From: Lysobacterales bacterium
Lineage (GTDB): Bacteria > Pseudomonadota > Gammaproteobacteria > Xanthomonadales > SZUA-36
NCBI GenBank assembly: GCA_021648125.1
Contig: JAKITK010000015.1
Location: 1-57,182 of the forward strand
Length of the DNA: 57,182 nt
Reading direction: 5' to 3'
Each line of letters opens with the position of its first letter. Position 1 is the stretch's first letter. The notes beneath the pieces are model-generated. The model saw only the letters and a program-made list of their open reading frames with translations. It was not told the DNA's origin and did not search any database. Of this stretch, positions 1-57,182 are shown one piece after another. The translations under genes and the position numbers were made by a program.

Positions 1-83
1 CCATCGGCGAACAACCGAATGGTCTGTTCCCGATTGTGTTGTTGCACCTCGGTGCTGCGCTTTCTGGCATCTGTTCTAAGCAT
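1..83 (-). CDS. N-terminus of possible transposase (partial)
   Basis: An open frame begins with ATG on the minus strand and runs off the left edge, giving about 27 residues starting MLRTDARKRSTEVQQHNREQ and continuing with an amphipathic TIRLFADG segment. This resembles the start of the helix-turn-helix region of IS630-like transposases, but 27 residues are too few to be sure. A GGGAG lies only one base before the ATG, so the start is uncertain. The next gene inward (SulP) is on the same strand 131 bp away; I see no gene between them. Confidence 0.35.
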   Translation of the reverse strand, partial: MLRTDARKRSTEVQQHNREQTIRLFAD

Positions 84-214
84 GCTCCCGAGTATAACAT
101 CTTGGGTATTTTAAAGCTAGGTTAATAACACGATGACTTCAATTTGCATTTTAAAATATTTAGCTTTCAATAGATAGAAAATGTTCTGTATTTGCACCGT
201 GCTTGAAACGGTTT

Positions 215-1744
215 TCAGCCCAATTTGTCATTTGCCACATGGTATTGCGGGTCTTCCAAGCGGTTGACTTCAATCAGATCGCCGGCTTTATCTAATAACT
301 GTATGCAGTCAGGTGACAGGTGGCGTAGGTGAAGCTTTTTGCCGCGCTTGATATAACGCACAGCCAGTGAGTCTATGGCTTCAATAGCAGAATGGTCGGT
401 CACTCTGGAGTTTTGGAACTCAATAATCACATCTTTGGGGTCATCGGCAGGTGAGAACAGCTCGCGGAAATTTTTTACCGAACCAAAAAACAACGGCCCG
501 TTGAGCTCGTAAACTTTAGAACCATATTCATTAATGTAGGTTTTAACATGAATATGTTTGGCGTGTTGCCAGGCAAATGCCAGCGCTGATACGATAACCC
601 CAACGATAACTGCAATCGCCAGATCAGTAGCGACCGTAACTGCTGATACCAGCACCAGTACAAAGGCATCGGCGCGTGGAATTTTGTTAAAGATACGAAA
701 ACTGGACCACTCGAAGGTGCCTAATACCACCATAAACATAACACCCACTAGGGCTACCATCGGGATGCGCTCAATCAAGCCTGAGGCAAACAGAATAAAG
801 GCGAGTAAAAACAATGCTGCAGAAATACCGGAAAGCCGGGTGCGACCACCGGAATTAATATTAATCATGCTCTGGCCGATCATCGCGCAGCCGCCCATGC
901 CGCCGAATAAACCCGTTGCCGTATTGGCAATACCTTGACCAATGCACTCACGATTACTGCTACCGACAGTATCGGTAACTTCATCAATCAGAGTTAGTGT
1001 CAGCAGGGACTCGATCAGGCCGATAGCAGCGAGGATGATGGCATAGGGGAAAATAATTTTCAGAGTATCCAGGTTGAATGCCACAGCCGGAATATGGAAT
1101 TGCGGAAAACCGCCCTTAATGGATGCCAGATCACCAACCGTTTTAGTGTCCAGGTTCAGACCAACTACCAGCAGGGAGACCACCACAATAGCCGCCAGTG
1201 AGGAGGGAACAACCCGGGTAAACTTAGGTAAATAGTGAATAATCACCATGGTTAGAATCACCAAGCCGGAAAACAACAACAGTGGCGTTCCTGTCATCCA
1301 CTGACTAACGCCATCGTTATCGAACTGAAAATGTTGTAACTGGGCAAGAAATATGACGATCGCCAGGCCATTTACAAAGCCCAGCATAACCGGGTAGGGC
1401 ACAATGCGAATAAATTTACCTAGCCGTAGCACCCCAGCAGTGACTTGAAACAAACCGGTTAACACTACGGCTGCAAAGAGATACTCAACCCCATGCAGGG
1501 CAACTAGCGATACCATCACCACAGCCATAGCACCGGTTGCACCGGAAATCATTCCCGGTCGACCACCAAAAATGGCTGCCAGTAAGCCCACCATAAAAGC
1601 CGCATATAAACCAACCAACGGTTGTACTCCGGCAACAAAGGCAAATGCCAGCGCTTCGGGTACCAGTGCGAGTGATACAGTAAGCCCAGAGAGAATATCG
1701 TTCTGCGCGCTGATGCGGTATTTTTTGAATCCGAGACGAAACAT
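215..1744 (-). CDS. SulP family inorganic anion transporter with STAS domain
   Basis: This 509-residue protein is an inner-membrane anion transporter of the SulP (SLC26-like) family, whose bacterial members carry sulfate, bicarbonate or dicarboxylates. The N-terminal part shows the family opening ([20 protein letters not shown]), then about ten or more hydrophobic segments to residue about 390. A cytoplasmic STAS domain follows (about residues 400-500: [35 protein letters not shown]). The length is usual for the family. The substrate cannot be read from sequence; bicarbonate is one option, but the carbonic anhydrase of this window is about 46 kb away. It appears to be transcribed alone. Confidence 0.9.
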
Positions 1745-1827
1745 AGGGTTAGCTTACTTTCAATAGCTGAGAAAGGCGCGGATTATACCAGTTGTTTGGC
1801 TATTTTGTCCGATACACTATTGCTTTA

Positions 1828-3084
1828 TTAATACAACATCCGACAACGGATTGTACTTGGAATAGCCTTAAGATCAGCCAGTAAATCACTAAAATCGGCA
1901 GACTCTATATCCATTACCACATAGCCAATGTTTTCATTGGTTTGCAGGTACTGGGCGGAAATATTGACATTGTTATTAGAGAAAACCTGATTAATTTGTT
2001 GTAACACACCCGGTTCATTTTGATGAATATGCAATATACGGTGGTTACCGGCTTGATCGGGCATGGAGACTTCGGGGAAATTAACCGCGGATAGGCTGGT
2101 ACCGTTATCGCTGTATTTCACTAGTTTTCCGGTAACTTCACGGGCGATATTCTGCTGGGCTTCCAAGGTGCTGCCACCAATATGCGGAGTCAGAATGACA
2201 TTATCCAGACCACATAACGGGGAGATGAACTGTTCTGCGTTCGATTTAGGTTCTACCGGGAATACATCAATGGATGCCCCGGCCAATTGGCCTGATTCAA
2301 TCGCGGAATGTAGTGCATCAATTTGCACCACAGTTCCGCGAGCCAGATTAATTAAAAAGCTACCCTTGCGCATTTTATCGAGCTCATCTGCACCGAACAT
2401 TTCATGGGTGGCATCGGTTTGTGGTACATGCAGGGTAACGACATCACTCTCAGCTAGCAACTGGTCTAGGTTGTCCACAGGATTGGCATTGCCCATTGGC
2501 AGTTTGTCCGCGATATCATAATAAATAACTTGCATGCCAAGGCCTTCAGCCAAAACTCCAAGCTGCGAACCGATATGACCGTAACCAATAATGCCCAGAG
2601 TTTTCGCGCGTATTTCAGTGGATCCGGTAGCAGATTTTAACCATTCCCCACGGTGTGCGGCGGCATTTCGTTGTGGAATACCACGCATCATCATTATCAT
2701 TTCGCCAATGGCCAGTTCGGCAACACTCCGGGTATTGGAAAAAGGTGCATTAAAGACCGGAATACCGGCGAGTTCTGCGGCATCCAAATCTACCTGATTG
2801 ATGCCGATACAGAAACACCCAATGGCTGCCAGTTTGTCGGCGGCCTGAATGACCTTCGCCGTAAGCTGGGTGCGCGAGCGAATGCCGATAAAATGCACAC
2901 CTTTGAGGGCATCGGCGAGATCATCACCCGTGAGTGAATGAGTATATTCAGTGATATTGCTATATCCACGGGACTCAAGCGTTTTCCTGGCGATAGGGTG
3001 CAAGCCTTCGAGTAGGAGGATGGATATCCGTGATTTATTCAGTGAATGAATTTTCCGGGTGGCGCTATTTTCTGGGCTTGTCAT
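1828..3084 (-). CDS. serA: D-3-phosphoglycerate dehydrogenase SerA
   Basis: It catalyses the first step of serine synthesis, oxidising 3-phosphoglycerate to 3-phosphohydroxypyruvate with NAD+. The 418-residue product follows E. coli SerA closely: AIGCFCIGINQVDLDAAE, FNAPFSNTRSVAELAIGEM, the NAD-binding GIIGYGHIGSQLG, the catalytic region TPHIGGSTLEAQ, and a C-terminal ACT domain (HIHQNEPGVLQQINQ to the final RCRMLY). I start it at the ATG (MTSPENS) rather than at a TTG 20 codons upstream, because this gives a length near the usual 410. Neither start has a strong ribosome binding site. The gene diverges from a D-2-hydroxyglutarate dehydrogenase gene, a functional partner; the 161-bp gap must hold both promoters. 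Confidence 0.97.
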   Translation of the reverse strand: MTSPENSATRKIHSLNKSRISILLLEGLHPIARKTLESRGYSNITEYTHSLTGDDLADALKGVHFIGIRSRTQLTAKVIQAADKLAAIGCFCIGINQVDLDAAELAGIPVFNAPFSNTRSVAELAIGEMIMMMRGIPQRNAAAHRGEWLKSATGSTEIRAKTLGIIGYGHIGSQLGVLAEGLGMQVIYYDIADKLPMGNANPVDNLDQLLAESDVVTLHVPQTDATHEMFGADELDKMRKGSFLINLARGTVVQIDALHSAIESGQLAGASIDVFPVEPKSNAEQFISPLCGLDNVILTPHIGGSTLEAQQNIAREVTGKLVKYSDNGTSLSAVNFPEVSMPDQAGNHRILHIHQNEPGVLQQINQVFSNNNVNISAQYLQTNENIGYVVMDIESADFSDLLADLKAIPSTIRCRMLY

Positions 3085-3245
3085 GATAGGATACACATCT
3101 TGAAAACAAGTTATCATTTTCACGCCATTAATGATATTGCGCAAGCCCAGTTTGTTACTTTTATGTCATTTAGGTGTCTTTTAGGGACAGTTTCTGGGTA
3201 ATTAATTATGAACCATGTTAGTAAAGCAGGAAATTCGCAAGCAAA

Positions 3246-4625
3246 ATGAATCAGCTTGAACAATTACAGGCAGAATTACCCGACTTGGAAATCCATGCCG
3301 ATGCCAGTAAACGGCATATTTATGCGCAGGACTGGACCCGTTTTCGGCAACCCGATCCGTTGGCGATAGTTTTTCCCCGCAGTATCGAAGATGTTCAGGC
3401 ACTAGTGAAACTGGCCAGAAAATTAAGCCTGCCATTGGTACCCTCAGGCGGTCGAACCGGGCTTTCAGGTGGGGCGGTAGCTAGCAATGGCGAACTGGTG
3501 GTGTCATTTGAGAAAATGCGCCGGATTTCTGAATTTAACCCTTTAGAAAACACGGTAGAGGTAGAAGCGGGCGTGATAACTGCCCAATTACAGACTTTTG
3601 CGATAGAACAGGGGCTTTTTTACCCGGTTTCTTTTGCGGCAGAAGGTAGCTCCCAAATCGGCGGTAACATTGCCACCAATGCTGGAGGAATACGGGTGTT
3701 GCGCTATGGCCTGACCCGGAACTGGGTAGAGGGTTTAACCGTAGTGACTGGCAGCGGGGAAGTGCTGGAGCTAAACCGTGGCCTGATTAAAAATGCCAGT
3801 GGTTATGATTTACGCCATTTGTTTGTGGGCAGTGAGGGCACTTTGGGTTTTATCCTAGCCGCCACTATGCGCTTATGCCAGCCGCCAGCTGAACAAACGG
3901 TCATGTTATTGGCCTGTGAATCAATGGATGCACTGATGCAGTTGTTTACCTATTCTAAGAGTCGGCTTCAACTTTCTGCATTTGAGTTTTTCAGCGATAA
4001 AGCACTGACTAAGGTCTGTAAGCACCGTCAGTTAAAGCCACCACTAGAAACTCCAGCGCCTTATTATGTATTGTGTGAATTCGACAGCGATGATGAGGCC
4101 TCGATGGCAGTATTTGAACAGGGCTTTGAAGCCGGCTGGCTACTGGATGGGGTAATAAGCCAGTCTGGCGCGCAAATGGAAGAGTTATGGCAATACCGTG
4201 AGGGCATATCCGAAAGCATAAGCGCCTATACACCCTATAAAAATGATATTTCTGTGCGCGTAGCCTTAGTGCCTGAATTTATGCGCGAGCTCGATTTGCT
4301 AGTCACTGAAAAATACCCGGATTTTGAAGTCATCTGGTTCGGCCATATCGGTGATGGTAACTTGCATATGAATGTACTTAAACCAGAGGTAATGGACATC
4401 GATGATTTTGAACCGGCCTGTAAATTGGTTAGCATTGAAGTCTATGAACTGGTGGAAAAATATGCTGGCAGTGTTTCAGCAGAACACGGCATTGGGCTGT
4501 TAAAACAGGCGGCTTTGAAGTACTCCCGTAGTGACACAGAAATTCAGATGATGCGCGCAATCAAAAGTATTTTTGATCCGGATAATATAATGAACCCTGG
4601 GAAATTATTTGCCAATGACCGATGA
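3246..4625 (+). CDS. D-2-hydroxyglutarate dehydrogenase-like FAD oxidase
   Basis: This 459-residue flavoprotein belongs to the GlcD/D2HGDH group of FAD-linked oxidases. It has a PCMH-type FAD domain (LVPSGGRTGLSGGAV near residue 62; QIGGNIATNAGGIRVLRYG near 135) and a C-terminal substrate domain with IWFGHIGDGNLHMNV and SAEHGIGLLK, where the histidines bind the metal and substrate. In Pseudomonas the homologue re-oxidises D-2-hydroxyglutarate made as a by-product by SerA and so pulls serine synthesis forward; the divergent serA supports that role here. A 13-codon frame (ATG at 3208) ends in a TGA overlapping this ATG and could be a coupled leader. The gene overlaps rluD by 11 bp. Confidence 0.88.
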   Translation: MNQLEQLQAELPDLEIHADASKRHIYAQDWTRFRQPDPLAIVFPRSIEDVQALVKLARKLSLPLVPSGGRTGLSGGAVASNGELVVSFEKMRRISEFNPLENTVEVEAGVITAQLQTFAIEQGLFYPVSFAAEGSSQIGGNIATNAGGIRVLRYGLTRNWVEGLTVVTGSGEVLELNRGLIKNASGYDLRHLFVGSEGTLGFILAATMRLCQPPAEQTVMLLACESMDALMQLFTYSKSRLQLSAFEFFSDKALTKVCKHRQLKPPLETPAPYYVLCEFDSDDEASMAVFEQGFEAGWLLDGVISQSGAQMEELWQYREGISESISAYTPYKNDISVRVALVPEFMRELDLLVTEKYPDFEVIWFGHIGDGNLHMNVLKPEVMDIDDFEPACKLVSIEVYELVEKYAGSVSAEHGIGLLKQAALKYSRSDTEIQMMRAIKSIFDPDNIMNPGKLFANDR

Positions 4626-5568
4626 AGTAACTCCTGAAGTAACAAAGTGTAAGGCTCCGCTTGAAGCCCGTGGCCGGCGTATTGACCAAGTTGCGGTGGA
4701 ACTTTTCCCTGAGTATTCGCGCGCGCGTCTGCAAACTTGGTTGAAAAGCGGAAATTTGTTAGTCAACAACAAGCAGGTAAAACCCAGTGGCAAACTTCTG
4801 GGCGGTGAGACCTTTACCTTGACTGCTATTGCAGAGCCGGTGAGTGAAGTTCACGCCGAAGCCATAGAACTGGATATTATTTATGCCGATGAGGCCGTGA
4901 TTATTATCAATAAGCCGGTCGGGTTGGTGGTGCATCCGGGCGCTGGGAACTGGAGTGGTACACTGCAAAATGCACTATTACATTATGACCCGGAACTTGC
5001 GGGTATTCCGCGAGGTGGCATAGTGCATCGCCTAGATAAAGATACCTCCGGCATTATGATGGTGGCGCGTAGCTTACAAGCGCATAAAAAATTGGTTGAT
5101 GCCTTGCAGGCGCGTATTGTTAGTCGTGAGTACCTGGCTTTGGCAGTTGGCGAAATGGTGGCTGGCGGCAGTGTCGATCAGCCCATCGGCAGGCATGCGA
5201 AAGACCGCAAGCGCATGGCTGTGGTCGAAACCGGCAAAGAAGCGATGACTCATTACCGGATTAACCGGCGTTATCAAGGCTTCACTCTATTAGATGTGAA
5301 GCTGGAAACCGGCCGCACGCACCAAATTCGCGTGCATATGGCCTATGTCCAGCATCCCTTGGTAGGTGACACAATTTATGGTGGTCGGCGGCGTATTCCA
5401 GCAGGTCTAACCGAGGAAACCCGCACCGCAGTACAACAGTTTTCACGCCAAGCATTACATGCCCGCAGACTGAGTTTTGAACACCCAGAAAGTGGCGAGG
5501 AAGTCTCTTTTGAAGCCCCATTACCGGAGGATCTTGTCAGCTTGCTTAAACTGCTGCCAGATAAATAA
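4615..5568 (+). CDS. rluD: 23S rRNA pseudouridine synthase RluD
   Basis: RluD makes pseudouridines 1911, 1915 and 1917 in helix 69 of 23S rRNA. The 317-residue product has an N-terminal S4 RNA-binding domain (RIDQVAVELFPEYSRARLQTW), the family's KPVGLVVHPGAGNWSGT, the catalytic-aspartate motif GIVHRLDKDTSGIMMVAR, and the C-terminal GRTHQIRVHMAYVQHPLVGD. I use the ATG (MTDEVTPEV) inside the end of the D2HGDH gene; a TTG two codons earlier is less likely. The overlap suggests translational coupling. The rluD-pgeF order is the same as in E. coli. Confidence 0.95.
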   Translation: MTDEVTPEVTKCKAPLEARGRRIDQVAVELFPEYSRARLQTWLKSGNLLVNNKQVKPSGKLLGGETFTLTAIAEPVSEVHAEAIELDIIYADEAVIIINKPVGLVVHPGAGNWSGTLQNALLHYDPELAGIPRGGIVHRLDKDTSGIMMVARSLQAHKKLVDALQARIVSREYLALAVGEMVAGGSVDQPIGRHAKDRKRMAVVETGKEAMTHYRINRRYQGFTLLDVKLETGRTHQIRVHMAYVQHPLVGDTIYGGRRRIPAGLTEETRTAVQQFSRQALHARRLSFEHPESGEEVSFEAPLPEDLVSLLKLLPDK

Positions 5569-6285
5569 ATGCAGCGGATTATCCCGGACTGGCCGGTTGC
5601 AAAGGGTATTCAGGCATTCACCACAACCCGTTTCGGGGGTGTTTCCAAAACACCCTGGGATAGTTTCAATCTAGGAACTAACAGCGGGGATATTCCAGAA
5701 AATGTTATGCAGAATCGTAGTTTGCTGTCGGCATCGCTACCGGCAGAACCCTATTGGTTAGATCAGGTACACGGTCCAGAAGTCGTGAACGCTTCACATT
5801 CCCCGAAAATACCCCAAGCCGATGCCAGTTGGAGCAATCAGGCGGATACAGTATGTGCAGTACTAACGGCAGACTGCCTACCGGTTTTGCTGTGTACGGC
5901 CAACGGTTCTCATTTCGCCGCTATTCACTGCGGCTGGCGCTCGCTGGCAGCGGGAGTATTGGAAAATACAATTGCTGCAATGGGGGTAGCTGCTGAAGAA
6001 TTACTCAGCTGGTTCGGGCCTGCAATTTCAGCCAAGAATTACGAGGTCGGGGAACAGTTGTACTCGGCTTTCGTCGATGTAAATCCTAGCGATAACTCCG
6101 CCTTTACTGCCACCCGCAAAGGCCATTGGCAGGCCGATTTAATCCACTTGGCAAAACTTCGTTTGCAACGCTTGGGCCTCAATAAATTTTACGGCGGCCA
6201 CTGGTGTACCTACGCCGATAAACAGTTTTATTCCTATCGCCGAGATGGTGTTACAGGGCGGATGGTGAGTTTAATCTACCGCTAA
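5569..6285 (+). CDS. pgeF: Peptidoglycan editing factor PgeF (YfiH/LACC1 family)
   Basis: This 238-residue protein belongs to the polyphenol-oxidase/LACC1 family. Members cleave purine nucleosides, and in E. coli PgeF (YfiH) keeps L-serine out of position 1 of peptidoglycan stems. Family signatures visible are TTRFGGVSKTPWDSFNLG, the LDQVHG histidine, TADCLPVLL, the metal-binding HCGWRSLAAGVLE, and the C-terminal WCTYADKQFYSYRRDG. The ATG follows the rluD stop codon with no gap, so the two are co-transcribed. The gene converges with parC across a short hairpin. Confidence 0.92.
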   Translation: MQRIIPDWPVAKGIQAFTTTRFGGVSKTPWDSFNLGTNSGDIPENVMQNRSLLSASLPAEPYWLDQVHGPEVVNASHSPKIPQADASWSNQADTVCAVLTADCLPVLLCTANGSHFAAIHCGWRSLAAGVLENTIAAMGVAAEELLSWFGPAISAKNYEVGEQLYSAFVDVNPSDNSAFTATRKGHWQADLIHLAKLRLQRLGLNKFYGGHWCTYADKQFYSYRRDGVTGRMVSLIYR

Positions 6286-6292
6286 TTGTATT

Positions 6293-6320
6293 GTAGAGTG
6301 GGCATAAATGCCCACCCTAC
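6293..6320. repeat. Near-perfect inverted repeat between convergent pgeF and parC
   Basis: The arms GTAGAGTGGGCAT and ATGCCCACCCTAC pair over 13 bp with one mismatch around a 2-base loop. The arms share their core (GTAGGGTGGGCAT) with the ends of the two 97-bp repeats at 8613 and 18191, so this is probably a minimal member of that repeat family. Lying between convergent genes, it could serve as a two-way terminator, although there is no clear T run. Confidence 0.7.
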
Positions 6321-6323
6321 GGC

Positions 6324-8573
6324 TTATTCAGCCAATTCAATAGCCGTTACCCGCTGGAAACCACGCGGTAATTTACGCCCGCGTTTAGCCCGTTCTGCAG
6401 TATAGTGTTCAAGATCTTTAGCACTCATGCGCAAGTAGCGAGCTCCCGCCCATACCAGAATTTCACCACCTACAGGCAGTACCGCGATTCCTACAACCCA
6501 TTCTTCGCCTGCTTTAACAATTTTGGGTGGAATATTAATCAATTTATTACCCTTGCCTTTGGCCAGTTCCGGTAATTCAGATAAGGGATAAACCAACAGG
6601 TGACCACCACTGGTTACACAAGCGATTAAATCGGTCTCATAATCGCTCACCAACGCAGGGCTCAAGGGGATTGATCCGGGCGGTAGGGTGAGTACCCGCT
6701 TGCCAGCTTTTACTTTGCCATACAAGTTCTCGGTAGCGGTTACAAAACCATAACCATAGTTGCTTGCGAGCACAATTTTATCACTGGGGTCGGCAGCAAT
6801 AACAGACAGGAAGCGACTGCCTTCCGGTGGCGAAAACGGTTTGGTTAATGGTTCACCTAATGATCTTGCCGAGGGTAGGTTATGTGCGGACAAGGAATAA
6901 GCCCGCCCGCTACTATCGAGGAAAACCGCCAATTGATTACTGCGCCCACGGGCGGCGTGCTGGAATTCATCGCCGGAGCGATAGTTGAGGCTTTCGGGAT
7001 CAATTTCATGACCCTTGGCTGCCCGCACCCAGCCAGATTGTGACAAAATTATGGTTACTGGTTCTGAGGTCAGCAAATCGGCTTCATTCAATGGCTGGGC
7101 ATTATCGCGGGCAACAATCGGCGAACGCCGGGCATCGCCATAGCGTTCGGCATCGGCCAACAATTCTTTCTTAATCAGGGTTTTCATTCGTTGTTTGGAA
7201 CCCAAAACCAGTTCGAGTTTTTGGCGTTCTTCATCGAGCGCATCGCGCTCACCCTGAAGTTTGAATTCTTCCAATTTAGCCAGATAACGCAACTTCAAAT
7301 CAAGGATAGCATCAGCCTGTGTGCCAGTAAGCTCAAAGCGCTGCATCATTACCTGCTTGGGCTCATCTTCTGTACGAATAATGTGAATGACTTCATCAAT
7401 GTTCAGATAGGCAACCAGCAAGCCTTCGAGTATGTGTAAGCGATCAACCACCTGATCTAGGCGGAATTCCAGCCGCCGAGTAACGGTTTGCAAGCGGAAC
7501 TGTAGCCACTCGCTGAGAATTTGTTTAAGATTGCGAACCCCGGGCTTGCCGTTAATGCCAATAACATTGAGATTAACCCTGTAAGTGCGCTCCATATCGG
7601 TGGTCGCGAACAGGTGATTCATTAATTGCTCAATATTCACGCGGTTTGAGCGGGGAACAATGACCAACCGGGTTGGGTTTTCGTGATCAGATTCATCCCG
7701 CAGGTCTTCAACCATAGGTAGTTTTTTAGCCCGCATTTGCGCCGCGATTTGCTCTAGAATTTTAGCACCTGATACCTGATGCGGCAGGGCAGTGACGATA
7801 ACATCACCATTTTCCTTTTCATAAATCGCGCGCATGCGTAGGCCGCCGTTACCCGTGGCGTATATTTTTCGTATATCTTCATTCGGGGTAATAATTTCAG
7901 CTTCTGTGGGGTAGTCGGGGCCGGGAATATGTTCACACAGTTCATCTACTGTAGTGCGGGAGTTTTCCAGCAGGCGAATACAGGCACTGACTACTTCATT
8001 CAAGTTATGCGGTGGAATATCGGTGGACATACCCACTGCAATTCCCATAGTGCCATTTAGTAATACATTCGGCAGGCGTGCAGGCAGCATGGTGGGTTCT
8101 TTTAAAGTGCCATCAAAATTTGGCTGCCAGTCAACCGTACCCTGAGCCAATTCCTGCAATAAAGATTTTGAATAGGCTGTTAAGCGCGATTCGGTATAGC
8201 GCATTGCGGCAAATGATTTGGGGTCATCAGGTGAACCAAAATTCCCCTGACCATCAACCAGCGGGTAACGATAGGAAAACGGCTGTGCCATCAACACCAT
8301 GGCTTCATAAGAAGCTGAATCACCGTGTGGATGATATTTACCAATCACATCGCCAATGGTACGCGCCGATTTTTTGTGTTTAGACTGCGCCGATAGGCCC
8401 AATTCCGACATTGCAAATACAATCCGCCGTTGTACCGGTTTAAGGCCATCGCCAACAAAAGGCAATGCCCGGTCGAGTACCACATACATGGAGTAATCGA
8501 GATACGCTTTTTCGGCGTATTCGCGTAAAGGAATTTGTTCGTGGCCGGGAAAACTTACACTGATATCCGACAT
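6324..8573 (-). CDS. parC: DNA topoisomerase IV subunit A (ParC)
   Basis: This 749-residue subunit cuts and rejoins DNA during decatenation of daughter chromosomes. The N-terminal breakage-reunion domain is complete: [14 protein letters not shown], then the quinolone-resistance region [13 protein letters not shown] with the sensitive-type serine (Ser86, E. coli Ser80) and glutamate (Glu90), and the active-site tyrosine in [10 protein letters not shown] (Tyr126, E. coli Tyr120). The C-terminal beta-pinwheel is degenerate and ParC-like rather than GyrA-like, as I find no GyrA box. Length matches E. coli ParC (752). parE is not in the window. Confidence 0.97.
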
Positions 8574-8612
8574 AAATTAGGTGCCTGTTTGGGGTTTAAT
8601 TCAAGTATCCGC

Positions 8613-8709
8613 CTATATTATCAAATCCCCAATCCTAAGGTGGGCATTTATGTACAGGATGTACGGTATGTCGCGGGCGCATGGATGCGCAAGAGCGACC
8701 ATGCCCACG
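8613..8709. repeat. 97-bp structured repeat, copy 1
   Basis: This unit matches 18191-18287 at 95 of 97 positions. Inside, nested inverted repeats fold back: outer GGTGGGCAT with ATGCCCAC, middle GTCGC with GCGAC, and an inner GCGCAT-GG-ATGCGC hairpin, giving one long cruciform-like structure. Its left 22 bases (CTATATTATC...) are conserved but lie outside the hairpin. It sits in the divergent gap between parC and the TraB-like gene, where I see no other feature. It looks like a REP or MITE-type element moved by a transposase encoded elsewhere. Confidence 0.8.
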
Positions 8710-8840
8710 AATCTGGCAGCAGCCAGCGGATTGGGGCCTAGATAAAAATAAGGGAAATGCTTGGAATTAACTGCTATTGTGTCTTGAATTCTTTGAAATT
8801 GTCCGCATAGATAACAGATGCCACAGTGTTTAATATATAT

Positions 8841-9797
8841 ATGAAATATACTCTAGTATTATTTTTAAGTTTGTTGTCTTTGCAAATTTCAGCGCAAGAG
8901 ACCCAAAACCCAGAAGCTGTATTGGTCACGCCTGAGCAGAAAACCGAGTTTTTGCGCATCCACAAAGGTAGCAATGGTGTGGCTAGTGCCTTGCAATTGG
9001 CAAATGCCAGGTATATTAAAAATCACGACGCTGCCAATAATGTATCTGTAGATTTAATCAGCGCCGTGCATATTGCCGATAAATCTTATTATGAAAACTT
9101 GAATGAACTCTTTAAGACCTATGATGTGGTTTTATACGAGCTGGTTGCGCCAGAAGGGACTAGAGTCGGTGGAAATGTAGGAGATAAAAGTAAAGGCGAT
9201 AAAAATACAGGAGGTAAAAATATAAGCCTGATGACATCTTTGCAGAGGGGCATGCAAAACGTTCTAGGCTTGACATTCCAGTTAGACGAAGTTGATTATT
9301 CAGCAAGTAATTTTGTACATGCCGATATTTCACCGACTGATTTTAAGCGGAGTATGGCTGAAAAGGGTGAATCCTTCTTATCTATGTTTTTGAAGCTATG
9401 GCTGGTTGGTATGCAGCAGCAAGCGGCTAATAAAAGTGCAGCGACTGATGCTCAGTTATTATTAGCTTTATTTTCACCAACAAGAGAACGAGATTTAAAA
9501 GTCATAGTCGCGCAGCAATTTATTCAAATGCGCCCGACCATAGATGCCCTAGAGGGAGAAAATGGCTCAACCATTATCACCACCAGAAACTTAAAAGCAT
9601 TGCAGGTTTTACGCCAAGAAATTAAAAAAGGTCACAAAAAACTTGCCATTTTTTATGGTGCAGCACATATGCCGGGGATAGAAGAAGGGCTGATTGAAGA
9701 GTTTGGAATGCAACTTGATCAAATCAATTGGGTGGATGGCTGGGATTTAAGGGTACCAGTGATGGCGCCAAAAACAGCTGTGGAGAACGCCCCGTAA
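8841..9797 (+). CDS. Secreted TraB/GumN-family protein
   Basis: The 318-residue product begins with a clear signal peptide (MKYTLVLFLSLLSLQISAQ). It carries two TraB/PrgY/GumN signatures: VDLISAVHIADKSYYENL with YDVVLYELVAPEG near residues 70-105, and AIFYGAAHMPGIEEGL near 270. Members of this clan include the TIKI metalloproteases; the conserved His and Glu fit a metal site, but the substrate is unknown. A GTG five codons upstream is possible, but the paralogue at 15611 starts at the matching ATG. The upstream 60 bp and the first bases after the stop are also duplicated there, so this is one copy of a segmental duplication. Confidence 0.75.
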   Translation: MKYTLVLFLSLLSLQISAQETQNPEAVLVTPEQKTEFLRIHKGSNGVASALQLANARYIKNHDAANNVSVDLISAVHIADKSYYENLNELFKTYDVVLYELVAPEGTRVGGNVGDKSKGDKNTGGKNISLMTSLQRGMQNVLGLTFQLDEVDYSASNFVHADISPTDFKRSMAEKGESFLSMFLKLWLVGMQQQAANKSAATDAQLLLALFSPTRERDLKVIVAQQFIQMRPTIDALEGENGSTIITTRNLKALQVLRQEIKKGHKKLAIFYGAAHMPGIEEGLIEEFGMQLDQINWVDGWDLRVPVMAPKTAVENAP

Positions 9798-9868
9798 CAG
9801 TTACTGGTCATCGCCAGTAATCCTAAAACTAGACTTTTAACTGCGTTTATTTGAGTGGTTCACTAATT

Positions 9869-9935
9869 GACTTTCCGATGTGGAAAAATAAAACTTTCCA
9901 ATATGGAAAGTCAAAGCTTTCCACATTGGAAAGTC
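9869..9935. promoter_or_regulatory. Three palindromic operators with 23-bp period
   Basis: Three copies of TTTCC-N5-GGAAA begin at 9872, 9895 and 9918, exactly 23 bp apart. The second and third extend to perfect CTTTCC-N5-GGAAAG palindromes. They lie 45-110 bp upstream of the ATG at 9980, and TTGACT at 9867, overlapping the first site, could be a -35 box. The likely ligand is the small winged-helix regulator encoded at 10452, giving autorepression of the two-gene operon. A good AGGAGA ribosome binding site follows at 9969. Confidence 0.75.
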
Positions 9936-9979
9936 TGTGTTAATATCAATTTTCAAATTAAAGTTAATAGGAGATTAAT

Positions 9980-10465
9980 ATGACAAACGAACAAAACACA
10001 GTGTCAAGAAAGGAAGCTAGTGAGGCCTTAGATTCTATAGTCACGAATAAACATAGGCTTATTGAAACTCAGCGCCCACCGATCTTGCTAACGCTATTAG
10101 CAAGCATTAGCTACGCGGCAATTATTTTTGGTTACGGCATGACTGAGCATGAAAACCTTTGGGCGCTCGCCATGTGGTTAGGCGGTTTGGGGTTTGCAAT
10201 ATCAGTGGGATTGTCTTATTACACCTCCCGAATTTTGGGGGTTAAACCAAGCATTATTCCAAAGTCCTCTGCTTCCATGCGGCTAACCCTTATGAGTGGG
10301 TTAGTCTTTATTATTTTAATTATTGGGGGCAGAGAGCTTCGCTTAATAGGGTTTGAATATGCGCCACACCTTGCAGCGTTACTCGCAGGCATTATTTTAT
10401 TCGCGTTAATGAAGAAGTACCCCACTGGCGAATATGTTGAAGAGAAAAATAATGACAACTCTTAA
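9980..10465 (+). CDS. Small four-helix membrane protein, function unknown
   Basis: This 161-residue protein has a charged N-terminal stretch of about 33 residues (MTNEQNTVSRKEASEALDSI), then about four transmembrane helices: ILLTLLASISYAAIIFGYG, a WALAMWLGGLGFAISVGL segment, LMSGLVFIILIIGG and LAALLAGIILFALM. I see no catalytic motif. The AGGAGA sequence gives a confident start. It overlaps the downstream regulator by 14 bp, so the two are co-translated. Pairs of a small membrane protein and a winged-helix regulator of this type recur in bacteria, but I know no assigned function. Confidence 0.8.
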   Translation: MTNEQNTVSRKEASEALDSIVTNKHRLIETQRPPILLTLLASISYAAIIFGYGMTEHENLWALAMWLGGLGFAISVGLSYYTSRILGVKPSIIPKSSASMRLTLMSGLVFIILIIGGRELRLIGFEYAPHLAALLAGIILFALMKKYPTGEYVEEKNNDNS

Positions 10466-10739
10466 TGCCACCATCCACGCCCCAAATCGACTACAGATCT
10501 GCGCCATTTTAGCAACATCAGCGGAATTAGAATTTAAGTTGATTAGAGAACATCTTGATGTGAGTGACTCGGTAGTATCTAAACACCTTAAGGTACTCGA
10601 AGAATCCGGCTATATCCAGTTAAAAAAACGCGCCGAATTTGGGCGCTCTAGAACCTGGGTTGCATTGACTTCCGAGGGCAGGAAAGCACTGAGTAGCCAT
10701 GTAAAAGCGCTAAAAGCAATTATTGCGGATGCAGTTTAA
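10452..10739 (+). CDS. Winged-helix transcriptional regulator (HTH_34/MarR-like)
   Basis: The 95-residue product is nearly all one winged-helix domain. APNRLQICAILATSAELEFKL leads into the recognition region LDVSDSVVSKHLKVLEESGY, followed by the wing IQLKKRAEFGRSRTWVALT and a C-terminal dimer helix. This is the pattern of the short MarR-like 'winged helix DNA-binding domain' regulators. The start is the ATG inside the end of the preceding membrane-protein gene; the upstream in-frame alternative codes for part of that gene. The symmetric operators upstream of the operon suit a dimer of this protein. Confidence 0.85.
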   Translation: MTTLNATIHAPNRLQICAILATSAELEFKLIREHLDVSDSVVSKHLKVLEESGYIQLKKRAEFGRSRTWVALTSEGRKALSSHVKALKAIIADAV

Positions 10740-10793
10740 TTTAGAGTAAAGTTACACCCAGAGCTCAAATCAGAAAGGATTGCTAGAAAATGG

Positions 10794-10860
10794 CTGCATC
10801 CCGGAAACGCGAGTAGCGTTATCTGGGGTCCAGTCGGTAAAACGAAACCCAGGTACCGAC
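10794..10860. repeat. REP-like palindromes in a gene-free stretch
   Basis: The stretch 10740-11263 has no convincing gene. Near its left end is a palindrome with stem AACGC-GAGTA-GCGTT framed by ATCCCGG and TCTGGGGTCCAG, resembling the widespread 'ATCCCGG...CGGGAT' repeats of gammaproteobacteria. A second inverted repeat, GTCGGT (10833) with ACCGAC (10855), follows at once. Further right (about 10900-11050) the plus strand could encode a short peptide tract (AGGFVALANQEGGRIVVEAL) bounded by stops, possibly a gene scrap that I cannot name. Confidence 0.5.
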
Positions 10861-11263
10861 CTGTTATAACTAAGGTGGAATATTTACCGTGTTTACATTA
10901 ATCAATGCCAGTACAGATTGAGCCTCCCCCAATAACCTCACTAATAACTCAGCCGGTGGCTTTGTAGCCTTAGCCAACCAGGAAGGCGGTCGAATAGTAG
11001 TTGAGGCACTGGCCAAATTCGATATTATCAACGCTGCATGCGTACATCGCACGGCCTACTGAAAATTGGCGAGCTTGCGGTTTGGGTAGGGGTTTCAGCA
11101 GTTCACCGCGATGCTGCCTTTGCCGCTTGTCGCTATATTATTGATGGGGTAAAAATTAGAGTGCCAGTCTGGAAGAAAGAATATTACACTTGCGGCGACT
11201 CAGGCTGGGTTGACTGTGAGGCTTGTGCGAGCAAAAAACAGCAGTCATGAGATATACTACGGT

Positions 11264-13558
11264 ATGAATTACAAATTCCAGGGTTTTGAATTACAGACTG
11301 ATCAGCGTATATTGATAAAGCAGGGTCAAGAAATTCCGATAACCAACAAAGTCTATATGTTTTTGGTATTGTTGCTTAAAAATGATAATCGTATAGTTAC
11401 AAAGAAAACTCTGGAAGAGGTTGTCTGGAAGGGTCGTATAGTTACCGATACAACTATTTACCAACTGGTAGCTAGGCTTAGAAATACCCTTGAAGACCAT
11501 GAAGAAAATGAACCTATTATCCAGACTGTACATGGTGAGGGTTATCGCCTGTTACCCGCGATCACAAGTAGCTCCCAAGCGCCTGTTATCGTACCTAAGA
11601 AAACTAAGTCAAAGCTATTTTCCAAGGGTTCTTTTTATAAGCTTATTGTGGTAATGCTCATCATCCTTTTCTGGCTTTACAGTATCGACAAGAAAGCTCA
11701 AGAGGAGCCTCAAGTCATCACCTCGGCCCAGGCTATGCCGTTACGGGTAAGTTTAGTGCCAGCAACATTTAGTAGCCAAAAGTTTTCAGATACAAGTACT
11801 GAGTGGTTGTTTGAAGGGGGCATGTTTTATTTGGCTGAACTGCTAGCCAAAAATTCTCCGCTGATTACCCAAGCACCACGCAAGCAGTGGCTTGAAGCGG
11901 AGGATAAAAGTGCCCTGGCGCTTGATCTGTTGGAGCATAAGAGTACTGATGTGGTGTTGCTGGTAGATACTGGTAAGGATGGCGATACCTACTTCTCTAC
12001 CATACAAATCAGAGACAAAAATGGAATCACCTCAAGTAATTCCTTTAGTGCAATTTCTATCCGACAACTGATGGCACAGGCTTCCAGCTGGATACAGACT
12101 CAGCTTCAGCCACTAGTTACTAGCGAGAATATAGTTACCCAGGACTTGAGCAAGGATGAATTTGCTGTAGAAAGCTTTATTCGGGGAATGTCCGCACAAT
12201 TACAGGGCGATAGTCGAAAGGCTATGAAGTTCTTCCAGCTTAGCACTGAACAGGATCCGAACTTCTTAAATGCCTGGTACGAGCTAGGCATTGCCCATCG
12301 CAAGCAGGGTGATTATGATCGTGCCCTGGCAATTTTTGCAACGCTGCTACAAAATCCGAATAAGTTCACCGGCAGAGTTAACAATGCAATTGGTATTACC
12401 CATTGGCGCAAAGGCGAATACAAACTTGCCGAAGCTGCACTTCAGACTTCACTGGAAAATGCGCGTGAGCGCGGTTCAAGACACCTTATAAGGACGACTC
12501 TGACCAATTTGGCAATTCTTGCCGCGAGACATAAAGATTACACTAGTGCCAGAAAGTTATTGGACGAAGCCCTGACTTTGATTGACCCTGAGAACGATCC
12601 TTACAGCTATGGAACTGTAATGAATAACTATGCCGGGATTGAGAACAAAACCAATAACAACAACAAGGCTGTTGAGTATTCGAGAACAGCTATTAATGCC
12701 TTCGCTAGGGCGGGCGATTTACGCTATGAGAATACTTCTAAGGCAAGGCTTAGTGGGGTTTTTATTAGCATGGGGCGCTTTAGTGAAGGGGAGGCACTGG
12801 CGCTGCAGACACTGGAATTCAGGCGCGAGTCTGAGGATCGTTCTGGAATGGTTTCAAGCTATAACAAGCTTGCCAGAGCTGCAGTTGCCACCGGCAGGTT
12901 TAGGCTTTCGGAGAGCTATTGGAACAAATCTTTACAGTTATTGATAGAGCTTGGCGACCGTCGCGACCAGGGCAATATATATGCTAGTTTGGCAGATGTC
13001 TATTTACGCGCTGGGCGCTTGCCTCAGGCGGCGGTACAGATAAAACTATTACAGGATAGGGCGACTGAGCTTGATGCAGAAACGCTTAGGCACCGACATC
13101 AAACTTTAGTCTTGCGCTTGGCCTTGGCACAAGGTGAGTTACAGCAAGCGACCGAGATGCTGGCCCTGATGGATGCTGATAAAAGCGCAGAGACTGCACT
13201 TTATCAGGGCGATCTGTTAGGTGCTAAAGGAGACTATCTGGCTGCTGAGACAGCCTATCTTAAGGCTGCAACCCTGATGGCTGGCAGCGGCAAAAATTTG
13301 GTGCTGACTGAAATTCAGAACAGATTAACTAATTTATATCTTGAAACAAATATTGATAAAGCCCAGGCAAGCATTGATAAAACCGAGCAATTTTCACCTT
13401 TTTTATACCCACTAATGAAATATCAGGCCATTGTTAGCCATAAACAAGGCCAGCACTTCCTGGCAGTTAGCCAGCTACAACAACTCAAGGCTAGCGCCAA
13501 CGAATTCTGGCAAGCGCAAGATCAATTGTTACTGGAAGAGTTCAGCGGCGAACTCTAA
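11264..13558 (+). CDS. CadC-like membrane regulator with TPR sensor domain
   Basis: The 764-residue product has an OmpR/CadC-type winged-helix DNA-binding domain at residues about 5-100 (ITNKVYMFLVLLLKNDNRIV, TTIYQLVARLRNTLED, IQTVHGEGYRLLP), one transmembrane helix near 125 (FYKLIVVMLIILFWLYSI), and a long extracytoplasmic part rich in tetratricopeptide-like helix pairs (NFLNAWYELGIAHRKQGDYD, GRVNNAIGITHWRKGEYKLA). It binds DNA from the membrane, like CadC and ToxR, without a phosphorylation domain. I start at the ATG of MNYKFQGF; a TTG 18 codons upstream is less likely. The secreted-protein genes immediately downstream on the same strand are possible targets. Confidence 0.85.
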   Translation: MNYKFQGFELQTDQRILIKQGQEIPITNKVYMFLVLLLKNDNRIVTKKTLEEVVWKGRIVTDTTIYQLVARLRNTLEDHEENEPIIQTVHGEGYRLLPAITSSSQAPVIVPKKTKSKLFSKGSFYKLIVVMLIILFWLYSIDKKAQEEPQVITSAQAMPLRVSLVPATFSSQKFSDTSTEWLFEGGMFYLAELLAKNSPLITQAPRKQWLEAEDKSALALDLLEHKSTDVVLLVDTGKDGDTYFSTIQIRDKNGITSSNSFSAISIRQLMAQASSWIQTQLQPLVTSENIVTQDLSKDEFAVESFIRGMSAQLQGDSRKAMKFFQLSTEQDPNFLNAWYELGIAHRKQGDYDRALAIFATLLQNPNKFTGRVNNAIGITHWRKGEYKLAEAALQTSLENARERGSRHLIRTTLTNLAILAARHKDYTSARKLLDEALTLIDPENDPYSYGTVMNNYAGIENKTNNNNKAVEYSRTAINAFARAGDLRYENTSKARLSGVFISMGRFSEGEALALQTLEFRRESEDRSGMVSSYNKLARAAVATGRFRLSESYWNKSLQLLIELGDRRDQGNIYASLADVYLRAGRLPQAAVQIKLLQDRATELDAETLRHRHQTLVLRLALAQGELQQATEMLALMDADKSAETALYQGDLLGAKGDYLAAETAYLKAATLMAGSGKNLVLTEIQNRLTNLYLETNIDKAQASIDKTEQFSPFLYPLMKYQAIVSHKQGQHFLAVSQLQQLKASANEFWQAQDQLLLEEFSGEL

Positions 13559-13799
13559 AAAGTGCAGTTCCCCTAAGGCCGGAATGAGTTGTGGTGCAGC
13601 GGTGAGTTACTACAAGCACAAACTCCAGGTGCGCAAATAACAGGTCTTTTCAAGCCTTAACAGCCAATTCCCCTGTTTTATAAGCAAAAGTCAGAAGTTT
13701 ATAAGAAGTAACCAGCTGGCTTGGCATTATAGTTACTGTATGCAAGCAGGTGGGTTAAAAATCATCTTGCGGACTATATCTTTGCAATAGGGAAAGCTT

Positions 13800-14711
13800 A
13801 TGAAAAAATCAATTCGTACAATTCAGTTAATCCTGGCTATTATATTTTCACCAACGCTACTTGCTGCTGGTGGAGTTATAGAAATCAATCAGGTTTGCGC
13901 CACCCAATTAGGTTGCTTTAGCGGCGATACTAGTGGCTATCCTGTAACTATTACCGGCACTGCTGGTAGTAGTTATAGGTTGACCAGTGATTTGGTTCTG
14001 GCCAATAGCAATATATCTGGTATAAGCATCACGGCTCCTGATATATCTATTGATCTAAATGGCTTTTCAATAATCAGCCAGGCATGTGTTGGTGCTACCA
14101 GCAACTGTGCCCCAGCCACTGGCAACGGCCGTGGAATAAGGGTTCAATCAGTCTTATATAATGGGGTCTCGGTTAAAAATGGTAAGGTTATTGGTATGGG
14201 CCAAACTGGGATTTCACTAATTGGATCATACTCCAGGATCGAAAATGTCACTGCGCAATGGAACAGGCTGACCGGGATGTTTGTTGGTCAAAATTCTTGG
14301 GTAAATAAAAGCGGTGCATTTGAAAATGGCGGCGACGGTATTCGCTTCGGAGATGGGGCAAATATAAAAGATAATACTGCCATAAGTAATGGTGGTAATG
14401 GGCTGAAAGGCTTTTCGAGTGCCGTTATTGAAGGCAATATTGCTAACGACAATGTGGCAGATGGTATCTTTGCCCAAGGAGCGGCTTCAGTAATAACCGG
14501 TAATACCGCGAGCAGTAATGGTAATGATGGTATAGCATGCGCGTTTGACTGCCTGGTAACAAATAATATTGTTAGCTCAAATGTCAGCTGGGGCCTTAAT
14601 ATATTTTTCAGGATAGCCTATAGAGACAATATTATATATGGCAATGGGTTAGCAGTTAATGGAGGTGTAAATATGGGAGGTAATTTATGTGGGGGTGCCG
14701 TTTGCCCATAA
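13800..14711 (+). CDS. Secreted parallel beta-helix protein
   Basis: The 303-residue product has a signal peptide (MKKSIRTIQLILAIIF...LLAAG) and then repeated short turns typical of right-handed parallel beta-helices: ISITAPDISIDLNGFSI, VSVKNGKVIGMGQTGISLIG, GDGIRFGDGANIKDNTAISN, VIEGNIANDNVADGIFAQGA, VITGNTASSNGNDGIAC. The N..G.G motif repeats about every 22 residues. Such folds occur in polysaccharide lyases and surface proteins; no catalytic residues can be assigned. It overlaps the next gene by 25 bp, which suggests the two are made together. A 241-bp gap upstream shows no feature beyond an AGGGAA ribosome binding site. Confidence 0.75.
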   Translation: MKKSIRTIQLILAIIFSPTLLAAGGVIEINQVCATQLGCFSGDTSGYPVTITGTAGSSYRLTSDLVLANSNISGISITAPDISIDLNGFSIISQACVGATSNCAPATGNGRGIRVQSVLYNGVSVKNGKVIGMGQTGISLIGSYSRIENVTAQWNRLTGMFVGQNSWVNKSGAFENGGDGIRFGDGANIKDNTAISNGGNGLKGFSSAVIEGNIANDNVADGIFAQGAASVITGNTASSNGNDGIACAFDCLVTNNIVSSNVSWGLNIFFRIAYRDNIIYGNGLAVNGGVNMGGNLCGGAVCP

Positions 14712-15529
14712 TTACTTTCCATCCGGTTGCTGCTTATAGACTATTTAGCGTTGTAGGTGCTGCAATAATGCTGCTTGGCATGGCTGCCAATGTTGTTGCG
14801 CAAACAGCAACTGCTTTAAATACACTAAATTTTGTTGGTGATATAGATACTAGCCTTCCTGCAAGTGGCGGTACTGCTTATAACAGTGATGATGCCATAA
14901 TAGATTTTAGTATTGCCACTGAGCTTTCAACCAGCAGCAATGAGCTGGGTACACTGGGTGCTGCGGGTATTGATGGGTTCCATAAGACTGGTGATGGTTG
15001 TGGGGATTCTGTATATTCGCTGGATATCACCACTCTGATTGCTGGTACAGCAATGCGGCCAGCGGATGTCTTTACCGCAGCTGGCGTGAAGGTATTAGAT
15101 GCCAGTACAGCCGGAGTTCCTGATGGTGTCAATATTAACGCCCTTAGCCGCGATCCTAGTAATTGTGATTTAATCATTTCCATAGACACAACTGCGCTAT
15201 TAAGTGGTAGCGCATTTAGAGCCGATGACTTAATCCGCTGGAATAGCAGCAACGGGTTTAGCTTGTTCCAGCAAACTAACTTTGGCGCTAACATAGATGC
15301 GGTGCATTACCTTAGCGCATCCCGCTGGCTGGTCAGCCTAGAGGTAAGCACTCAGTTACCCGACCTTGCCGGTCTGGATGAACAAATATTTGAAATTGGC
15401 CCCACATTTCAGCTATTAGCGCTGGATTTAAGAAGTATTGATAATTCCTGGGATGCCGCTGGTGTCAACGCTTTATGGGCATTGCCGCAACCGCTTACCG
15501 AATCTATTTTTTCAGATAGTTTTGAGTAG
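14687..15529 (+). CDS. Secreted protein with IFSDSFE C-terminus, function unknown
   Basis: This 280-residue product has a long N-region, then a hydrophobic signal core (LFSVVGAAIMLLGMAANVVAQ). The mature part is rich in Asp, Ser and Thr with lines such as DGFHKTGDGCGDSVYSLDIT and NINALSRDPSNCDLIISIDT, consistent with a beta-propeller or beta-sandwich. It ends in ESIFSDSFE, close to the short IF(A/S)DGFE-type tail seen on many secreted proteins of Gammaproteobacteria. GGGAGG six bases before the ATG at 14687 supports this start, inside the end of the beta-helix gene. Confidence 0.65.
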   Translation: MWGCRLPIITFHPVAAYRLFSVVGAAIMLLGMAANVVAQTATALNTLNFVGDIDTSLPASGGTAYNSDDAIIDFSIATELSTSSNELGTLGAAGIDGFHKTGDGCGDSVYSLDITTLIAGTAMRPADVFTAAGVKVLDASTAGVPDGVNINALSRDPSNCDLIISIDTTALLSGSAFRADDLIRWNSSNGFSLFQQTNFGANIDAVHYLSASRWLVSLEVSTQLPDLAGLDEQIFEIGPTFQLLALDLRSIDNSWDAAGVNALWALPQPLTESIFSDSFE

Positions 15530-15610
15530 TCTGCTTGGGTAGAGGTGCCCGGCCTTGAATTCTTTGGAATTGCCCACATAAATATCAGACACTACAGTGC
15601 CTGATTTTAT

Positions 15611-16537
15611 ATGAAATATACCCTGATTTTATTTTTTAGTCTGTTCTCCTTGCAAGCTTCAGCGCAAGCAATTCAAAGCTCTGATGCTGGATTACTCACG
15701 GCAGAGCACGAAACTGAGTTTTTACGCATCCACAAGGATACCAAGGGTAGGACAATTGCTTTGCAATTAGCAAATGCCAGGCATATTCCAGAGCAGGACG
15801 CTGCCAATGATTTGGTTGTGGATTTAATCAGCGCCGCGCATATTGCGGATAAATCTTATTATGAAAACCTTAATGAATTTTTCAAGACCTATGATGTGGT
15901 TTTATACGAACTGGTTGCGCCAGAAGGGACTAAAGTTGGTGAAAATACAGACAGCAAAAATAAAAGCCTGATTTCATCTTTGCAAAGGGGTATGCAAAAT
16001 GCTTTGGGTTTGTCTTTCCAATTTGACGAAGTAGATTATCTAGCCAGTAATTTTGTACATACTGATATTTCACTAACTGATTTTAAGCAAAGTATGACCG
16101 ACAAAGGCGAGTCTTTCTTATCTATGTTTTTGAAGGTATGGCTTGTTGGTATGCAATAGCAAATGTCTAATCAAAATGCCGCGACTGATGCTAAGTTATT
16201 ATTGGCTTTGTTTTCATCAACGCTAGAGCGCGATTTAAAAGTCATAGCGGCACAGCAAATCATCGAAATGCGCCCGACCATGGATGCTCTTGAAGGCGAA
16301 AGTGGTTCAACAATTATCACTACAAGAAATCTGAAAGCCTTACAGGTTCTGAAACAAGAGATTGAAAAAGGTCACAAGAAGCTTGCTATTTTTTATGGTG
16401 CAGCCCATATGCCGGGGATAGAAGAAGGGCTGGTTGAAGAGTTTGGAATGAAGCTTGATCAAATCAACTGGGTGGATGGCTGGGATTTAAGGGTGTCTGT
16501 GATGGCAACAGAAGCAGATGTGGAGAACGCCCTGTAA
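15611..16537 (+). pseudogene. Second TraB/GumN-family copy, interrupted by an amber codon
   Basis: This is a close paralogue of the protein at 8841: same signal peptide style (MKYTLILFFSLFSLQASAQ), same VDLISAAHIADKSYYENL and IFYGAAHMPGIEEGL motifs, same ending. A single TAG at 16157-16159, where the intact copy has CAG, interrupts an otherwise continuous frame; the remaining 124 codons are intact. Without suppression only a 182-residue piece lacking the second conserved motif would be made. The 60 bp before the ATG also match copy 1 (CTTGAATTCTTTG), so promoter and gene were duplicated together. The rest of the frame has not decayed, so the mutation is recent or a base-call error. Confidence 0.8.
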
Positions 16538-16605
16538 CAGTTGCTAGTCATCATATCAGCGGTGGTTCTTGGTAGTGTTTAGACGATCAAAATGGATAGA
16601 CCACC

Positions 16606-18114
16606 TCAGGTGCCGCAAAATGTATTTGCTATCACTTCGCCCGGTTTCGGGGGAAGTTGGTAAAGGTCGTTTCCTTGTTGCTGTGTGTGGGGGTTTTGCA
16701 ATACCTTATGCAGGGCATGGAACGCCGTGAAGTCATTGTGGTCTTCTGCAGCGCGTATCACAGCTTCGATTTGGTGATTGCGCGGAATGTAAACAGGGTT
16801 GATGGTTTGCATTTTTATTTGTCGTTGTTTGTCGCTTTGGGTTTCATCATCTAAGCGTGTACGCCATTGCGTTAGCCAGTCATCTAGTTGCTCCGGCTTA
16901 TCAAATAAATTACGCAGTGCATTTTCGTGTTCAGTGTTGCTTTCACATATTTGTTTATTTAAGCGTGAAAGGTGAAAGAAAGTGAGGGTGAAATCTGCGC
17001 TGTTTGCCGCCATGGTTTCAAACAGTGCTTCGATCAATGCTTTGTCATCGTTGCCTTGAGTGCTGTTGGTTAAACCGCATTTGACGCGCATTCCAGCCAG
17101 CCATTTATTTTCATGAGTGTCGATGTAGGTTTTCAAAATCTCTTGCGCGATTTCAATAGCAGCTTCGGGAGTTTGTGCAAGCAAGGGTAATAATGTTTCC
17201 GCAAGCCGCGATAAATTCCAAAGTCCGATAGAAGGCTGGTTGTTGTAGGCATAACGCCCATTGCGGTCAATGGCGCTAAAAACTTTGTTGTGTGCATAGT
17301 CGTCCATAAATGCACAAGGGCCGTAATCAATAGTTTCGCCAGCAATCGACATATTGTCAGTATTCATTACGCCATGAATAAAACCCAGTTGCATCCATTG
17401 TGCGATGAGTACGGCTTGTCGATCAACGACGGCCTGCAAGAAATTCGCGTAGGTGATCTCTGAGTTACCGGCTTGTGATTTGATTTGTGGATAGTTGCGT
17501 TCGATCACATGGTCAGCCAGTTTTTTTACTGCATCTGTTTTGCCTTGCGCTGCGAAAAACTGAAATGTGCCTACGCGAATAAAGCTGGTAGCAATACGGG
17601 TAATGATCCCTCCTGGCAGCAGTTGTTCTCTGTGCACGATTTCGCCGGTGGTTACTGCCGCTAGTGCGCGTGTACTGGGCACGCCAAGTTTTTCCATCGC
17701 CTCGCTGACCAAATACTCGCGCAGCACTGGACCTAATGCTGAACGACCGTCACCACCGCGTGAATAAGCCGTGCGCCCGGATCCCTTCAATTGCAAATCA
17801 AAGCGCTTGCCGTCAGGGTTAACAATTTCGCCCAATAAAATTGCGCGGCCATCCCCAAGCTGTGGGTTGAACTGGGAGAACTGATGGCCAGCATAAGCCA
17901 TAGCCAACGGTTCGGCTCCAGTGGGAATAATATTGCCAGAAAAAATTCCAACAGCATTGTTTGAGTCATAATTTTTGGCAGATAAACCCAGCGATTCAGC
18001 AAGGTCTTGATTGAACTTAATCAGCGTTGGCTCGGCAACCGGTGTGGGCTTGGTTTTGGTGTAAAACTCATCTCCCAATGTTATGAATTGATTCTCAAAC
18101 GGGATTGTATTCAT
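16606..18114 (-). CDS. selO: Protein adenylyltransferase SelO (YdiU)
   Basis: SelO is a pseudokinase-fold enzyme that transfers AMP to Ser, Thr and Tyr of proteins, in E. coli linked to the oxidative-stress response. Present here are AMAYAGHQFSQFNPQLGDGR, LKGSGRTAYSRGGDGRSALG, HGVMNTDNMSIAGETIDYG (the inverted ATP-binding loop with its metal-binding Asn and Asp), and a cysteine three residues from the end (TFCGT), the position taken by selenocysteine in animal SelO. The 502-residue length is usual. The gene converges with the broken TraB-like copy and diverges from the NRAMP-like gene. Confidence 0.95.
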   Translation of the reverse strand: MNTIPFENQFITLGDEFYTKTKPTPVAEPTLIKFNQDLAESLGLSAKNYDSNNAVGIFSGNIIPTGAEPLAMAYAGHQFSQFNPQLGDGRAILLGEIVNPDGKRFDLQLKGSGRTAYSRGGDGRSALGPVLREYLVSEAMEKLGVPSTRALAAVTTGEIVHREQLLPGGIITRIATSFIRVGTFQFFAAQGKTDAVKKLADHVIERNYPQIKSQAGNSEITYANFLQAVVDRQAVLIAQWMQLGFIHGVMNTDNMSIAGETIDYGPCAFMDDYAHNKVFSAIDRNGRYAYNNQPSIGLWNLSRLAETLLPLLAQTPEAAIEIAQEILKTYIDTHENKWLAGMRVKCGLTNSTQGNDDKALIEALFETMAANSADFTLTFFHLSRLNKQICESNTEHENALRNLFDKPEQLDDWLTQWRTRLDDETQSDKQRQIKMQTINPVYIPRNHQIEAVIRAAEDHNDFTAFHALHKVLQNPHTQQQGNDLYQLPPKPGEVIANTFCGT

Positions 18115-18190
18115 AGCTTTGCCTGTGGGAATAAAGGTGGGCGGTAGGTGGTATTTTAATTCATGCTTGAACAGTTAACGGCACAGCAAT

Positions 18191-18287
18191 CTATATTATC
18201 AAATCCCCAATCGTAGGGTGGGCATTTATGTACAGGATGTACGGTATGTCGCGGGCGCATGGATGCGCAAGAGCGACCATGCCCACG
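18191..18287. repeat. 97-bp structured repeat, copy 2
   Basis: This is the second copy of the element at 8613, differing at 2 of 97 positions, both near the left hairpin arm (CGTAGGG here, CCTAAGG there). Here the outer arm reads GTAGGGTGGGCAT, identical to the core of the short inverted repeat at 6293. It again sits in a divergent gap (selO and the NRAMP-like gene), in the same orientation, ending about 24 bp before the NRAMP start, where its hairpin could affect the operon's promoter or leader. Confidence 0.8.
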
Positions 18288-18310
18288 CGTAAATCTGCAA
18301 TAATGCTCGA

Positions 18311-19510
18311 ATGATATTTAAGAAACTCTCAATCGGGCCCGCTGTACTGGTCGCCGCTGCCTTTATCGGTCCCGGAACAGTCACCACCGCAACTCTTGCC
18401 GGTGCTAACTTTGGCTATGCCCTGATCTGGGCACTGGTTTTCTCAGTGGCAGCCTGCATTGTGTTGCAGGAGATGGCAGCTAGGCTTGGTGTTGTAGCCC
18501 AACAGGGTTTGGGTGAGACCTTGCGCGAGGTTTTGGTGCAGCCGCTGATTCGTTACAGCGTGTTTGTATTGGTTACTGTGGCGATATTTATTGGTAACAG
18601 CGCCTATCAGGGCGGCAACATTGCCGGCGCGAGTTTGGGCCTGGATGCCTTGTTTCCAAAATTACCCATCGCCTGGCCGCTGTTAATTTCATTACTAACT
18701 TTCAGCGCGTTGATAACAGGAAGTTACAAATTACTCGAAAAAGCCCTGCTGGGACTGGTTTTTTTGATGAGCCTGGCTTTTTTCACAACTTTTGTGCTTA
18801 CAAAACCAGATATGGCAGCTTTGTTTTCCGGGGTGATGCCTTCCTTGCCGGATGGTGCAATACTCACCGTCATCGCGTTAATAGGTACTACGGTGGTTCC
18901 TTATAACCTGTTTCTGCATGCTTCCTTTGTCAGCAATCGTTGGAGTTCTCCTGAGGACCTCCCTAAAGTACGCAAAGATATTTATTTTTCGATCGGCTTG
19001 GGCGGCTTGCTTTCCATTGCGGTTATTTCAACCGCTGCGGCGGCGTTTTTTAATACCCAAATCTCCATCCAGTCGGCGGCTGATATGTCGGTACAGCTAG
19101 AGCCTTTGCTAGGTTCATGGGCGCGGATCAGTATGGGTGTGGGTTTGTTTGCTGCAGGCATTTCATCGGCAGTTACCGCACCATTAGCAGCCGCGTATGC
19201 TATCACCGGTATTCTCGGCTGGTCTAGTGACCTTAAATCTAGGCGCTTCAGAATGATTTGGTTGATTGTCCTACTCATTGGGCTAGTGCTCGCAAGTTCT
19301 GGCTATCGACCGCTTACGATTATCTGGTTTGCACAAATTGCCAACGGTATTTTATTGCCGCTGATGGCAGGGTTTTTGCTTTATGTAATGAACCAGTCGG
19401 AAATATTGGGTCGTTACAAAAACACTTTGATGCATAACCTGCTAGGTCTGGCGGTTATTCTGGTGACTCTAGTTTTAAGCGCCAAATCACTCTGGTCTGC
19501 CTTTTCATGA
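18311..19510 (+). CDS. NRAMP-fold transporter lacking metal-site motifs
   Basis: This 399-residue protein has about eleven hydrophobic helices and clear NRAMP-family lines: FIGPGTVTTATLAGANFGYA in helix 1 and GTTVVPYNLFLHASF in helix 6. The metal-binding DPGN of helix 1 is absent and the helix 6 MPHN is VPYN, so the residues that coordinate Mn2+/Fe2+ in true NRAMPs are missing. B. subtilis YcsG, beside the ycsF-kipI-kipA genes, is of this type. Its stop overlaps the pxpA start (ATGA), making it the first gene of the 5-oxoprolinase operon. My inference is that it imports 5-oxoproline or a related amino acid rather than metal. Confidence 0.85.
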   Translation: MIFKKLSIGPAVLVAAAFIGPGTVTTATLAGANFGYALIWALVFSVAACIVLQEMAARLGVVAQQGLGETLREVLVQPLIRYSVFVLVTVAIFIGNSAYQGGNIAGASLGLDALFPKLPIAWPLLISLLTFSALITGSYKLLEKALLGLVFLMSLAFFTTFVLTKPDMAALFSGVMPSLPDGAILTVIALIGTTVVPYNLFLHASFVSNRWSSPEDLPKVRKDIYFSIGLGGLLSIAVISTAAAAFFNTQISIQSAADMSVQLEPLLGSWARISMGVGLFAAGISSAVTAPLAAAYAITGILGWSSDLKSRRFRMIWLIVLLIGLVLASSGYRPLTIIWFAQIANGILLPLMAGFLLYVMNQSEILGRYKNTLMHNLLGLAVILVTLVLSAKSLWSAFS

Positions 19511-20289
19511 ACACGGCAATCAAGTATCAGATAGATATCAATTGTGATTTAGGTGAGGGCATTGAAACCGCTTCAGTCAGCAATGATGAGGCTATCATGC
19601 CGTTTATCAGTTCCTGCAATATCGCCTGTGGTTTTCATGCGGGTAGCCCTGAGTTAATGCGTCATTCCGTAGATCTTGCAATGCAACATGCTGTAGCGAT
19701 CGGGGCGCATCCTTCCTACAACGATCGGGAGAATTTTGGTCGTAAATACTTAAATATTTCAAAAGCTCAGCTACAAGATGAGTTGTGTTTTCAAATTCAT
19801 CAGTTGCAGGGCATTGTGGAGCAAGCAGGGGCTGTACTTCATCATGTAAAACCGCATGGGGCTTTATATAATGCCGCCGCTGTAGACCTTGAACTGGCAA
19901 ACTGTATAGCGACAAGCATTGCTTTGGTTGATAAAAACTTAATTTTTTACGGCTTGGCAAATTCTAAAATGGCGGTGGCAGCCAGACAGCATAATTTAGC
20001 TTTTGCGCATGAAGCTTTTATCGACAGAGCCTATCAGGCCAACGGGCAATTACTGCCTCGATCTGAACCCAGTGCCGTCATTACCGATCCTGCAGTGGTG
20101 TTGCCAAGGGCATTACAAATAATCACCCGCGCATCGGTTATCAGTGTTGATGGCGCGGAGATAAGCCTGGATTGCGATACTTTATGCTTGCACGGTGATA
20201 GCCCGGGGACTACTAAAGTTGCGCAAATGCTTGCCGAGTTTTTAACGGAAAATCAGGTCGATATTAAAGCCGTGGCTTTTCGTGAGTGA
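19507..20289 (+). CDS. pxpA: 5-oxoprolinase subunit A (PxpA, LamB/YcsF family)
   Basis: PxpA works with PxpB and PxpC to open 5-oxo-L-proline to L-glutamate using ATP, clearing a spontaneous cyclisation product of glutamine and glutamate. The 260-residue product shows the family opening DINCDLGEGI, then ISSCNIACGFHAGSPELM, GAHPSYNDRENFGRK, VKPHGALYN and a final LHGDSPGTTKVAQ. Its ATG overlaps the transporter stop by 4 bp and its end overlaps pxpB by 8 bp, so all four genes form one operon. Confidence 0.96.
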   Translation: MNTAIKYQIDINCDLGEGIETASVSNDEAIMPFISSCNIACGFHAGSPELMRHSVDLAMQHAVAIGAHPSYNDRENFGRKYLNISKAQLQDELCFQIHQLQGIVEQAGAVLHHVKPHGALYNAAAVDLELANCIATSIALVDKNLIFYGLANSKMAVAARQHNLAFAHEAFIDRAYQANGQLLPRSEPSAVITDPAVVLPRALQIITRASVISVDGAEISLDCDTLCLHGDSPGTTKVAQMLAEFLTENQVDIKAVAFRE

Positions 20290-20992
20290 ATCTTTGGCAA
20301 CTGTTGAGATTGATGCTTTCAGACAAAATGGCGATTGTTCCATTCTGATTGATTTTGCCGCTGCTGATGAGAACAAACTACTGCGCCATATTCATTGTTT
20401 TGCAAATCAGATAAGGCAAACTGGGTTTTATTCTGTAGTTAATGTGATTCCAGCTAAAACCACACTAATGCTGGCTTTTTCGACACCGATCGATTCGTGG
20501 TCTGAACTACAGGATAAATTACTAAATATCAATTCTAGCCTCGAATACAAGAATCAGAGCGTGAATACTCATAGTATCCCGATTTGCTATCACCCCGAAA
20601 TTGCTACTGATCTGGAAACCGTGTTAAAACAAACCGGGCTTGATCTGGAGGGTTTAATTAAAATTCACAGCAGCAGAGAATATCTCGTCAGCATGCTCGG
20701 GTTTCTACCCGGATTTATGTATCTGGATGAGTTGGATCAACAGCTGCTTTTAGCCCGGAAAACCACACCTGCGATACGCTTGCCTGCGGGCAGTGTCGCA
20801 ATTTCCGGAAATCAGTGTGGTTTGTATTCAGTCTCGAGTCCGGGTGGTTGGCATGTCATTGCACGAACCCCACAGCAACTCGTTGATTGGAACAATGATA
20901 GGCCTATGTGCATCAGCGCACTGGATAAAATTCGCTTCAAGCCCATTAGTCTAGATGAGTTCAGGCACCTAGAGCAGGCGGGTGCTTCGTGA
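20282..20992 (+). CDS. pxpB: 5-oxoprolinase subunit B (PxpB, KipI family)
   Basis: The 236-residue product is the KipI-like subunit of the PxpABC complex. Family lines include IPICYHPEIATDLE, the cyclophilin-like core MLGFLPGFMYL, and RLPAGSVAISGNQCGLYSVS followed by PGGWHVIARTP. Its B. subtilis homologue KipI also inhibits the sporulation kinase KinA, a role not expected here. Translation starts at a GTG overlapping the pxpA stop by 8 bp, and the stop overlaps the GTG of pxpC by 4 bp. Confidence 0.95.
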   Translation: MSESLATVEIDAFRQNGDCSILIDFAAADENKLLRHIHCFANQIRQTGFYSVVNVIPAKTTLMLAFSTPIDSWSELQDKLLNINSSLEYKNQSVNTHSIPICYHPEIATDLETVLKQTGLDLEGLIKIHSSREYLVSMLGFLPGFMYLDELDQQLLLARKTTPAIRLPAGSVAISGNQCGLYSVSSPGGWHVIARTPQQLVDWNNDRPMCISALDKIRFKPISLDEFRHLEQAGAS

Positions 20993-21864
20993 GCTTGAAG
21001 ATTATAAAGCCAGGGTTGTTTAGCACCTTTCAGGATTTGGGGCGGCCGGGTTTTGCGCATTTGGGAATTCCTGCATCCGGTGCCATGGACAGATCAGCGG
21101 CTAAACTTGCCAATCAGATGGTGGGGAATAAGCCACATGAAGCCGTGTTAGAAATAGCACTTACCGGGGTTAGTTTTCAGGTCTCAGAGACCTGCTCAAT
21201 AGCGATTTGCGGGGCGGAATTTGACTGCTTTGTAAATGATGAGCTTGTTAGTCAGGACCAAACCATCGATCTGGCTGTGGATGATGTTTTGCGTATGGGG
21301 CGTTTGCAAGCAGGTGCCAGAGCGTATCTGGCGGTTGCCGGAGGTTATCGGCTGGATAAAGTTTTGGGTAGTTACTCCACCCTTACATTAGCGAAATTGG
21401 GTGGCTTTCAGGGAAGAATTTTACAGAAAAATGATCAAATCGGGCTTCGACAAGCCCATATAACCCCACTGAAACACAAATACGCGTGGCAAAAACTTAG
21501 CCGCAGTCAACGGTATATCGTGCACGCTGTTCCGGGGCCTGAGTATGGCTGGTTCAATGCAAGGAGTCAGAAGTCGGCTTTTTCGCAAGCGTTTAAAGTC
21601 AGCCAACAAAGCGACCGCATGGGGTATCGCTTGCAGGCTGATATAATTACTGCAAGCAATAAAAGCACAATGCTCAGTACTGGGCTAATGCCCGGTAGTC
21701 TACAAATCACCCCGGACGGGCAAAGCATTCTCGCCATGCGCGATGCCCAGACAAGCGGTGGTTATCCACGAATTCTGGTCGTCGATCAGCATGATTTATC
21801 GGTGTTGGCACAGGCTAAACCGGGTGATGAAGTGTGTTTCTTCCGGGTAGATCAAGTCTGTTAG
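20989..21864 (+). CDS. pxpC: 5-oxoprolinase subunit C (PxpC, KipA family)
   Basis: This 291-residue protein is the third 5-oxoprolinase subunit, from the biotin-dependent carboxyltransferase-like family. It has the signature LKIIKPGLFSTFQDLGRPGF, then IPASGAMDRSAAKLANQMVG, RAYLAVAGGY, VHAVPGPEYGWF, SDRMGYRLQ and DAQTSGGYPRI. The start is a GTG within GTGA shared with the pxpB stop. The operon seems to end here: the next gene begins 153 bp later with its own ribosome binding site and an unrelated product. Confidence 0.95.
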   Translation: MSLKIIKPGLFSTFQDLGRPGFAHLGIPASGAMDRSAAKLANQMVGNKPHEAVLEIALTGVSFQVSETCSIAICGAEFDCFVNDELVSQDQTIDLAVDDVLRMGRLQAGARAYLAVAGGYRLDKVLGSYSTLTLAKLGGFQGRILQKNDQIGLRQAHITPLKHKYAWQKLSRSQRYIVHAVPGPEYGWFNARSQKSAFSQAFKVSQQSDRMGYRLQADIITASNKSTMLSTGLMPGSLQITPDGQSILAMRDAQTSGGYPRILVVDQHDLSVLAQAKPGDEVCFFRVDQVC

Positions 21865-22017
21865 TATAAAATCGTCAGTTGTTTTGAGTGCAAGTGGGAC
21901 TTTGGCATGTTTCGCTGACGCTCTACGCTTTAACTACTGTATTTGATATTAAAAAATTACAGTTGATTTATTCAGCCTGAATTCAAGAAAAGTCTATTAA
22001 ACAATGAGGTACTAACG

Positions 22018-24816
22018 GTGTCATTTTCAAAACCCACAACCGGCATGCAACTCCTAACTGTAATGCTAATTAATGCCTTACTTATAACCCCGGTGTTTGC
22101 AGCAGTTGTTACCTGGGATGGTAGCCAGAACAATAATTGGCGTAATAATACCAACTGGACCAATGGCGGCACGCCCGGACCAGATGATACTGCAATTTTC
22201 CCTATTGGTTTGAATAAGAATGAGGCGGATTTAAGGGGTACTGGTGGCAATAATAAAGACTGGGAGCTGGATACAATAGACCTGAGAACTGATGGCAATC
22301 AATTTGCAACAGCCCCCGCAACTCCAGTGAATTGGTTTTTCAAGCTAGGTAGGATTCTGCCCTCAGATATTATCTGGAAATCAACAGCAACGAATTCACA
22401 AATTTTAGTCAATGCAACATTTCATACTACTAACTTTGCTGTTTTCAGCGGTGATGATAGCGGTGCCAGCAGTTTACACCTCTATGGTGGTGGATTGTCA
22501 GGGGTGAGCTCCACGAACACATTTTGGCTTGCTTCAAACGGAGGTGATGATAGCCTGGTGATTCATAGTAATAGCACCGCTTTTGCTGGGGAGTTTAAAG
22601 TGACAAGCGGTAAGCTAATACCGAAGAGGCTCAATGCATTGGAAAACGCTAGAATTTGGCTTCTAGGTGGTGAGTTAATCTTGGACAATAGCGTGATATT
22701 AGGTCATTTAACGGGGGGAGGTACTTCGCCTCCTGTTAATATTCAAGCCGATAATCTCTTGAAGTTTGGGCTTTATGGAGGGAATCAGACTTTTGCCGGA
22801 GTTTTCACCGGTACCGGGCACTTATTTTACAATAACAATTCAGCAGATAGCTGGACATTAGCCGGGGTGAGCCCTTTTAGTGGGCGGACAACTATTAATG
22901 GTAACCTGATATTTACTTCGGGTGGCAGCCTGGCCAATAGCCCGATTAATCTTAATATTGGCAGCTTGACAGTGAATACTGCGACTACGATAGGTAACCT
23001 CCATGGTGGTGGTAATCTTAATCTAAATGCTGCATTGATAATTGGTGATGCTCTGATTGACCCGGATGAAGCCTTTGACGGCCCATTTTCCGGTACGGGT
23101 TCGCTGACCATTGCTGCTGGTGACCACGAATTTACCGACACACCAGGTTTGGGCTCCTCGACTTATTTTGGTAATGTGAATCTCAATGGCGGCAGCACAA
23201 TTTTTGGTGCTGGCTTGTTTGCTGAGAACCTTGTGACTATTAATACCAATTTAGTGATGGATATGAATGCGAGTACCACCCTGGGTGGTTTTGCAGGGAC
23301 GGGCACGACTGACCTGAATTTTAATCTGACTTTTGGTGGCCTGGATCAAAATAACACCTATTCGGGTGATTTGACCGGTAACGGTGTTTTAAATAAAAAC
23401 GGTACCGGGACATGGGCTTTTAATGCCGCCAAAACCGGTACGGGGCAAGTGAATATTAATGCCGGTACACTCGGTGGTTCGGGCAGTTTTGCCGCGAAAG
23501 TTTATATTGGCGCATCGGCCGAAATCAACCCGGGCGCTTCAACAAGTACTATTACGGCTGCATCCATTGAAATTGACGGTGTTTATATCTGTGAGCTCGA
23601 TGGCAGCAGTAATGATGGCCTTATAATTGCCGGTAATCTTGATATCTGGGAAACGACGCTGAATTTGAGCCAGATCGGCGCAGGGGCAACAGCGCCGGTT
23701 TATATTATTGCCAGCTACGGAAGTCTCACTGGTACCTTTGCTGCCGTGCAGAACCTACCGACATTTTACACTCTTGATTACGCCTATGATGATGGCTCAT
23801 CAACCAATAATATTGCTCTGGTAGGTGACCTTATCCCTCCTACCCTGGACAGCATCGCCCTCGATGCCGCTTTCAATGATCCAACCAATGTAAGCAGCGT
23901 TGATTTTAATATCAGTTTTAGTGAGCCGGTAAACGGCCTCGATGCTACTGATTTCAATATAAGCTTTCCTGGTAGCACAGGCACTGCAAGCCTGACTGGT
24001 AGTGGTGCGGCTTATAGCTTGTCTATACCCAATATTGCAGGCGATGGCACACTCGCGGTCACGCTGGTTCCTGCTCATGGAATTACCGATTTATTCGGCA
24101 ACCCGCTCGCAGCAACCACTGCTTCAGCTACAGTTGTTATTGACCAGACTCGGCCCATGGTAGATAGCTTCACAGCAATAACCGGTAGCCCGAGCAATGC
24201 GACTGAAATAAAATTTAGCGTGATTTTTAGTGAAGATATATTTGATTTTAATGATGCAGCCGATGTTTCCACTACGCTTTCAGGCACTGCTGCCTATACC
24301 GGTGTTGTCATTACGGGCTCGGGAACAACTTATACTATTAAATACACGGGTGTTAGCGGTATTGGTGGCCTCAGTGCTACTGTTAAATCAGCTGTAGGTG
24401 GCGCCAGAGATGCAGCTGGAAATATCCTGTTTTTGAATGTAATCGGTCCGACAATTGCGCTGGAATACTGCAACAATTCACTGGCAGCGGGCAGCGTCAA
24501 TGGTGCTGAAGAATTTGAAGCCTGTGAGCATTTATTTACCGAAACAAATTTTCATGCCGAGGAATTTGCCACGGTTATCTTTGCTGCTGGTCAGGGTGTT
24601 ACCATCAATCCAAATTTCACTCTGGATGTTGGCGCTATTTTGCAAGTGAAAGTTTGTGGCCAGAGCCTGTGCGAGGTGAGCAGCCAGCCAATGGAAGATG
24701 GTTGTCATTCCTGCGTAACTGATATTTGCGCTATCGACATTACTTGCTGTACAGACGCGTACTCACAAGCTTGCCTGGATAAAGTCGCTACGGTTTGTAA
24801 TTTAAGCTGCCAGTAA
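22018..24816 (+). CDS. Large secreted beta-repeat protein with Cys-rich tail
   Basis: The 932-residue product begins with a GTG preceded by GAGGT, and has a signal-like N-terminus (LLTVMLINALLITPVFA). Residues about 30-600 are beta-strand repeats like autotransporter passengers (TWDGSQNNNWRNNTNW; NINAGTLGGSGSFAAKVYIG, a PATR-like repeat). Two bacterial Ig-like domains follow (SVDFNISFSEPVNGLDATDF; EIKFSVIFSEDIFDFNDAAD). The last about 35 residues hold eight or more cysteines (CHSCVTDICAIDITCCTDAY), like small Cys motifs on surface proteins of myxobacteria and planctomycetes. There is no C-terminal beta-barrel, so it is not a classical autotransporter. It is probably cell-surface or released. 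Confidence 0.75.
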   Translation: MSFSKPTTGMQLLTVMLINALLITPVFAAVVTWDGSQNNNWRNNTNWTNGGTPGPDDTAIFPIGLNKNEADLRGTGGNNKDWELDTIDLRTDGNQFATAPATPVNWFFKLGRILPSDIIWKSTATNSQILVNATFHTTNFAVFSGDDSGASSLHLYGGGLSGVSSTNTFWLASNGGDDSLVIHSNSTAFAGEFKVTSGKLIPKRLNALENARIWLLGGELILDNSVILGHLTGGGTSPPVNIQADNLLKFGLYGGNQTFAGVFTGTGHLFYNNNSADSWTLAGVSPFSGRTTINGNLIFTSGGSLANSPINLNIGSLTVNTATTIGNLHGGGNLNLNAALIIGDALIDPDEAFDGPFSGTGSLTIAAGDHEFTDTPGLGSSTYFGNVNLNGGSTIFGAGLFAENLVTINTNLVMDMNASTTLGGFAGTGTTDLNFNLTFGGLDQNNTYSGDLTGNGVLNKNGTGTWAFNAAKTGTGQVNINAGTLGGSGSFAAKVYIGASAEINPGASTSTITAASIEIDGVYICELDGSSNDGLIIAGNLDIWETTLNLSQIGAGATAPVYIIASYGSLTGTFAAVQNLPTFYTLDYAYDDGSSTNNIALVGDLIPPTLDSIALDAAFNDPTNVSSVDFNISFSEPVNGLDATDFNISFPGSTGTASLTGSGAAYSLSIPNIAGDGTLAVTLVPAHGITDLFGNPLAATTASATVVIDQTRPMVDSFTAITGSPSNATEIKFSVIFSEDIFDFNDAADVSTTLSGTAAYTGVVITGSGTTYTIKYTGVSGIGGLSATVKSAVGGARDAAGNILFLNVIGPTIALEYCNNSLAAGSVNGAEEFEACEHLFTETNFHAEEFATVIFAAGQGVTINPNFTLDVGAILQVKVCGQSLCEVSSQPMEDGCHSCVTDICAIDITCCTDAYSQACLDKVATVCNLSCQ

Positions 24817-24943
24817 ATTCTAAGGGGTCAAATTGAGTTCTTCTGGATAGGTCGGGCTGTACTACGTCTGCTAATGCACCGCTTGTATTTTGCCGGTATT
24901 AGCTGTGCACTCATTTTTTGATACAAGCGGTGATAGGCCCGGC

Positions 24944-25066
24944 ATGACTTTCAAAGTGACACAAGCGGGTTTGTTGTCTACCTTCCAAGATTTCGCCCCC
25001 AGGCTGCGCTCACTTGTTCCTTCGTTGACAAAATGTTTGCAAATAACCCCGAAGATCAAGATCTGA
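24944..25066 (+). pseudogene. Remnant resembling the N-terminus of pxpC
   Basis: This 40-codon frame begins MTFKVTQAGLLSTFQD, matching the PxpC opening (compare IIKPGLFSTFQD of the intact gene 4 kb upstream), then diverges into unrelated sequence and stops. The conserved G-L-x-S-T-F-Q-D string is the family signature, so I read it as a 5' scrap of a second, different pxpC-like gene joined to foreign sequence. The match covers only about 16 residues, so chance is not excluded. The surrounding gap 24817-25236 otherwise holds only the small frame at 25056. Confidence 0.4.
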
Positions 25067-25208
25067 TCGCCTGACAAATATCAACCGCCATTATGTAGTC
25101 TACAGATGCCCTAGAGCCCTCAGGTTTAAATAAGTCAATAAACCACTCCTCAGGTGATTCGTCCATCGTTAGCTCTGCACGGTCGACCATCATCCTCGCC
25201 GCAGGCAT
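25056..25208 (-). CDS. Short unnamed ORF downstream of the PP2C gene
   Basis: On the minus strand, 28 bp after the PP2C stop, a 50-codon frame reads MPAARMMVDRAELTMDESPE and goes on with EWFIDLFKPEGSRASVDYIM. Its composition is protein-like (Trp, Phe, balanced charge), and it may be a small gene in the PP2C transcript or the end of a decayed larger gene, since a stop codon lies just upstream in frame. I do not recognise it. It overlaps the end of the opposite-strand pxpC-like remnant. Confidence 0.3.
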   Translation of the reverse strand: MPAARMMVDRAELTMDESPEEWFIDLFKPEGSRASVDYIMAVDICQAIRS

Positions 25209-25236
25209 TAGCCGGAATAGGCCCTAGGTGAGTACA

Positions 25237-25965
25237 TCAGCCAAACCTGGCCACTACAACCGAAATATTGTCATGGCCACCTCGTTCAAGCGCCAATGAC
25301 ATCAATGAACTGCCTGCCTCTTGTACAGACTTGCGACATAGATCTGGTAATTCATCATCACGAACTAGGTTGCTCAAACCATCACTGCAAATAAGCATGG
25401 TATCTCCCCACCTGCACGGGACCTCTCCAGCATGTAAATTTAGATCTTTTTGTTTCGGGTTAGAGCCACCCAAGGCCTGGGTAATAACATGTGAATTCGG
25501 CAAGCAATCATCGGTGCTAAGTTGAGCAACTTCCCGACCGGAAATCAGGTACACCCGGCTATCACCCACATTGAAGTGATATAAACTCGAGCCGTGCACA
25601 ATACCACCAGCTATAGTGGTTCCCATTCCCTTCAGTGCAGGGCGGTCATTGCCTAATTGCTGAAGTTGTTGCTGTAGGGTAGCCAGTGCATCATTGAGTT
25701 CCTGGCGATAGGACGCTGTCCACGTAGTTCTCGACAGGCGCTGGGTAACAAGCTGACTGGCAATATCGCCAGCCTTATGCCCGCCAATACCATCGGCCAC
25801 AGCCAGTATTATCGGCTTGTTTAGCGGTATTGTCGGCGCCTGGAAAATGAAGTCTGTGGCTGAGGAATACCACTGGCCGACGACAATAGAGTCTTCGTTT
25901 CGGCTTCGGCGCTTTCCTCTATCAGTGCTTGCTGCCACATTCAGTCGTTTTAAATCGCTATTCAT
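25237..25965 (-). CDS. PP2C-family serine/threonine protein phosphatase
   Basis: The 242-residue product removes phosphate from Ser/Thr of proteins using two metal ions. All PP2C motifs are visible: DRGKRRSRNEDS, ILAVADGIGGHKAGD (metal-binding Asp and Gly), MGTTIAGGIV, NVGDSRVYLI, ICSDGLSNLV and GGHDNISVVVARFG. It is a single-domain cytoplasmic type like Stp1/PppA. Such genes often neighbour a kinase or a type VI secretion locus, but neither is present here, so its partner kinase must lie elsewhere. Confidence 0.93.
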   Translation of the reverse strand: MNSDLKRLNVAASTDRGKRRSRNEDSIVVGQWYSSATDFIFQAPTIPLNKPIILAVADGIGGHKAGDIASQLVTQRLSRTTWTASYRQELNDALATLQQQLQQLGNDRPALKGMGTTIAGGIVHGSSLYHFNVGDSRVYLISGREVAQLSTDDCLPNSHVITQALGGSNPKQKDLNLHAGEVPCRWGDTMLICSDGLSNLVRDDELPDLCRKSVQEAGSSLMSLALERGGHDNISVVVARFG

Positions 25966-26500
25966 GCATACATTCTACGCTTCTTGTCCGCTTATTTTCC
26001 TTCATCCTGCTTCATCGGGTTTTCCTGAAAGGCTATTGAAACCTGGGTTGAAGTAAACTCAGTGAGTCCTAGTCAATAGTTACCCGGTCTTTACCCCTAA
26101 GCAAAAAATCATTGCGGCAACTGGTAGAAAATGAATCCGAGGGTGAAAGGCAGGTTACAAAGGTTACGGCTGCCGTATTATCTATACATTCACCAAATTC
26201 TAGCTTGCCTAGTGTAGTGGTGGCATTATGCTGCAATACCCATAAAAGCGTGGCTTATCGAAACAACATGCCAAATTAATTTATATGATCATGTGCACAT
26301 CTATAAGTACCAGAATCATCTCGGAACCCAGGCATTGGTGGCGCAAGCGTCAAGGAGGGTAGCGTTGAGCAGGCCGGGGGCTTGATCTTTGGCATGTTTT
26401 TCTAATTTATCACGCTATAAGTCATGCAAATCGAATATTTTTTGATATTAACCCCTTACAGAAGAAGGTCCATTCTACGCCTCCCAGGAGTACCAATACT
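25966..26500. other. Gene-poor stretch upstream of the PP2C gene
   Basis: No confident gene lies in these 535 bp. On the minus strand a frame of roughly 55-60 codons ending with TAG at about 26069 (HNATTTLGKLEFGECIDNTA, then AVTFVTCLSPSDSF) is protein-like but lacks an ATG; it may be a degraded gene. The right part contains the GC-rich palindromic patch GCGCAAGCGTC...GTAGCGTT and the promoter region of the small secreted protein at 26501. Confidence 0.4.
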
Positions 26501-26953
26501 ATGAAAACGCAATATTTAGCCGCCCCTCTGATGATGTTCTTGATTGCCGCACCGTTGGTCTCCTGGGCCGGCGATACGCCAGGGAAGGCGCGTTTCCAGA
26601 ACAATACCTCGAAGACCATCATTGTGAATATTCTTCACAGCAATGGTGATCAACAAAAGAAATCGACCATTCCCAGCACAAAGAAGAACACATTTAAGTT
26701 CAAATCTGGTGAAAAATGCCGCAACAAAAATCGACTCTTTGAAATCCGAGCAGCAGAGAATAATGCCCTGCTAGCCAAGGGCAGCCTTACCTATAACTCT
26801 GATATAGAGTACTTTGCCCGATCCGAATCTTGCGTTCTTTACATGCAGCCGCCAATCATTGAGGTGGTAGACTCCAGGTTTTCTCTAGACTACGAAAAGC
26901 TGAAGAAGAACCTCGGGGAATTCAGTTTAAACCTCAAACGTCCCTCTCGTTAG
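26501..26953 (+). CDS. Small secreted protein, function unknown
   Basis: This 150-residue protein has a signal peptide (MKTQYLAAPLMMFLIAAPLVSWAG) and a basic mature part with two cysteines (GEKCRNKN, SESCVLYM) that could form one disulfide. The line ARFQNNTSKTIIVNILHSNG, followed by a Lys/Ser-rich stretch, suggests a small beta-sandwich, but I recognise no family. CAGGAG lies about 12 bases before the ATG. An AAACAC/GTGTTT inverted repeat at about 26985-27009 may end its transcript. Base composition is like the host, unlike the GC-rich segment 200 bp downstream. Confidence 0.6.
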   Translation: MKTQYLAAPLMMFLIAAPLVSWAGDTPGKARFQNNTSKTIIVNILHSNGDQQKKSTIPSTKKNTFKFKSGEKCRNKNRLFEIRAAENNALLAKGSLTYNSDIEYFARSESCVLYMQPPIIEVVDSRFSLDYEKLKKNLGEFSLNLKRPSR

Positions 26954-27084
26954 AAAGCAATCCCCCGAGGTGGTGTTATAGCTTAAACACACTTAGGTTT
27001 GGCGTGTTTGTTCTGCACACTACGCTGTTAGACTTGAGAGTATGTAATTACATGCTTACTACTTATTTTTTTGGAGGCGTTATT

Positions 27085-27156
27085 TTGAAAACAAAAATAC
27101 AGACATCACTGCTACTGGCAGCGGGCTTTTTATTGTCAGCATACACCGGAGAGTGA
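27085..27156 (+). CDS. 23-codon leader: orphan signal peptide or upstream peptide
   Basis: A TTG start with a strong GGAGG seven bases upstream opens a frame MKTKIQTSLLLAAGFLLSAY ending TGE, a perfect signal peptide that stops within the TGATGATG where the giant protein at 27159 begins. GC content jumps at about 27145. The simplest reading is that a native secreted-protein gene was cut just after its signal sequence when the GC-rich segment arrived, leaving the native ribosome binding site to drive coupled translation of the newcomer. Confidence 0.5.
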   Translation: MKTKIQTSLLLAAGFLLSAYTGE

Positions 27157-27158
27157 TG

Positions 27159-30100
27159 ATGAACCGTTTCCTCGTCCAAGTGAGCCTCGGCTTGCTACTC
27201 ATGGCGTCCATCAGTTTGGCAATGGCGGCGGGTTCGGTCACCCAAGCCGCCGGCCCCAAGGCGCTGTTTGTGGTCGACACGTTGGTCGACGAGAGTGACG
27301 GTGACTTCTCTCCCGGCGACCTGTCTCTGCGCGAGGCGGTTGAACAGGCCAACCTCGACGCGGCAGCGGATTCGATCAGCTTCGCCGCGGCATTAACTGG
27401 CGGTGGTCCGGCGACGATCACGCTGACCCTGGGCGAGATCCAGGTCACCGAGAGCGTCATCATCACCGGCCCTGGGCAAACCCTGTTGACGATCAGCGGC
27501 AACAACGCCAGCCGCATTTTCTTGCTCGACGACGGCAACAACAGCGCCTTTATTGATGTGGGCATCAGCGGCCTGAGTCTGATCAACGGCCACGCCATGG
27601 ATGCGGTGGTGAACGGCGGCCAGCGCGGCGGCGCAATCCGCTCGATAGAAAACCTCACGCTGACCGACAGCACCCTGTCGGGCAATGTGGCAGACACGCA
27701 CGGTGGCGGGGTATACAGCGTTCTTGGCACCGCCGTCATGGACGGCTTGACCTTTACTGGGAACATGGCCGGCACCGATGACGGCGGTGGCCTGTTCCTC
27801 GATCTAGGCACGCTGACGTTACGCAATAGCCTATTCAGCACCAATACCGCGGGCGATGCGGGCGGCGGCGCCAGGATGAACCTGTTCCGAGCGCAGGATT
27901 CTGCGTTGATCGAGGATACGGTTTTCGACAACAACACGGCGACTAGGGAAGACGGTGGTGGCCTGTCTGTTGGGGGCAATGGCGATCTAATCGTGCGTAA
28001 CGGTTCTTTTACCAACAACATCGCAGGCGAGGACGGCGGTGGGTTGTCCAGATTTGGTGGAACTACGACGATCGACGGTAGCGACTTCAGCGACAACACG
28101 ATCGCTGGTGGCGGTGGTGGCATCGTGTTCTTCACCGGTAACCACCGCATGAGCAACAGCACAGTATCCGGCAATCTGGCAACCAGCAACGTGTTCGGCG
28201 GCGGCGGCATATACACCCGGTTGGCGACGGTTCGAGTTGAGGCCTGCACGATCTCAGGCAACACCGCGACGCGACTTTTTGGCGGCGGGATTATGAAACT
28301 CGACGGCACTGTGGCGGTGCTCAACAGCACGATTTCAGGAAACTCGGCAAATCTCGACGGTGGTGGAATCCGCAACCAAAGCGGCACCATGAACATCGTC
28401 AACAGCACCGTGCGCGGCAACACCTCCAGCGATGATGGCGGCGGCGTTAGTCGCTCGGGAGGCACGGTTAATTTGCGTAACACAATCGTCACGGGCAACA
28501 ACGCCACCGGCGCAGGCGACGAAGTAGAAGGTAGCGTCACTGGCGACGGCAACAATTTGCTCGGTCACAGCGGACGCAACAACGGCCAAGCATTCAGCGG
28601 CTTTACCCCTGGTGCCAGCGACATCACCGCCACCAGCAACGGTACTGACCCGACTACTCAGGCCAATATCTTGGATACCACGCTTGCCGACAACGGCGGC
28701 CCCACGCTGACCCACGCGCTGGCGATGAGCAGCCCGGCGCAGGATGCGGGCGACGGCAGTTTGGCCACCGACGATGGCATGATCAGCGGCGTGCCTTTGC
28801 TCTTCGATCAGCGTGGTTTCCCCCGCTTTGCCTTCACCGCAGTTGATATCGGCGCGCTTGAAGTGGTCGATCCGATGCCGGTCAATCTGACCGACTGTTC
28901 GGCGATCAGCCTGGCCGATATCGGCTCGCCGCTGAGCATTCCGCTGGCCGGCAACATGGGCACCATGAATTTTGATGTGACTTACAACGGCGTAACCACA
29001 ACCACTATCCCGCCGGGCAATTTCACGACCACCAACAATGTCGTCGGCAACGTTGCCACCGTCACCACCCGCGCCAACGGGGTCGATGTGATGGGTAACC
29101 CGGCCTCTGATGAGGTGGTCTGTAACTTGGACTACAGCGCGCCGACGACGGTCTGCACGCAATCGCCAGACAGCACGGTGACTCCCGTAGACATTGGCAC
29201 AGTCATCACCCTGACCCAAACGGCGACCAATACGCTTTCCGCTACGGCAGGCGGCGTGCCGATGGCACTGACGGCGGGCACCCCAAACAGCGTTTTTGGT
29301 TCCGTTTGGGAGGCTACCCACACCGCCGTCGCCGACACCAACATTGCTGCGGTAGCGACCAACCCCGATGGCGACACGGGCTCCTGTGTTTGGGCCATCG
29401 ACATTATTCGTCTGCTCAGCGTAGCGGTCACCCCAACCTCGGGGCTGATCACCACCGAAGCCGGCGGAACGGACACCTTTAGCGTGGTGCTGGACCAGGA
29501 CCCACCGCTGGACAACGTCACCATCGCCCTGACCAGCAGTGACCCCGACGAGGGCACGGTCAACCCGGCCAGCCTGACCTTCACCCCGGGCAACTACGAC
29601 GTGCCGCAAACCGTCACCGTGACCGGCGTGGACGATGCCATCGACGATGGCGATCAGGGCTACATCGTCGTCACCGGTGCCACGATGAGCCCAGGCGATC
29701 CCGAGTTCGACGGTATTGATCCGGCCGACGTCGCGGTCAGCAACACCGACAACGACAGCGCCGGTATCACGGTCACTCCGACTAGCGGGCTGACCACCAC
29801 CGAGGCCGGCGGTAGCGCCAACTTCTCGGTGGTCCTCGATAGCGAACCGCTGAGTGACGTTAGCGTCGCTCTGGCCAGCAGCGACGACACCGAAGGGATG
29901 GCCGATGCCGCCACGCTGGCGTTCACCGCGGCAAACTGGGACACCCCGCAGACGGTGACGGTTACGGGTGTAGACGATGCGGTAGTCGATGGCGATCAGG
30001 CTTATTCGATCACTACCGCGCCAGCGGTGAGCGGCGACGGCAGCTACAGCGGATTTGATGCCGCCGACGTGCCGCTCAGCAACACCGACAACGACAGCGC

Positions 30101-31643
30101 CGGTATCACGGTCACTCCGACTAGCGGGCTGACCACCACCGAGGCCGGCGGTAGCGCCAACTTCTCCGTGGTCCTCGATAGCGAACCGCTGAGTGACGTT
30201 AGCGTCGCTCTGGCCAGCAGCGACACCACCGAAGGGATGGCTGATGCCGTCACGCTCGCGTACACCGCGGCAAACTGGGACACCCCGCAGACGGTGACGG
30301 TTACTGGTGTAGACGATGCGGTAGTCGATGGCGATCAGGCTTATTCGATCACTACCGCGCCAGCGGTGAGCGGCGACGGCAGCTACAGCGGATTTGATGC
30401 CGCCGACGTGTCGCTCAGCAACACCGACGGCGACACCGGCGGCATTAGCATCAACGACGCCAGCGTGGTGGAAGGAACCGGTGCCAACACCACCGCGACC
30501 TTCACCGTCACTCTGGATACTGCCGTAGATGGCGGCTTCACGGTGGACTACAGCACTGCCGACGGCTCTGCGACGGCGCCGGGCGATTACACCGCCGCCA
30601 GTAGCACGCTGAGTTTCGTCGGTAACTTGGGCGAGACCCAAACCCTGGCGGTGAGTGTGATCGGCGACAGTGACTTCGAGCCAGACGAGACCTACACGGT
30701 GAGTCTGGGCGCGCCGTCCAATCCAGCGGTCAGTGCGACCGATGGCAGCGGTTTGGGCACGATTGTCGATGACGACAGCGCGAGCGCGGATCTGGCTATC
30801 GCTCTAAGCGCCGCCCCCGATCCGGTTATCGCCGGCACCCAACTGGTCTACACCGCCGCCGTGAGCAACGCCGGTCCGTCTGATGCAGCCGACGTCGTAG
30901 TTAGCCTCAACCTGCCCGCGGGCACCAGCTTCGTTTCCGGCAGCGTCGCCGGTGGCGGCAGCTGCAGCGGCGCAGGTCCAGTAGTTTGCAGCTACAGCGG
31001 ACCGTTATTGGTCGGCCCCGGAAATGCGCGCAGCGCCACCGTCACGGTCGACGTAGCGGCCAGCCAGCTAACTGCCTTGAGCGCCAGCGCTGCGGTCAGC
31101 ACCAGTACGGTGGATCCGGTCGCCGCCAACGACAGCAGCGCCGTCACTACAGCGGTGAACACGTCGGCCGATCTGTCGATGGCAATGACCATCGTTCCGG
31201 CCGCAGGCGGTGTCGGCGATTTCTTCGTGCTCAGCGCCACCGCCAGCAACAGCGGACCCAGCGATGCGGCCGACTTGGCTATCAATATCGACGTGCCGCA
31301 GGGGCTGGTGATCGTCAGTTCTAGCCCTAGCGCGGGCGGAATGTGCAGCAATGCGCTCCCAGCCAGCGGTTCGGTGCTGTTGTCCTGTGGCTATGCCGGT
31401 CCCACGGTTCCCGGCGCCAGTCGGTCGGTCGAAGCGTTATTGCAGTCGGCCGCGTCCGGGCAGATCGTGGTCACCGCTACCGCCGCATCCGGCACCGCTG
31501 ATCCGGTTGCTAACAACCAGTTGGCTACCGCCGCAGTGGGTGCTGCGGTCCAGCAGATACCTACGCTGCAGTCGGCGATGTTGGCAATGCTGGCGCTGTT
31601 GATGTTGAGCATCGGCGGTTTGGCGATACGCACCCGGGATTAG
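27159..31643 (+). CDS. Giant CSLREA/beta-helix surface protein with IPTL-CTERM-like tail
   Basis: This 1494-residue protein has a signal peptide (MNRFLVQVSLGLLLMASISL), a CSLREA-type motif (GDLSLREAVEQANLDAA near residue 60), parallel beta-helix repeats to about 480 (SGNVADTHGGGVYSVLGTAV; NSTISGNSANLDGGGIRN), a choice-of-anchor-Q-like segment, beta-sandwich repeats (VTPTSGLTTTEAGGSANFSV), a Calx-beta-like domain near 1100, two DUF11-like domains (VSNAGPSDAADVVVSLNLPA), and a C-terminal IPTLQSAMLAMLALLMLSIG followed by a basic RTRD. The tail matches the IPTL-CTERM sorting pattern: motif, hydrophobic helix, Arg cluster. I choose the second ATG, five bases after GGAGAG. Probable role: adhesin or surface structure. 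Confidence 0.85.
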   Translation: MNRFLVQVSLGLLLMASISLAMAAGSVTQAAGPKALFVVDTLVDESDGDFSPGDLSLREAVEQANLDAAADSISFAAALTGGGPATITLTLGEIQVTESVIITGPGQTLLTISGNNASRIFLLDDGNNSAFIDVGISGLSLINGHAMDAVVNGGQRGGAIRSIENLTLTDSTLSGNVADTHGGGVYSVLGTAVMDGLTFTGNMAGTDDGGGLFLDLGTLTLRNSLFSTNTAGDAGGGARMNLFRAQDSALIEDTVFDNNTATREDGGGLSVGGNGDLIVRNGSFTNNIAGEDGGGLSRFGGTTTIDGSDFSDNTIAGGGGGIVFFTGNHRMSNSTVSGNLATSNVFGGGGIYTRLATVRVEACTISGNTATRLFGGGIMKLDGTVAVLNSTISGNSANLDGGGIRNQSGTMNIVNSTVRGNTSSDDGGGVSRSGGTVNLRNTIVTGNNATGAGDEVEGSVTGDGNNLLGHSGRNNGQAFSGFTPGASDITATSNGTDPTTQANILDTTLADNGGPTLTHALAMSSPAQDAGDGSLATDDGMISGVPLLFDQRGFPRFAFTAVDIGALEVVDPMPVNLTDCSAISLADIGSPLSIPLAGNMGTMNFDVTYNGVTTTTIPPGNFTTTNNVVGNVATVTTRANGVDVMGNPASDEVVCNLDYSAPTTVCTQSPDSTVTPVDIGTVITLTQTATNTLSATAGGVPMALTAGTPNSVFGSVWEATHTAVADTNIAAVATNPDGDTGSCVWAIDIIRLLSVAVTPTSGLITTEAGGTDTFSVVLDQDPPLDNVTIALTSSDPDEGTVNPASLTFTPGNYDVPQTVTVTGVDDAIDDGDQGYIVVTGATMSPGDPEFDGIDPADVAVSNTDNDSAGITVTPTSGLTTTEAGGSANFSVVLDSEPLSDVSVALASSDDTEGMADAATLAFTAANWDTPQTVTVTGVDDAVVDGDQAYSITTAPAVSGDGSYSGFDAADVPLSNTDNDSAGITVTPTSGLTTTEAGGSANFSVVLDSEPLSDVSVALASSDTTEGMADAVTLAYTAANWDTPQTVTVTGVDDAVVDGDQAYSITTAPAVSGDGSYSGFDAADVSLSNTDGDTGGISINDASVVEGTGANTTATFTVTLDTAVDGGFTVDYSTADGSATAPGDYTAASSTLSFVGNLGETQTLAVSVIGDSDFEPDETYTVSLGAPSNPAVSATDGSGLGTIVDDDSASADLAIALSAAPDPVIAGTQLVYTAAVSNAGPSDAADVVVSLNLPAGTSFVSGSVAGGGSCSGAGPVVCSYSGPLLVGPGNARSATVTVDVAASQLTALSASAAVSTSTVDPVAANDSSAVTTAVNTSADLSMAMTIVPAAGGVGDFFVLSATASNSGPSDAADLAINIDVPQGLVIVSSSPSAGGMCSNALPASGSVLLSCGYAGPTVPGASRSVEALLQSAASGQIVVTATAASGTADPVANNQLATAAVGAAVQQIPTLQSAMLAMLALLMLSIGGLAIRTRD
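29742..30419 (+). repeat. Two near-identical 339-bp tandem repeats within the giant gene
   Basis: Units at 29742-30080 and 30081-30419 each encode 113 residues starting NTDNDSAGITVTPTSGLTTT and differ at only a few bases (for example SSDDTEG against SSDTTEG, and AFTAANW against AYTAANW). A diverged third unit precedes them from about 29403. The high DNA identity, not only protein identity, points to recent duplication or gene conversion. Copy number may vary between strains. Confidence 0.85.
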
Positions 31644-31664
31644 ATAGGACCGGTTCTAACGAGG

Positions 31665-31692
31665 CGCCCCGAGTGGGAATCACTTCGGGGCG
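31665..31692 (+). terminator. GC-rich hairpin after the giant gene
   Basis: CGCCCCGAGTG and CACTTCGGGGCG pair with one bulged base around a short loop, 21 bp after the stop codon of the giant surface-protein gene. There is no T run, so it may act as an RNA 3' stabiliser or a factor-dependent stop. The remaining bases to 32076 show no confident gene. Confidence 0.5.
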
Positions 31693-32076
31693 AAGCAGAA
31701 GTTTCGAACATCGACGGCGATCAGCGGCAGGCCGCAGCTGCCGTTGATGCGCTTTGTGCCTGAGCAGCATCCTGCGAAGAGCGAAACGCATAGATCGCTC
31801 CACGCAACGCTGAGTGCGTGCGATCACGGTTTGCCATTGGCTTCGGGCTAGCCCGGGATTTCATAAGCTTCACGCGCCCTCGCTTATCCCTTGGTCGTCC
31901 AGCGACTATCCTCAGTCGGGTGTATGAACCACTACACCGCTCCGTTTCTTGAAAAAACACTGTGAAAGAACACTGTGAAACGCCACCGACCTACCAATAT
32001 CCTGAGCGATCATCGCGCGAGTTCACAAAATATCCGGGCTAGACTGTTGCACTCGATATTGCCGACTGCAGGCCCG

Positions 32077-32379
32077 ATGAGAATCTTTGTTTGCTTACTG
32101 CTGGCGTCAACCGCCATTAACGCGCAGACCCTCACGGTCGTCGATATCTCGAGTGCGGATGCCGCACAGGTTGAACAACTCAAGCAGACTCCGGCCGACG
32201 GCTGGTGGTTGGAGATGGGCAATCAGTTGGCCGTCGTTGGCCAGCCTGACGTGGTGCGCCGGCAGGCGAGCGGGTTAGGGATTCTCGGAACTTACGACGG
32301 AATCGATAAGCAACACTTGCTGCTGCGAGCGCATGGCTGTGCGGACAAAAAGCAAAAAGTAAGGACAGGCGTCAAATAA
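32077..32379 (+). pseudogene. Secreted protein truncated at the segment's right edge
   Basis: The frame starts MRIFVCLLLASTAINAQTLT, a clear signal peptide, and continues with DISSADAAQVEQLKQTPADG, WWLEMGNQLAVVG and a LLLRAHGCAD line. At about 32345 base composition falls abruptly and the frame ends with a Lys-rich tail (KKQKVRTGVK) that looks like read-through into unrelated host DNA. It is therefore the first 90 or so codons of a larger secreted protein, perhaps a peptidase of the kind found in Xanthomonadales, but that naming is weak. An ATG 34 codons upstream is in frame but would precede the signal peptide. Confidence 0.55.
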
Positions 32380-32560
32380 AAACTGCTGTTCATTGGTGAA
32401 TTAGGGAATTTGATGGTTTTTGATTCTGGTTTTTTATCAGGGGGTGATCTAAAAGCTCCGAACTACTCAGAAACACCTGGATTAGCCTGTTTTTCTAAAA
32501 CATAGCCACGCCAAAGTCTCAACAGTAAGCCTGTCGAGGTGTTTTTCTACGAAGTCGAGT

Positions 32561-32803
32561 TTATTCCAGAGCTGGAATAAGCTTTAACCCATGATTCCAC
32601 TGCTTGCCAACCGTTGTACAAAACTGACGTAATTGCTCAACCGTACCCACGGCCGTAAATCCTTTGGAGGAAAAGTTGTTGATCTCCTTTAGCCAACTGT
32701 CTGGATTCAAGCCGAGCCGTTCTGTAATTGCAGGTAACTCTGGTAGTATATAGCCCCGCTTGTTATTCAATATAGCTCTACCGGTGTAATCAACTAAATT
32801 CAA
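32561..32803 (-). pseudogene. C-terminal remnant of an IS200/RAYT-type transposase
   Basis: The 80-residue frame opens MNLVDYTGRAILNNKRGYIL and continues with PELPAITERLGLNPDSWL and an IPALE end. This matches the conserved C-terminal extension (LVDWTGR..R.DKRG.IP..LPPILERLG) of Y1-type REP-associated transposases. The catalytic Y1 domain with its HUH motif is absent: upstream sequence (32804-32865) is unrelated and leads into a MITE. The gene is therefore dead. Related palindromic GGGACAGACCC sequences nearby fit REP elements of such transposases. Confidence 0.7.
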
Positions 32804-32865
32804 ATAATCCGAGAAAATAGTAGCGAGAAAATAGTAGCGAATAGCGGAAAATAGGGGACAGACCC

Positions 32866-32981
32866 GAATGGCACTAAGTTAAGGGGCTTTATCATTTGAT
32901 CTATCAATGACTTAACCCTTATTTAAAGCCAAAGTAGAAGGTGTTGAATTAATGCAAGAATGGCTTAACTTAGTGCCATTC
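32866..32981. mobile_element. 116-bp MITE with 18-bp TIRs and 11-bp flanking repeats
   Basis: Perfect 18-bp terminal inverted repeats (GAATGGCACTAAGTTAAG and its complement) bound a 116-bp unit with no coding capacity. Each side carries the direct repeat GGGACAGACCC (32855-32865 and 32982-32992). An 11-bp duplication fits IS4-family insertion, which makes 9-12 bp duplications. The element is non-autonomous; no matching transposase is in the window. It interrupts what was one GGGACAGACCC sequence beside the transposase remnant. Confidence 0.8.
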
Positions 32982-33041
32982 GGGACAGACCCCAATTCTT
33001 TTCCGCCTCTGGGAAGAGATTAGAGGACAGGCGCCCGATAG

Positions 33042-33452
33042 TCAGTCCAGAAAATGTTTCTGCTGTAGCTTAGGGGCTATCTTTCCAAGCTGGATAAAGT
33101 CTTTATCGTGGTGCAAAAGTATCAACTCATTTTCCAATGCGTATTGCGCGGTCAGGCAATCATTGGAAGAACGAACTGTTATACCTTGGCACCGACATTT
33201 GAAAAACAGGCGCGCCGCCGACTCATGACTGAGTTGAAAATCTTTAAATCGATAAAATATCTGGGTTGAGAAATATCGCTGAAGCTTCTCAAAACCCGCC
33301 TCACTTCTGGCGCCTTGGAGAATTTCCATATAAATTTGGTCAGTAAGCCCGACCACCATTGGCATCAGCAGCAAATTGTCTAAAAACTCCACAACGACTG
33401 TTTCTGAGCCTCTAATGTAGTCAACCCATACCGAGGTATCAACAAGATACAT
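33042..33452 (-). CDS. vapC: VapC-type PIN-domain toxin
   Basis: The 136-residue product is a PIN-domain ribonuclease, normally held inactive by VapB. Metal-binding acidic residues are in place: Asp5 in MYLVDTSVWVDYIRG, a glutamate in QIYMEILQGA, an aspartate in VRSSNDCLTAQYAL, and the late HHDKDFIQLGK. It overlaps the antitoxin remnant by one base (TAATG), as in intact pairs. The upstream antitoxin gene is truncated, so either the toxin is silent or controlled by an antitoxin encoded elsewhere. Confidence 0.9.
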   Translation of the reverse strand: MYLVDTSVWVDYIRGSETVVVEFLDNLLLMPMVVGLTDQIYMEILQGARSEAGFEKLQRYFSTQIFYRFKDFQLSHESAARLFFKCRCQGITVRSSNDCLTAQYALENELILLHHDKDFIQLGKIAPKLQQKHFLD

Positions 33453-33565
33453 TAGTCGATATCTGCGCGGGTTAACTTGTAGTTATAATCTGCGCTCAAC
33501 TCGTTTATTCCCCTAAGCTCACGCAAATCCAGGCGTTTACGATTGGCAACAAATTCCTGTAGCAT
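33452..33565 (-). pseudogene. vapB: VapB antitoxin, 5'-truncated
   Basis: The frame ending at the vapC start codon encodes LQEFVANRKRLDLRELRGIN followed by ELSADYNYKLTRADID, the C-terminal toxin-binding tail of VapB antitoxins. The N-terminal DNA-binding half, normally about 35-40 residues, is missing: a few codons upstream the sequence becomes GCCATTCAGGACACACACC, similar to the MITE/REP border at 32974 (GCCATTCGGGACAGACCCC), with a stop codon beyond. A rearrangement at this repeat seems to have removed the antitoxin promoter and fold. The stretch 33584-33716 holds no other gene. Confidence 0.7.
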
Positions 33566-33716
33566 GCCATTCAGGACACACACCTATTAGCCCGATTCCC
33601 GTTTTTTCCACGAGAGAAAATCTCAAATTGCCGACAAAGTTACGAGTCAATTGACTCAAAAAGACTTGAGAAATAATACTAATTCAAGGGGGGTTACCCT
33701 ACGAGCTATATGTAAT

Positions 33717-34034
33717 TTACTTTATGGAAAAATCTTCTTTGAATCTTTCAATCTGATGCATTCGTTCATGTAGGATGGTGGTTATACCGACAACACCTTG
33801 GCTCAAGTATTTCCAATATACAAAGTGCTTTTCATATCTGAAAAAGAATCCATCAATACCGAACTCAGCAGGTATTGGATGTGAGGATAACTCACCTGTT
33901 GCTATCTTCTCAAAAGCATCAAACAAACCAGAAATGTAAGACTCTGCTTTTGTCGCTCCCCACCGCTCCAGGGTATAGATATAAATTTCATCAATCCTGA
34001 AAGAAGCGGCATTCCGTATGAGAAACCGTTCCAT
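33717..34034 (-). CDS. parE: ParE-type toxin (RelE/ParE superfamily)
   Basis: The 105-residue product has the RelE/ParE layout: an N-terminal helical hairpin (SFRIDEIYIYTLERWGATKA; SYISGLFDAFEKIA) and a beta-sheet with FFFRYEKHFVYWKYLSQGVV and TTILHERMHQIERF, where the VVGITTILHERM ending is typical of ParE. ParE toxins poison DNA gyrase. It begins directly after the antitoxin stop (TAGATG), a normal antitoxin-first operon, and both genes look intact. Confidence 0.88.
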   Translation of the reverse strand: MERFLIRNAASFRIDEIYIYTLERWGATKAESYISGLFDAFEKIATGELSSHPIPAEFGIDGFFFRYEKHFVYWKYLSQGVVGITTILHERMHQIERFKEDFSIK

Positions 34035-34295
34035 CTACTCTTGTGAAACTTGATTACGCTTGATAACCTCAGAGGCTGTCAATGCCACATAAGAACTCTC
34101 AGGTGCAGCAAAAGCAAGCTTGAGTTCAGCCTTGAGATAGTCGAAAGCATACTTCTCTGTGCGCTCTTTATCGCGCCGAATAAGGTCACGAATATATTCA
34201 CTCACATTTTCATAAGAACCGGTTTCACCAACATTTGCAGCCACAAAGTCGTTAAGTGCACCGCTAAGTCGAACCGTCATTGTAGTACGAGCCAT
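34035..34295 (-). CDS. parD: ParD-type ribbon-helix-helix antitoxin
   Basis: The 86-residue product starts MARTTMTVRLSGALNDFVAA, a ribbon-helix-helix DNA-binding strand, followed by SYENVSEYIRDLIRRDKERT, the classic ParD helix pair. The C-terminal part wraps the toxin. GGGAG eight bases upstream fixes the ATG; a longer frame from 34325 is not needed. It presumably represses its own operon with ParE. The divergent gap to the DUF427 fragment is about 40 bp. Confidence 0.9.
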   Translation of the reverse strand: MARTTMTVRLSGALNDFVAANVGETGSYENVSEYIRDLIRRDKERTEKYAFDYLKAELKLAFAAPESSYVALTASEVIKRNQVSQE

Positions 34296-34337
34296 TGAGT
34301 AACTCCCAGCATCAAGCTTTAGCAACGGTATTCATTA

Positions 34338-34504
34338 TGACCAATATTGAATACGCAGTCAAATGTGCTGTTGACCCGTTACAATTGCAGCCGTCTGAAA
34401 CAGTCAACACAGACGCCGCCTGGTATTACCCAAAGCCCTTTACAGCCGCACGAGAAATAAAAGGGTATCTGGCCTTTTGGCGCGGAGTAGAGGTGGAAGA
34501 ATAA
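34338..34504 (+). pseudogene. C-terminal remnant of a DUF427 protein
   Basis: The frame includes VNTDAAWYYPKPFTAAREIK followed by GYLAFWRGVEVEE, which is the conserved end of DUF427 proteins (WYYP.P...A..IKG..AFW.GVEVE). The usual N-terminal half with the first beta-strands is missing and is replaced by about 20 unrelated codons. The gene was cut by the rearrangements that brought the toxin-antitoxin genes here. Beyond it, 34505-34691 shows only the ribosome binding site of msrB. Confidence 0.65.
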
Positions 34505-34691
34505 CCGAGCATTCTTTTTTTAGAGGAGTATCCTATTTGCAATAGACCATGAATAATTTACACCTTCCCAAAACGAGTGGATTGATCGAAATTAATGCCC
34601 AGAAAAAATGGCTTGAGTGCTGTTAATGATCATCATAATATTTGAATATTGAAGAGCCCAATCTGCTCTACCACCCAAAAAGAGGTAAGTT

Positions 34692-35141
34692 ATGACTACA
34701 TACAAAAAATCTGCTGAGGCCATTGCAGCGCTAACTAAAAATCAATTCCGGACCACACAACAAAGCGGTACCGAACAAGCAGGTACGGGTGAGCATCTGG
34801 ATAACACAGAACCGGGTATTTATGTCGATATTGTTTCGGGTGAGCCGTTGTTCGTTTCATCCGACAAATTCGACTCTGGCTGCGGCTGGCCGAGTTTTAC
34901 CAAGCCCCTCGAGCCCGCCAACCTCAATGAACTTAAGGACGGCTCTCACGGCATGGTCCGCACTGAGGTACGCTCAACCTATGGCGACAGTCATTTGGGT
35001 CATGTATTTAACGACGGCCCAGTAGACACAGGAGGCCTTCGCTATTGTATTAACTCAGCGTCCTTACGGTTTATTCACCGGGAAGAAATGCAAGGCCAAG
35101 GGTATAGCGTTTATCTGGATCAAGTAGAGGATATATCATAA
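34692..35141 (+). CDS. msrB: Peptide-methionine (R)-S-oxide reductase MsrB
   Basis: MsrB repairs the R form of methionine sulfoxide in proteins. The 149-residue product has [39 protein letters not shown] and the catalytic-cysteine motif [13 protein letters not shown]. The paired zinc CxxC motifs seen in many MsrB proteins are absent. It starts after AGAGGT and overlaps msrA by one base (TAATG), so both isomers of the damage are repaired by one operon. No signal peptide is seen, so the enzyme is cytoplasmic. Confidence 0.95.
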
Positions 35142-35647
35142 TGGCAATCGAACGTGCGGTATTAGCAGGGGGCTGTTTTTGGGGTATGCAAGATCTTATT
35201 CGAAAACTTCCCGGTGTAAACTCAACCCGTGTTGGTTATACGGGGGGTGAGGTGCCCAATGCAACTTATCGTAACCACGGCCGCCACGCAGAGTCGATCG
35301 AGATTCTATTTGACAACGATCTCACCAGTTACCGGAAAATCCTCGAGTTCTTCTTTCAAATCCACGACCCAAGCACTAAAAACCAACAAGGCAATGATCG
35401 CGGAGCCTCCTACCGTTCAGCTATTTATTATGTGTCTGATGAGCAGCGATTGGAGGCTTTGCGTACCTTTGAGGATGTGAATAACTCTGGTTTATGGCCC
35501 GGGCGGGTGGTCACGGAGCTGGAACCTGCAAGCGATTTTTGGGAGGCTGAGCCAGAGCATCAAGATTACCTTGAACAACTGCCTAATGGTTATACCTGCC
35601 ATTTCCCACGATCAAACTGGGTATTACCGTCTTATGAGGATGAATAG
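35141..35647 (+). CDS. msrA: Peptide-methionine (S)-S-oxide reductase MsrA
   Basis: MsrA reduces the S form of methionine sulfoxide. The 168-residue product has the catalytic motif [11 protein letters not shown] near residue 10, then [42 protein letters not shown] and the late FHFPRSNW-like end ([16 protein letters not shown]). The usual YE.VC before the glycine-histidine segment is changed to [10 protein letters not shown]. The gene converges with the dehydratase pseudogene across 65 bp. Confidence 0.95.
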
Positions 35648-35712
35648 GGCAAACGGCTGTTTCTTAAAATCTTATTAAGAGGTGAGGGCACAATGATAAT
35701 GAATATTGAACA

Positions 35713-36680
35713 TCAAGCGTCCCCCTTAACCATTGATGCAAAGCGTGCCAAATCGACATTCCCGCCGGATAAGATTACCCCAACTCTTTTTCCTTTTAAA
35801 TCCAGTTGACCGCTAAACGCCGCAGCCGCTCCTAAACATCCTGTCGGTTCCACGATTATTTTCATTCGACTTGCAAAAAACCTCATGCTTTCGACAAGTT
35901 GTTTATCACTAACAGTTAGTATTTCATTCACTAAACTTTTAATCACTGGAAAATTCTGTGTGCCGACATATTGGTTTTGTGCGCCATCTGCTATTGTTTG
36001 CGGAACATCGATGTGAATAATTTTTCCGTGTTGAAAACTACGCTGAGCGTCGTTACCAGCTTCAGGTTCAACGCCTAATACTTTACACTGTGGCAATATG
36101 GCTTTAGTTGCTATTGCGCATCCAGAGATTAATCCCCACCAACGGGAGTAATCAATATATCTAGCTGCTTAACTTCATCTATCAACTCTTTGGCGGTAGT
36201 TCCTTGTCCAGCCATCACATCGGGGTGGTCAAATGGTGGGATCAAGGTCATTTTTCTTTGTTGCATAATTTGTTGACTAATAGCTTCACGGTCTTCTTTA
36301 TATCGATCATAAAATACGACTTCTCCTCCATAACCTTTTGTTGCAGCGACTTTTATTTTAGGCGCGTCGGATGGCATCACAATCACTGACTTAATACCTA
36401 GTGTTGTCGCTGCAAGCGCAATGGCTTGTGCATGATTACCTGAGGAAAAAGCAACCACGCCATTCGCTTTTTGTTCAGCCGTAAAGCGGGAAAGAGCGTA
36501 ATAAGCACCGCGAAATTTAAAGGCTCCCATTTTTTGGAAATTTTCACATTTAAAAAATAACTCAGCACCGGTAAGAGAGTTCGCATATCGTGATGTCATC
36601 ACGGGTGTTTTGTTAACTACCCCAGTCAAAACATCTTGTGCGTTTAAAATATCTTTAAAACTAATAGCTAAAGAGGTCAT
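35713..36680 (-). pseudogene. Threonine/serine dehydratase family gene with frameshift
   Basis: Two frames together make a complete PLP-dependent ammonia-lyase of about 320 residues, the size of serine/threonine or threo-3-hydroxyaspartate dehydratases. The first (36680-36129) has FQKMGAFKFRGAYYALSRF with the PLP lysine and FSSGNHAQAIALAA; it stops in the phosphate-binding loop ITPVGGD. The second continues with SGCAIATKAILPQCKVLGVE and ends with VILSGGNVDLARF. The break is in a G run (GGTGGGGATTAA), where PVGGGGLISG is expected. The enzyme is dead unless the base count is wrong. ATG is fixed by homology (MTSLAISF). Confidence 0.85.
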
Positions 36681-36684
36681 GGTA

Positions 36685-37314
36685 TTAATCCTTCTTTGGT
36701 AAATAGGTATAAATAGTCGAACGAGCAACGCCAAGAACATTGGCAGCCACTGCATGAGCATGTTTTAAATCCATTAGCCCTGTTTTCGATAGTAATTGGA
36801 TTGCTTCGCGTCGTTGCGCAGAATTTAAAGCCTGTGGTGTGGTGTTATAAGCTATGGCAAACCTTTCTAAATGTGTTTCGATGGCTCTAAGGCTCGGCGA
36901 TATTAGTGATTCTTTAACCTCGGACTGTATAGTTTGTACAAATTGATTCAAAACTCCGGCAGTGCTTTTTAACATTGAAATATCAACGTTCAAACAAATT
37001 GCAGCTACATATTCGTCATGGCTATTTTTTATGCCGATAGAAGTACTTTTAACTGGGCGACCATCTGGCAAACTATTAGAGTAATTAAGTAACACCTCTG
37101 GATAATCAGGGTCAGATATGCGGGCTAAACCCAGCTCAGTCGCTGGATCACCTATATTTCGCCCTGAAAGGTTATTCTCAATAGCGATAATTGCATTATC
37201 TGGCTGGGTTAAATCATTTAATACCACCTCAACCAAAGGGGCTAAGGTCTGCCCTAAAGCCGTAACTATTTTTTTAGCCTCTCTTAGCAAAAGTGCTTTT
37301 TCTGTTGATCGCAT
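36685..37314 (-). CDS. YheO-like PAS/HTH transcriptional regulator
   Basis: The 209-residue product has an N-terminal PAS_6/YheO-like domain (LGQTLAPLVEVVLNDLTQPD; GRPVKSTSIGIKNSHDEYVA, then AICLNVDIS) and a C-terminal HTH_22 domain (RREAIQLLSKTGLMDLKHAH, ANVLGVARSTIYTYLPK). Such regulators often sit before amino-acid ammonia-lyase or deaminase genes; here the stop lies four bases before the dehydratase ATG, so it probably senses that enzyme's substrate. The chosen ATG (MRSTEKALL) is 26 codons inside a longer frame. Confidence 0.85.
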   Translation of the reverse strand: MRSTEKALLLREAKKIVTALGQTLAPLVEVVLNDLTQPDNAIIAIENNLSGRNIGDPATELGLARISDPDYPEVLLNYSNSLPDGRPVKSTSIGIKNSHDEYVAAICLNVDISMLKSTAGVLNQFVQTIQSEVKESLISPSLRAIETHLERFAIAYNTTPQALNSAQRREAIQLLSKTGLMDLKHAHAVAANVLGVARSTIYTYLPKKD

Positions 37315-37505
37315 ATTAATTTTATATCCTTGAATTTTTAATGTAGGGCAGTCACTAATTGGAAGTATTGTCAATATACAACGATATGTCAATAAATTGT
37401 TTACGATTTGAATAACAACTGAGCTGAAAAATAAATAAAAAATTCTGAAACCGATACCTTATTTTCATCATATACCCTATATATATTGTCATTAAATTCT
37501 ACATG

Positions 37506-37523
37506 GGCTATATCTATATAGCC
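37506..37523. promoter_or_regulatory. Perfect 18-bp inverted repeat before mmpA
   Basis: GGCTATAT-CT-ATATAGCC lies about 40 bp before the mmpA start, in an AT-rich stretch with several TATATA-like -10 candidates. MmpA has a helix-turn-helix domain, so the site could be its operator for self-regulation of the mmpAB pair. The rest of 37315-37561 shows no gene. Confidence 0.5.
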
Positions 37524-37564
37524 TTTATGCATGATAACGGCCTTATATATGGTGATTTATTATG

Positions 37565-38022
37565 ATGAAACAAATAATTCAAGATCAGTACCGCAGCAAA
37601 ATCGACCGGGCTGCTCATTTAAACAGCATAAACCGGCCTAAAGAAGGCTGGATTCGAACCCTACGCTACGTAAAGCGCTGGGAATGAGTGGCCCCCAGTT
37701 GGCAGCACGCTTAGGCGTAAGTAAATCGCAAGGCTCACAAATTGAGCGTATGGAAGCTGAAGACCGAATCACCTTAAAGCAACTGCGTCGGGTAGCCGAA
37801 ACTCTAGATTGTGACTTAGTTTATGCCTTAGTACCCAGACACTCAGTCTCAAAGCTAATCGCAGATCAGGCAGGTTATAAAGCACAACAACTTGCCGCTA
37901 AGGTTGATATCCAGATGCAACTAGAAAACCAGCAATTATCTAAACCAAGATTAAACAAACTAATTGAAATAGAAAAAGATCGATTACTCAGACAGCTGCC
38001 ACGTGAATTATGGGATGACTGA
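37565..38022 (+). pseudogene. mmpA: Mobile mystery protein A, frameshifted by a 5-bp duplication
   Basis: MmpA is the HTH partner of a Fic-domain protein, arranged like an antitoxin. Frame one reads MKQIIQDQYRSKIDRAAHLN followed by SINRPKEGWIRTLR and then runs to a stop; the second frame continues with KALGMSGPQLAARLGVSKSQ, GSQIERMEAEDRITLKQLRR and a helical C-terminus to RELWDD. The break is the tandem repeat CTACG-CTACG at 37661-37670: removing one copy restores TLRKALGMS exactly. The remainder has not decayed. An internal ATG at 37684 could still give a shorter product that lacks part of the HTH. Confidence 0.85.
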
Positions 38023-38028
38023 AACCAG

Positions 38029-38550
38029 ATGATGAACTACCCGCCCGGCGCAACTACTCTCGACCCGAATGAGCTAGCCGGCTTAAAACACCCGCACATA
38101 GAAACCCGTGGCGAGCTTGATGAGCTTGAACAACAGAATATCCAGGAGGCTTTTACTTGGCTAAATAGGCAGCGGAAATTCAAAAACTATGTGTCAGTAG
38201 CGTTTTTACTGGAACTGCACCGACAATGTTTTGGAGCCGTTTGGAGCTGGGCTGGTCATTTTCGAAGCACCGATAAAAACATAGGTGTTGAGCTCCTATT
38301 GATCCGTACAGAGCTATCTAAGTTGTTTGATGATACAAATTACTGGATCAAACATAACACTTACAACAGGGAACAATTTGCAGCGCGCTTCCATCACCGT
38401 TTAGTAAAAATACACCCTTTCCCAAATGGGAATGTTCGGCACTCACGCATTATGACGGATATTCTTTTAGAAAAAGAACTTGGTCTGCGACCCATTACAT
38501 TTCATATCGACCAAAGCTGGGCAGTTAGTAAAACCTCGGCTCGTTATTAG
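38029..38550 (+). CDS. mmpB: Mobile mystery protein B, Fic domain, 3'-truncated
   Basis: The 173-residue product is a Fic-family protein following mmpA by six bases. It has GATTLDPNELAGLKHPHIET and WSWAGHFRSTDKNIGV, and a Fic active-site motif HPFPNGNVRHSR, where the usual HPFPNGNGR of the family has Gly changed to Val. The end (SWAVSKTSARY) lies inside the last codons of the convergent acyltransferase gene and replaces the usual 25-30 C-terminal residues. Point change and truncation both suggest loss of AMP-transfer activity. Confidence 0.8.
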   Translation: MMNYPPGATTLDPNELAGLKHPHIETRGELDELEQQNIQEAFTWLNRQRKFKNYVSVAFLLELHRQCFGAVWSWAGHFRSTDKNIGVELLLIRTELSKLFDDTNYWIKHNTYNREQFAARFHHRLVKIHPFPNGNVRHSRIMTDILLEKELGLRPITFHIDQSWAVSKTSARY

Positions 38551-39400
38551 GCCTCAAACCAAAGCGTTTGTAGGCCCAGAGGTATTGTTTGGGGTCTACG
38601 GCTATGCAGTTTTCTACGCCAAGATTGAGGGCTGTAAGGGCGGCTGCTTGGTCGGTAGAATATATGGCCTCATCAGCCGGCAGAAAATGTAACTCGAAAC
38701 CTTTGCCGTGGGGTAGGCGACTCATCACCATAAATATTACTTTTGCGCCGGTACGCTGTACCAGGCTGGGGATTAGTGTTTGGGTTAACGCTGGCACACC
38801 ATAAAAAGGTGCGAAAGCACCATCACCTTTGCGTGGTTGTTGATCAGGCAATACGGCGACAACTTTATCGTTTCTTAAACCCTTTAACAGGCTGCGCAAA
38901 CCGCGGGTATTAGCTGGCACTGGCTGTCCGCCACCGCGCTGGCGTTTCTCAAGAATCAGCTTATCCAATGTCGGATTGCCGGATGGTTTGTACAGATAGA
39001 GAACTTCATCGGGAAACAAGACCGGCATGTAACTTGCGGCCCATTCCCATGCACCAAAATGCGGAGCGGCGAGAATCAGGCCCTTGCCAGCCTTTCTAGC
39101 TTCATCTACTAGCTCCAGGCCGTGTACTTTTTTAACTTTATCTGTAATTTTATCAATCGGCCAATACCAATTGGCTCCTGCCTCAAAAACTGATTTGGCA
39201 AACTCATTTAAAGAGGATTTCACCAGTTGTTCACGCGCGTTATCGGATAATTCCGGCAAACACATGGATAAGTTTTTTCGACTCACTTGTCGATGGCGTT
39301 TTGATAAGCGCAGCAACTGACCGGCCGGCCAAGCCATAAGATGGATTACCGGCAAGGGAAACCAGGAGATAAAGCGTAAAAGCCAGGTGAATGCGCGCAT
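38525..39400 (-). CDS. LpxL/HtrB-type lysophospholipid acyltransferase
   Basis: The 291-residue inner-membrane protein adds secondary acyl chains to lipid A or acts on a related lysophospholipid. It shows an N-terminal membrane helix, the catalytic HX4E site in LILAAPHFGAWEWAAS, LYLYKPSGNPTLDKL, and VVAVLPDQQPRKGDGAFAPF with GVPALTQTL. I begin at MRAFTWLL; a longer start 16 codons upstream has no better signal. The 3' end overlaps the truncated mmpB by 26 bp, marking the junction of mobile and core DNA. Which acyl position it serves is not evident. Confidence 0.88.
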   Translation of the reverse strand: MRAFTWLLRFISWFPLPVIHLMAWPAGQLLRLSKRHRQVSRKNLSMCLPELSDNAREQLVKSSLNEFAKSVFEAGANWYWPIDKITDKVKKVHGLELVDEARKAGKGLILAAPHFGAWEWAASYMPVLFPDEVLYLYKPSGNPTLDKLILEKRQRGGGQPVPANTRGLRSLLKGLRNDKVVAVLPDQQPRKGDGAFAPFYGVPALTQTLIPSLVQRTGAKVIFMVMSRLPHGKGFELHFLPADEAIYSTDQAAALTALNLGVENCIAVDPKQYLWAYKRFGLRPNNEPRFY

Positions 39401-39470
39401 AAAAACCAATGTGTAAATATATCCCCGACAGTTTACACTGGGCTGCATATAGGAACGAGGTTAAATCGCT

Positions 39471-39911
39471 ATGATTGCATTATTACAACGAGTTACCCAA
39501 GCCAGCGTGGTGATTGAGGGGGATACAGTTGCTGCTATTAAGCAGGGCTTGCTGGTGCTGGTGGGAATTGAAAAAAATGATACTGAATCCCAGCTGCTAC
39601 GCCTGGCCGAGCGTTTGCTTAGTTATCGAGTATTTGCGGATGTGGATGAAAAAATGAACCTCGATGTGCGCCAGATTAGCGGCGACTTAATTCTGGTGCC
39701 GCAATTTACCTTGGCGGCTAATACTAACAAAGGCAAACGCCCGAGTTTTTCATCCGCTGCACCTCCGGTACTGGGAAAACAGCTGTTTGAACAGTTTGTA
39801 ACAGAAGTCAGCCAGCGTTATAACAAAGTTCAGTGTGGTGTGTTCGGCGCTGATATGCAGGTGCAACTGATAAATGACGGGCCGGTGACTTTTTGGCTGC
39901 AGGTTGATTGA
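39471..39911 (+). CDS. dtd: D-aminoacyl-tRNA deacylase
   Basis: Dtd removes D-amino acids and glycine mischarged on tRNAs. The 146-residue product has the expected MIALLQRVTQASVVIEGDTV, LVPQFTLAANTNKGKRPSFS and the cross-subunit Gly-cisPro motif INDGPVTFWLQ. GAGG lies nine bases before the ATG. It diverges from the acyltransferase gene, and its end converges with ntrC over about 33 bp. Confidence 0.97.
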   Translation: MIALLQRVTQASVVIEGDTVAAIKQGLLVLVGIEKNDTESQLLRLAERLLSYRVFADVDEKMNLDVRQISGDLILVPQFTLAANTNKGKRPSFSSAAPPVLGKQLFEQFVTEVSQRYNKVQCGVFGADMQVQLINDGPVTFWLQVD

Positions 39912-39944
39912 ATTTATCAATACCGCCCCCTCTTCCGTCTGAAA

Positions 39945-41348
39945 CTATATCTTTAACTCCTGAATTTTCCGAGTCAGGGTATTGCGTGAGCAACCCAACA
40001 ACCTTGCAGCTTCTTTGCGTTGTTGATGGCTTTGCTCTAAAGCAAGGCGGATTAATTCAGCTTCCATGGCGCGATCTGCAGACTTCAATAGGCCGGTTCG
40101 GTCTGCCAAAAGCTCCTGCTTTGCCCAGTGCCGCAGGGCGTCGGTCCACGCGGTCGAGCTTTTTTCCTGCCCCGAAAGCTTATTACCCTCGCGTATTTCA
40201 GTCGGTAAGTCCTGCGGGTAAATCTGCTCGGCAGGGGCCATTACACATAGTTGTCGACACAGGTTCTGCAGCTGTCGGACATTCCCTGGCCAGGGTAGAG
40301 ATTCTAAAATTTGCAGGGCTTCCTGAGTAATTGTTTTCCTCTCCAGGCGCATTTCCTTGGCATAGCGCGATAAAAACAACTCACAAAATGCTGGGATATC
40401 TTGCCGGCGTTCACGCAATGGCGGCAACTGGATTTGAATAACATTCAGGCGATGATAAAGGTCTTCCCGAAAACTACCATCGGCCACTTTGGCAGTCATG
40501 TCCTGATGAGTTGCAGCAATAATTCGCACATCGGCCTTGAGCAAATCACGACCACCCACGCGGTAATAATCCCCCTCGGCGAGCACGCGCAATAAACGCG
40601 CCTGCAGACTGATGGGCATATCGCCAATCTCATCCAGAAACAAAGTGCCCCCGTGCGCCTGCTCGAAACGGCCTGTTCGGCGCTCAACGGCACCAGTAAA
40701 CGCACCCCTTTCGTGGCCAAAAAGCTCAGATTCAAGCAGGTCTGCCGGAATCGCTGCGGTATTAATGGCCACATAGGGTTTGTCTGCGCGCGGGCTATGC
40801 TGGTGCAATGCGAGGGCGATTAACTCTTTGCCCGTGCCGGTTTCCCCGGTGAGCAATACACTGATGTCGGTGCGCGATAACCTGCCGATAGTGCGGAAAA
40901 CTTCCTGCATTGCAGAAGCCTCACCAATCACCCGATCAGCATCGGTTTCTGTTTTACTTAGCTGTGGTGCTGTACTTTTTCGATCAACCAGCGCTAAGTT
41001 TACCGCCTCAATCACTTTTTCAAGATCGAATGGTTTTGATATATATTCAAAGGCTCCTCGCTGAAATGCACCCACTGCCTGATCTAAGTCAGAATATGCA
41101 GTGATAATAATTACTGGAATGTCACGATTTTCAGTCTGGAATTGCTCTAGTAGTTCAAAACCATCACCGTCCGGCAAGCGCAGATCGGAAATAAGCAAAG
41201 CCGGTTGGTCGCGCTTTAAACGCTCACGAATCTGCTGAATATTTTCAAAAACTTCGACCTGAAATCCAGCGGCATTCAAAGCTTTTCGTAATACAAAACG
41301 AATTGATGGATCATCATCAACAACCCAGATTATATCCACGCTAGGCAT
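39945..41348 (-). CDS. ntrC: Nitrogen regulation response regulator NtrC
   Basis: NtrC is phosphorylated by NtrB under nitrogen limitation and activates sigma-54 promoters such as that of glnA. The 467-residue product has a receiver domain (VVDDDPSIR; phospho-acceptor in [14 protein letters not shown]), an AAA+ domain with Walker A GETGTGKE, the sigma-54 contact loop [12 protein letters not shown] and LDEIGDMP, and a Fis-type HTH ([20 protein letters not shown]). Its ATG overlaps the ntrB stop by 8 bp. The sigma-54 promoter and two NtrC sites upstream of glnA are its likely targets. Confidence 0.97.
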
Positions 41349-42468
41349 TTACTAAGTTTATTGCGTCAGTCGGGATAATGGGTAGCAGTAGTTCAAATTT
41401 ACTGCCCTGCGCTAATCGCTTATACATCAGTTCGCCCGTATGTTGCTGGGCTATTTGCTGGGCAATTGCTAGCCCTAAACCGTGATTACTGCCGGTTTTT
41501 TTATCTGACTTTTGACCCGAAACTAGCGGGGTAAACATATCGGCTTCTATTTCACCTGGAACCCCTGAACCATCATCTATAACGGTAATACTGACTACAG
41601 TTGCATAGCGAACAGCGTGACAGGGGTAGTTGTGTCGGATGCGTGTTGCCAGTGTAATTATTCCGGCTTCTGCCTGTACAGCATTCGCCAATAAATTGAG
41701 AAATAATTGTTGTAGGGCATCTGCATTGCCATTGAGTAAGGGAATAGAAGGGTCAAAATCCAACACCAGCTCAGGTGGGGCAGACAACTCGTGGCGTAAC
41801 AACTGCCAAGCGTTTTCAATCACCTGTGGGAGTCTAACGGAATCAACTTGCAACTCCATATCCCGCTGGCCTAATTGCTCAACCAGAAGGTTCAAGCGAT
41901 CAACCTCACGAATTATCAATTCTGCGCAAGCTACTAATTCTGTATCCATTGCGGCGGCCGTCAGTTCCGCTGACAGTAACTGGGCTGCACCCCGCATACC
42001 GCCAAGCGGATTACGAACTTCGTGACAGAGGGTGCGCCGCAACAATGCCAATGATTCCGTTTGTATTGTCTGCCGGGCAGCACGGGTAAGTAATTGCCGG
42101 TCTGCCTCCGCATGCAGTTCCAGCAGCATATCACCCGCGGTATTCAGCGGCCTTAACCAGCAGTCAGCTATAAATTCCCGGCCGTCAGCCAGCACCAGTT
42201 CCTGCCCCCGCATTAGCACCATTTGACCGCTATTAGCTACTTTCTCTATTTGCGGTCCAATTTCTGCACTGCGGATTAAGACTTCTGGTAACACACAACC
42301 TTTTAAGCGCTTATGGCTGCGGCAAAACAACTCTTCTGCAACCGGGTTTGCATCGATAATTTTCCCAGCGGCACTTAACAGCAATAACGGCAATGAAAGC
42401 GTATCGAAAACATCATCGGATAAGTGCGAATGAGCTACCGCAGGCCCAGAGGTATTGAGTTCAGCCAC
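41341..42468 (-). CDS. ntrB: Nitrogen regulation sensor kinase NtrB
   Basis: NtrB phosphorylates or dephosphorylates NtrC under control of the PII protein. The 375-residue product has an N-terminal PAS-like domain (LSLPLLLLSAAGKIIDANPV), the phospho-histidine motif LCHEVRNPLGGMRGAAQLL, an N box (FLNLLANAVQAE), and ATP-lid glycines (DDGSGVPGEI; NHGLGLAIAQQIAQQH). There is no membrane segment, as usual. I place the start at a GTG (VAELNTSG) overlapping the preceding stop; a TTG nine codons upstream is the alternative. Confidence 0.95.
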   Translation of the reverse strand: MAELNTSGPAVAHSHLSDDVFDTLSLPLLLLSAAGKIIDANPVAEELFCRSHKRLKGCVLPEVLIRSAEIGPQIEKVANSGQMVLMRGQELVLADGREFIADCWLRPLNTAGDMLLELHAEADRQLLTRAARQTIQTESLALLRRTLCHEVRNPLGGMRGAAQLLSAELTAAAMDTELVACAELIIREVDRLNLLVEQLGQRDMELQVDSVRLPQVIENAWQLLRHELSAPPELVLDFDPSIPLLNGNADALQQLFLNLLANAVQAEAGIITLATRIRHNYPCHAVRYATVVSITVIDDGSGVPGEIEADMFTPLVSGQKSDKKTGSNHGLGLAIAQQIAQQHTGELMYKRLAQGSKFELLLPIIPTDAINLVNA

Positions 42469-43036
42469 CGCGTGGCCGTCTCCCGGGTACTGCAACAGCC
42501 TGGACTTGCTTCATGTGAAAACGGGTTACCGGGCTACTCGCCATTACCCGACCTTTGCTATTAATAATTCTCGCCTGTAGGCTGTGTTCGCCACGATCTA
42601 CATTGCTCAGAACCAAAGCCGTGCCTGCCATTATTGACTGCACTTTCCCATCTACACTGACCTGTAAACGGTCTCCGGGAGCTAGAGCACCTGGGAGATT
42701 AACCTGGATCATTACCTTGCCACCAGAGCCCCAAATGCTTTCATCATCAGCCGGGCTGGAAATTGACAAACCACGGTAATTTCTTTTTACGACATCGGGC
42801 TCATCAACATCGTCTTCGTCTTTACTGTTATAGCCTGTGAGTTTTGCCTCAGGGCTGATAACACTCAAGCCCGGCAAATCCACCGGCTTGGCGTTTTGCG
42901 CCGGCGGAGTTTGGGTATACTCAATCGAGCCGTCGGCTTTGACGACCTTATAGAACTCCCCTGCCACAATACTTGCGCTAAGACTGAGTATCGCCAGCGT
43001 CAATAAAATACTACTTGTGCTGATAAATCCTTTCAT
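42461..43036 (-). CDS. DUF4124 secreted protein in the gln cluster
   Basis: The 191-residue product starts MKGFISTSSILLTLAILSLS, a signal peptide, followed by a DUF4124 domain (EFYKVVKADGSIEYTQTPPA) and a C-terminal beta-sandwich (VMIQVNLPGALAPGDRLQVS; GEHSLQARIINSKGR). GGAGG six bases before the ATG is strong. Its place between glnA and ntrB is conserved in many Gammaproteobacteria, but its role is unknown; it would act in the periplasm while its neighbours act in the cytoplasm. Confidence 0.88.
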   Translation of the reverse strand: MKGFISTSSILLTLAILSLSASIVAGEFYKVVKADGSIEYTQTPPAQNAKPVDLPGLSVISPEAKLTGYNSKDEDDVDEPDVVKRNYRGLSISSPADDESIWGSGGKVMIQVNLPGALAPGDRLQVSVDGKVQSIMAGTALVLSNVDRGEHSLQARIINSKGRVMASSPVTRFHMKQVQAVAVPGRRPRGG

Positions 43037-43194
43037 TACTACCTCCATTTCGTGCCCTGGCACGATCTGATTACAGGAACTACATAGCTATAGTATCACC
43101 AAGCCAGTAAAAGGCTTCGACCTGGGCATGCTGGGTCGATGAATAACAGCTGTTTTACACCCTAGTTACAGATCGGCACGAATGCCTACTGAAA

Positions 43195-44604
43195 CTAGAG
43201 GGAGTAATACATATCAAATTCAACTGGGTGGGTAGCCATGCGCAAGCGGCTGACTTCATCCATCTTCAAGTTAATATATGCATCGATCATTGCATTGCTA
43301 AAAACCCCGCCAGCGGTGAGGAAATCACGGTCGGCGTTGAGCGCATCTAGTGCCTGATCAAGGCTATGACAAACGGTTGGAATATTGGCAGCTTCTTCAG
43401 GTGGCAAGTCATACAAGTCTTTATCCATCGGCTCACCGGGGTGAATGCGGTTTTTTATCCCGTCCAACCCGGCCATCAGCATTGCAGCAAACATCAAATA
43501 GCCATTTCCAGTTGGGTCGCCAAAACGAATCTCAACCCGCCGGCCTTTTGGATTGCTGACAAAAGGAATACGGCAAGACGCAGAACGATTGCGCGCAGAA
43601 TAGGCCAGCATAACCGGCGCTTCATAGCCTGGCACCAGGCGTTTATAACTATTGGTGGAGGCGTTGGCAAAGGCGTTTAAGGCTTTTGCATGTTTGAAAA
43701 TGCCGCCAATATAGAACAGGGCATCATCCGACAAACCGCCGTAACCGTCACCATTGAATAAGTTGTTACCACCTTTAAACAGTGATTGATGCACATGCAT
43801 ACCGTTACCATTATCACCTACTAGCGGTTTTGGCATAAATGTTGCGGTTTTACCGCTGGCGTGGGCGACATTGTGAATCACATACTTCATGGTCAGCAAT
43901 TCATCTGCTTTTTGCGTTAGGGTATTAAAACGGGTGCCAATTTCACACTGCCCGGCAGTACCTACTTCGTGGTGATGGACTTCAACTTCAATTCCCATAC
44001 CTTCCATCACTTCACACATGGTCGCGCGCATATCATGCAAGGAATCTACTGGCGGGACTGGAAAATAACCCCCCTTAACTCCCGGGCGATGGCCGGTATT
44101 ACTACCGCCATACTCGGCACCGGTATTCCAGGCCGCCTCTTCAGAGTCTATTGAATATGAAGCGCCACGCATTTCATCGGTCCAGCTCACATGGTCGAAG
44201 ACGAAAAACTCAGGCTCCGGCCCAAAAAATGCCCTGTCTGCAAGTCCAGTGGTCTGTAAATACGCCTCTGCGCGTTTCGCCAAGGAACGCGGGCAACGGT
44301 CGTAGCCTTCCATAGTGTTGGGCTCAAGCACATCACAGCGAATAATCAGGGTTGGGTGTTCAGTAAACGGATCTAACACCGCGGTTGAAACATCCGGCAT
44401 CAAAACCATGTCAGATTCATCAACACCCTTCCAACCGGCAATGGAAGAACCATCAAACATTTTGCCTTCTTCAAGCAGGTCTTCATCAACCGCGCTGACC
44501 GGTAGGCTTACATGTTGTTCTTTACCAATGGTGTCGCAAAACCTAAGGTCTACAAATTTGATATTTTCTGTTTCAATTGTTTTAAGCAGTTTTTTAACGC
44601 CCAT
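43195..44604 (-). CDS. glnA: Glutamine synthetase, type I (GlnA)
   Basis: GlnA joins ammonia to glutamate with ATP and is the main ammonia-assimilating enzyme. The 469-residue product matches the gammaproteobacterial dodecameric type I enzyme in length and motifs: [41 protein letters not shown], the ATP-binding [37 protein letters not shown], and the adenylylation-site tyrosine in [19 protein letters not shown] precedes the ATG. Transcription is likely from the sigma-54 promoter at 44697. Confidence 0.98.
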
Positions 44605-44696
44605 GATGTCTTTTCTCCTGTTAGCTGGATAACCTGTATTGTTTGACCCTTACGGATCAAAACTTTCGGTTACCGTATATATTCCTTTATAACTAA

Positions 44697-44713
44697 TGCA
44701 GAAACCATGCCAA
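44697..44713 (-). promoter_or_regulatory. Sigma-54 promoter of glnA
   Basis: On the minus strand the sequence TTGGCATGGTTTCTGCA has GG and GC separated by exactly ten bases, the -24/-12 spacing of sigma-54, and six of the seven bases of TTGGCAC. The start of transcription would be near 44686, leaving a leader of about 80 bases before the glnA ATG. Confidence 0.8.
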
Positions 44714-44853
44714 CAAAGGTAATTAACAACTCCTGCCTCATCTTAGCTATTTTCGATAATAGTCAACAAATAAGCCCATTTATCTACATATAAAGATGCA
44801 TTAGAGGCTTTTAATAAGCCATCAATAATTCCAGTTAAACTCGTTAAGATCAA

Positions 44854-44902
44854 TGCGCCATTATAGTACATGTTGATTCTTTATATGCACCATTATTGTG
44901 CT
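44854..44902. promoter_or_regulatory. Two NtrC enhancer sites 32 bp apart
   Basis: TGCGCCATTATAGTACA (44854-44870) and TGCACCATTATTGTGCT (44886-44902) both fit the NtrC dyad TGCACC-N5-GGTGCA, the second being the stronger. Their centres are 32 bp apart, three helical turns, the same spacing as the two strong NtrC sites of the E. coli glnA enhancer. They lie about 175 and 210 bp before the predicted start, further than in E. coli (108 and 140 bp). Confidence 0.8.
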
Positions 44903-44924
44903 CGGGGAGATCTATCGCTAATTT

Positions 44925-45012
44925 ATTGAACCGCCTTCGCGGCCAGCACGACGGGTTCATTGGTAATCCTACTGTGGGATATGAGGTACCGGGCCGGGGC
45001 CCGGCATGATGA
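44925..45012. repeat. REP-like inverted repeats upstream of glnA
   Basis: GAACC (44928 onward) pairs with GGTTC around CGCCTTCGCGGCCAGCACGA, a pattern found in many intergenic palindromes of gammaproteobacteria. It is followed by the hairpin CCGGGCC-GG-GGCCCGG at 44989-45004. Both lie between the NtrC sites and the end of uppP, whose transcript runs towards lower coordinates, away from this point. The remaining bases of the 44605-45073 gap hold the glnA control region. Confidence 0.55.
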
Positions 45013-45073
45013 ACTTCTTATTATAGTACTGGCAGGAATTTTTAAAATTATCGAAGCTAATACCCTGGTTTAA

Positions 45074-45862
45074 TTAAATAATACTTAACAAAATTACGCC
45101 AAGAACGAGTCGGTATATAACAAAAGGCAGCATTCCGACTTTATCAAGAAGCCGCAGAAATGCCCAGATACAGGCAAAGCCGGCGATGGCCGATACAACT
45201 ACAGCAAGCATGAAATCTGGCGCCGAAGTCGCCGTTTCGCCACGCCATATCTGTAGTGCACCATAACTACCCGCCGCGGCGATAATAGGAATTGAGATTA
45301 AAAATGAAAACCGCGCTGCAGTTTGCCGAGACAGGCCCAAAAAGCGACCCGCAGTAATTGTTATACCTGACCGCGAGGTTCCCGGAATTAACGCCAACGC
45401 CTGGGAAAGCCCGATTAGAAGAGCTTGAGAACGGTTGATATCCTTTAATTCAAGCTGATTACCACCCCAGCGGTCTGCCACCCATAACAACAGGCCAAAA
45501 CCAATGGTTGCCCAGGCAATTACCTCAAGGCTGCGCAAATGGGCCTCGACCATGCTCGCACCCATCCAGCCTATTGCCAGCGCTGGTATTGTAGCGATAA
45601 TGATCAACCAAGCTAAGCGGCGCTCTGTAACCGTGCTGCTTTGCGGTTTCAGCCAGGCGTTGGCCAATGCCAACAAATCCTTGCGAAAGTAAAACACCAC
45701 TGAAATCAAGGTGCCCAGATGTGCTCCAACATCTAGGGCCAGCCCTTCATCCTCCCAACCGGATAATTGTGAAACCAAAATCAGGTGAGCCGAGCTCGAT
45801 ACCGGCAAAAATTCTGTTAAACCCTGCACCAATGCCAGGATAATGATTTGAATAGTATCCAC
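45074..45862 (-). CDS. uppP: Undecaprenyl-diphosphatase (UppP/BacA)
   Basis: This membrane enzyme recycles the undecaprenyl carrier by removing one phosphate from undecaprenyl diphosphate; high levels give bacitracin resistance. The 262-residue product has LALVQGLTEFLPVSSSAHLI and ALIPGTSRSGITITAGRFLG, the two conserved active-site loops, and about eight membrane helices. The start is a GTG. The enzyme is of usual length. It shares its direction with glnA but is separated by the control region. Confidence 0.97.
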   Translation of the reverse strand: MDTIQIIILALVQGLTEFLPVSSSAHLILVSQLSGWEDEGLALDVGAHLGTLISVVFYFRKDLLALANAWLKPQSSTVTERRLAWLIIIATIPALAIGWMGASMVEAHLRSLEVIAWATIGFGLLLWVADRWGGNQLELKDINRSQALLIGLSQALALIPGTSRSGITITAGRFLGLSRQTAARFSFLISIPIIAAAGSYGALQIWRGETATSAPDFMLAVVVSAIAGFACIWAFLRLLDKVGMLPFVIYRLVLGVILLSII

Positions 45863-46023
45863 GGCGTTGGCCCCTAGCGAAACACGGAATTCAGCGAATA
45901 ATCAGCTACTCGATCACAAACAAAGTGCGGATCAAGCGCTTGTTCAACAACAAGGCCGTAAAAAACATGCCACATAGTTCAGCCCTGCCTGAGAAGTTTA
46001 TTCAGCTTTGGTCTTTGCACAAG

Positions 46024-47157
46024 CTACTGGTCTGCACCATTATAGAAGATACGATATATAACATTGGCTTTATCATCGCTCACTAACAAACTGCCATCCG
46101 GTAATACAAGCACATCATTGGGTCGGCCCCAAGCCTCTTCACCTTGCAGCCAACCGGAGGCGAAAACCTGAAAGTCGGTCACTACACCCGTAGCGCTCGC
46201 TTTAACCATTACAATGCGGTAACCCACTTTACTGCTGCGATTCCACGAGCCACGCTCAACGATGAAAAGGCGCTGCTGATACTCGTCCGGAAACTGTTTG
46301 CCGGTATAAAATTTCATTCCCAGAGCTGCCACATGTGCACCTAAATTATGCGCTGGTGCTTGATAGCTGGCACAGCTTTTGCCCTTTCCAAATTCCGGGT
46401 CCAATGTATCACCCTGATGACAATAGGGATACCCAAAGTGCAATCCCGACTTTGGTGCGAAATTGAGCTCATCCGCGGGCATGTCATCGCCCATATGATC
46501 GCGCCCGTTGTCAGTAAACCATAATGACCCGTTGGCTGGGTGCCAGTCCATTCCCACCGAGTTGCGTACGCCATTAGCGTAGGTCTGAATTTCGCCTGTG
46601 TCGATGTTTAGCCGTCGAATTTCGGCAAAACCCGCATCATCACAAATATTACAGGGCGCACCAACCGGCACATACAGCCAGCCATCAGGGCCAAAGCCCA
46701 GATACTTCCAACCATGGTGAGTTTTATCAGGAAAACCCTCACTCAGCACTTCTTTTACCGGCGCATTCAGCCGTGATTCAATTTTGGGGAAACGCAATAT
46801 GCTTTCGACCGCACCCACATACAAGTCACCTTGGCGAAAAGCCAAACCTGAAGGCATTTTCAGGCCTTTGGCGATTATCAGCTGTTGGTCGATAGCACCA
46901 TCGCCATTGGTGTCGCTCAATGCATACACATTACCGGCCCGACGAGAACCAACAAACAACACACCATTATCCCCGCGCGCCATCTGCCGGGCATTTTCTA
47001 CATCAGCGGCATAGATTTCTATTTCGAAGCCGGGCGGTAGCTGAACTTTTTCCAACGGTAAGCCAGCATTTGCCGTGCCGGGTTGTAACAATAGGAAAAC
47101 CGCCCAAACCGAAATTAGTGTGAATGTCTGCACACCACCAGAAAAAGAGTACCGCAT
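46024..47157 (-). CDS. Sorbosone dehydrogenase-like beta-propeller
   Basis: The 377-residue product begins with a signal peptide (SVWAVFLLLQPGTANAG) and folds as a six-bladed beta-propeller of the PQQ-type glucose/sorbosone dehydrogenase family. Typical lines are MARGDNGVLFVGSRRAGNVY, DKTHHGWKYLGFGPDGWLYV, PCNICDD, YANGVRNSVGMDWHP and WFTDNGRDHMGDD, and the late RPNDVLVLPDGSLLVSDD. Members oxidise sugars in the periplasm with PQQ, but many have no shown activity and PQQ genes are not in this window. GAGGT precedes the chosen ATG. Confidence 0.85.
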   Translation of the reverse strand: MRYSFSGGVQTFTLISVWAVFLLLQPGTANAGLPLEKVQLPPGFEIEIYAADVENARQMARGDNGVLFVGSRRAGNVYALSDTNGDGAIDQQLIIAKGLKMPSGLAFRQGDLYVGAVESILRFPKIESRLNAPVKEVLSEGFPDKTHHGWKYLGFGPDGWLYVPVGAPCNICDDAGFAEIRRLNIDTGEIQTYANGVRNSVGMDWHPANGSLWFTDNGRDHMGDDMPADELNFAPKSGLHFGYPYCHQGDTLDPEFGKGKSCASYQAPAHNLGAHVAALGMKFYTGKQFPDEYQQRLFIVERGSWNRSSKVGYRIVMVKASATGVVTDFQVFASGWLQGEEAWGRPNDVLVLPDGSLLVSDDKANVIYRIFYNGADQ

Positions 47158-47222
47158 CGCAACTACCTCAATATGCAATCAAGCCATAATAATACTTTAT
47201 TCACCCTCATTAAATCTAATGT

Positions 47223-47423
47223 ATGCAAAAAAACTTTTTCTCTTCCTTGCTGATTCCCGCCTTATTGTTAACATGGACCGCCACTATCGCTCAAATTCCT
47301 CGGCCCAATAAAGGCGATATTACCGGCATCTCCATCAGAAACCCCACCACCGAGAGTTGCCGTTGCGCAACGCGTGGCAGATGGTGCATCGTCAGATTAA
47401 AAATTGTAGTCGTGGCATGTTAG
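47223..47423 (+). CDS. Small secreted peptide or broken gene
   Basis: The frame starts with a signal peptide (MQKNFFSSLLIPALLLTWTA, cleavage after TIAQ), followed by IPRPNKGDITGISIRNPTTE and a Cys/Arg-rich end. Just after PTTES another frame becomes more protein-like (LPLRNAWQMVHRQIKNC), so one base may have been gained or lost; the combined product would run to a TAA at about 47440, shortly before the carbonic anhydrase gene. I recognise no family. Confidence 0.4.
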   Translation: MQKNFFSSLLIPALLLTWTATIAQIPRPNKGDITGISIRNPTTESCRCATRGRWCIVRLKIVVVAC

Positions 47424-47455
47424 AATTAGCAGTCCTTTAATGAGAGAACTAAACT

Positions 47456-48325
47456 ATGAACAAAAGCAAAAGTATTTTAATTGCCAGCGCAGTGGCTGCA
47501 CTAATTCCATTCAGCGTAATTGCTGGTGGTGACAAGCATGAATCTCACGCTGGGCCGGTGGCTGATGAAGTTATAGCAGCACAGCGTGCAGCATTGGCAA
47601 AGAATACTGCAGATGCAGGCTTTGGCCCTCAGTCTCCGCGTGACATTAATGCCCATGCCGGTAATAACCAACGATCCTTTAATCCAGCACCTGCCCATAC
47701 CGAAATGAATTTATGTAATATCCATTTCCATAAAAATGCTGAACATAGTGGTGGTGAATTTACCAGCTATGCAGGCAATGGTGATGGGCATGGCTTCCAA
47801 AGCGGCTTTAAGTACAGCGGAACACTGAGCAACGACGAGCTTAAGCCTGCGGACGAAGCTTGTCCTAGCAAACATGGCGGCCTGAATTCCGGTGATACCA
47901 TCGAAGTTCATTATGTTCACTCAAGTGCACAAATCGCACCCGGACCAACATTAGGCGCATGCCTGAGCGACTCTATTATGAACCCGCAGCTCCGTGTGGA
48001 AACTCAGGTATATGTACTGGTAAATGATAGTAACGCGCTTGATTTCGGAACGCTTGCCACGCACGCTAAGGTTAATGGCCTGCATCAGGCAAGTAATATC
48101 CCGAATAATACCGGCACCCCGATTTTGTATGCTGGATCTACTACCGGCCCCGGTCACAACGAAAAGGGCTCCCCACTCCAAGTAACATGGAGCATTCGTC
48201 CCGATGTTGCCAAGGTTAATGTAGCCTCAGTGGGCGATTGGTGTAAGGGTAATACCTTTGATGAAGACCATGCACACGGTGTAAGAAACCTTGTTACCAA
48301 TCCTGACTTACTGTCAGAAATGTAA
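47456..48325 (+). CDS. Delta-class carbonic anhydrase, secreted
   Basis: The 289-residue product has a signal peptide (MNKSKSILIASAVAALIPFS) and then the delta-carbonic-anhydrase core: GFGPQSPRDINAHAG, the metal-binding region TEMNLCNIHFHKNAEHSGGE with its H-x-H and later histidine, and DTIEVHYVHSSAQIAPGPTL. Delta-class enzymes were first found in diatoms and also occur in marine bacteria. Located in the periplasm, it would interconvert CO2 and bicarbonate, perhaps supplying a bicarbonate carrier. A rho-independent terminator follows at once, so it is a single-gene unit. Confidence 0.85.
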   Translation: MNKSKSILIASAVAALIPFSVIAGGDKHESHAGPVADEVIAAQRAALAKNTADAGFGPQSPRDINAHAGNNQRSFNPAPAHTEMNLCNIHFHKNAEHSGGEFTSYAGNGDGHGFQSGFKYSGTLSNDELKPADEACPSKHGGLNSGDTIEVHYVHSSAQIAPGPTLGACLSDSIMNPQLRVETQVYVLVNDSNALDFGTLATHAKVNGLHQASNIPNNTGTPILYAGSTTGPGHNEKGSPLQVTWSIRPDVAKVNVASVGDWCKGNTFDEDHAHGVRNLVTNPDLLSEM

Positions 48326-48353
48326 TAAAGGTTTAATCAGTAAGAAGCTTTGA

Positions 48354-48382
48354 AATCCCGGCCAGCGCGCCGGGATTTTTTT
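48354..48382 (+). terminator. Rho-independent terminator of the carbonic anhydrase gene
   Basis: CCCGGC and GCCGGG form a six-pair stem, extended by AAT/ATT, around a CAGCGC loop and followed by a run of seven T. It lies 29 bp after the stop codon and also separates this gene from the convergent VF530 gene. Confidence 0.88.
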
Positions 48383-48599
48383 AGTTTAGTGATGCGACAA
48401 ACAAATCTTCAGCCTTTTGGCGTGCCCAGGGAGTTTTCCGTAAAAACTTCAGGCTGGACTTGATTGATGGGTCGTTGTTAAAACAGCGGATATTAATTCG
48501 TTCACCCAAGCCATCCCAGCCGTAGACCTCAACCAGCTTTGTGATGATTTGTTCTAAGGTGATTCCGTGCAGCGGGTCATTGCTCTGGTTGGTATTCAC
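48381..48599 (-). CDS. VF530-family DNA-binding protein (DUF2132)
   Basis: The 72-residue product is one VF530 domain: [60 protein letters not shown]. This small helical family binds DNA; its cellular role is unknown. The GTG start shares four bases (GTGA) with the desaturase stop, so it is translated from the desaturase mRNA. A longer frame from 48698 is out of step with the family. Confidence 0.9.
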
Positions 48600-49726
48600 T
48601 TGCCCAGCGTAATGCTCAGCAAGGCAATCCGGCGGCGCTGCATTTTCAGGCGATATTCCAACTCTTTTGCATGGGTATGGAAGGCAGTTTTGTGCCAACG
48701 GTTGATCAGCTTTTCACTCACATCATTTGCCCGATCCGCTTGCAGTTCCTGCCATTCATGGATGGTGTTTTTAAATTGCAGATATTCTTTTTCAATCAGG
48801 GCTTTCCATTTTTGTCCTAGCGGTGAATTTTGCAGTTTACGCTCGGCGCGCACAAAATCCATACTCAAACGCGCCCGCAAAATCCGAAATTTCGGCACCC
48901 GCCGCAAACCCGATGCCAAGCCAGTGAAGCGACAAACATTGATAAACCATTTGGTCAGGTCAAACTGCCACCAGCGAATGCCATTACGGTAATCATTCTG
49001 GAACATATGGTGGAAGTTGTGGTAACCCTCGCCCCATGTCAGCAGCGCCAGCACCCCGTTGTCTCTGGCGCTATTTTCCTCAGTGTAAGTCTGTTTACCC
49101 CAGAAATGCGCCAGCGAATTGATTAAGAAAGTCAGGTGGTGGGCAACAAACAGGCGTAATACACCCGCAAGTAACACCACACTCCAGAACTCTCCTAGCA
49201 ACCAACCCAAAAGCATTGGCAGACCGATGTTCATAAAGGCAGTTAATGGCCAGTACCAACGATGTTGCCACATGACGATAGCGTCGCGCTTGAGGTCAGG
49301 TACATTTTCGAAGTCAGTCTCAGCCGAAGGATAATCACGCAACATCCAGCCAATATGCGAATACCACAGGCCCTTTCCAGCCGAATAGGGGTCTTTATCG
49401 TTTTGATCAACATATTTATGATGATGGCGGTGCTGTGCTGACCATACCAAAATACTGTTCTGCAATGCCTGCGCACCCCAAATAGCTAAAAAACAGCGCA
49501 ATATTGGGTGGGCTTTATAAGTGCTATGCGCCCACAAACGATGATAACCCGCGGTAATTGATAGACCATTTAACAACCAAAACAGGGCAAATACACCCCA
49601 GGCGGCGGCCGAAAACCCATAGGTAAAGCCATACCAGGGCACCACAATTAGGGAAACCAATGCGGTGGCGGCAAACATAAAGCCGGTAGAAAAAAGCAGG
49701 GGTGGTTTTTTTACTTGAGTAGTCAT
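48596..49726 (-). CDS. Fatty acid desaturase (delta-9, acyl-CoA type)
   Basis: This 376-residue membrane di-iron enzyme inserts a double bond into saturated acyl chains. It has the three histidine boxes of acyl-CoA delta-9 desaturases: [28 protein letters not shown], and [18 protein letters not shown], set among four membrane helices ([40 protein letters not shown]). The chosen ATG (MTTQVKKP) precedes the first helix. The C-terminal 100 residues form a basic extension. It probably adjusts membrane fluidity. Confidence 0.92.
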
Positions 49727-49802
49727 TGGTATCCAAATATGCGGCCGACAAGTGATTCCTGCCAGCATCTAATTATTACAGTCTACATTATAGAGGAAAC
49801 CG

Positions 49803-51536
49803 CTAGCCAGTCACCTTTCTAAGTAATGCACGACCGATAAAGCGGGCTTTGTTGGAGCCGGTAAAACGCCCCAAATTACTCTTTACAGCGCCCTTGGTAA
49901 AGCGTGTGCGTTTGGAATAATCAATATTGACATCGACAATTACCGGTCGATTGGCGGCCGCAAGCTCCAGTGCTTGCTGAATGCCAGCGGCTAAATCTGC
50001 GTCGGTTTGGATATGAATATACTCACAGCCGGTAGCCTCGCTAATGCCCTTGAGTTTAATTGTGGGCAATACTGTGCAGATCTTGCGGTTATACGGTATT
50101 TCCTGAGCCTGGGCGATTTGCGATAACTCACCATCACTGAAGATAAAATATACCCCACCCAAGGCATTGGCTGAAGCTGTTAGGGTTTCCATACAGGTCA
50201 TTAAAAATGCACCATCGCCAATAACCCCGACAACCTGCTTATCGGGGTTAATCAGTTTCACAGCTGTTACTGCAGGGGCACAATAGCCCATACAGTTAAA
50301 ATCTGTGGGAGAAATAAACCCCCGAGACGAATGTATGGGCATCAACTCGGCGCATAAAAATGTGTGATTACCGTCATCTGCCACCATAATTGCATCATCA
50401 TCGAGTTGCTTGCGTAATTCGGTGAAAAATCGCGCAGGATTTACCCTGCCCTTGCTATCGTGTTTATACCATTCCTGTAAATAGGCCTGTTTGTCGGCGG
50501 CAATGGCAGCGGCCAAGCCAACATTTGTTGTTTTTGGTTCACCTAATGCTTGCAGCGCTTTGAAGAGTGCTTTTAATACCGCGGTGGCATCCCCCTCAAT
50601 AGTAAGGGCTGCTGGATAATTGGCATTAAATACTTTGGGGTTAATATCCACATGGATAAGATTTTCGGGCGGATTTACCCCATAACTGGCTGTGGCTATT
50701 TCACTAAAGCGCGTTGCTACCGCAAGCATACAGTCGCAGTTTTTAAAGGCATTGGTAGCAGCCGGCACTGCCGCATAACCAAAGCTCATACCGGTATGCA
50801 GAGGGTGGTTGGCCGGAAAAGCACTCAATCCCTGCAAAGTTGTTGATACGGGCGCGTTTAAAAATTCGGCGATTTTTATGCTTTCCTGAGTAGCATCAAC
50901 CGCACCCCAGCCTACAAACAGCCCCGGGTGATCGGCGGCGTAAAGTGCCTCAGCAGCGCTTTGAATGGCCTCCATGTCGAGTTTAGTCTTCCACCCTTCT
51001 GCAGAAAATACGGGGAGTTCAGTAATTTCACCTGGGAACAACTGCAGATTCACCGGCACTTCAACGAACACCGGACCCGGTTCACCCTCATTGGCAATGC
51101 GATACGCATCGAAAATGGCGGGAACAATTTCCTCATGGGTTAAAGTTTTAAAGGTTTTCTTAGTGATTGGGGCCAGCAGTGCATGCTGGTCCATTTCATG
51201 CAGTTGGTAGGTTTTACCGTTTTCTGTGTGGATACCGCCGGAAATCACCAACATGGGAATCCCATCAAGAAAAGCCTCACCTATACCGCTGGCTGCATGG
51301 GTAACTCCCGCGGCAGGCACAATCAGCAATGTTCCGATGGTGCTTGAGGTACGCGAAATGGCATCTGCCATAAATGCACCACCACCCTCATGAGTCACCA
51401 GCATGGGCTGAATAGTTTCAGACTTATGCAGTTCATCATAAATTTCTGTGTTGTGAACTCCGGGTATACCAAAAGTGTATTTCACACCAACTTGTTCAAG
51501 AGCATACCGCACCAACCAGGCGCCTGATTTTTTCAT
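49803..51536 (-). CDS. Thiamine-diphosphate enzyme, acetolactate-synthase-like
   Basis: The 577-residue product is of the IlvB/benzoylformate-decarboxylase superfamily. N-terminal Pyr domain: KYTFGIPGVHNTEIYDEL and the catalytic glutamate in MLVTHEGGGAFMADA; central domain: GWGAVDATQESI; C-terminal PP domain: VVGVIGDGAFLMTCMETLTA with GDG for Mg-ThDP. It is not the biosynthetic IlvB (no ilvN neighbour). The next gene upstream on the same strand is an FAD dehydrogenase, and the two may belong to one catabolic route. The substrate is unknown. Confidence 0.85.
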   Translation of the reverse strand: MKKSGAWLVRYALEQVGVKYTFGIPGVHNTEIYDELHKSETIQPMLVTHEGGGAFMADAISRTSSTIGTLLIVPAAGVTHAASGIGEAFLDGIPMLVISGGIHTENGKTYQLHEMDQHALLAPITKKTFKTLTHEEIVPAIFDAYRIANEGEPGPVFVEVPVNLQLFPGEITELPVFSAEGWKTKLDMEAIQSAAEALYAADHPGLFVGWGAVDATQESIKIAEFLNAPVSTTLQGLSAFPANHPLHTGMSFGYAAVPAATNAFKNCDCMLAVATRFSEIATASYGVNPPENLIHVDINPKVFNANYPAALTIEGDATAVLKALFKALQALGEPKTTNVGLAAAIAADKQAYLQEWYKHDSKGRVNPARFFTELRKQLDDDAIMVADDGNHTFLCAELMPIHSSRGFISPTDFNCMGYCAPAVTAVKLINPDKQVVGVIGDGAFLMTCMETLTASANALGGVYFIFSDGELSQIAQAQEIPYNRKICTVLPTIKLKGISEATGCEYIHIQTDADLAAGIQQALELAAANRPVIVDVNIDYSKRTRFTKGAVKSNLGRFTGSNKARFIGRALLRKVTG

Positions 51537-51679
51537 ATTTTTTCCCACTTTCTATCTTCTATTTGAATAACATTCTAACAGCAGCCAATTTATTCAGTCT
51601 GGTTTTCAGGGCATCATGCTGATGATGGTAAAAACCCCTTCAATGATGGTGCCCGGGTTTGAAGTGACTGATGGAGCGG

Positions 51680-53320
51680 CTATGGCGTTAATGCCTGACC
51701 CCGAATGGAGCGACTGGCCATGCGCGCGTTTAAAATACAGTTGGAAATAAAAGTACCTTCCAGTGACTTCAAGCCACTGATTCCACCACCGCCAAAACCG
51801 GCTGCTTCACCAGCAGCATATAAGCCGGGAATGGGCTCTCCGGAAGTGGAAAGCACCCGACTTTGCAGATCGGTTTGGATTCCGCCCATACTTTTCCGAC
51901 TAACGATAAATTCTCGGATGGCCACCAGCGGCAGTGCTTTTTTGTCCATAATCGCCTGAAATTCACAGGTGCGTGAGCGATCCCCGCGCCATTTTCTTAG
52001 CTGTGCAATGCGGCGCAACTGGTCATCATTATGGAAGGTTTCTCCGAGGGTAATTTGTTCATCATAGCGACCAACTGCCTGCTCTATATTTGTCAGACTT
52101 ACCTCTCCGCTGCCCACTGTTTGGCTGGTGCGGTTTAATTGATTCATTTTATCCACCAGTTCAGGCAGGTTATCTGCAACTACTACATCTTCACATTCAT
52201 CCACTAGATAATTCAACAGTTTGTGGTTGCCCTTGCGGATTTCCTGAATCAACTGGAATACCTTGCGGTTACAAAACGCCGGGTTGCTTTCAGCCCCGGA
52301 CACAGCCACTTCTTTGAGGGCAATCTTCCAGTTCATTAGTTGCCAGCTATAACCGTGCTGGTCTTGAGAAATGCGTTTACATATCTCATGGGTATCAAAA
52401 GCGGCGACCAGCGGTTGCGGGCCGAAGCGTTTTCCGGTGGCATCCAACCACAGCGCCGACTTGGGCGGTATTAGACTTAACCCTTCCAGAGGAAGCCGAG
52501 GTTTGGGGTGGTGGATGCCGGCGGCATAATTCCACATTTGATGTAGCTTAGTAACATTACCATCGATTTTTTTCACCGCATCGTGCAGCGTGCCATCAGC
52601 GAACTTATGGGCACCATTGAGAATATGTTGCGGTGGTTTGCCCCAGGTAGTGTCCCATTCGGACTTTACCCGTTCAATATCGCCATTTATACCGCCGCAG
52701 GCAACGATAACTGTGGCAGCATTGATTTCAAAGGCTTCAGAAGTTTCTTCGATAACACCCTGCAGGCCAGTTACCGCCTGATTGTGAGTCAATAGGTTTT
52801 CTACTTTATGTCCAAACAGGCAGGTCAAGTTTTTAGCGTTCGGGTGCTGGTTAAGCTCGAGGATTAAAGTGTTGACCAAATGCCGCCCGGTTCCCCAGAT
52901 CACATGGTATCGGGGCAAAGAATTACCATCACCATTCAAGCCCCTCTCTACCCAGTGGGGCACAGGAAAAAACTTAACCCCCTTGGGAGTCAGCCAATTA
53001 TAGATATCATCAATACTACGATTGACATAAAGCTCGGCCCACTTTTTAGGCCAGATATCATCAGCTGAAAATCTGGCAAAAGAGTGCCAGTCTCTGAGTG
53101 CAATTTCTGGGGTATCGTGAATACCATTAAAACGCTGTATTGGCGTATTCACCAACGCCATACCACCAAAAGCCAGCTTCGCCAAACCGCCGAAGTTTTT
53201 AGTGGTATCACGATCAATAATAACCACCTTCAAGCCCTCATCCAGCAGCTCAAGCGCGGCAGTAATCCCCGCCAAGCCACCACCGATAATGGCGATATCG
53301 TATTCAGGTGATATGGGCAT
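51680..53320 (-). CDS. FAD-dependent dehydrogenase (KstD/fumarate-reductase-like)
   Basis: The 546-residue flavoprotein starts with a Rossmann motif (YDIAIIGGGLAGITAALELL), then VVIIDRDTTKNFGGLAKLAF, and ends with GLYAAGEAAGFGGGGISGLK, typical of the FAD-binding dehydrogenases related to 3-ketosteroid delta-1-dehydrogenase and fumarate reductase flavoproteins. IVACGGINGDIERVKSEW is also family-like. There is no signal peptide. It lies 143 bp upstream of the ThDP gene in the same direction; the gap has no obvious terminator. Substrate unknown. Confidence 0.85.
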   Translation of the reverse strand: MPISPEYDIAIIGGGLAGITAALELLDEGLKVVIIDRDTTKNFGGLAKLAFGGMALVNTPIQRFNGIHDTPEIALRDWHSFARFSADDIWPKKWAELYVNRSIDDIYNWLTPKGVKFFPVPHWVERGLNGDGNSLPRYHVIWGTGRHLVNTLILELNQHPNAKNLTCLFGHKVENLLTHNQAVTGLQGVIEETSEAFEINAATVIVACGGINGDIERVKSEWDTTWGKPPQHILNGAHKFADGTLHDAVKKIDGNVTKLHQMWNYAAGIHHPKPRLPLEGLSLIPPKSALWLDATGKRFGPQPLVAAFDTHEICKRISQDQHGYSWQLMNWKIALKEVAVSGAESNPAFCNRKVFQLIQEIRKGNHKLLNYLVDECEDVVVADNLPELVDKMNQLNRTSQTVGSGEVSLTNIEQAVGRYDEQITLGETFHNDDQLRRIAQLRKWRGDRSRTCEFQAIMDKKALPLVAIREFIVSRKSMGGIQTDLQSRVLSTSGEPIPGLYAAGEAAGFGGGGISGLKSLEGTFISNCILNARMASRSIRGQALTP

Positions 53321-53432
53321 GAGCAATCTGGCGCTCCCGTAAATATAGCTACTTAAACAGTCTAACAGACTGACTGAAGCCTGTTTTGCTTATACTAGTC
53401 GGTGCAATACCCTTAGCCATCATCAGAACAAC

Positions 53433-53461
53433 CAAAAAAAAGCCACCCGATGGGTGGCTTT
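53433..53461 (-). terminator. Terminator downstream of tRNA-Arg
   Basis: On the minus strand AAAGCCACCC pairs with GGGTGGCTTT around a 3-base loop and is followed by a run of T (eight in total including the stem end). It begins about seven bases after the CCA end of the tRNA, so it ends that transcript. Confidence 0.88.
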
Positions 53462-53467
53462 GTTTAT

Positions 53468-53544
53468 TGGCGCGCCCGACACGATTCGAACGTGTGACCC
53501 CTGCCTTCGGAGGGCAGTACTCTATCCAGCTGAGCTACGGGCGC
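53468..53544 (-). tRNA. tRNA-Arg (anticodon CCG)
   Basis: The 77-base minus-strand sequence folds as a full cloverleaf: acceptor GCGCCCG with CGGGCGC, D arm GCTCAGCTGGATAGAGT, anticodon arm CTGCC-CTCCGAA-GGCAG giving anticodon CCG, and T arm CACACG-TTCGAAT-CGTGT. CCA is encoded. It reads CGG arginine codons. A rho-independent terminator follows. tRNA-Arg genes are common integration sites, but I see no integrase next to it. Confidence 0.97.
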
Positions 53545-53765
53545 TGATTTTTTACTCGGTTGCGAGTCATTTGAGGGCAAATTATAGGTAAAAACAGATG
53601 TTTTAGCTAGCCCGATGGCAAGTTTATGGGTTTTACATTTTGCCCTGCCCTCCGGCTCGGATATACTATGGCATCTTTAGAAATATTTTACTGCAGAAAA
53701 ACGCCGTATAGATAATAAATAGACGCTGGGTAAGCATCCCGTCATTGATTAATCGAGGTATCAGA

Positions 53766-54278
53766 GTGAGTCAGAACGAAGATAAGATTTTTATGCGCCA
53801 CATCACCATCATCATGCTGATTTTGGCTGTTTTTACAGTTGCCATTATTTTTCTCGGGGCTTATCTTGGTAAAAAGAACTCTCCGACTGGCAACCCGTCT
53901 AAGCAGGCGCTGGCGGAAAGTAATTTGCAATCTCCAGCCGCAGTTCATAGTGGTAATGAAGCGCCGGTAATTGCTGCCCCAGTGGCGACTGCACCAATTG
54001 CCAATACTGATAGCGACGCTGGCGAAATCCCGGCAGTCGATATCGATGGTGCTGCTATTTACCAGACGGCCTGTTTGGCCTGCCATAGCAGCGGTGTTGC
54101 CGGTGCACCTAAGTTGGTAGCTGCCGACTGGACTAATCGCCTGCCTCAGGGTGAAGACACTTTGGTAGACCATGCAATCAACGGTTTAAATGCGATGCCG
54201 CCTAAGGGTGGGCAAATGCAGCTGAGCGATGCTGAAGTTCGCGCCGCAGTTCTGCACATGATATCGCAGGTTCAATAA
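53766..54278 (+). CDS. Membrane-anchored cytochrome c5-like protein
   Basis: The 170-residue product has an N-terminal membrane anchor (HITIIMLILAVFTVAIIFLG), a Pro/Ala-rich linker, and one c-type heme domain with CLACHSSGVAGAPKL (CxxCH) near residue 104 and the methionine ligand in GLNAMPPKGGQM. This matches cytochrome c5/c555, a periplasmic electron carrier to terminal oxidases. The GTG start has GAGG eight bases before it; a TTG seven codons upstream is possible. Confidence 0.92.
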   Translation: MSQNEDKIFMRHITIIMLILAVFTVAIIFLGAYLGKKNSPTGNPSKQALAESNLQSPAAVHSGNEAPVIAAPVATAPIANTDSDAGEIPAVDIDGAAIYQTACLACHSSGVAGAPKLVAADWTNRLPQGEDTLVDHAINGLNAMPPKGGQMQLSDAEVRAAVLHMISQVQ

Positions 54279-54294
54279 TCACTAGGACTGCCAG

Positions 54295-56121
54295 ATGAAG
54301 TACTTGTATCAATCAGCCAGCCGCGCTTATCTGCAGCTGGCTTTTTTTATTCTAATTGTTGTCATTCTTGCTGGTTGTGCCGGCACTAGCAGCAAAACCT
54401 CTGAGTTATCGATGGATGCCTGCCGTTCACCGGTCACTTCAATTGCCGCCATTCAGGGCAGTGGCAAACGCTCGCCCCTGCTAGGCGAACGGCATACTGT
54501 GCGCGGCATTGTCACCTACTTACAGAGTGATTCCGGGTTATATTTAGAACAAATCATGGCTGACATGGATCCGCGGACTTCCGATGCAATTTTTGTCATT
54601 GGTGATGCGCTACCCAAAAAAATTGCAGTAGGTGATTTACTCCAGTTAAGTGGAGTAGTGACTGAGCTGAAGCCTAAACAAGGCTACGGTGGCAACGGCA
54701 TCAACGGCGGCATGACCAGTCTTGAGCAAATCACCATCGAAGGGTACTGCGGACACCAGCAACCCTTGCCTGCCCATGCCATTAAGCTTCCCCTCAGTAA
54801 CGATGCGCGGGAAAGCCTGGAAGCCATGCGGGTTGAGATTAATCAGGAATTAACCGTTTCCGATGTATATCAGCTCTACAAGCGTCGGCAAATCACAGTT
54901 TCTGCGGGCGGCCTGTTAATCACTCCTACTGAAGTTGCTTTGCCCGGTGAAGCAGCTGACAAGCTGAGAATTGATAACCAACTAAGGCAGACTACCCTAC
55001 AACTGCCGACGGCGAGCCCGGATTCACCCAGCCGCCGATTGGGTGACAAATTATTCTCCATCAGTGGGATCATCAGTCAAAACAAAGCGCGCTATTTGCT
55101 AACCGCTACCGAGCCTTTGCAATTCAGCCAAGCCAAAGACCCGAGAATGCCAGTTGCTACCGACAAACTACGGGTTATGAGCTTTAACTTACTCAACCTT
55201 TTTAATGGTGATGGCAAACAGGGGGGATTCCCCACCAAGCGCGGGGCGGAAAGCCACCCTGAATTTATCCAGCAGCTCGCGCGACTGGTAAACGCAATTG
55301 CCATTAGTGACGCTGATATTGTTGCCCTTCAAGAACTTGAAAATGACGGTTACGGACCTGATTCTGCTATCGTTGATCTGGTAGATGCACTTAACCAGAG
55401 CATGCCGGACGCTGCCTGGCGCTTTGCCCGGCCAGCCACAGATCGACTGGGTGCAGATGTAATCAGCGTTGGCTTGATCTACCGCTCAAGCCGGGTGAAA
55501 ACTATCGGGCAGGGACTGTCCCTGAACATCGGGCCTTTCAAGCAACTCAGCCGCAGGCCGCTGGCACAGCGATTTGTTGACACAACAAGCGGTGGTGAGC
55601 TATTGATTGCCGTAAACCATTTTAAATCCAAGGGAAGTTGCCCAAAAATCGAGCAAGGAACAAGCCGAAAAGCCAACCTTGATGTTAATCAAGTTGATGG
55701 TCAGGCTTGTTGGAATCAGTCGCGAGTGGTTGCGGCCTATGCGCTGGCTGACTGGTTGAACTCATTAAGAAATATTTCTGGTGTGGCCGATATGCTGATT
55801 ATCGGAGACCTCAACAGCTACCGGCAAGAAGACCCTATTCGTCTGCTGAGATCCCGGGGCTGGACCGAGATGGTAGAGACTTTTAGCACAGCACCGCTGT
55901 TTACTTTTGTTTACTGGGGCCAGTCGGGTACGCTAGACTATGCCTTTGCCAGCCCCACACTTAAAGACAAAGTAAGCGCGGCCTGGCTATGGAATATCAA
56001 TTCCCCCTACAGCCCGGATCTAGCCCATACGGACGGTGAGTATCGAGGCTCATCTGACCATGACCCGGTGATTGTAGATATCGATTTTGCTAATAACGGC
56101 GTAGAGAATACAAATGAATAG
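54295..56121 (+). CDS. ExeM/NucH-like nuclease lipoprotein
   Basis: The 608-residue product has a lipoprotein signal (FFILIVVILAGCAGTSSK, Cys in the lipobox), an OB-fold region (VRGIVTYLQSDSGLYLEQIM) and a C-terminal endonuclease/exonuclease/phosphatase domain: LRVMSFNLLNLFNGDGK, ADIVALQELENDGYG, LLIAVNHFKSKGSCPK, DMLIIGDLNSYRQEDP and YRGSSDHDPVIVDIDF. These are the metal-binding and catalytic motifs of ExeM/NucH extracellular DNases. It probably degrades external DNA for phosphate or nutrients while anchored to the outer membrane. It starts 16 bp after the cytochrome stop. Confidence 0.92.
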   Translation: MKYLYQSASRAYLQLAFFILIVVILAGCAGTSSKTSELSMDACRSPVTSIAAIQGSGKRSPLLGERHTVRGIVTYLQSDSGLYLEQIMADMDPRTSDAIFVIGDALPKKIAVGDLLQLSGVVTELKPKQGYGGNGINGGMTSLEQITIEGYCGHQQPLPAHAIKLPLSNDARESLEAMRVEINQELTVSDVYQLYKRRQITVSAGGLLITPTEVALPGEAADKLRIDNQLRQTTLQLPTASPDSPSRRLGDKLFSISGIISQNKARYLLTATEPLQFSQAKDPRMPVATDKLRVMSFNLLNLFNGDGKQGGFPTKRGAESHPEFIQQLARLVNAIAISDADIVALQELENDGYGPDSAIVDLVDALNQSMPDAAWRFARPATDRLGADVISVGLIYRSSRVKTIGQGLSLNIGPFKQLSRRPLAQRFVDTTSGGELLIAVNHFKSKGSCPKIEQGTSRKANLDVNQVDGQACWNQSRVVAAYALADWLNSLRNISGVADMLIIGDLNSYRQEDPIRLLRSRGWTEMVETFSTAPLFTFVYWGQSGTLDYAFASPTLKDKVSAAWLWNINSPYSPDLAHTDGEYRGSSDHDPVIVDIDFANNGVENTNE

Positions 56122-56171
56122 CGGGTTTGCTATTATATTGGTTCTCGAAAGCGTATTGCGGTAAGCCCATA

Positions 56172-56849
56172 ATGACTACAGTAATGCCCACACAATTTCC
56201 AACAGAACGCACGGAGTTCCGGCTTGAAGGCCCTGCGGGTTCATTGGAGTGCCTCAGTGACAACCCGGATAAATCCATCGCCCTGCCGGCAACCGCTGTG
56301 TTGTGCCACCCTCATCCTTTACATGGCGGCACGATGCACAATAAAGTCGTCACCATTATGGACCGTGCCTTGCGTGAGAGTGGTGTACGCACCCTGCGCC
56401 TGAATTTTCGCGGGGTCGGCGAAAGTGCCGGTGCTTATGATGATGGTTTTGGCGAAACCGATGATTTGTTAACCGCCGTAGATTGGGTGCGCCGTGTTCG
56501 ACCCGATGATGCGTTACTGCTCGCGGGCTTTTCCTTTGGCAGTTATGTCTGTCTACGCGCCGCACATACGCTGAGATTAAACCAACTAATCCTGATTGCC
56601 CCTCCAGTTGAGCGCTATGAATTTGCTGAATTGAAAGCACCCGATTGTCCATGGATGGTCATTCAGGGTGATGAAGATGATGTGGTAAGCGTGGATGCGG
56701 TTATCAACTGGGCAGGTAAAATCGAGCCACCTCCACGCCTGGAGGTGATGAAAGAAGCCGGTCATTTTTTCCACCGGCGACTACTCGACCTGCGCGGTCT
56801 GATTAAAAACGGCGCCCGCGAACACTTGCCTAAGCTACCGGCTGCATGA
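56172..56849 (+). CDS. Alpha/beta hydrolase (COG2945 type)
   Basis: The 225-residue product is a single alpha/beta-hydrolase domain with [38 protein letters not shown], the nucleophile elbow [14 protein letters not shown], an acid in [10 protein letters not shown] and the histidine in [10 protein letters not shown], giving a Ser-Asp-His triad. It is cytoplasmic; the substrate is unknown. The next gene, zapE, begins within its stop (ATGA), so they are coupled. I choose the ATG of MTTVMPTQF; an internal ATG four codons later is also possible. Confidence 0.9.
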
Positions 56850-57182
56850 ACCCGGCATCCGGGGGTCCTAGCGCCGCCTGGCAAGCCCTGTTGGAGTCTG
56901 AACAACTCAACTTTGATCCCGCGCAGGCAGTCGTTGTGTCTGCTCTGCAACAGCTCTACACCCAGTTACAAACAGAGCCTGAAGGCAGACAAGGCCTGTT
57001 GATGCGCTTATTTACGCCCTCGAACAAACACAAAACCACTGACAGTCCTGTTGGGCTCTATATCTGGGGTGATGTGGGCCGTGGAAAAACCATGCTGATG
57101 GACCTTTTCTATGACAGCTTACCGGCCAATGCCGCCATCAGGTTGCATTTTCACCGCTTTATGCAGCGTATTCATGCGGAGT
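56846..57182 (+). CDS. zapE: ZapE/AFG1-like ATPase, N-terminal part
   Basis: The frame runs off the right edge after about 112 codons. It contains [20 protein letters not shown], a Walker A in the family's [12 protein letters not shown] form, and [15 protein letters not shown], both signatures of AFG1/ZapE, an ATPase that acts at the division ring in gammaproteobacteria. The start ATG overlaps the hydrolase stop by four bases. The rest of the gene, including Walker B, is outside the window. Confidence 0.93.

Follow-up and report, generated by a model that had tools for sequence, protein, structure and literature searches.

Gene Content of the Locus

The window, that is, the whole stretch of 57,182 nucleotides of Lysobacterales bacterium DNA analyzed here, contains a tight operon in which the gene of an Nramp-related transporter is followed by pxpA, pxpB and pxpC (Table 1). 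The first-pass annotation, made from the sequence alone, had placed an Nramp-family gene at the head of a pxpABC operon and described overlaps of 4-8 bp between all four genes; both statements were confirmed by the profile matches and the coordinates, with overlaps of 4 bp (transporter/pxpA), 8 bp (pxpA/pxpB) and 4 bp (pxpB/pxpC). The Pfam scores of all four products (Nramp, LamB_YcsF, CT_C_D and CT_A_B) are far above the respective cut-offs (29.8 bits for PF01566). In NCBIfam the transporter is recognized as Nramp_1 (98.8 bits, cut-off 50) and the other three genes receive the names PxpA, PxpB and PxpC, several of these matches lying below the family cut-offs. The pxpA of the window is the sole PF03746 match found in the source genome (96% complete), in which no second PF01566 gene was found. 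A search for an inverted repeat 5' of the operon found none, while promoter-like sites were rarer than in shuffled sequences and terminator-like sites about equally frequent.

Table 1. Genes and transporter motifs of the operon, with positions in the window
Feature	Position	Strand	Evidence or remark
Transporter gene, clade 1 of the Nramp relatives (399 aa; candidate importer of 5-oxoproline)	18311..19510	+	PF01566 305 bits
TM1 break, residues 20-23, GPGT (DPGN in canonical Nramps)	18368..18379	+	model helices 11-18 and 21-34
TM3, Y99-Q100-G-G-N103	18605..18619	+	residue 100 in 101 aligned relatives: E 76, Q 24, A 1; N103 in 101/101
TM6 break, V196-P197-Y198 (MPH in canonical Nramps)	18896..18904	+	model helices 184-195 and 198-210
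Transporter/pxpA overlap, 4 bp	19507..19510	+	
pxpA, 5-oxoprolinase subunit A (LamB_YcsF)	19507..20289	+	PF03746 297 bits; NF003814 295 bits (cut-off 226)
pxpB, 5-oxoprolinase subunit B (CT_C_D), GTG start	20282..20992	+	PF02682 185 bits; TIGR00370 140.7 bits (just below cut-off 145.55)
pxpC, 5-oxoprolinase subunit C (CT_A_B), GTG start	20989..21864	+	PF02626 280 bits; TIGR00724 269 bits (cut-off 230.2); NF045499 PxpC 245 bits (below cut-off 500)

Fold and Metal-Site Positions of the Transporter

Both the profile score and the fold place the window protein in the PF01566 superfamily with its LeuT fold. The AF2 model (pLDDT 91.1, pTM 0.90) matched DraNramp (6d91) with a Z score of 49.7 and an rmsd of 2.5 over 384 residues, the Mg2+ transporter EleNRMT (7qia) with a Z score of 45.9, and other LeuT-fold carriers, many of them for amino acids, with Z scores of 26-30. 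The first-pass annotation had pointed to the LeuT fold as common to Nramps and amino-acid carriers.

While the fold is common to the window protein and the canonical Nramp/MntH transporters (DraNramp, 6d91, 8e60), the two share only 23-24% identity, the window gene is operonic, and the canonical signature of DPGN in TM1 plus MPH in TM6 is missing. In profile alignments to DraNramp and BfraNramp the positions of the canonical ligands D, N, M and H are occupied by G20, T23, V196 and Y198, respectively, and that of the alanine acting as backbone ligand by T193. M and H were present in 19 of 19 canonical Nramps, a set sorted by DPGN in which D and N occur by definition. The TM3 aspartate and glutamate of DraNramp face Q100/N103 or are shifted in a profile alignment that is gapped in TM3. 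Among 101 aligned relatives (at least 38% identity) TM1 reads GPGT in 100 and GPGS in one, and V196 and Y198 are kept in all, although 80 of these loci, the best 80 of 583, were retrieved with patterns that include parts of the TM1 and TM6 motifs. Relatives retrieved by whole-protein similarity had GPGT in 7/7 Pseudomonadota and 62/63 Bacteroidota (GPGS in one), and V196 and Y198 in all 70 (the 7 other Pseudomonadota and the Bacteroidota sample of 63, two of which are also among the pattern-found 80). Conserved polar residues of the group are N103 (TM3), Y198 (TM6), S286 (TM8) and Q342/N345 (TM10). The earlier statement that the metal ligands are gone therefore stands as far as absence is concerned; a loss was rejected as a demonstrated event, since the metal site may be younger than the branch leading to this group (PMC12873925, in its accessible part). 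An argument from the Na2 site and a coupling ion was dropped because the TM8 serines occur in canonical Nramps too.

Placement Among Nramp Relatives

In the transporter tree the window protein belongs to a group termed clade 1 (36 rows, support 100/100). It lies outside the canonical Nramp clade (10 rows, 100/100), outside the NRMT-like clade (7 rows, 99/94), which was sorted by the EleNRMT-like DAGG motif and from which EleNRMT itself is absent, and outside clade 2, the YcsG/PxpT/MumT type with GPGF and GGTVGGY motifs (10 rows, 100/100). For the counts of motifs and gene neighbours the canonical, NRMT-like and clade-2 sequences were sorted by TM1 motif and those of clade 1 by identity. NRMT Mg2+ transporters resemble the window protein in fold and in the absence of the canonical metal site, and yet the sequences with the DAGG motif form a clade of their own. 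Absence of DPGN and MPH is in itself compatible with metal transport, for which EleNRMT provides the precedent.

Clade 2 comprises YcsG from Bacillus subtilis and, by our assignment, PxpT from Corynebacterium glutamicum, MumT from Acinetobacter baumannii and PxpG from Clostridioides difficile. Its members are similar to the window protein in their PF01566 match, LeuT fold, pxp-type operons and metal-transporter labels, and the sequences examined likewise lack the canonical metal ligands. However, the two clades are separate, and a topology joining them into a single clade was rejected, at the borderline, by the AU test (p 0.039). The window protein shares 23-27% identity with eight of the ten clade-2 members in alignments of 324-408 residues and matches the remaining two partially. 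YcsG (PDB 9a52_A), which was met in the structure comparison and not listed by phmmer against PDB sequences, shares 20-21% identity with the window protein as opposed to 63% with a clade-2 member; from the tree and these identities YcsG/PxpT were rejected as orthologues of the window gene. The similar B. subtilis protein mentioned by the first-pass annotation is therefore a relative at the superfamily level and not at any closer one. The A. baumannii record is probably MumT, judging from species and operon, and the membership of PxpT and PxpG would follow from published identities (PxpT/YcsG 50%, PxpG/PxpT 46%) rather than from their own sequences. When the C. glutamicum PxpT sequence was sought, 246 Actinomycetota gave no clade-2 match; this search used a clade-2 query, and its clade-1 yield may be incomplete. 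The same 246 gave no match to a porin family. The structure model of clade 2 was built on four sequences (pLDDT 74.4).

Clade 1 itself appears to correspond to the 'orphan' outgroup of Slc11 described by Cellier (PMC9606685, PMC10606218; accessible parts), as suggested by residues and tree position. The helix 3 Y-N and helix 6 V-Y pairs reported for this outgroup would be Y99/N103 and V196/Y198 by our own reading of the numbering, and in the tree clade 1 clusters with the Slc11 and NRMT-like sequences, as the outgroup does. The outgroup, called 'Nramp-related' in PMC12873925, is likewise without the metal site according to the part of that paper available. A conserved TM3 glutamate is described for it; this residue is E100 in 76 of 101 clade-1 sequences and Q100 in the window protein. 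The accessible parts of PMC9606685 and PMC10606218 give no substrate for the outgroup, and no assigned cargo for clade 1 was found in the literature examined.

Gene Company and Linked Enzymes

Clade-1 genes had pxpABC or Hyu neighbours at a distance of no more than 1.5 kb in 66 of 102 cases, compared to 0/19 canonical Nramps and 0/7 NRMT-like genes; the 66/102 count omits six haloarchaeal genes, includes loci from the best 80 of 583, and scores as unlinked one locus (L045) whose pxpABC genes sit 2.4 kb downstream. Linkage to pxp genes was seen in 50 of the 80 named loci (best 80 of 583) and 31/63 loci of the Bacteroidota sample (neighbours within 1.5 kb), but only in 2/8 of the even Pseudomonadota sample, while neither pxp nor Hyu neighbours occurred in 26/80, 20/63 and 5/8, respectively. 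Thus the company of 5-oxoprolinase genes extends beyond one lineage, though it is not universal, and the refuting condition named by the first-pass annotation, a subfamily located mostly away from pxp genes, received a mixed answer. The transporter gene and pxpA overlap or lie at most 60 bp apart in 47 of 49 measured named loci (from the best 80 of 583), and at least three changes of the pxp/Hyu state are needed on the transporter tree. Linkage to pxp/Hyu genes in clade 2 was 9/10, a biased figure given that pxpA had served to find four of the ten. In six Bacteroidota-sample loci a KorAB-like (TPP/POR_N) gene or pair is located directly upstream instead of pxp/Hyu genes, and in two Marinicella loci mgtE ends where the longest ORF of the transporter begins.

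PxpA was found in 7/8 clade-1 Pseudomonadota genomes, the eighth having a linked fused oxoprolinase-type enzyme, and in 85/291 other genomes of the Pseudomonadota sample (Fisher p 0.001, kinship ignored). Of 30 loci without a pxp neighbour (among the best 80 of 583), 29 genomes were searched, and PxpA was encoded elsewhere in 25, the other four being precisely the ones with the linked fused enzyme.

Two unrelated enzyme types stand at the same place beside clade-1 genes, either PxpABC or members of the Hydantoinase_A/B family, fused (1205-1252 aa) or split. PxpA was absent in 5/5 genomes with a linked fused enzyme and present in 32/32 comparable clade-1 genomes without a Hyu link, Actinomycetota being outside this count (Fisher p 2e-6, uncorrected for kinship). 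Four of the five PxpA-less genomes are MAGs and may be incomplete. In the HyuB tree 20 linked sequences and L202, whose linkage is hidden by a contig end, form one clade (98/96), whereas 21 unlinked paralogues from clade-1 genomes fall outside it. Among Actinomycetota with linked HyuAB, 4/5 genomes also carry PxpA. Plasmids yielded 24 matches at 44-52% identity, 23 haloarchaeal and one from Pseudoalteromonas, of which 13 (12 and 1) were inspected; an Asp/Glu/hydantoin racemase-family gene was part of the operon in 6 of the 12 haloarchaeal stretches, and the one at L130 matches Amdase and Asp/Glu/hydantoin racemase. Fused architecture as proof of a 5-oxoprolinase was rejected, because a fused HyuA-HyuB protein can be a hydantoinase, as is the N-methylhydantoinase 7hk5 in the PDB.

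Proposed Function and Alternative Explanations

Several features come together here: the genes are tightly clustered, the transporter model has the Nramp/LeuT fold, the metal-binding residues are absent, the protein belongs to a clade of its own, and members of this clade repeatedly stand next to one of two unrelated types of ATP-dependent enzyme that open lactams. Since the metal residues are absent and enzymes opening 5-oxoproline adjoin, the window protein more likely brings in 5-oxoproline, a waste amino acid, than a metal, and we consider it quite probable that the gene encodes a secondary carrier importing 5-oxoproline (pyroglutamate) in one operon with PxpABC, both cargo and inward direction being our inference. 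The idea of such import is not new, as it is already in print for PxpT and YcsG: deletion of the NRAMP-family gene pxpT in C. glutamicum abolished growth on 5-oxoproline and was complemented, and B. subtilis ycsG is cited for the same role (PMC13274462, 2026, here and below from its accessible part). The core of the first-pass proposal, a 5-oxoproline importer concealed by a metal-transporter label, is supported by genome context and the absent metal site, while its link to YcsG fell with the separation of the two PF01566 clades.

LeuT-fold amino-acid carriers bind the carboxylate of their substrate at the broken ends of TM1 and TM6. With no aspartate in TM1, the window protein might bind the carboxylate of its substrate at the helix breaks of TM1 (GPGT) and TM6 (TTVVPY), using backbone amides together with the hydroxyls of T23, T193 and T194, while N103, Y198, S286 and Q342/N345 would be candidates for contacting the lactam. 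The imported 5-oxoproline would then be opened to glutamate by the ATP-dependent 5-oxoprolinase PxpABC made from the same operon.

The cargo could also be wider, including cyclic amides or acidic lactams such as hydantoins, 2-pyrrolidone types and 5-oxo-D-proline, with 5-oxoproline restricted to PxpABC-linked members. The linked HyuAB family includes hydantoinases and caprolactamase, and both the haloarchaeal racemase-family genes and the retention of PxpA in most Actinomycetota with linked HyuAB would fit; however, the partner of the window member is PxpABC, named for 5-oxoproline, and the single clade of the linked Hyu enzymes also holds the fused forms from genomes lacking PxpA, which makes this explanation unlikely. 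An exporter of 5-oxoproline or glutamate, serving as an overflow or osmolyte valve, seems very improbable: sequence does not reveal direction and some methanotrophs use 5-oxoproline as a compatible solute (PMC13274462), but clustering with a consuming enzyme and the pxpT growth phenotype, although from a distant clade, both favour import.

Import of a divalent metal, Mn2+ or Mg2+, feeding metal-dependent oxoprolinases has its basis in published data, cited here from partial texts. Cellular Mn rose upon YcsG overproduction (PMC10448178), mumT deletion lowered Mn in A. baumannii (PMC5050338), both proteins being Nramp relatives encoded in pxp-type operons, EleNRMT carries Mg2+ without DPGN/MPH (PMC12873925), and a protein from Acidobacterium capsulatum assigned to the Nramp outgroup was interpreted as transporting chiefly Mn (PMC4072509); the MgtE neighbours at the two Marinicella loci point the same way. 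In contrast, YcsG and, by the A. baumannii record, MumT belong to another clade, and their Mn data were rejected as direct evidence on clade 1. Moreover, clade 1 has none of the ligands D, N, M and H, switching between two unrelated oxoprolinase types would not be expected of a metal supplier, and PxpT deletion gave a 5-oxoproline phenotype, so that metal import appears quite improbable. Mn transport, which the first-pass annotation had named as a contrary result, is reported for the distant clade, and no such report was found for clade 1 in the literature examined.

Implications

Clade-1 genes are currently labelled 'Nramp family divalent metal transporter' (NF037982 above its cut-off; plasmid records), so the label that the first-pass annotation suspected of hiding a candidate importer is indeed in place. 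Such labelling would obscure a common route for glutamate salvage from 5-oxoproline and inflate predictions of metal uptake; in the source genome, where no other PF01566 gene was found, it would imply an MntH for which no gene was detected. The proposal offers a candidate substrate for close non-metal relatives of Nramps and bears on the origin of metal selectivity in a fold common to amino-acid carriers. On a broader scale, we regard it as an even chance that the 'orphan' outgroup represents widespread bacterial and haloarchaeal carriers of 5-oxoproline, or a similar cyclic amide, that have PxpABC, a fused oxoprolinase or one HyuAB branch as interchangeable partners. Together with the YcsG/PxpT/MumT clade it would then form two metal-site-less lineages on the same pathway, and the metal importers of this fold would stand beside organic-solute carriers in the family tree. 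YcsG/MntG and MumT are in print as Mn importers, in conflict with PxpT/YcsG as 5-oxoproline importers, and if there are two such organic-solute lineages, it becomes questionable whether YcsG and MumT are Mn importers. The same cargo has been proposed for the TRAP-type uptake system DctP6/DctP7 of Bordetella, whose genes lie near a eukaryotic-type 5-oxoprolinase but which belongs to an unrelated transporter type (PMC13274462).

Operon structure and absence of the metal site

The Nramp-related transporter gene of the window (T) opens an operon with pxpA, pxpB and pxpC, and the overlaps of 4 bp (T/pxpA), 8 bp (pxpA/pxpB) and 4 bp (pxpB/pxpC), like the positions, agree with the four-gene arrangement with overlaps of 4-8 bp described in the first-pass annotation. 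A search of the source genome, rated 96% complete, gave T and pxpA as the sole matches to PF01566 and PF03746, respectively. Upstream of the operon lies selO on the opposite strand, and the gene downstream of pxpC has only an Ig-like Pfam match below the cut-off. The sequence GGGTGGGCATTTATG occurs at window positions 6303-6317, 8638-8652 and 18216-18230 with 0-1 mismatches each (8 matches with up to 3 mismatches observed, 2.3 expected), and is perhaps an interspersed repeat, the last of these three copies lying shortly before the operon.

Genes of the transporter-pxpABC operon and their Pfam matches
Gene	Family	Positions	Strand	Pfam score
T	Nramp (PF01566)	18311-19510	+	305 bits
pxpA	LamB_YcsF	19507-20289	+	far above cut-off
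pxpB	CT_C_D	20282-20992	+	far above cut-off
pxpC	CT_A_B	20989-21864	+	far above cut-off

That the metal ligands are missing from T, as had also been proposed, was borne out by profile alignment with DraNramp and BfraNramp, in which D and N of the canonical TM1 motif DPGN stand as G20 and T23, M and H of the TM6 motif MPH as V196 and Y198, and the backbone-ligand alanine as T193. Among 161 Nramp-superfamily sequences surveyed, the window's included, V196 and Y198 were found in all 101 with at least 38% identity to T, together with GPGT in 100 and GPGS in one, and M and H in all 19 with DPGN. T's relatives are sharply set off: across 299 evenly sampled Pseudomonadota genomes, eight (the window's included) have a match to T at 44-100% identity, and the next match falls to 31%. 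In the Bacteroidota sample, the 63 members of T's own PF01566 clade (clade 1) extend down to 34% identity; all 63 carry V196 and Y198, and 62 carry GPGT. Residue 100 (window 18608-18610) is Q in T versus a TM3 glutamate in most of clade 1 (76 E, 24 Q and 1 A among 101 sequences), Q being common among T's gammaproteobacterial kin. The canonical metal site is also absent (GPGN/GTNFSINA) from another Nramp relative on a Neorhizobium plasmid (L141, 5013-6197), where the gene comes after one of the dihydrodipicolinate-synthase family.

An AlphaFold2 model of T, made with 29 relatives (pLDDT 91.1, pTM 0.90), places the breaks in TM1 and TM6 at the two motifs. Its closest solved structure is DraNramp (Z 49.7, rmsd 2.5 over 384 residues), EleNRMT and BfraNramp scoring Z 46 and 45, and next after the Nramp-type structures come other LeuT-fold carriers, many of them for amino acids (Z 26-30).

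Two separate clades of Nramp relatives beside pxp genes

T falls inside clade 1 (36 rows, support 100/100) in a 78-row tree, and the YcsG/PxpT/MumT-type relatives (clade 2) form a separate clade of 10 rows (100/100). In this unrooted tree clade 1 groups with the canonical Nramps, NRMT-like proteins and four other sequences (97/92), with clade 2 outside; union of clades 1 and 2 into a single clade was rejected only narrowly by the AU test (p 0.039). Nramp-related proteins are described as paraphyletic to canonical Nramps in the accessible text of PMC12873925.

Clade 2 came to light through three T matches in the Pseudomonadota sample that adjoin a pxpA match. It has the motifs GPGF (TM1) and GG[TA]VGGY (TM6), and includes an A. 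baumannii record read as MumT (L196), a Proteus mirabilis record, Rhizobium, Klebsiella and Lactiplantibacillus plasmids and a Bacillus badius plasmid; 9 of 10 members, a biased set, have a pxp neighbour. The members in pxp operons (L142, L143, L144, L192-L197) are likewise without the canonical ligands for metal, having GPGF and GGTVGGY. The clade-2 query matched 93 Klebsiella plasmid records, and in one such stretch (L193) the clade-2 gene is accompanied by pxpA and by genes for a hydro-lyase, a urea-amidolyase-type protein and a biotin carboxylase; NZ_CP064203.1 and NZ_OL790811.1 are chromosome-sized (~4 Mb) yet filed as plasmids in PLSDB. The order pxpA, NRAMP, hydro-lyase on the B. badius plasmid is that of B. 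subtilis pxpA-ycsG-ycsI, ycsI being a hydro-lyase-family gene. The similar B. subtilis protein beside pxp genes to which the first-pass annotation referred does belong to PF01566, but to clade 2, the YcsG structure (9a52_A) being 63% identical to clade-2 L142 over 388 columns and 20-21% identical to T. Since PxpT is 50% identical to YcsG (PMC13274462), it should also belong to clade 2.

Enzymes adjoining clade-1 transporters

Among the named GTDB clade-1 loci, which are the best 80 of 583, the transporter is followed by pxpA and pxpB on the same strand in 50, with pxpC also present in 49 of these; in L045 the pxp genes lie 2.4 kb away. No pxp gene was seen in the stretches that cover the other 30. 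In four of the latter (L050, L064, L071, L102) a fused Hydantoinase_A/B (Hyu) enzyme of 1205-1252 aa directly adjoins the transporter. The split is uneven between phyla: within these best 80, Pseudomonadota contribute 6 loci with pxp, 2 with the fused enzyme and 23 unlinked, Bacteroidota 42, 2 and 2, and other phyla 2 with pxp and 1 unlinked. The even Bacteroidota sample (63 members) gave 31 with pxp and 11 with Hyu on the same strand, one with Hyu on the opposite strand and 20 with neither enzyme within 1.5 kb. The pxp neighbourhood on which the earlier proposal was based is frequent in both these sets, but was seen in just two of the eight members of the even Pseudomonadota sample, where one has a fused enzyme (L112, 4-bp overlap) and five are unlinked.

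A split enzyme, in the order T-HyuA-HyuB, was found in five of six Actinomycetota genomes, a count that leaves out the centre genome G328 (member L045) and the broken copy L191; in the sixth (G495), HyuA is absent from the 2.6 kb between the transporter and the contig end. On haloarchaeal plasmids HyuA lies directly 3' of the transporter in 11 of 12 fetched stretches, the exception being Natrononativus, and the members on a Pseudoalteromonas and a Qipengyuania plasmid are unlinked. No pxp or Hyu gene lies within 1.5 kb of 19 canonical Nramp genes or 7 NRMT-like genes, and one does so for 1 of 24 other PF01566 genes, namely L191. This frame-broken clade-1 gene from the Actinomycetota sample is convergent to pxpB and pxpC.

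The distribution of PxpA complements these linkages. PxpA was found in 25 of 29 genomes searched for the 30 pxp-less loci (L073 left out), and the four without it are exactly those with the fused enzyme adjoining the transporter. PxpA is likewise present in 7 of the 8 clade-1 genomes of the Pseudomonadota sample, versus 85 of the 291 others, and the single clade-1 genome without it carries the fused enzyme. With Actinomycetota outside the count, PxpA is absent from 5/5 fused-linked genomes versus 0/32 clade-1 genomes without a Hyu link; in Actinomycetota it is present in four of five genomes with linked split HyuAB and in the unlinked sixth. In the enzyme tree, a single clade (98/96) unites all 20 HyuB sequences with an observed transporter link (5 fused, 5 actinomycete and 10 haloarchaeal) and L202 from G495, where a contig end truncates the neighbourhood. 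The 21 unlinked HyuB paralogues, all from clade-1-bearing genomes, fall outside, the nearest being L218 from a SAR324 genome. Mapped onto the transporter phylogeny with unlinked rows ignored, the type of linked enzyme requires at least three changes, and a carrier that stays while its partner is swapped for an unrelated enzyme points to a shared substrate.

Probable cargo

Taken together, the company of pxp and Hyu enzymes and the complementarity of PxpA suggest that T probably imports 5-oxoproline for PxpABC, as first proposed, although unlinked members, which are common within clade 1, weigh against the idea. The idea that an Nramp relative imports 5-oxoproline is already known for clade 2: according to PMC13274462, C. 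glutamicum lacking pxpT does not grow on 5-oxoproline and pxpT restores growth. New here are a second, separate clade of proposed 5-oxoproline carriers, its linkage to three forms of lactam-opening enzyme in both archaea and bacteria, and a cargo candidate for non-metal proteins closely related to Nramps. PF01566 outgroups without the metal site have been described, among them the 'orphan' Slc11 outgroup, whose helix 3 carries Y-N and helix 6 V-Y; the parts of PMC9606685 and PMC10606218 consulted name no substrate for it. Among the papers listed in the literature searches, which covered few subscription titles, none names a substrate for the orphan group or connects OPLAH or HyuAB with a relative of Nramp; the hydantoinase/oxoprolinase family is described in PMC8453981.

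Metal transport has to be weighed against this reading. EleNRMT is described as a Mg2+ carrier (PMC12873925; its own paper is PMC8806188), so a protein without DPGN and MPH may still carry metals, and the PxpT authors 'cannot exclude' metal transport (PMC13274462). YcsG, renamed MntG, is reported as a Mn2+ importer, with the older ycsG result possibly affected by polarity (PMC10448178). Mn import is likewise reported for MumT, whose operon was assigned to urea metabolism (PMC5050338). Judged against the annotated Klebsiella operon, the MumT operon would read NRAMP, PxpA, hydro-lyase, PxpB/C-type genes and biotin carboxylase. YcsG and MumT are published as Mn importers, yet clade-2 sequences lack the canonical ligands. 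PMC4072509 reports MgtE-like fragments adjoining Nramp-outgroup genes and reads one outgroup protein, that of A. capsulatum, as chiefly a Mn transporter. At two Marinicella loci, one of them run against Pfam, the start of the clade-1 gene's longest ORF coincides with the end of an mgtE-type gene for Mg2+ transport (L033, 6606-7967; L035, 6621-7982).

Organic cargoes other than 5-oxoproline also deserve mention. A fused Hyu enzyme need not be a 5-oxoprolinase (7hk5), and an Asp/Glu racemase-family gene is present in 6 of the 12 haloarchaeal stretches, with a maleate isomerase in a seventh, so hydantoins are a possible cargo of the haloarchaeal Hyu branch. A clade-1 subgroup from the Bacteroidota sample (L266-L271; TM6 VTYN or VAYN, 39-42% identity to T) may also differ in cargo: in all six loci the gene immediately upstream encodes a TPP enzyme and no oxoprolinase adjoins, and in five there is a POR_N partner as well, the Pfam run having been made on L269 and the others assigned from their similarity to it. 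Together these look like genes of a KorAB-like 2-oxoacid oxidoreductase. At one unlinked locus (L262) a gamma-glutamyltranspeptidase gene lies downstream and a DUF2891 gene overlaps upstream, a single case that would fit glutathione-derived 5-oxoproline.
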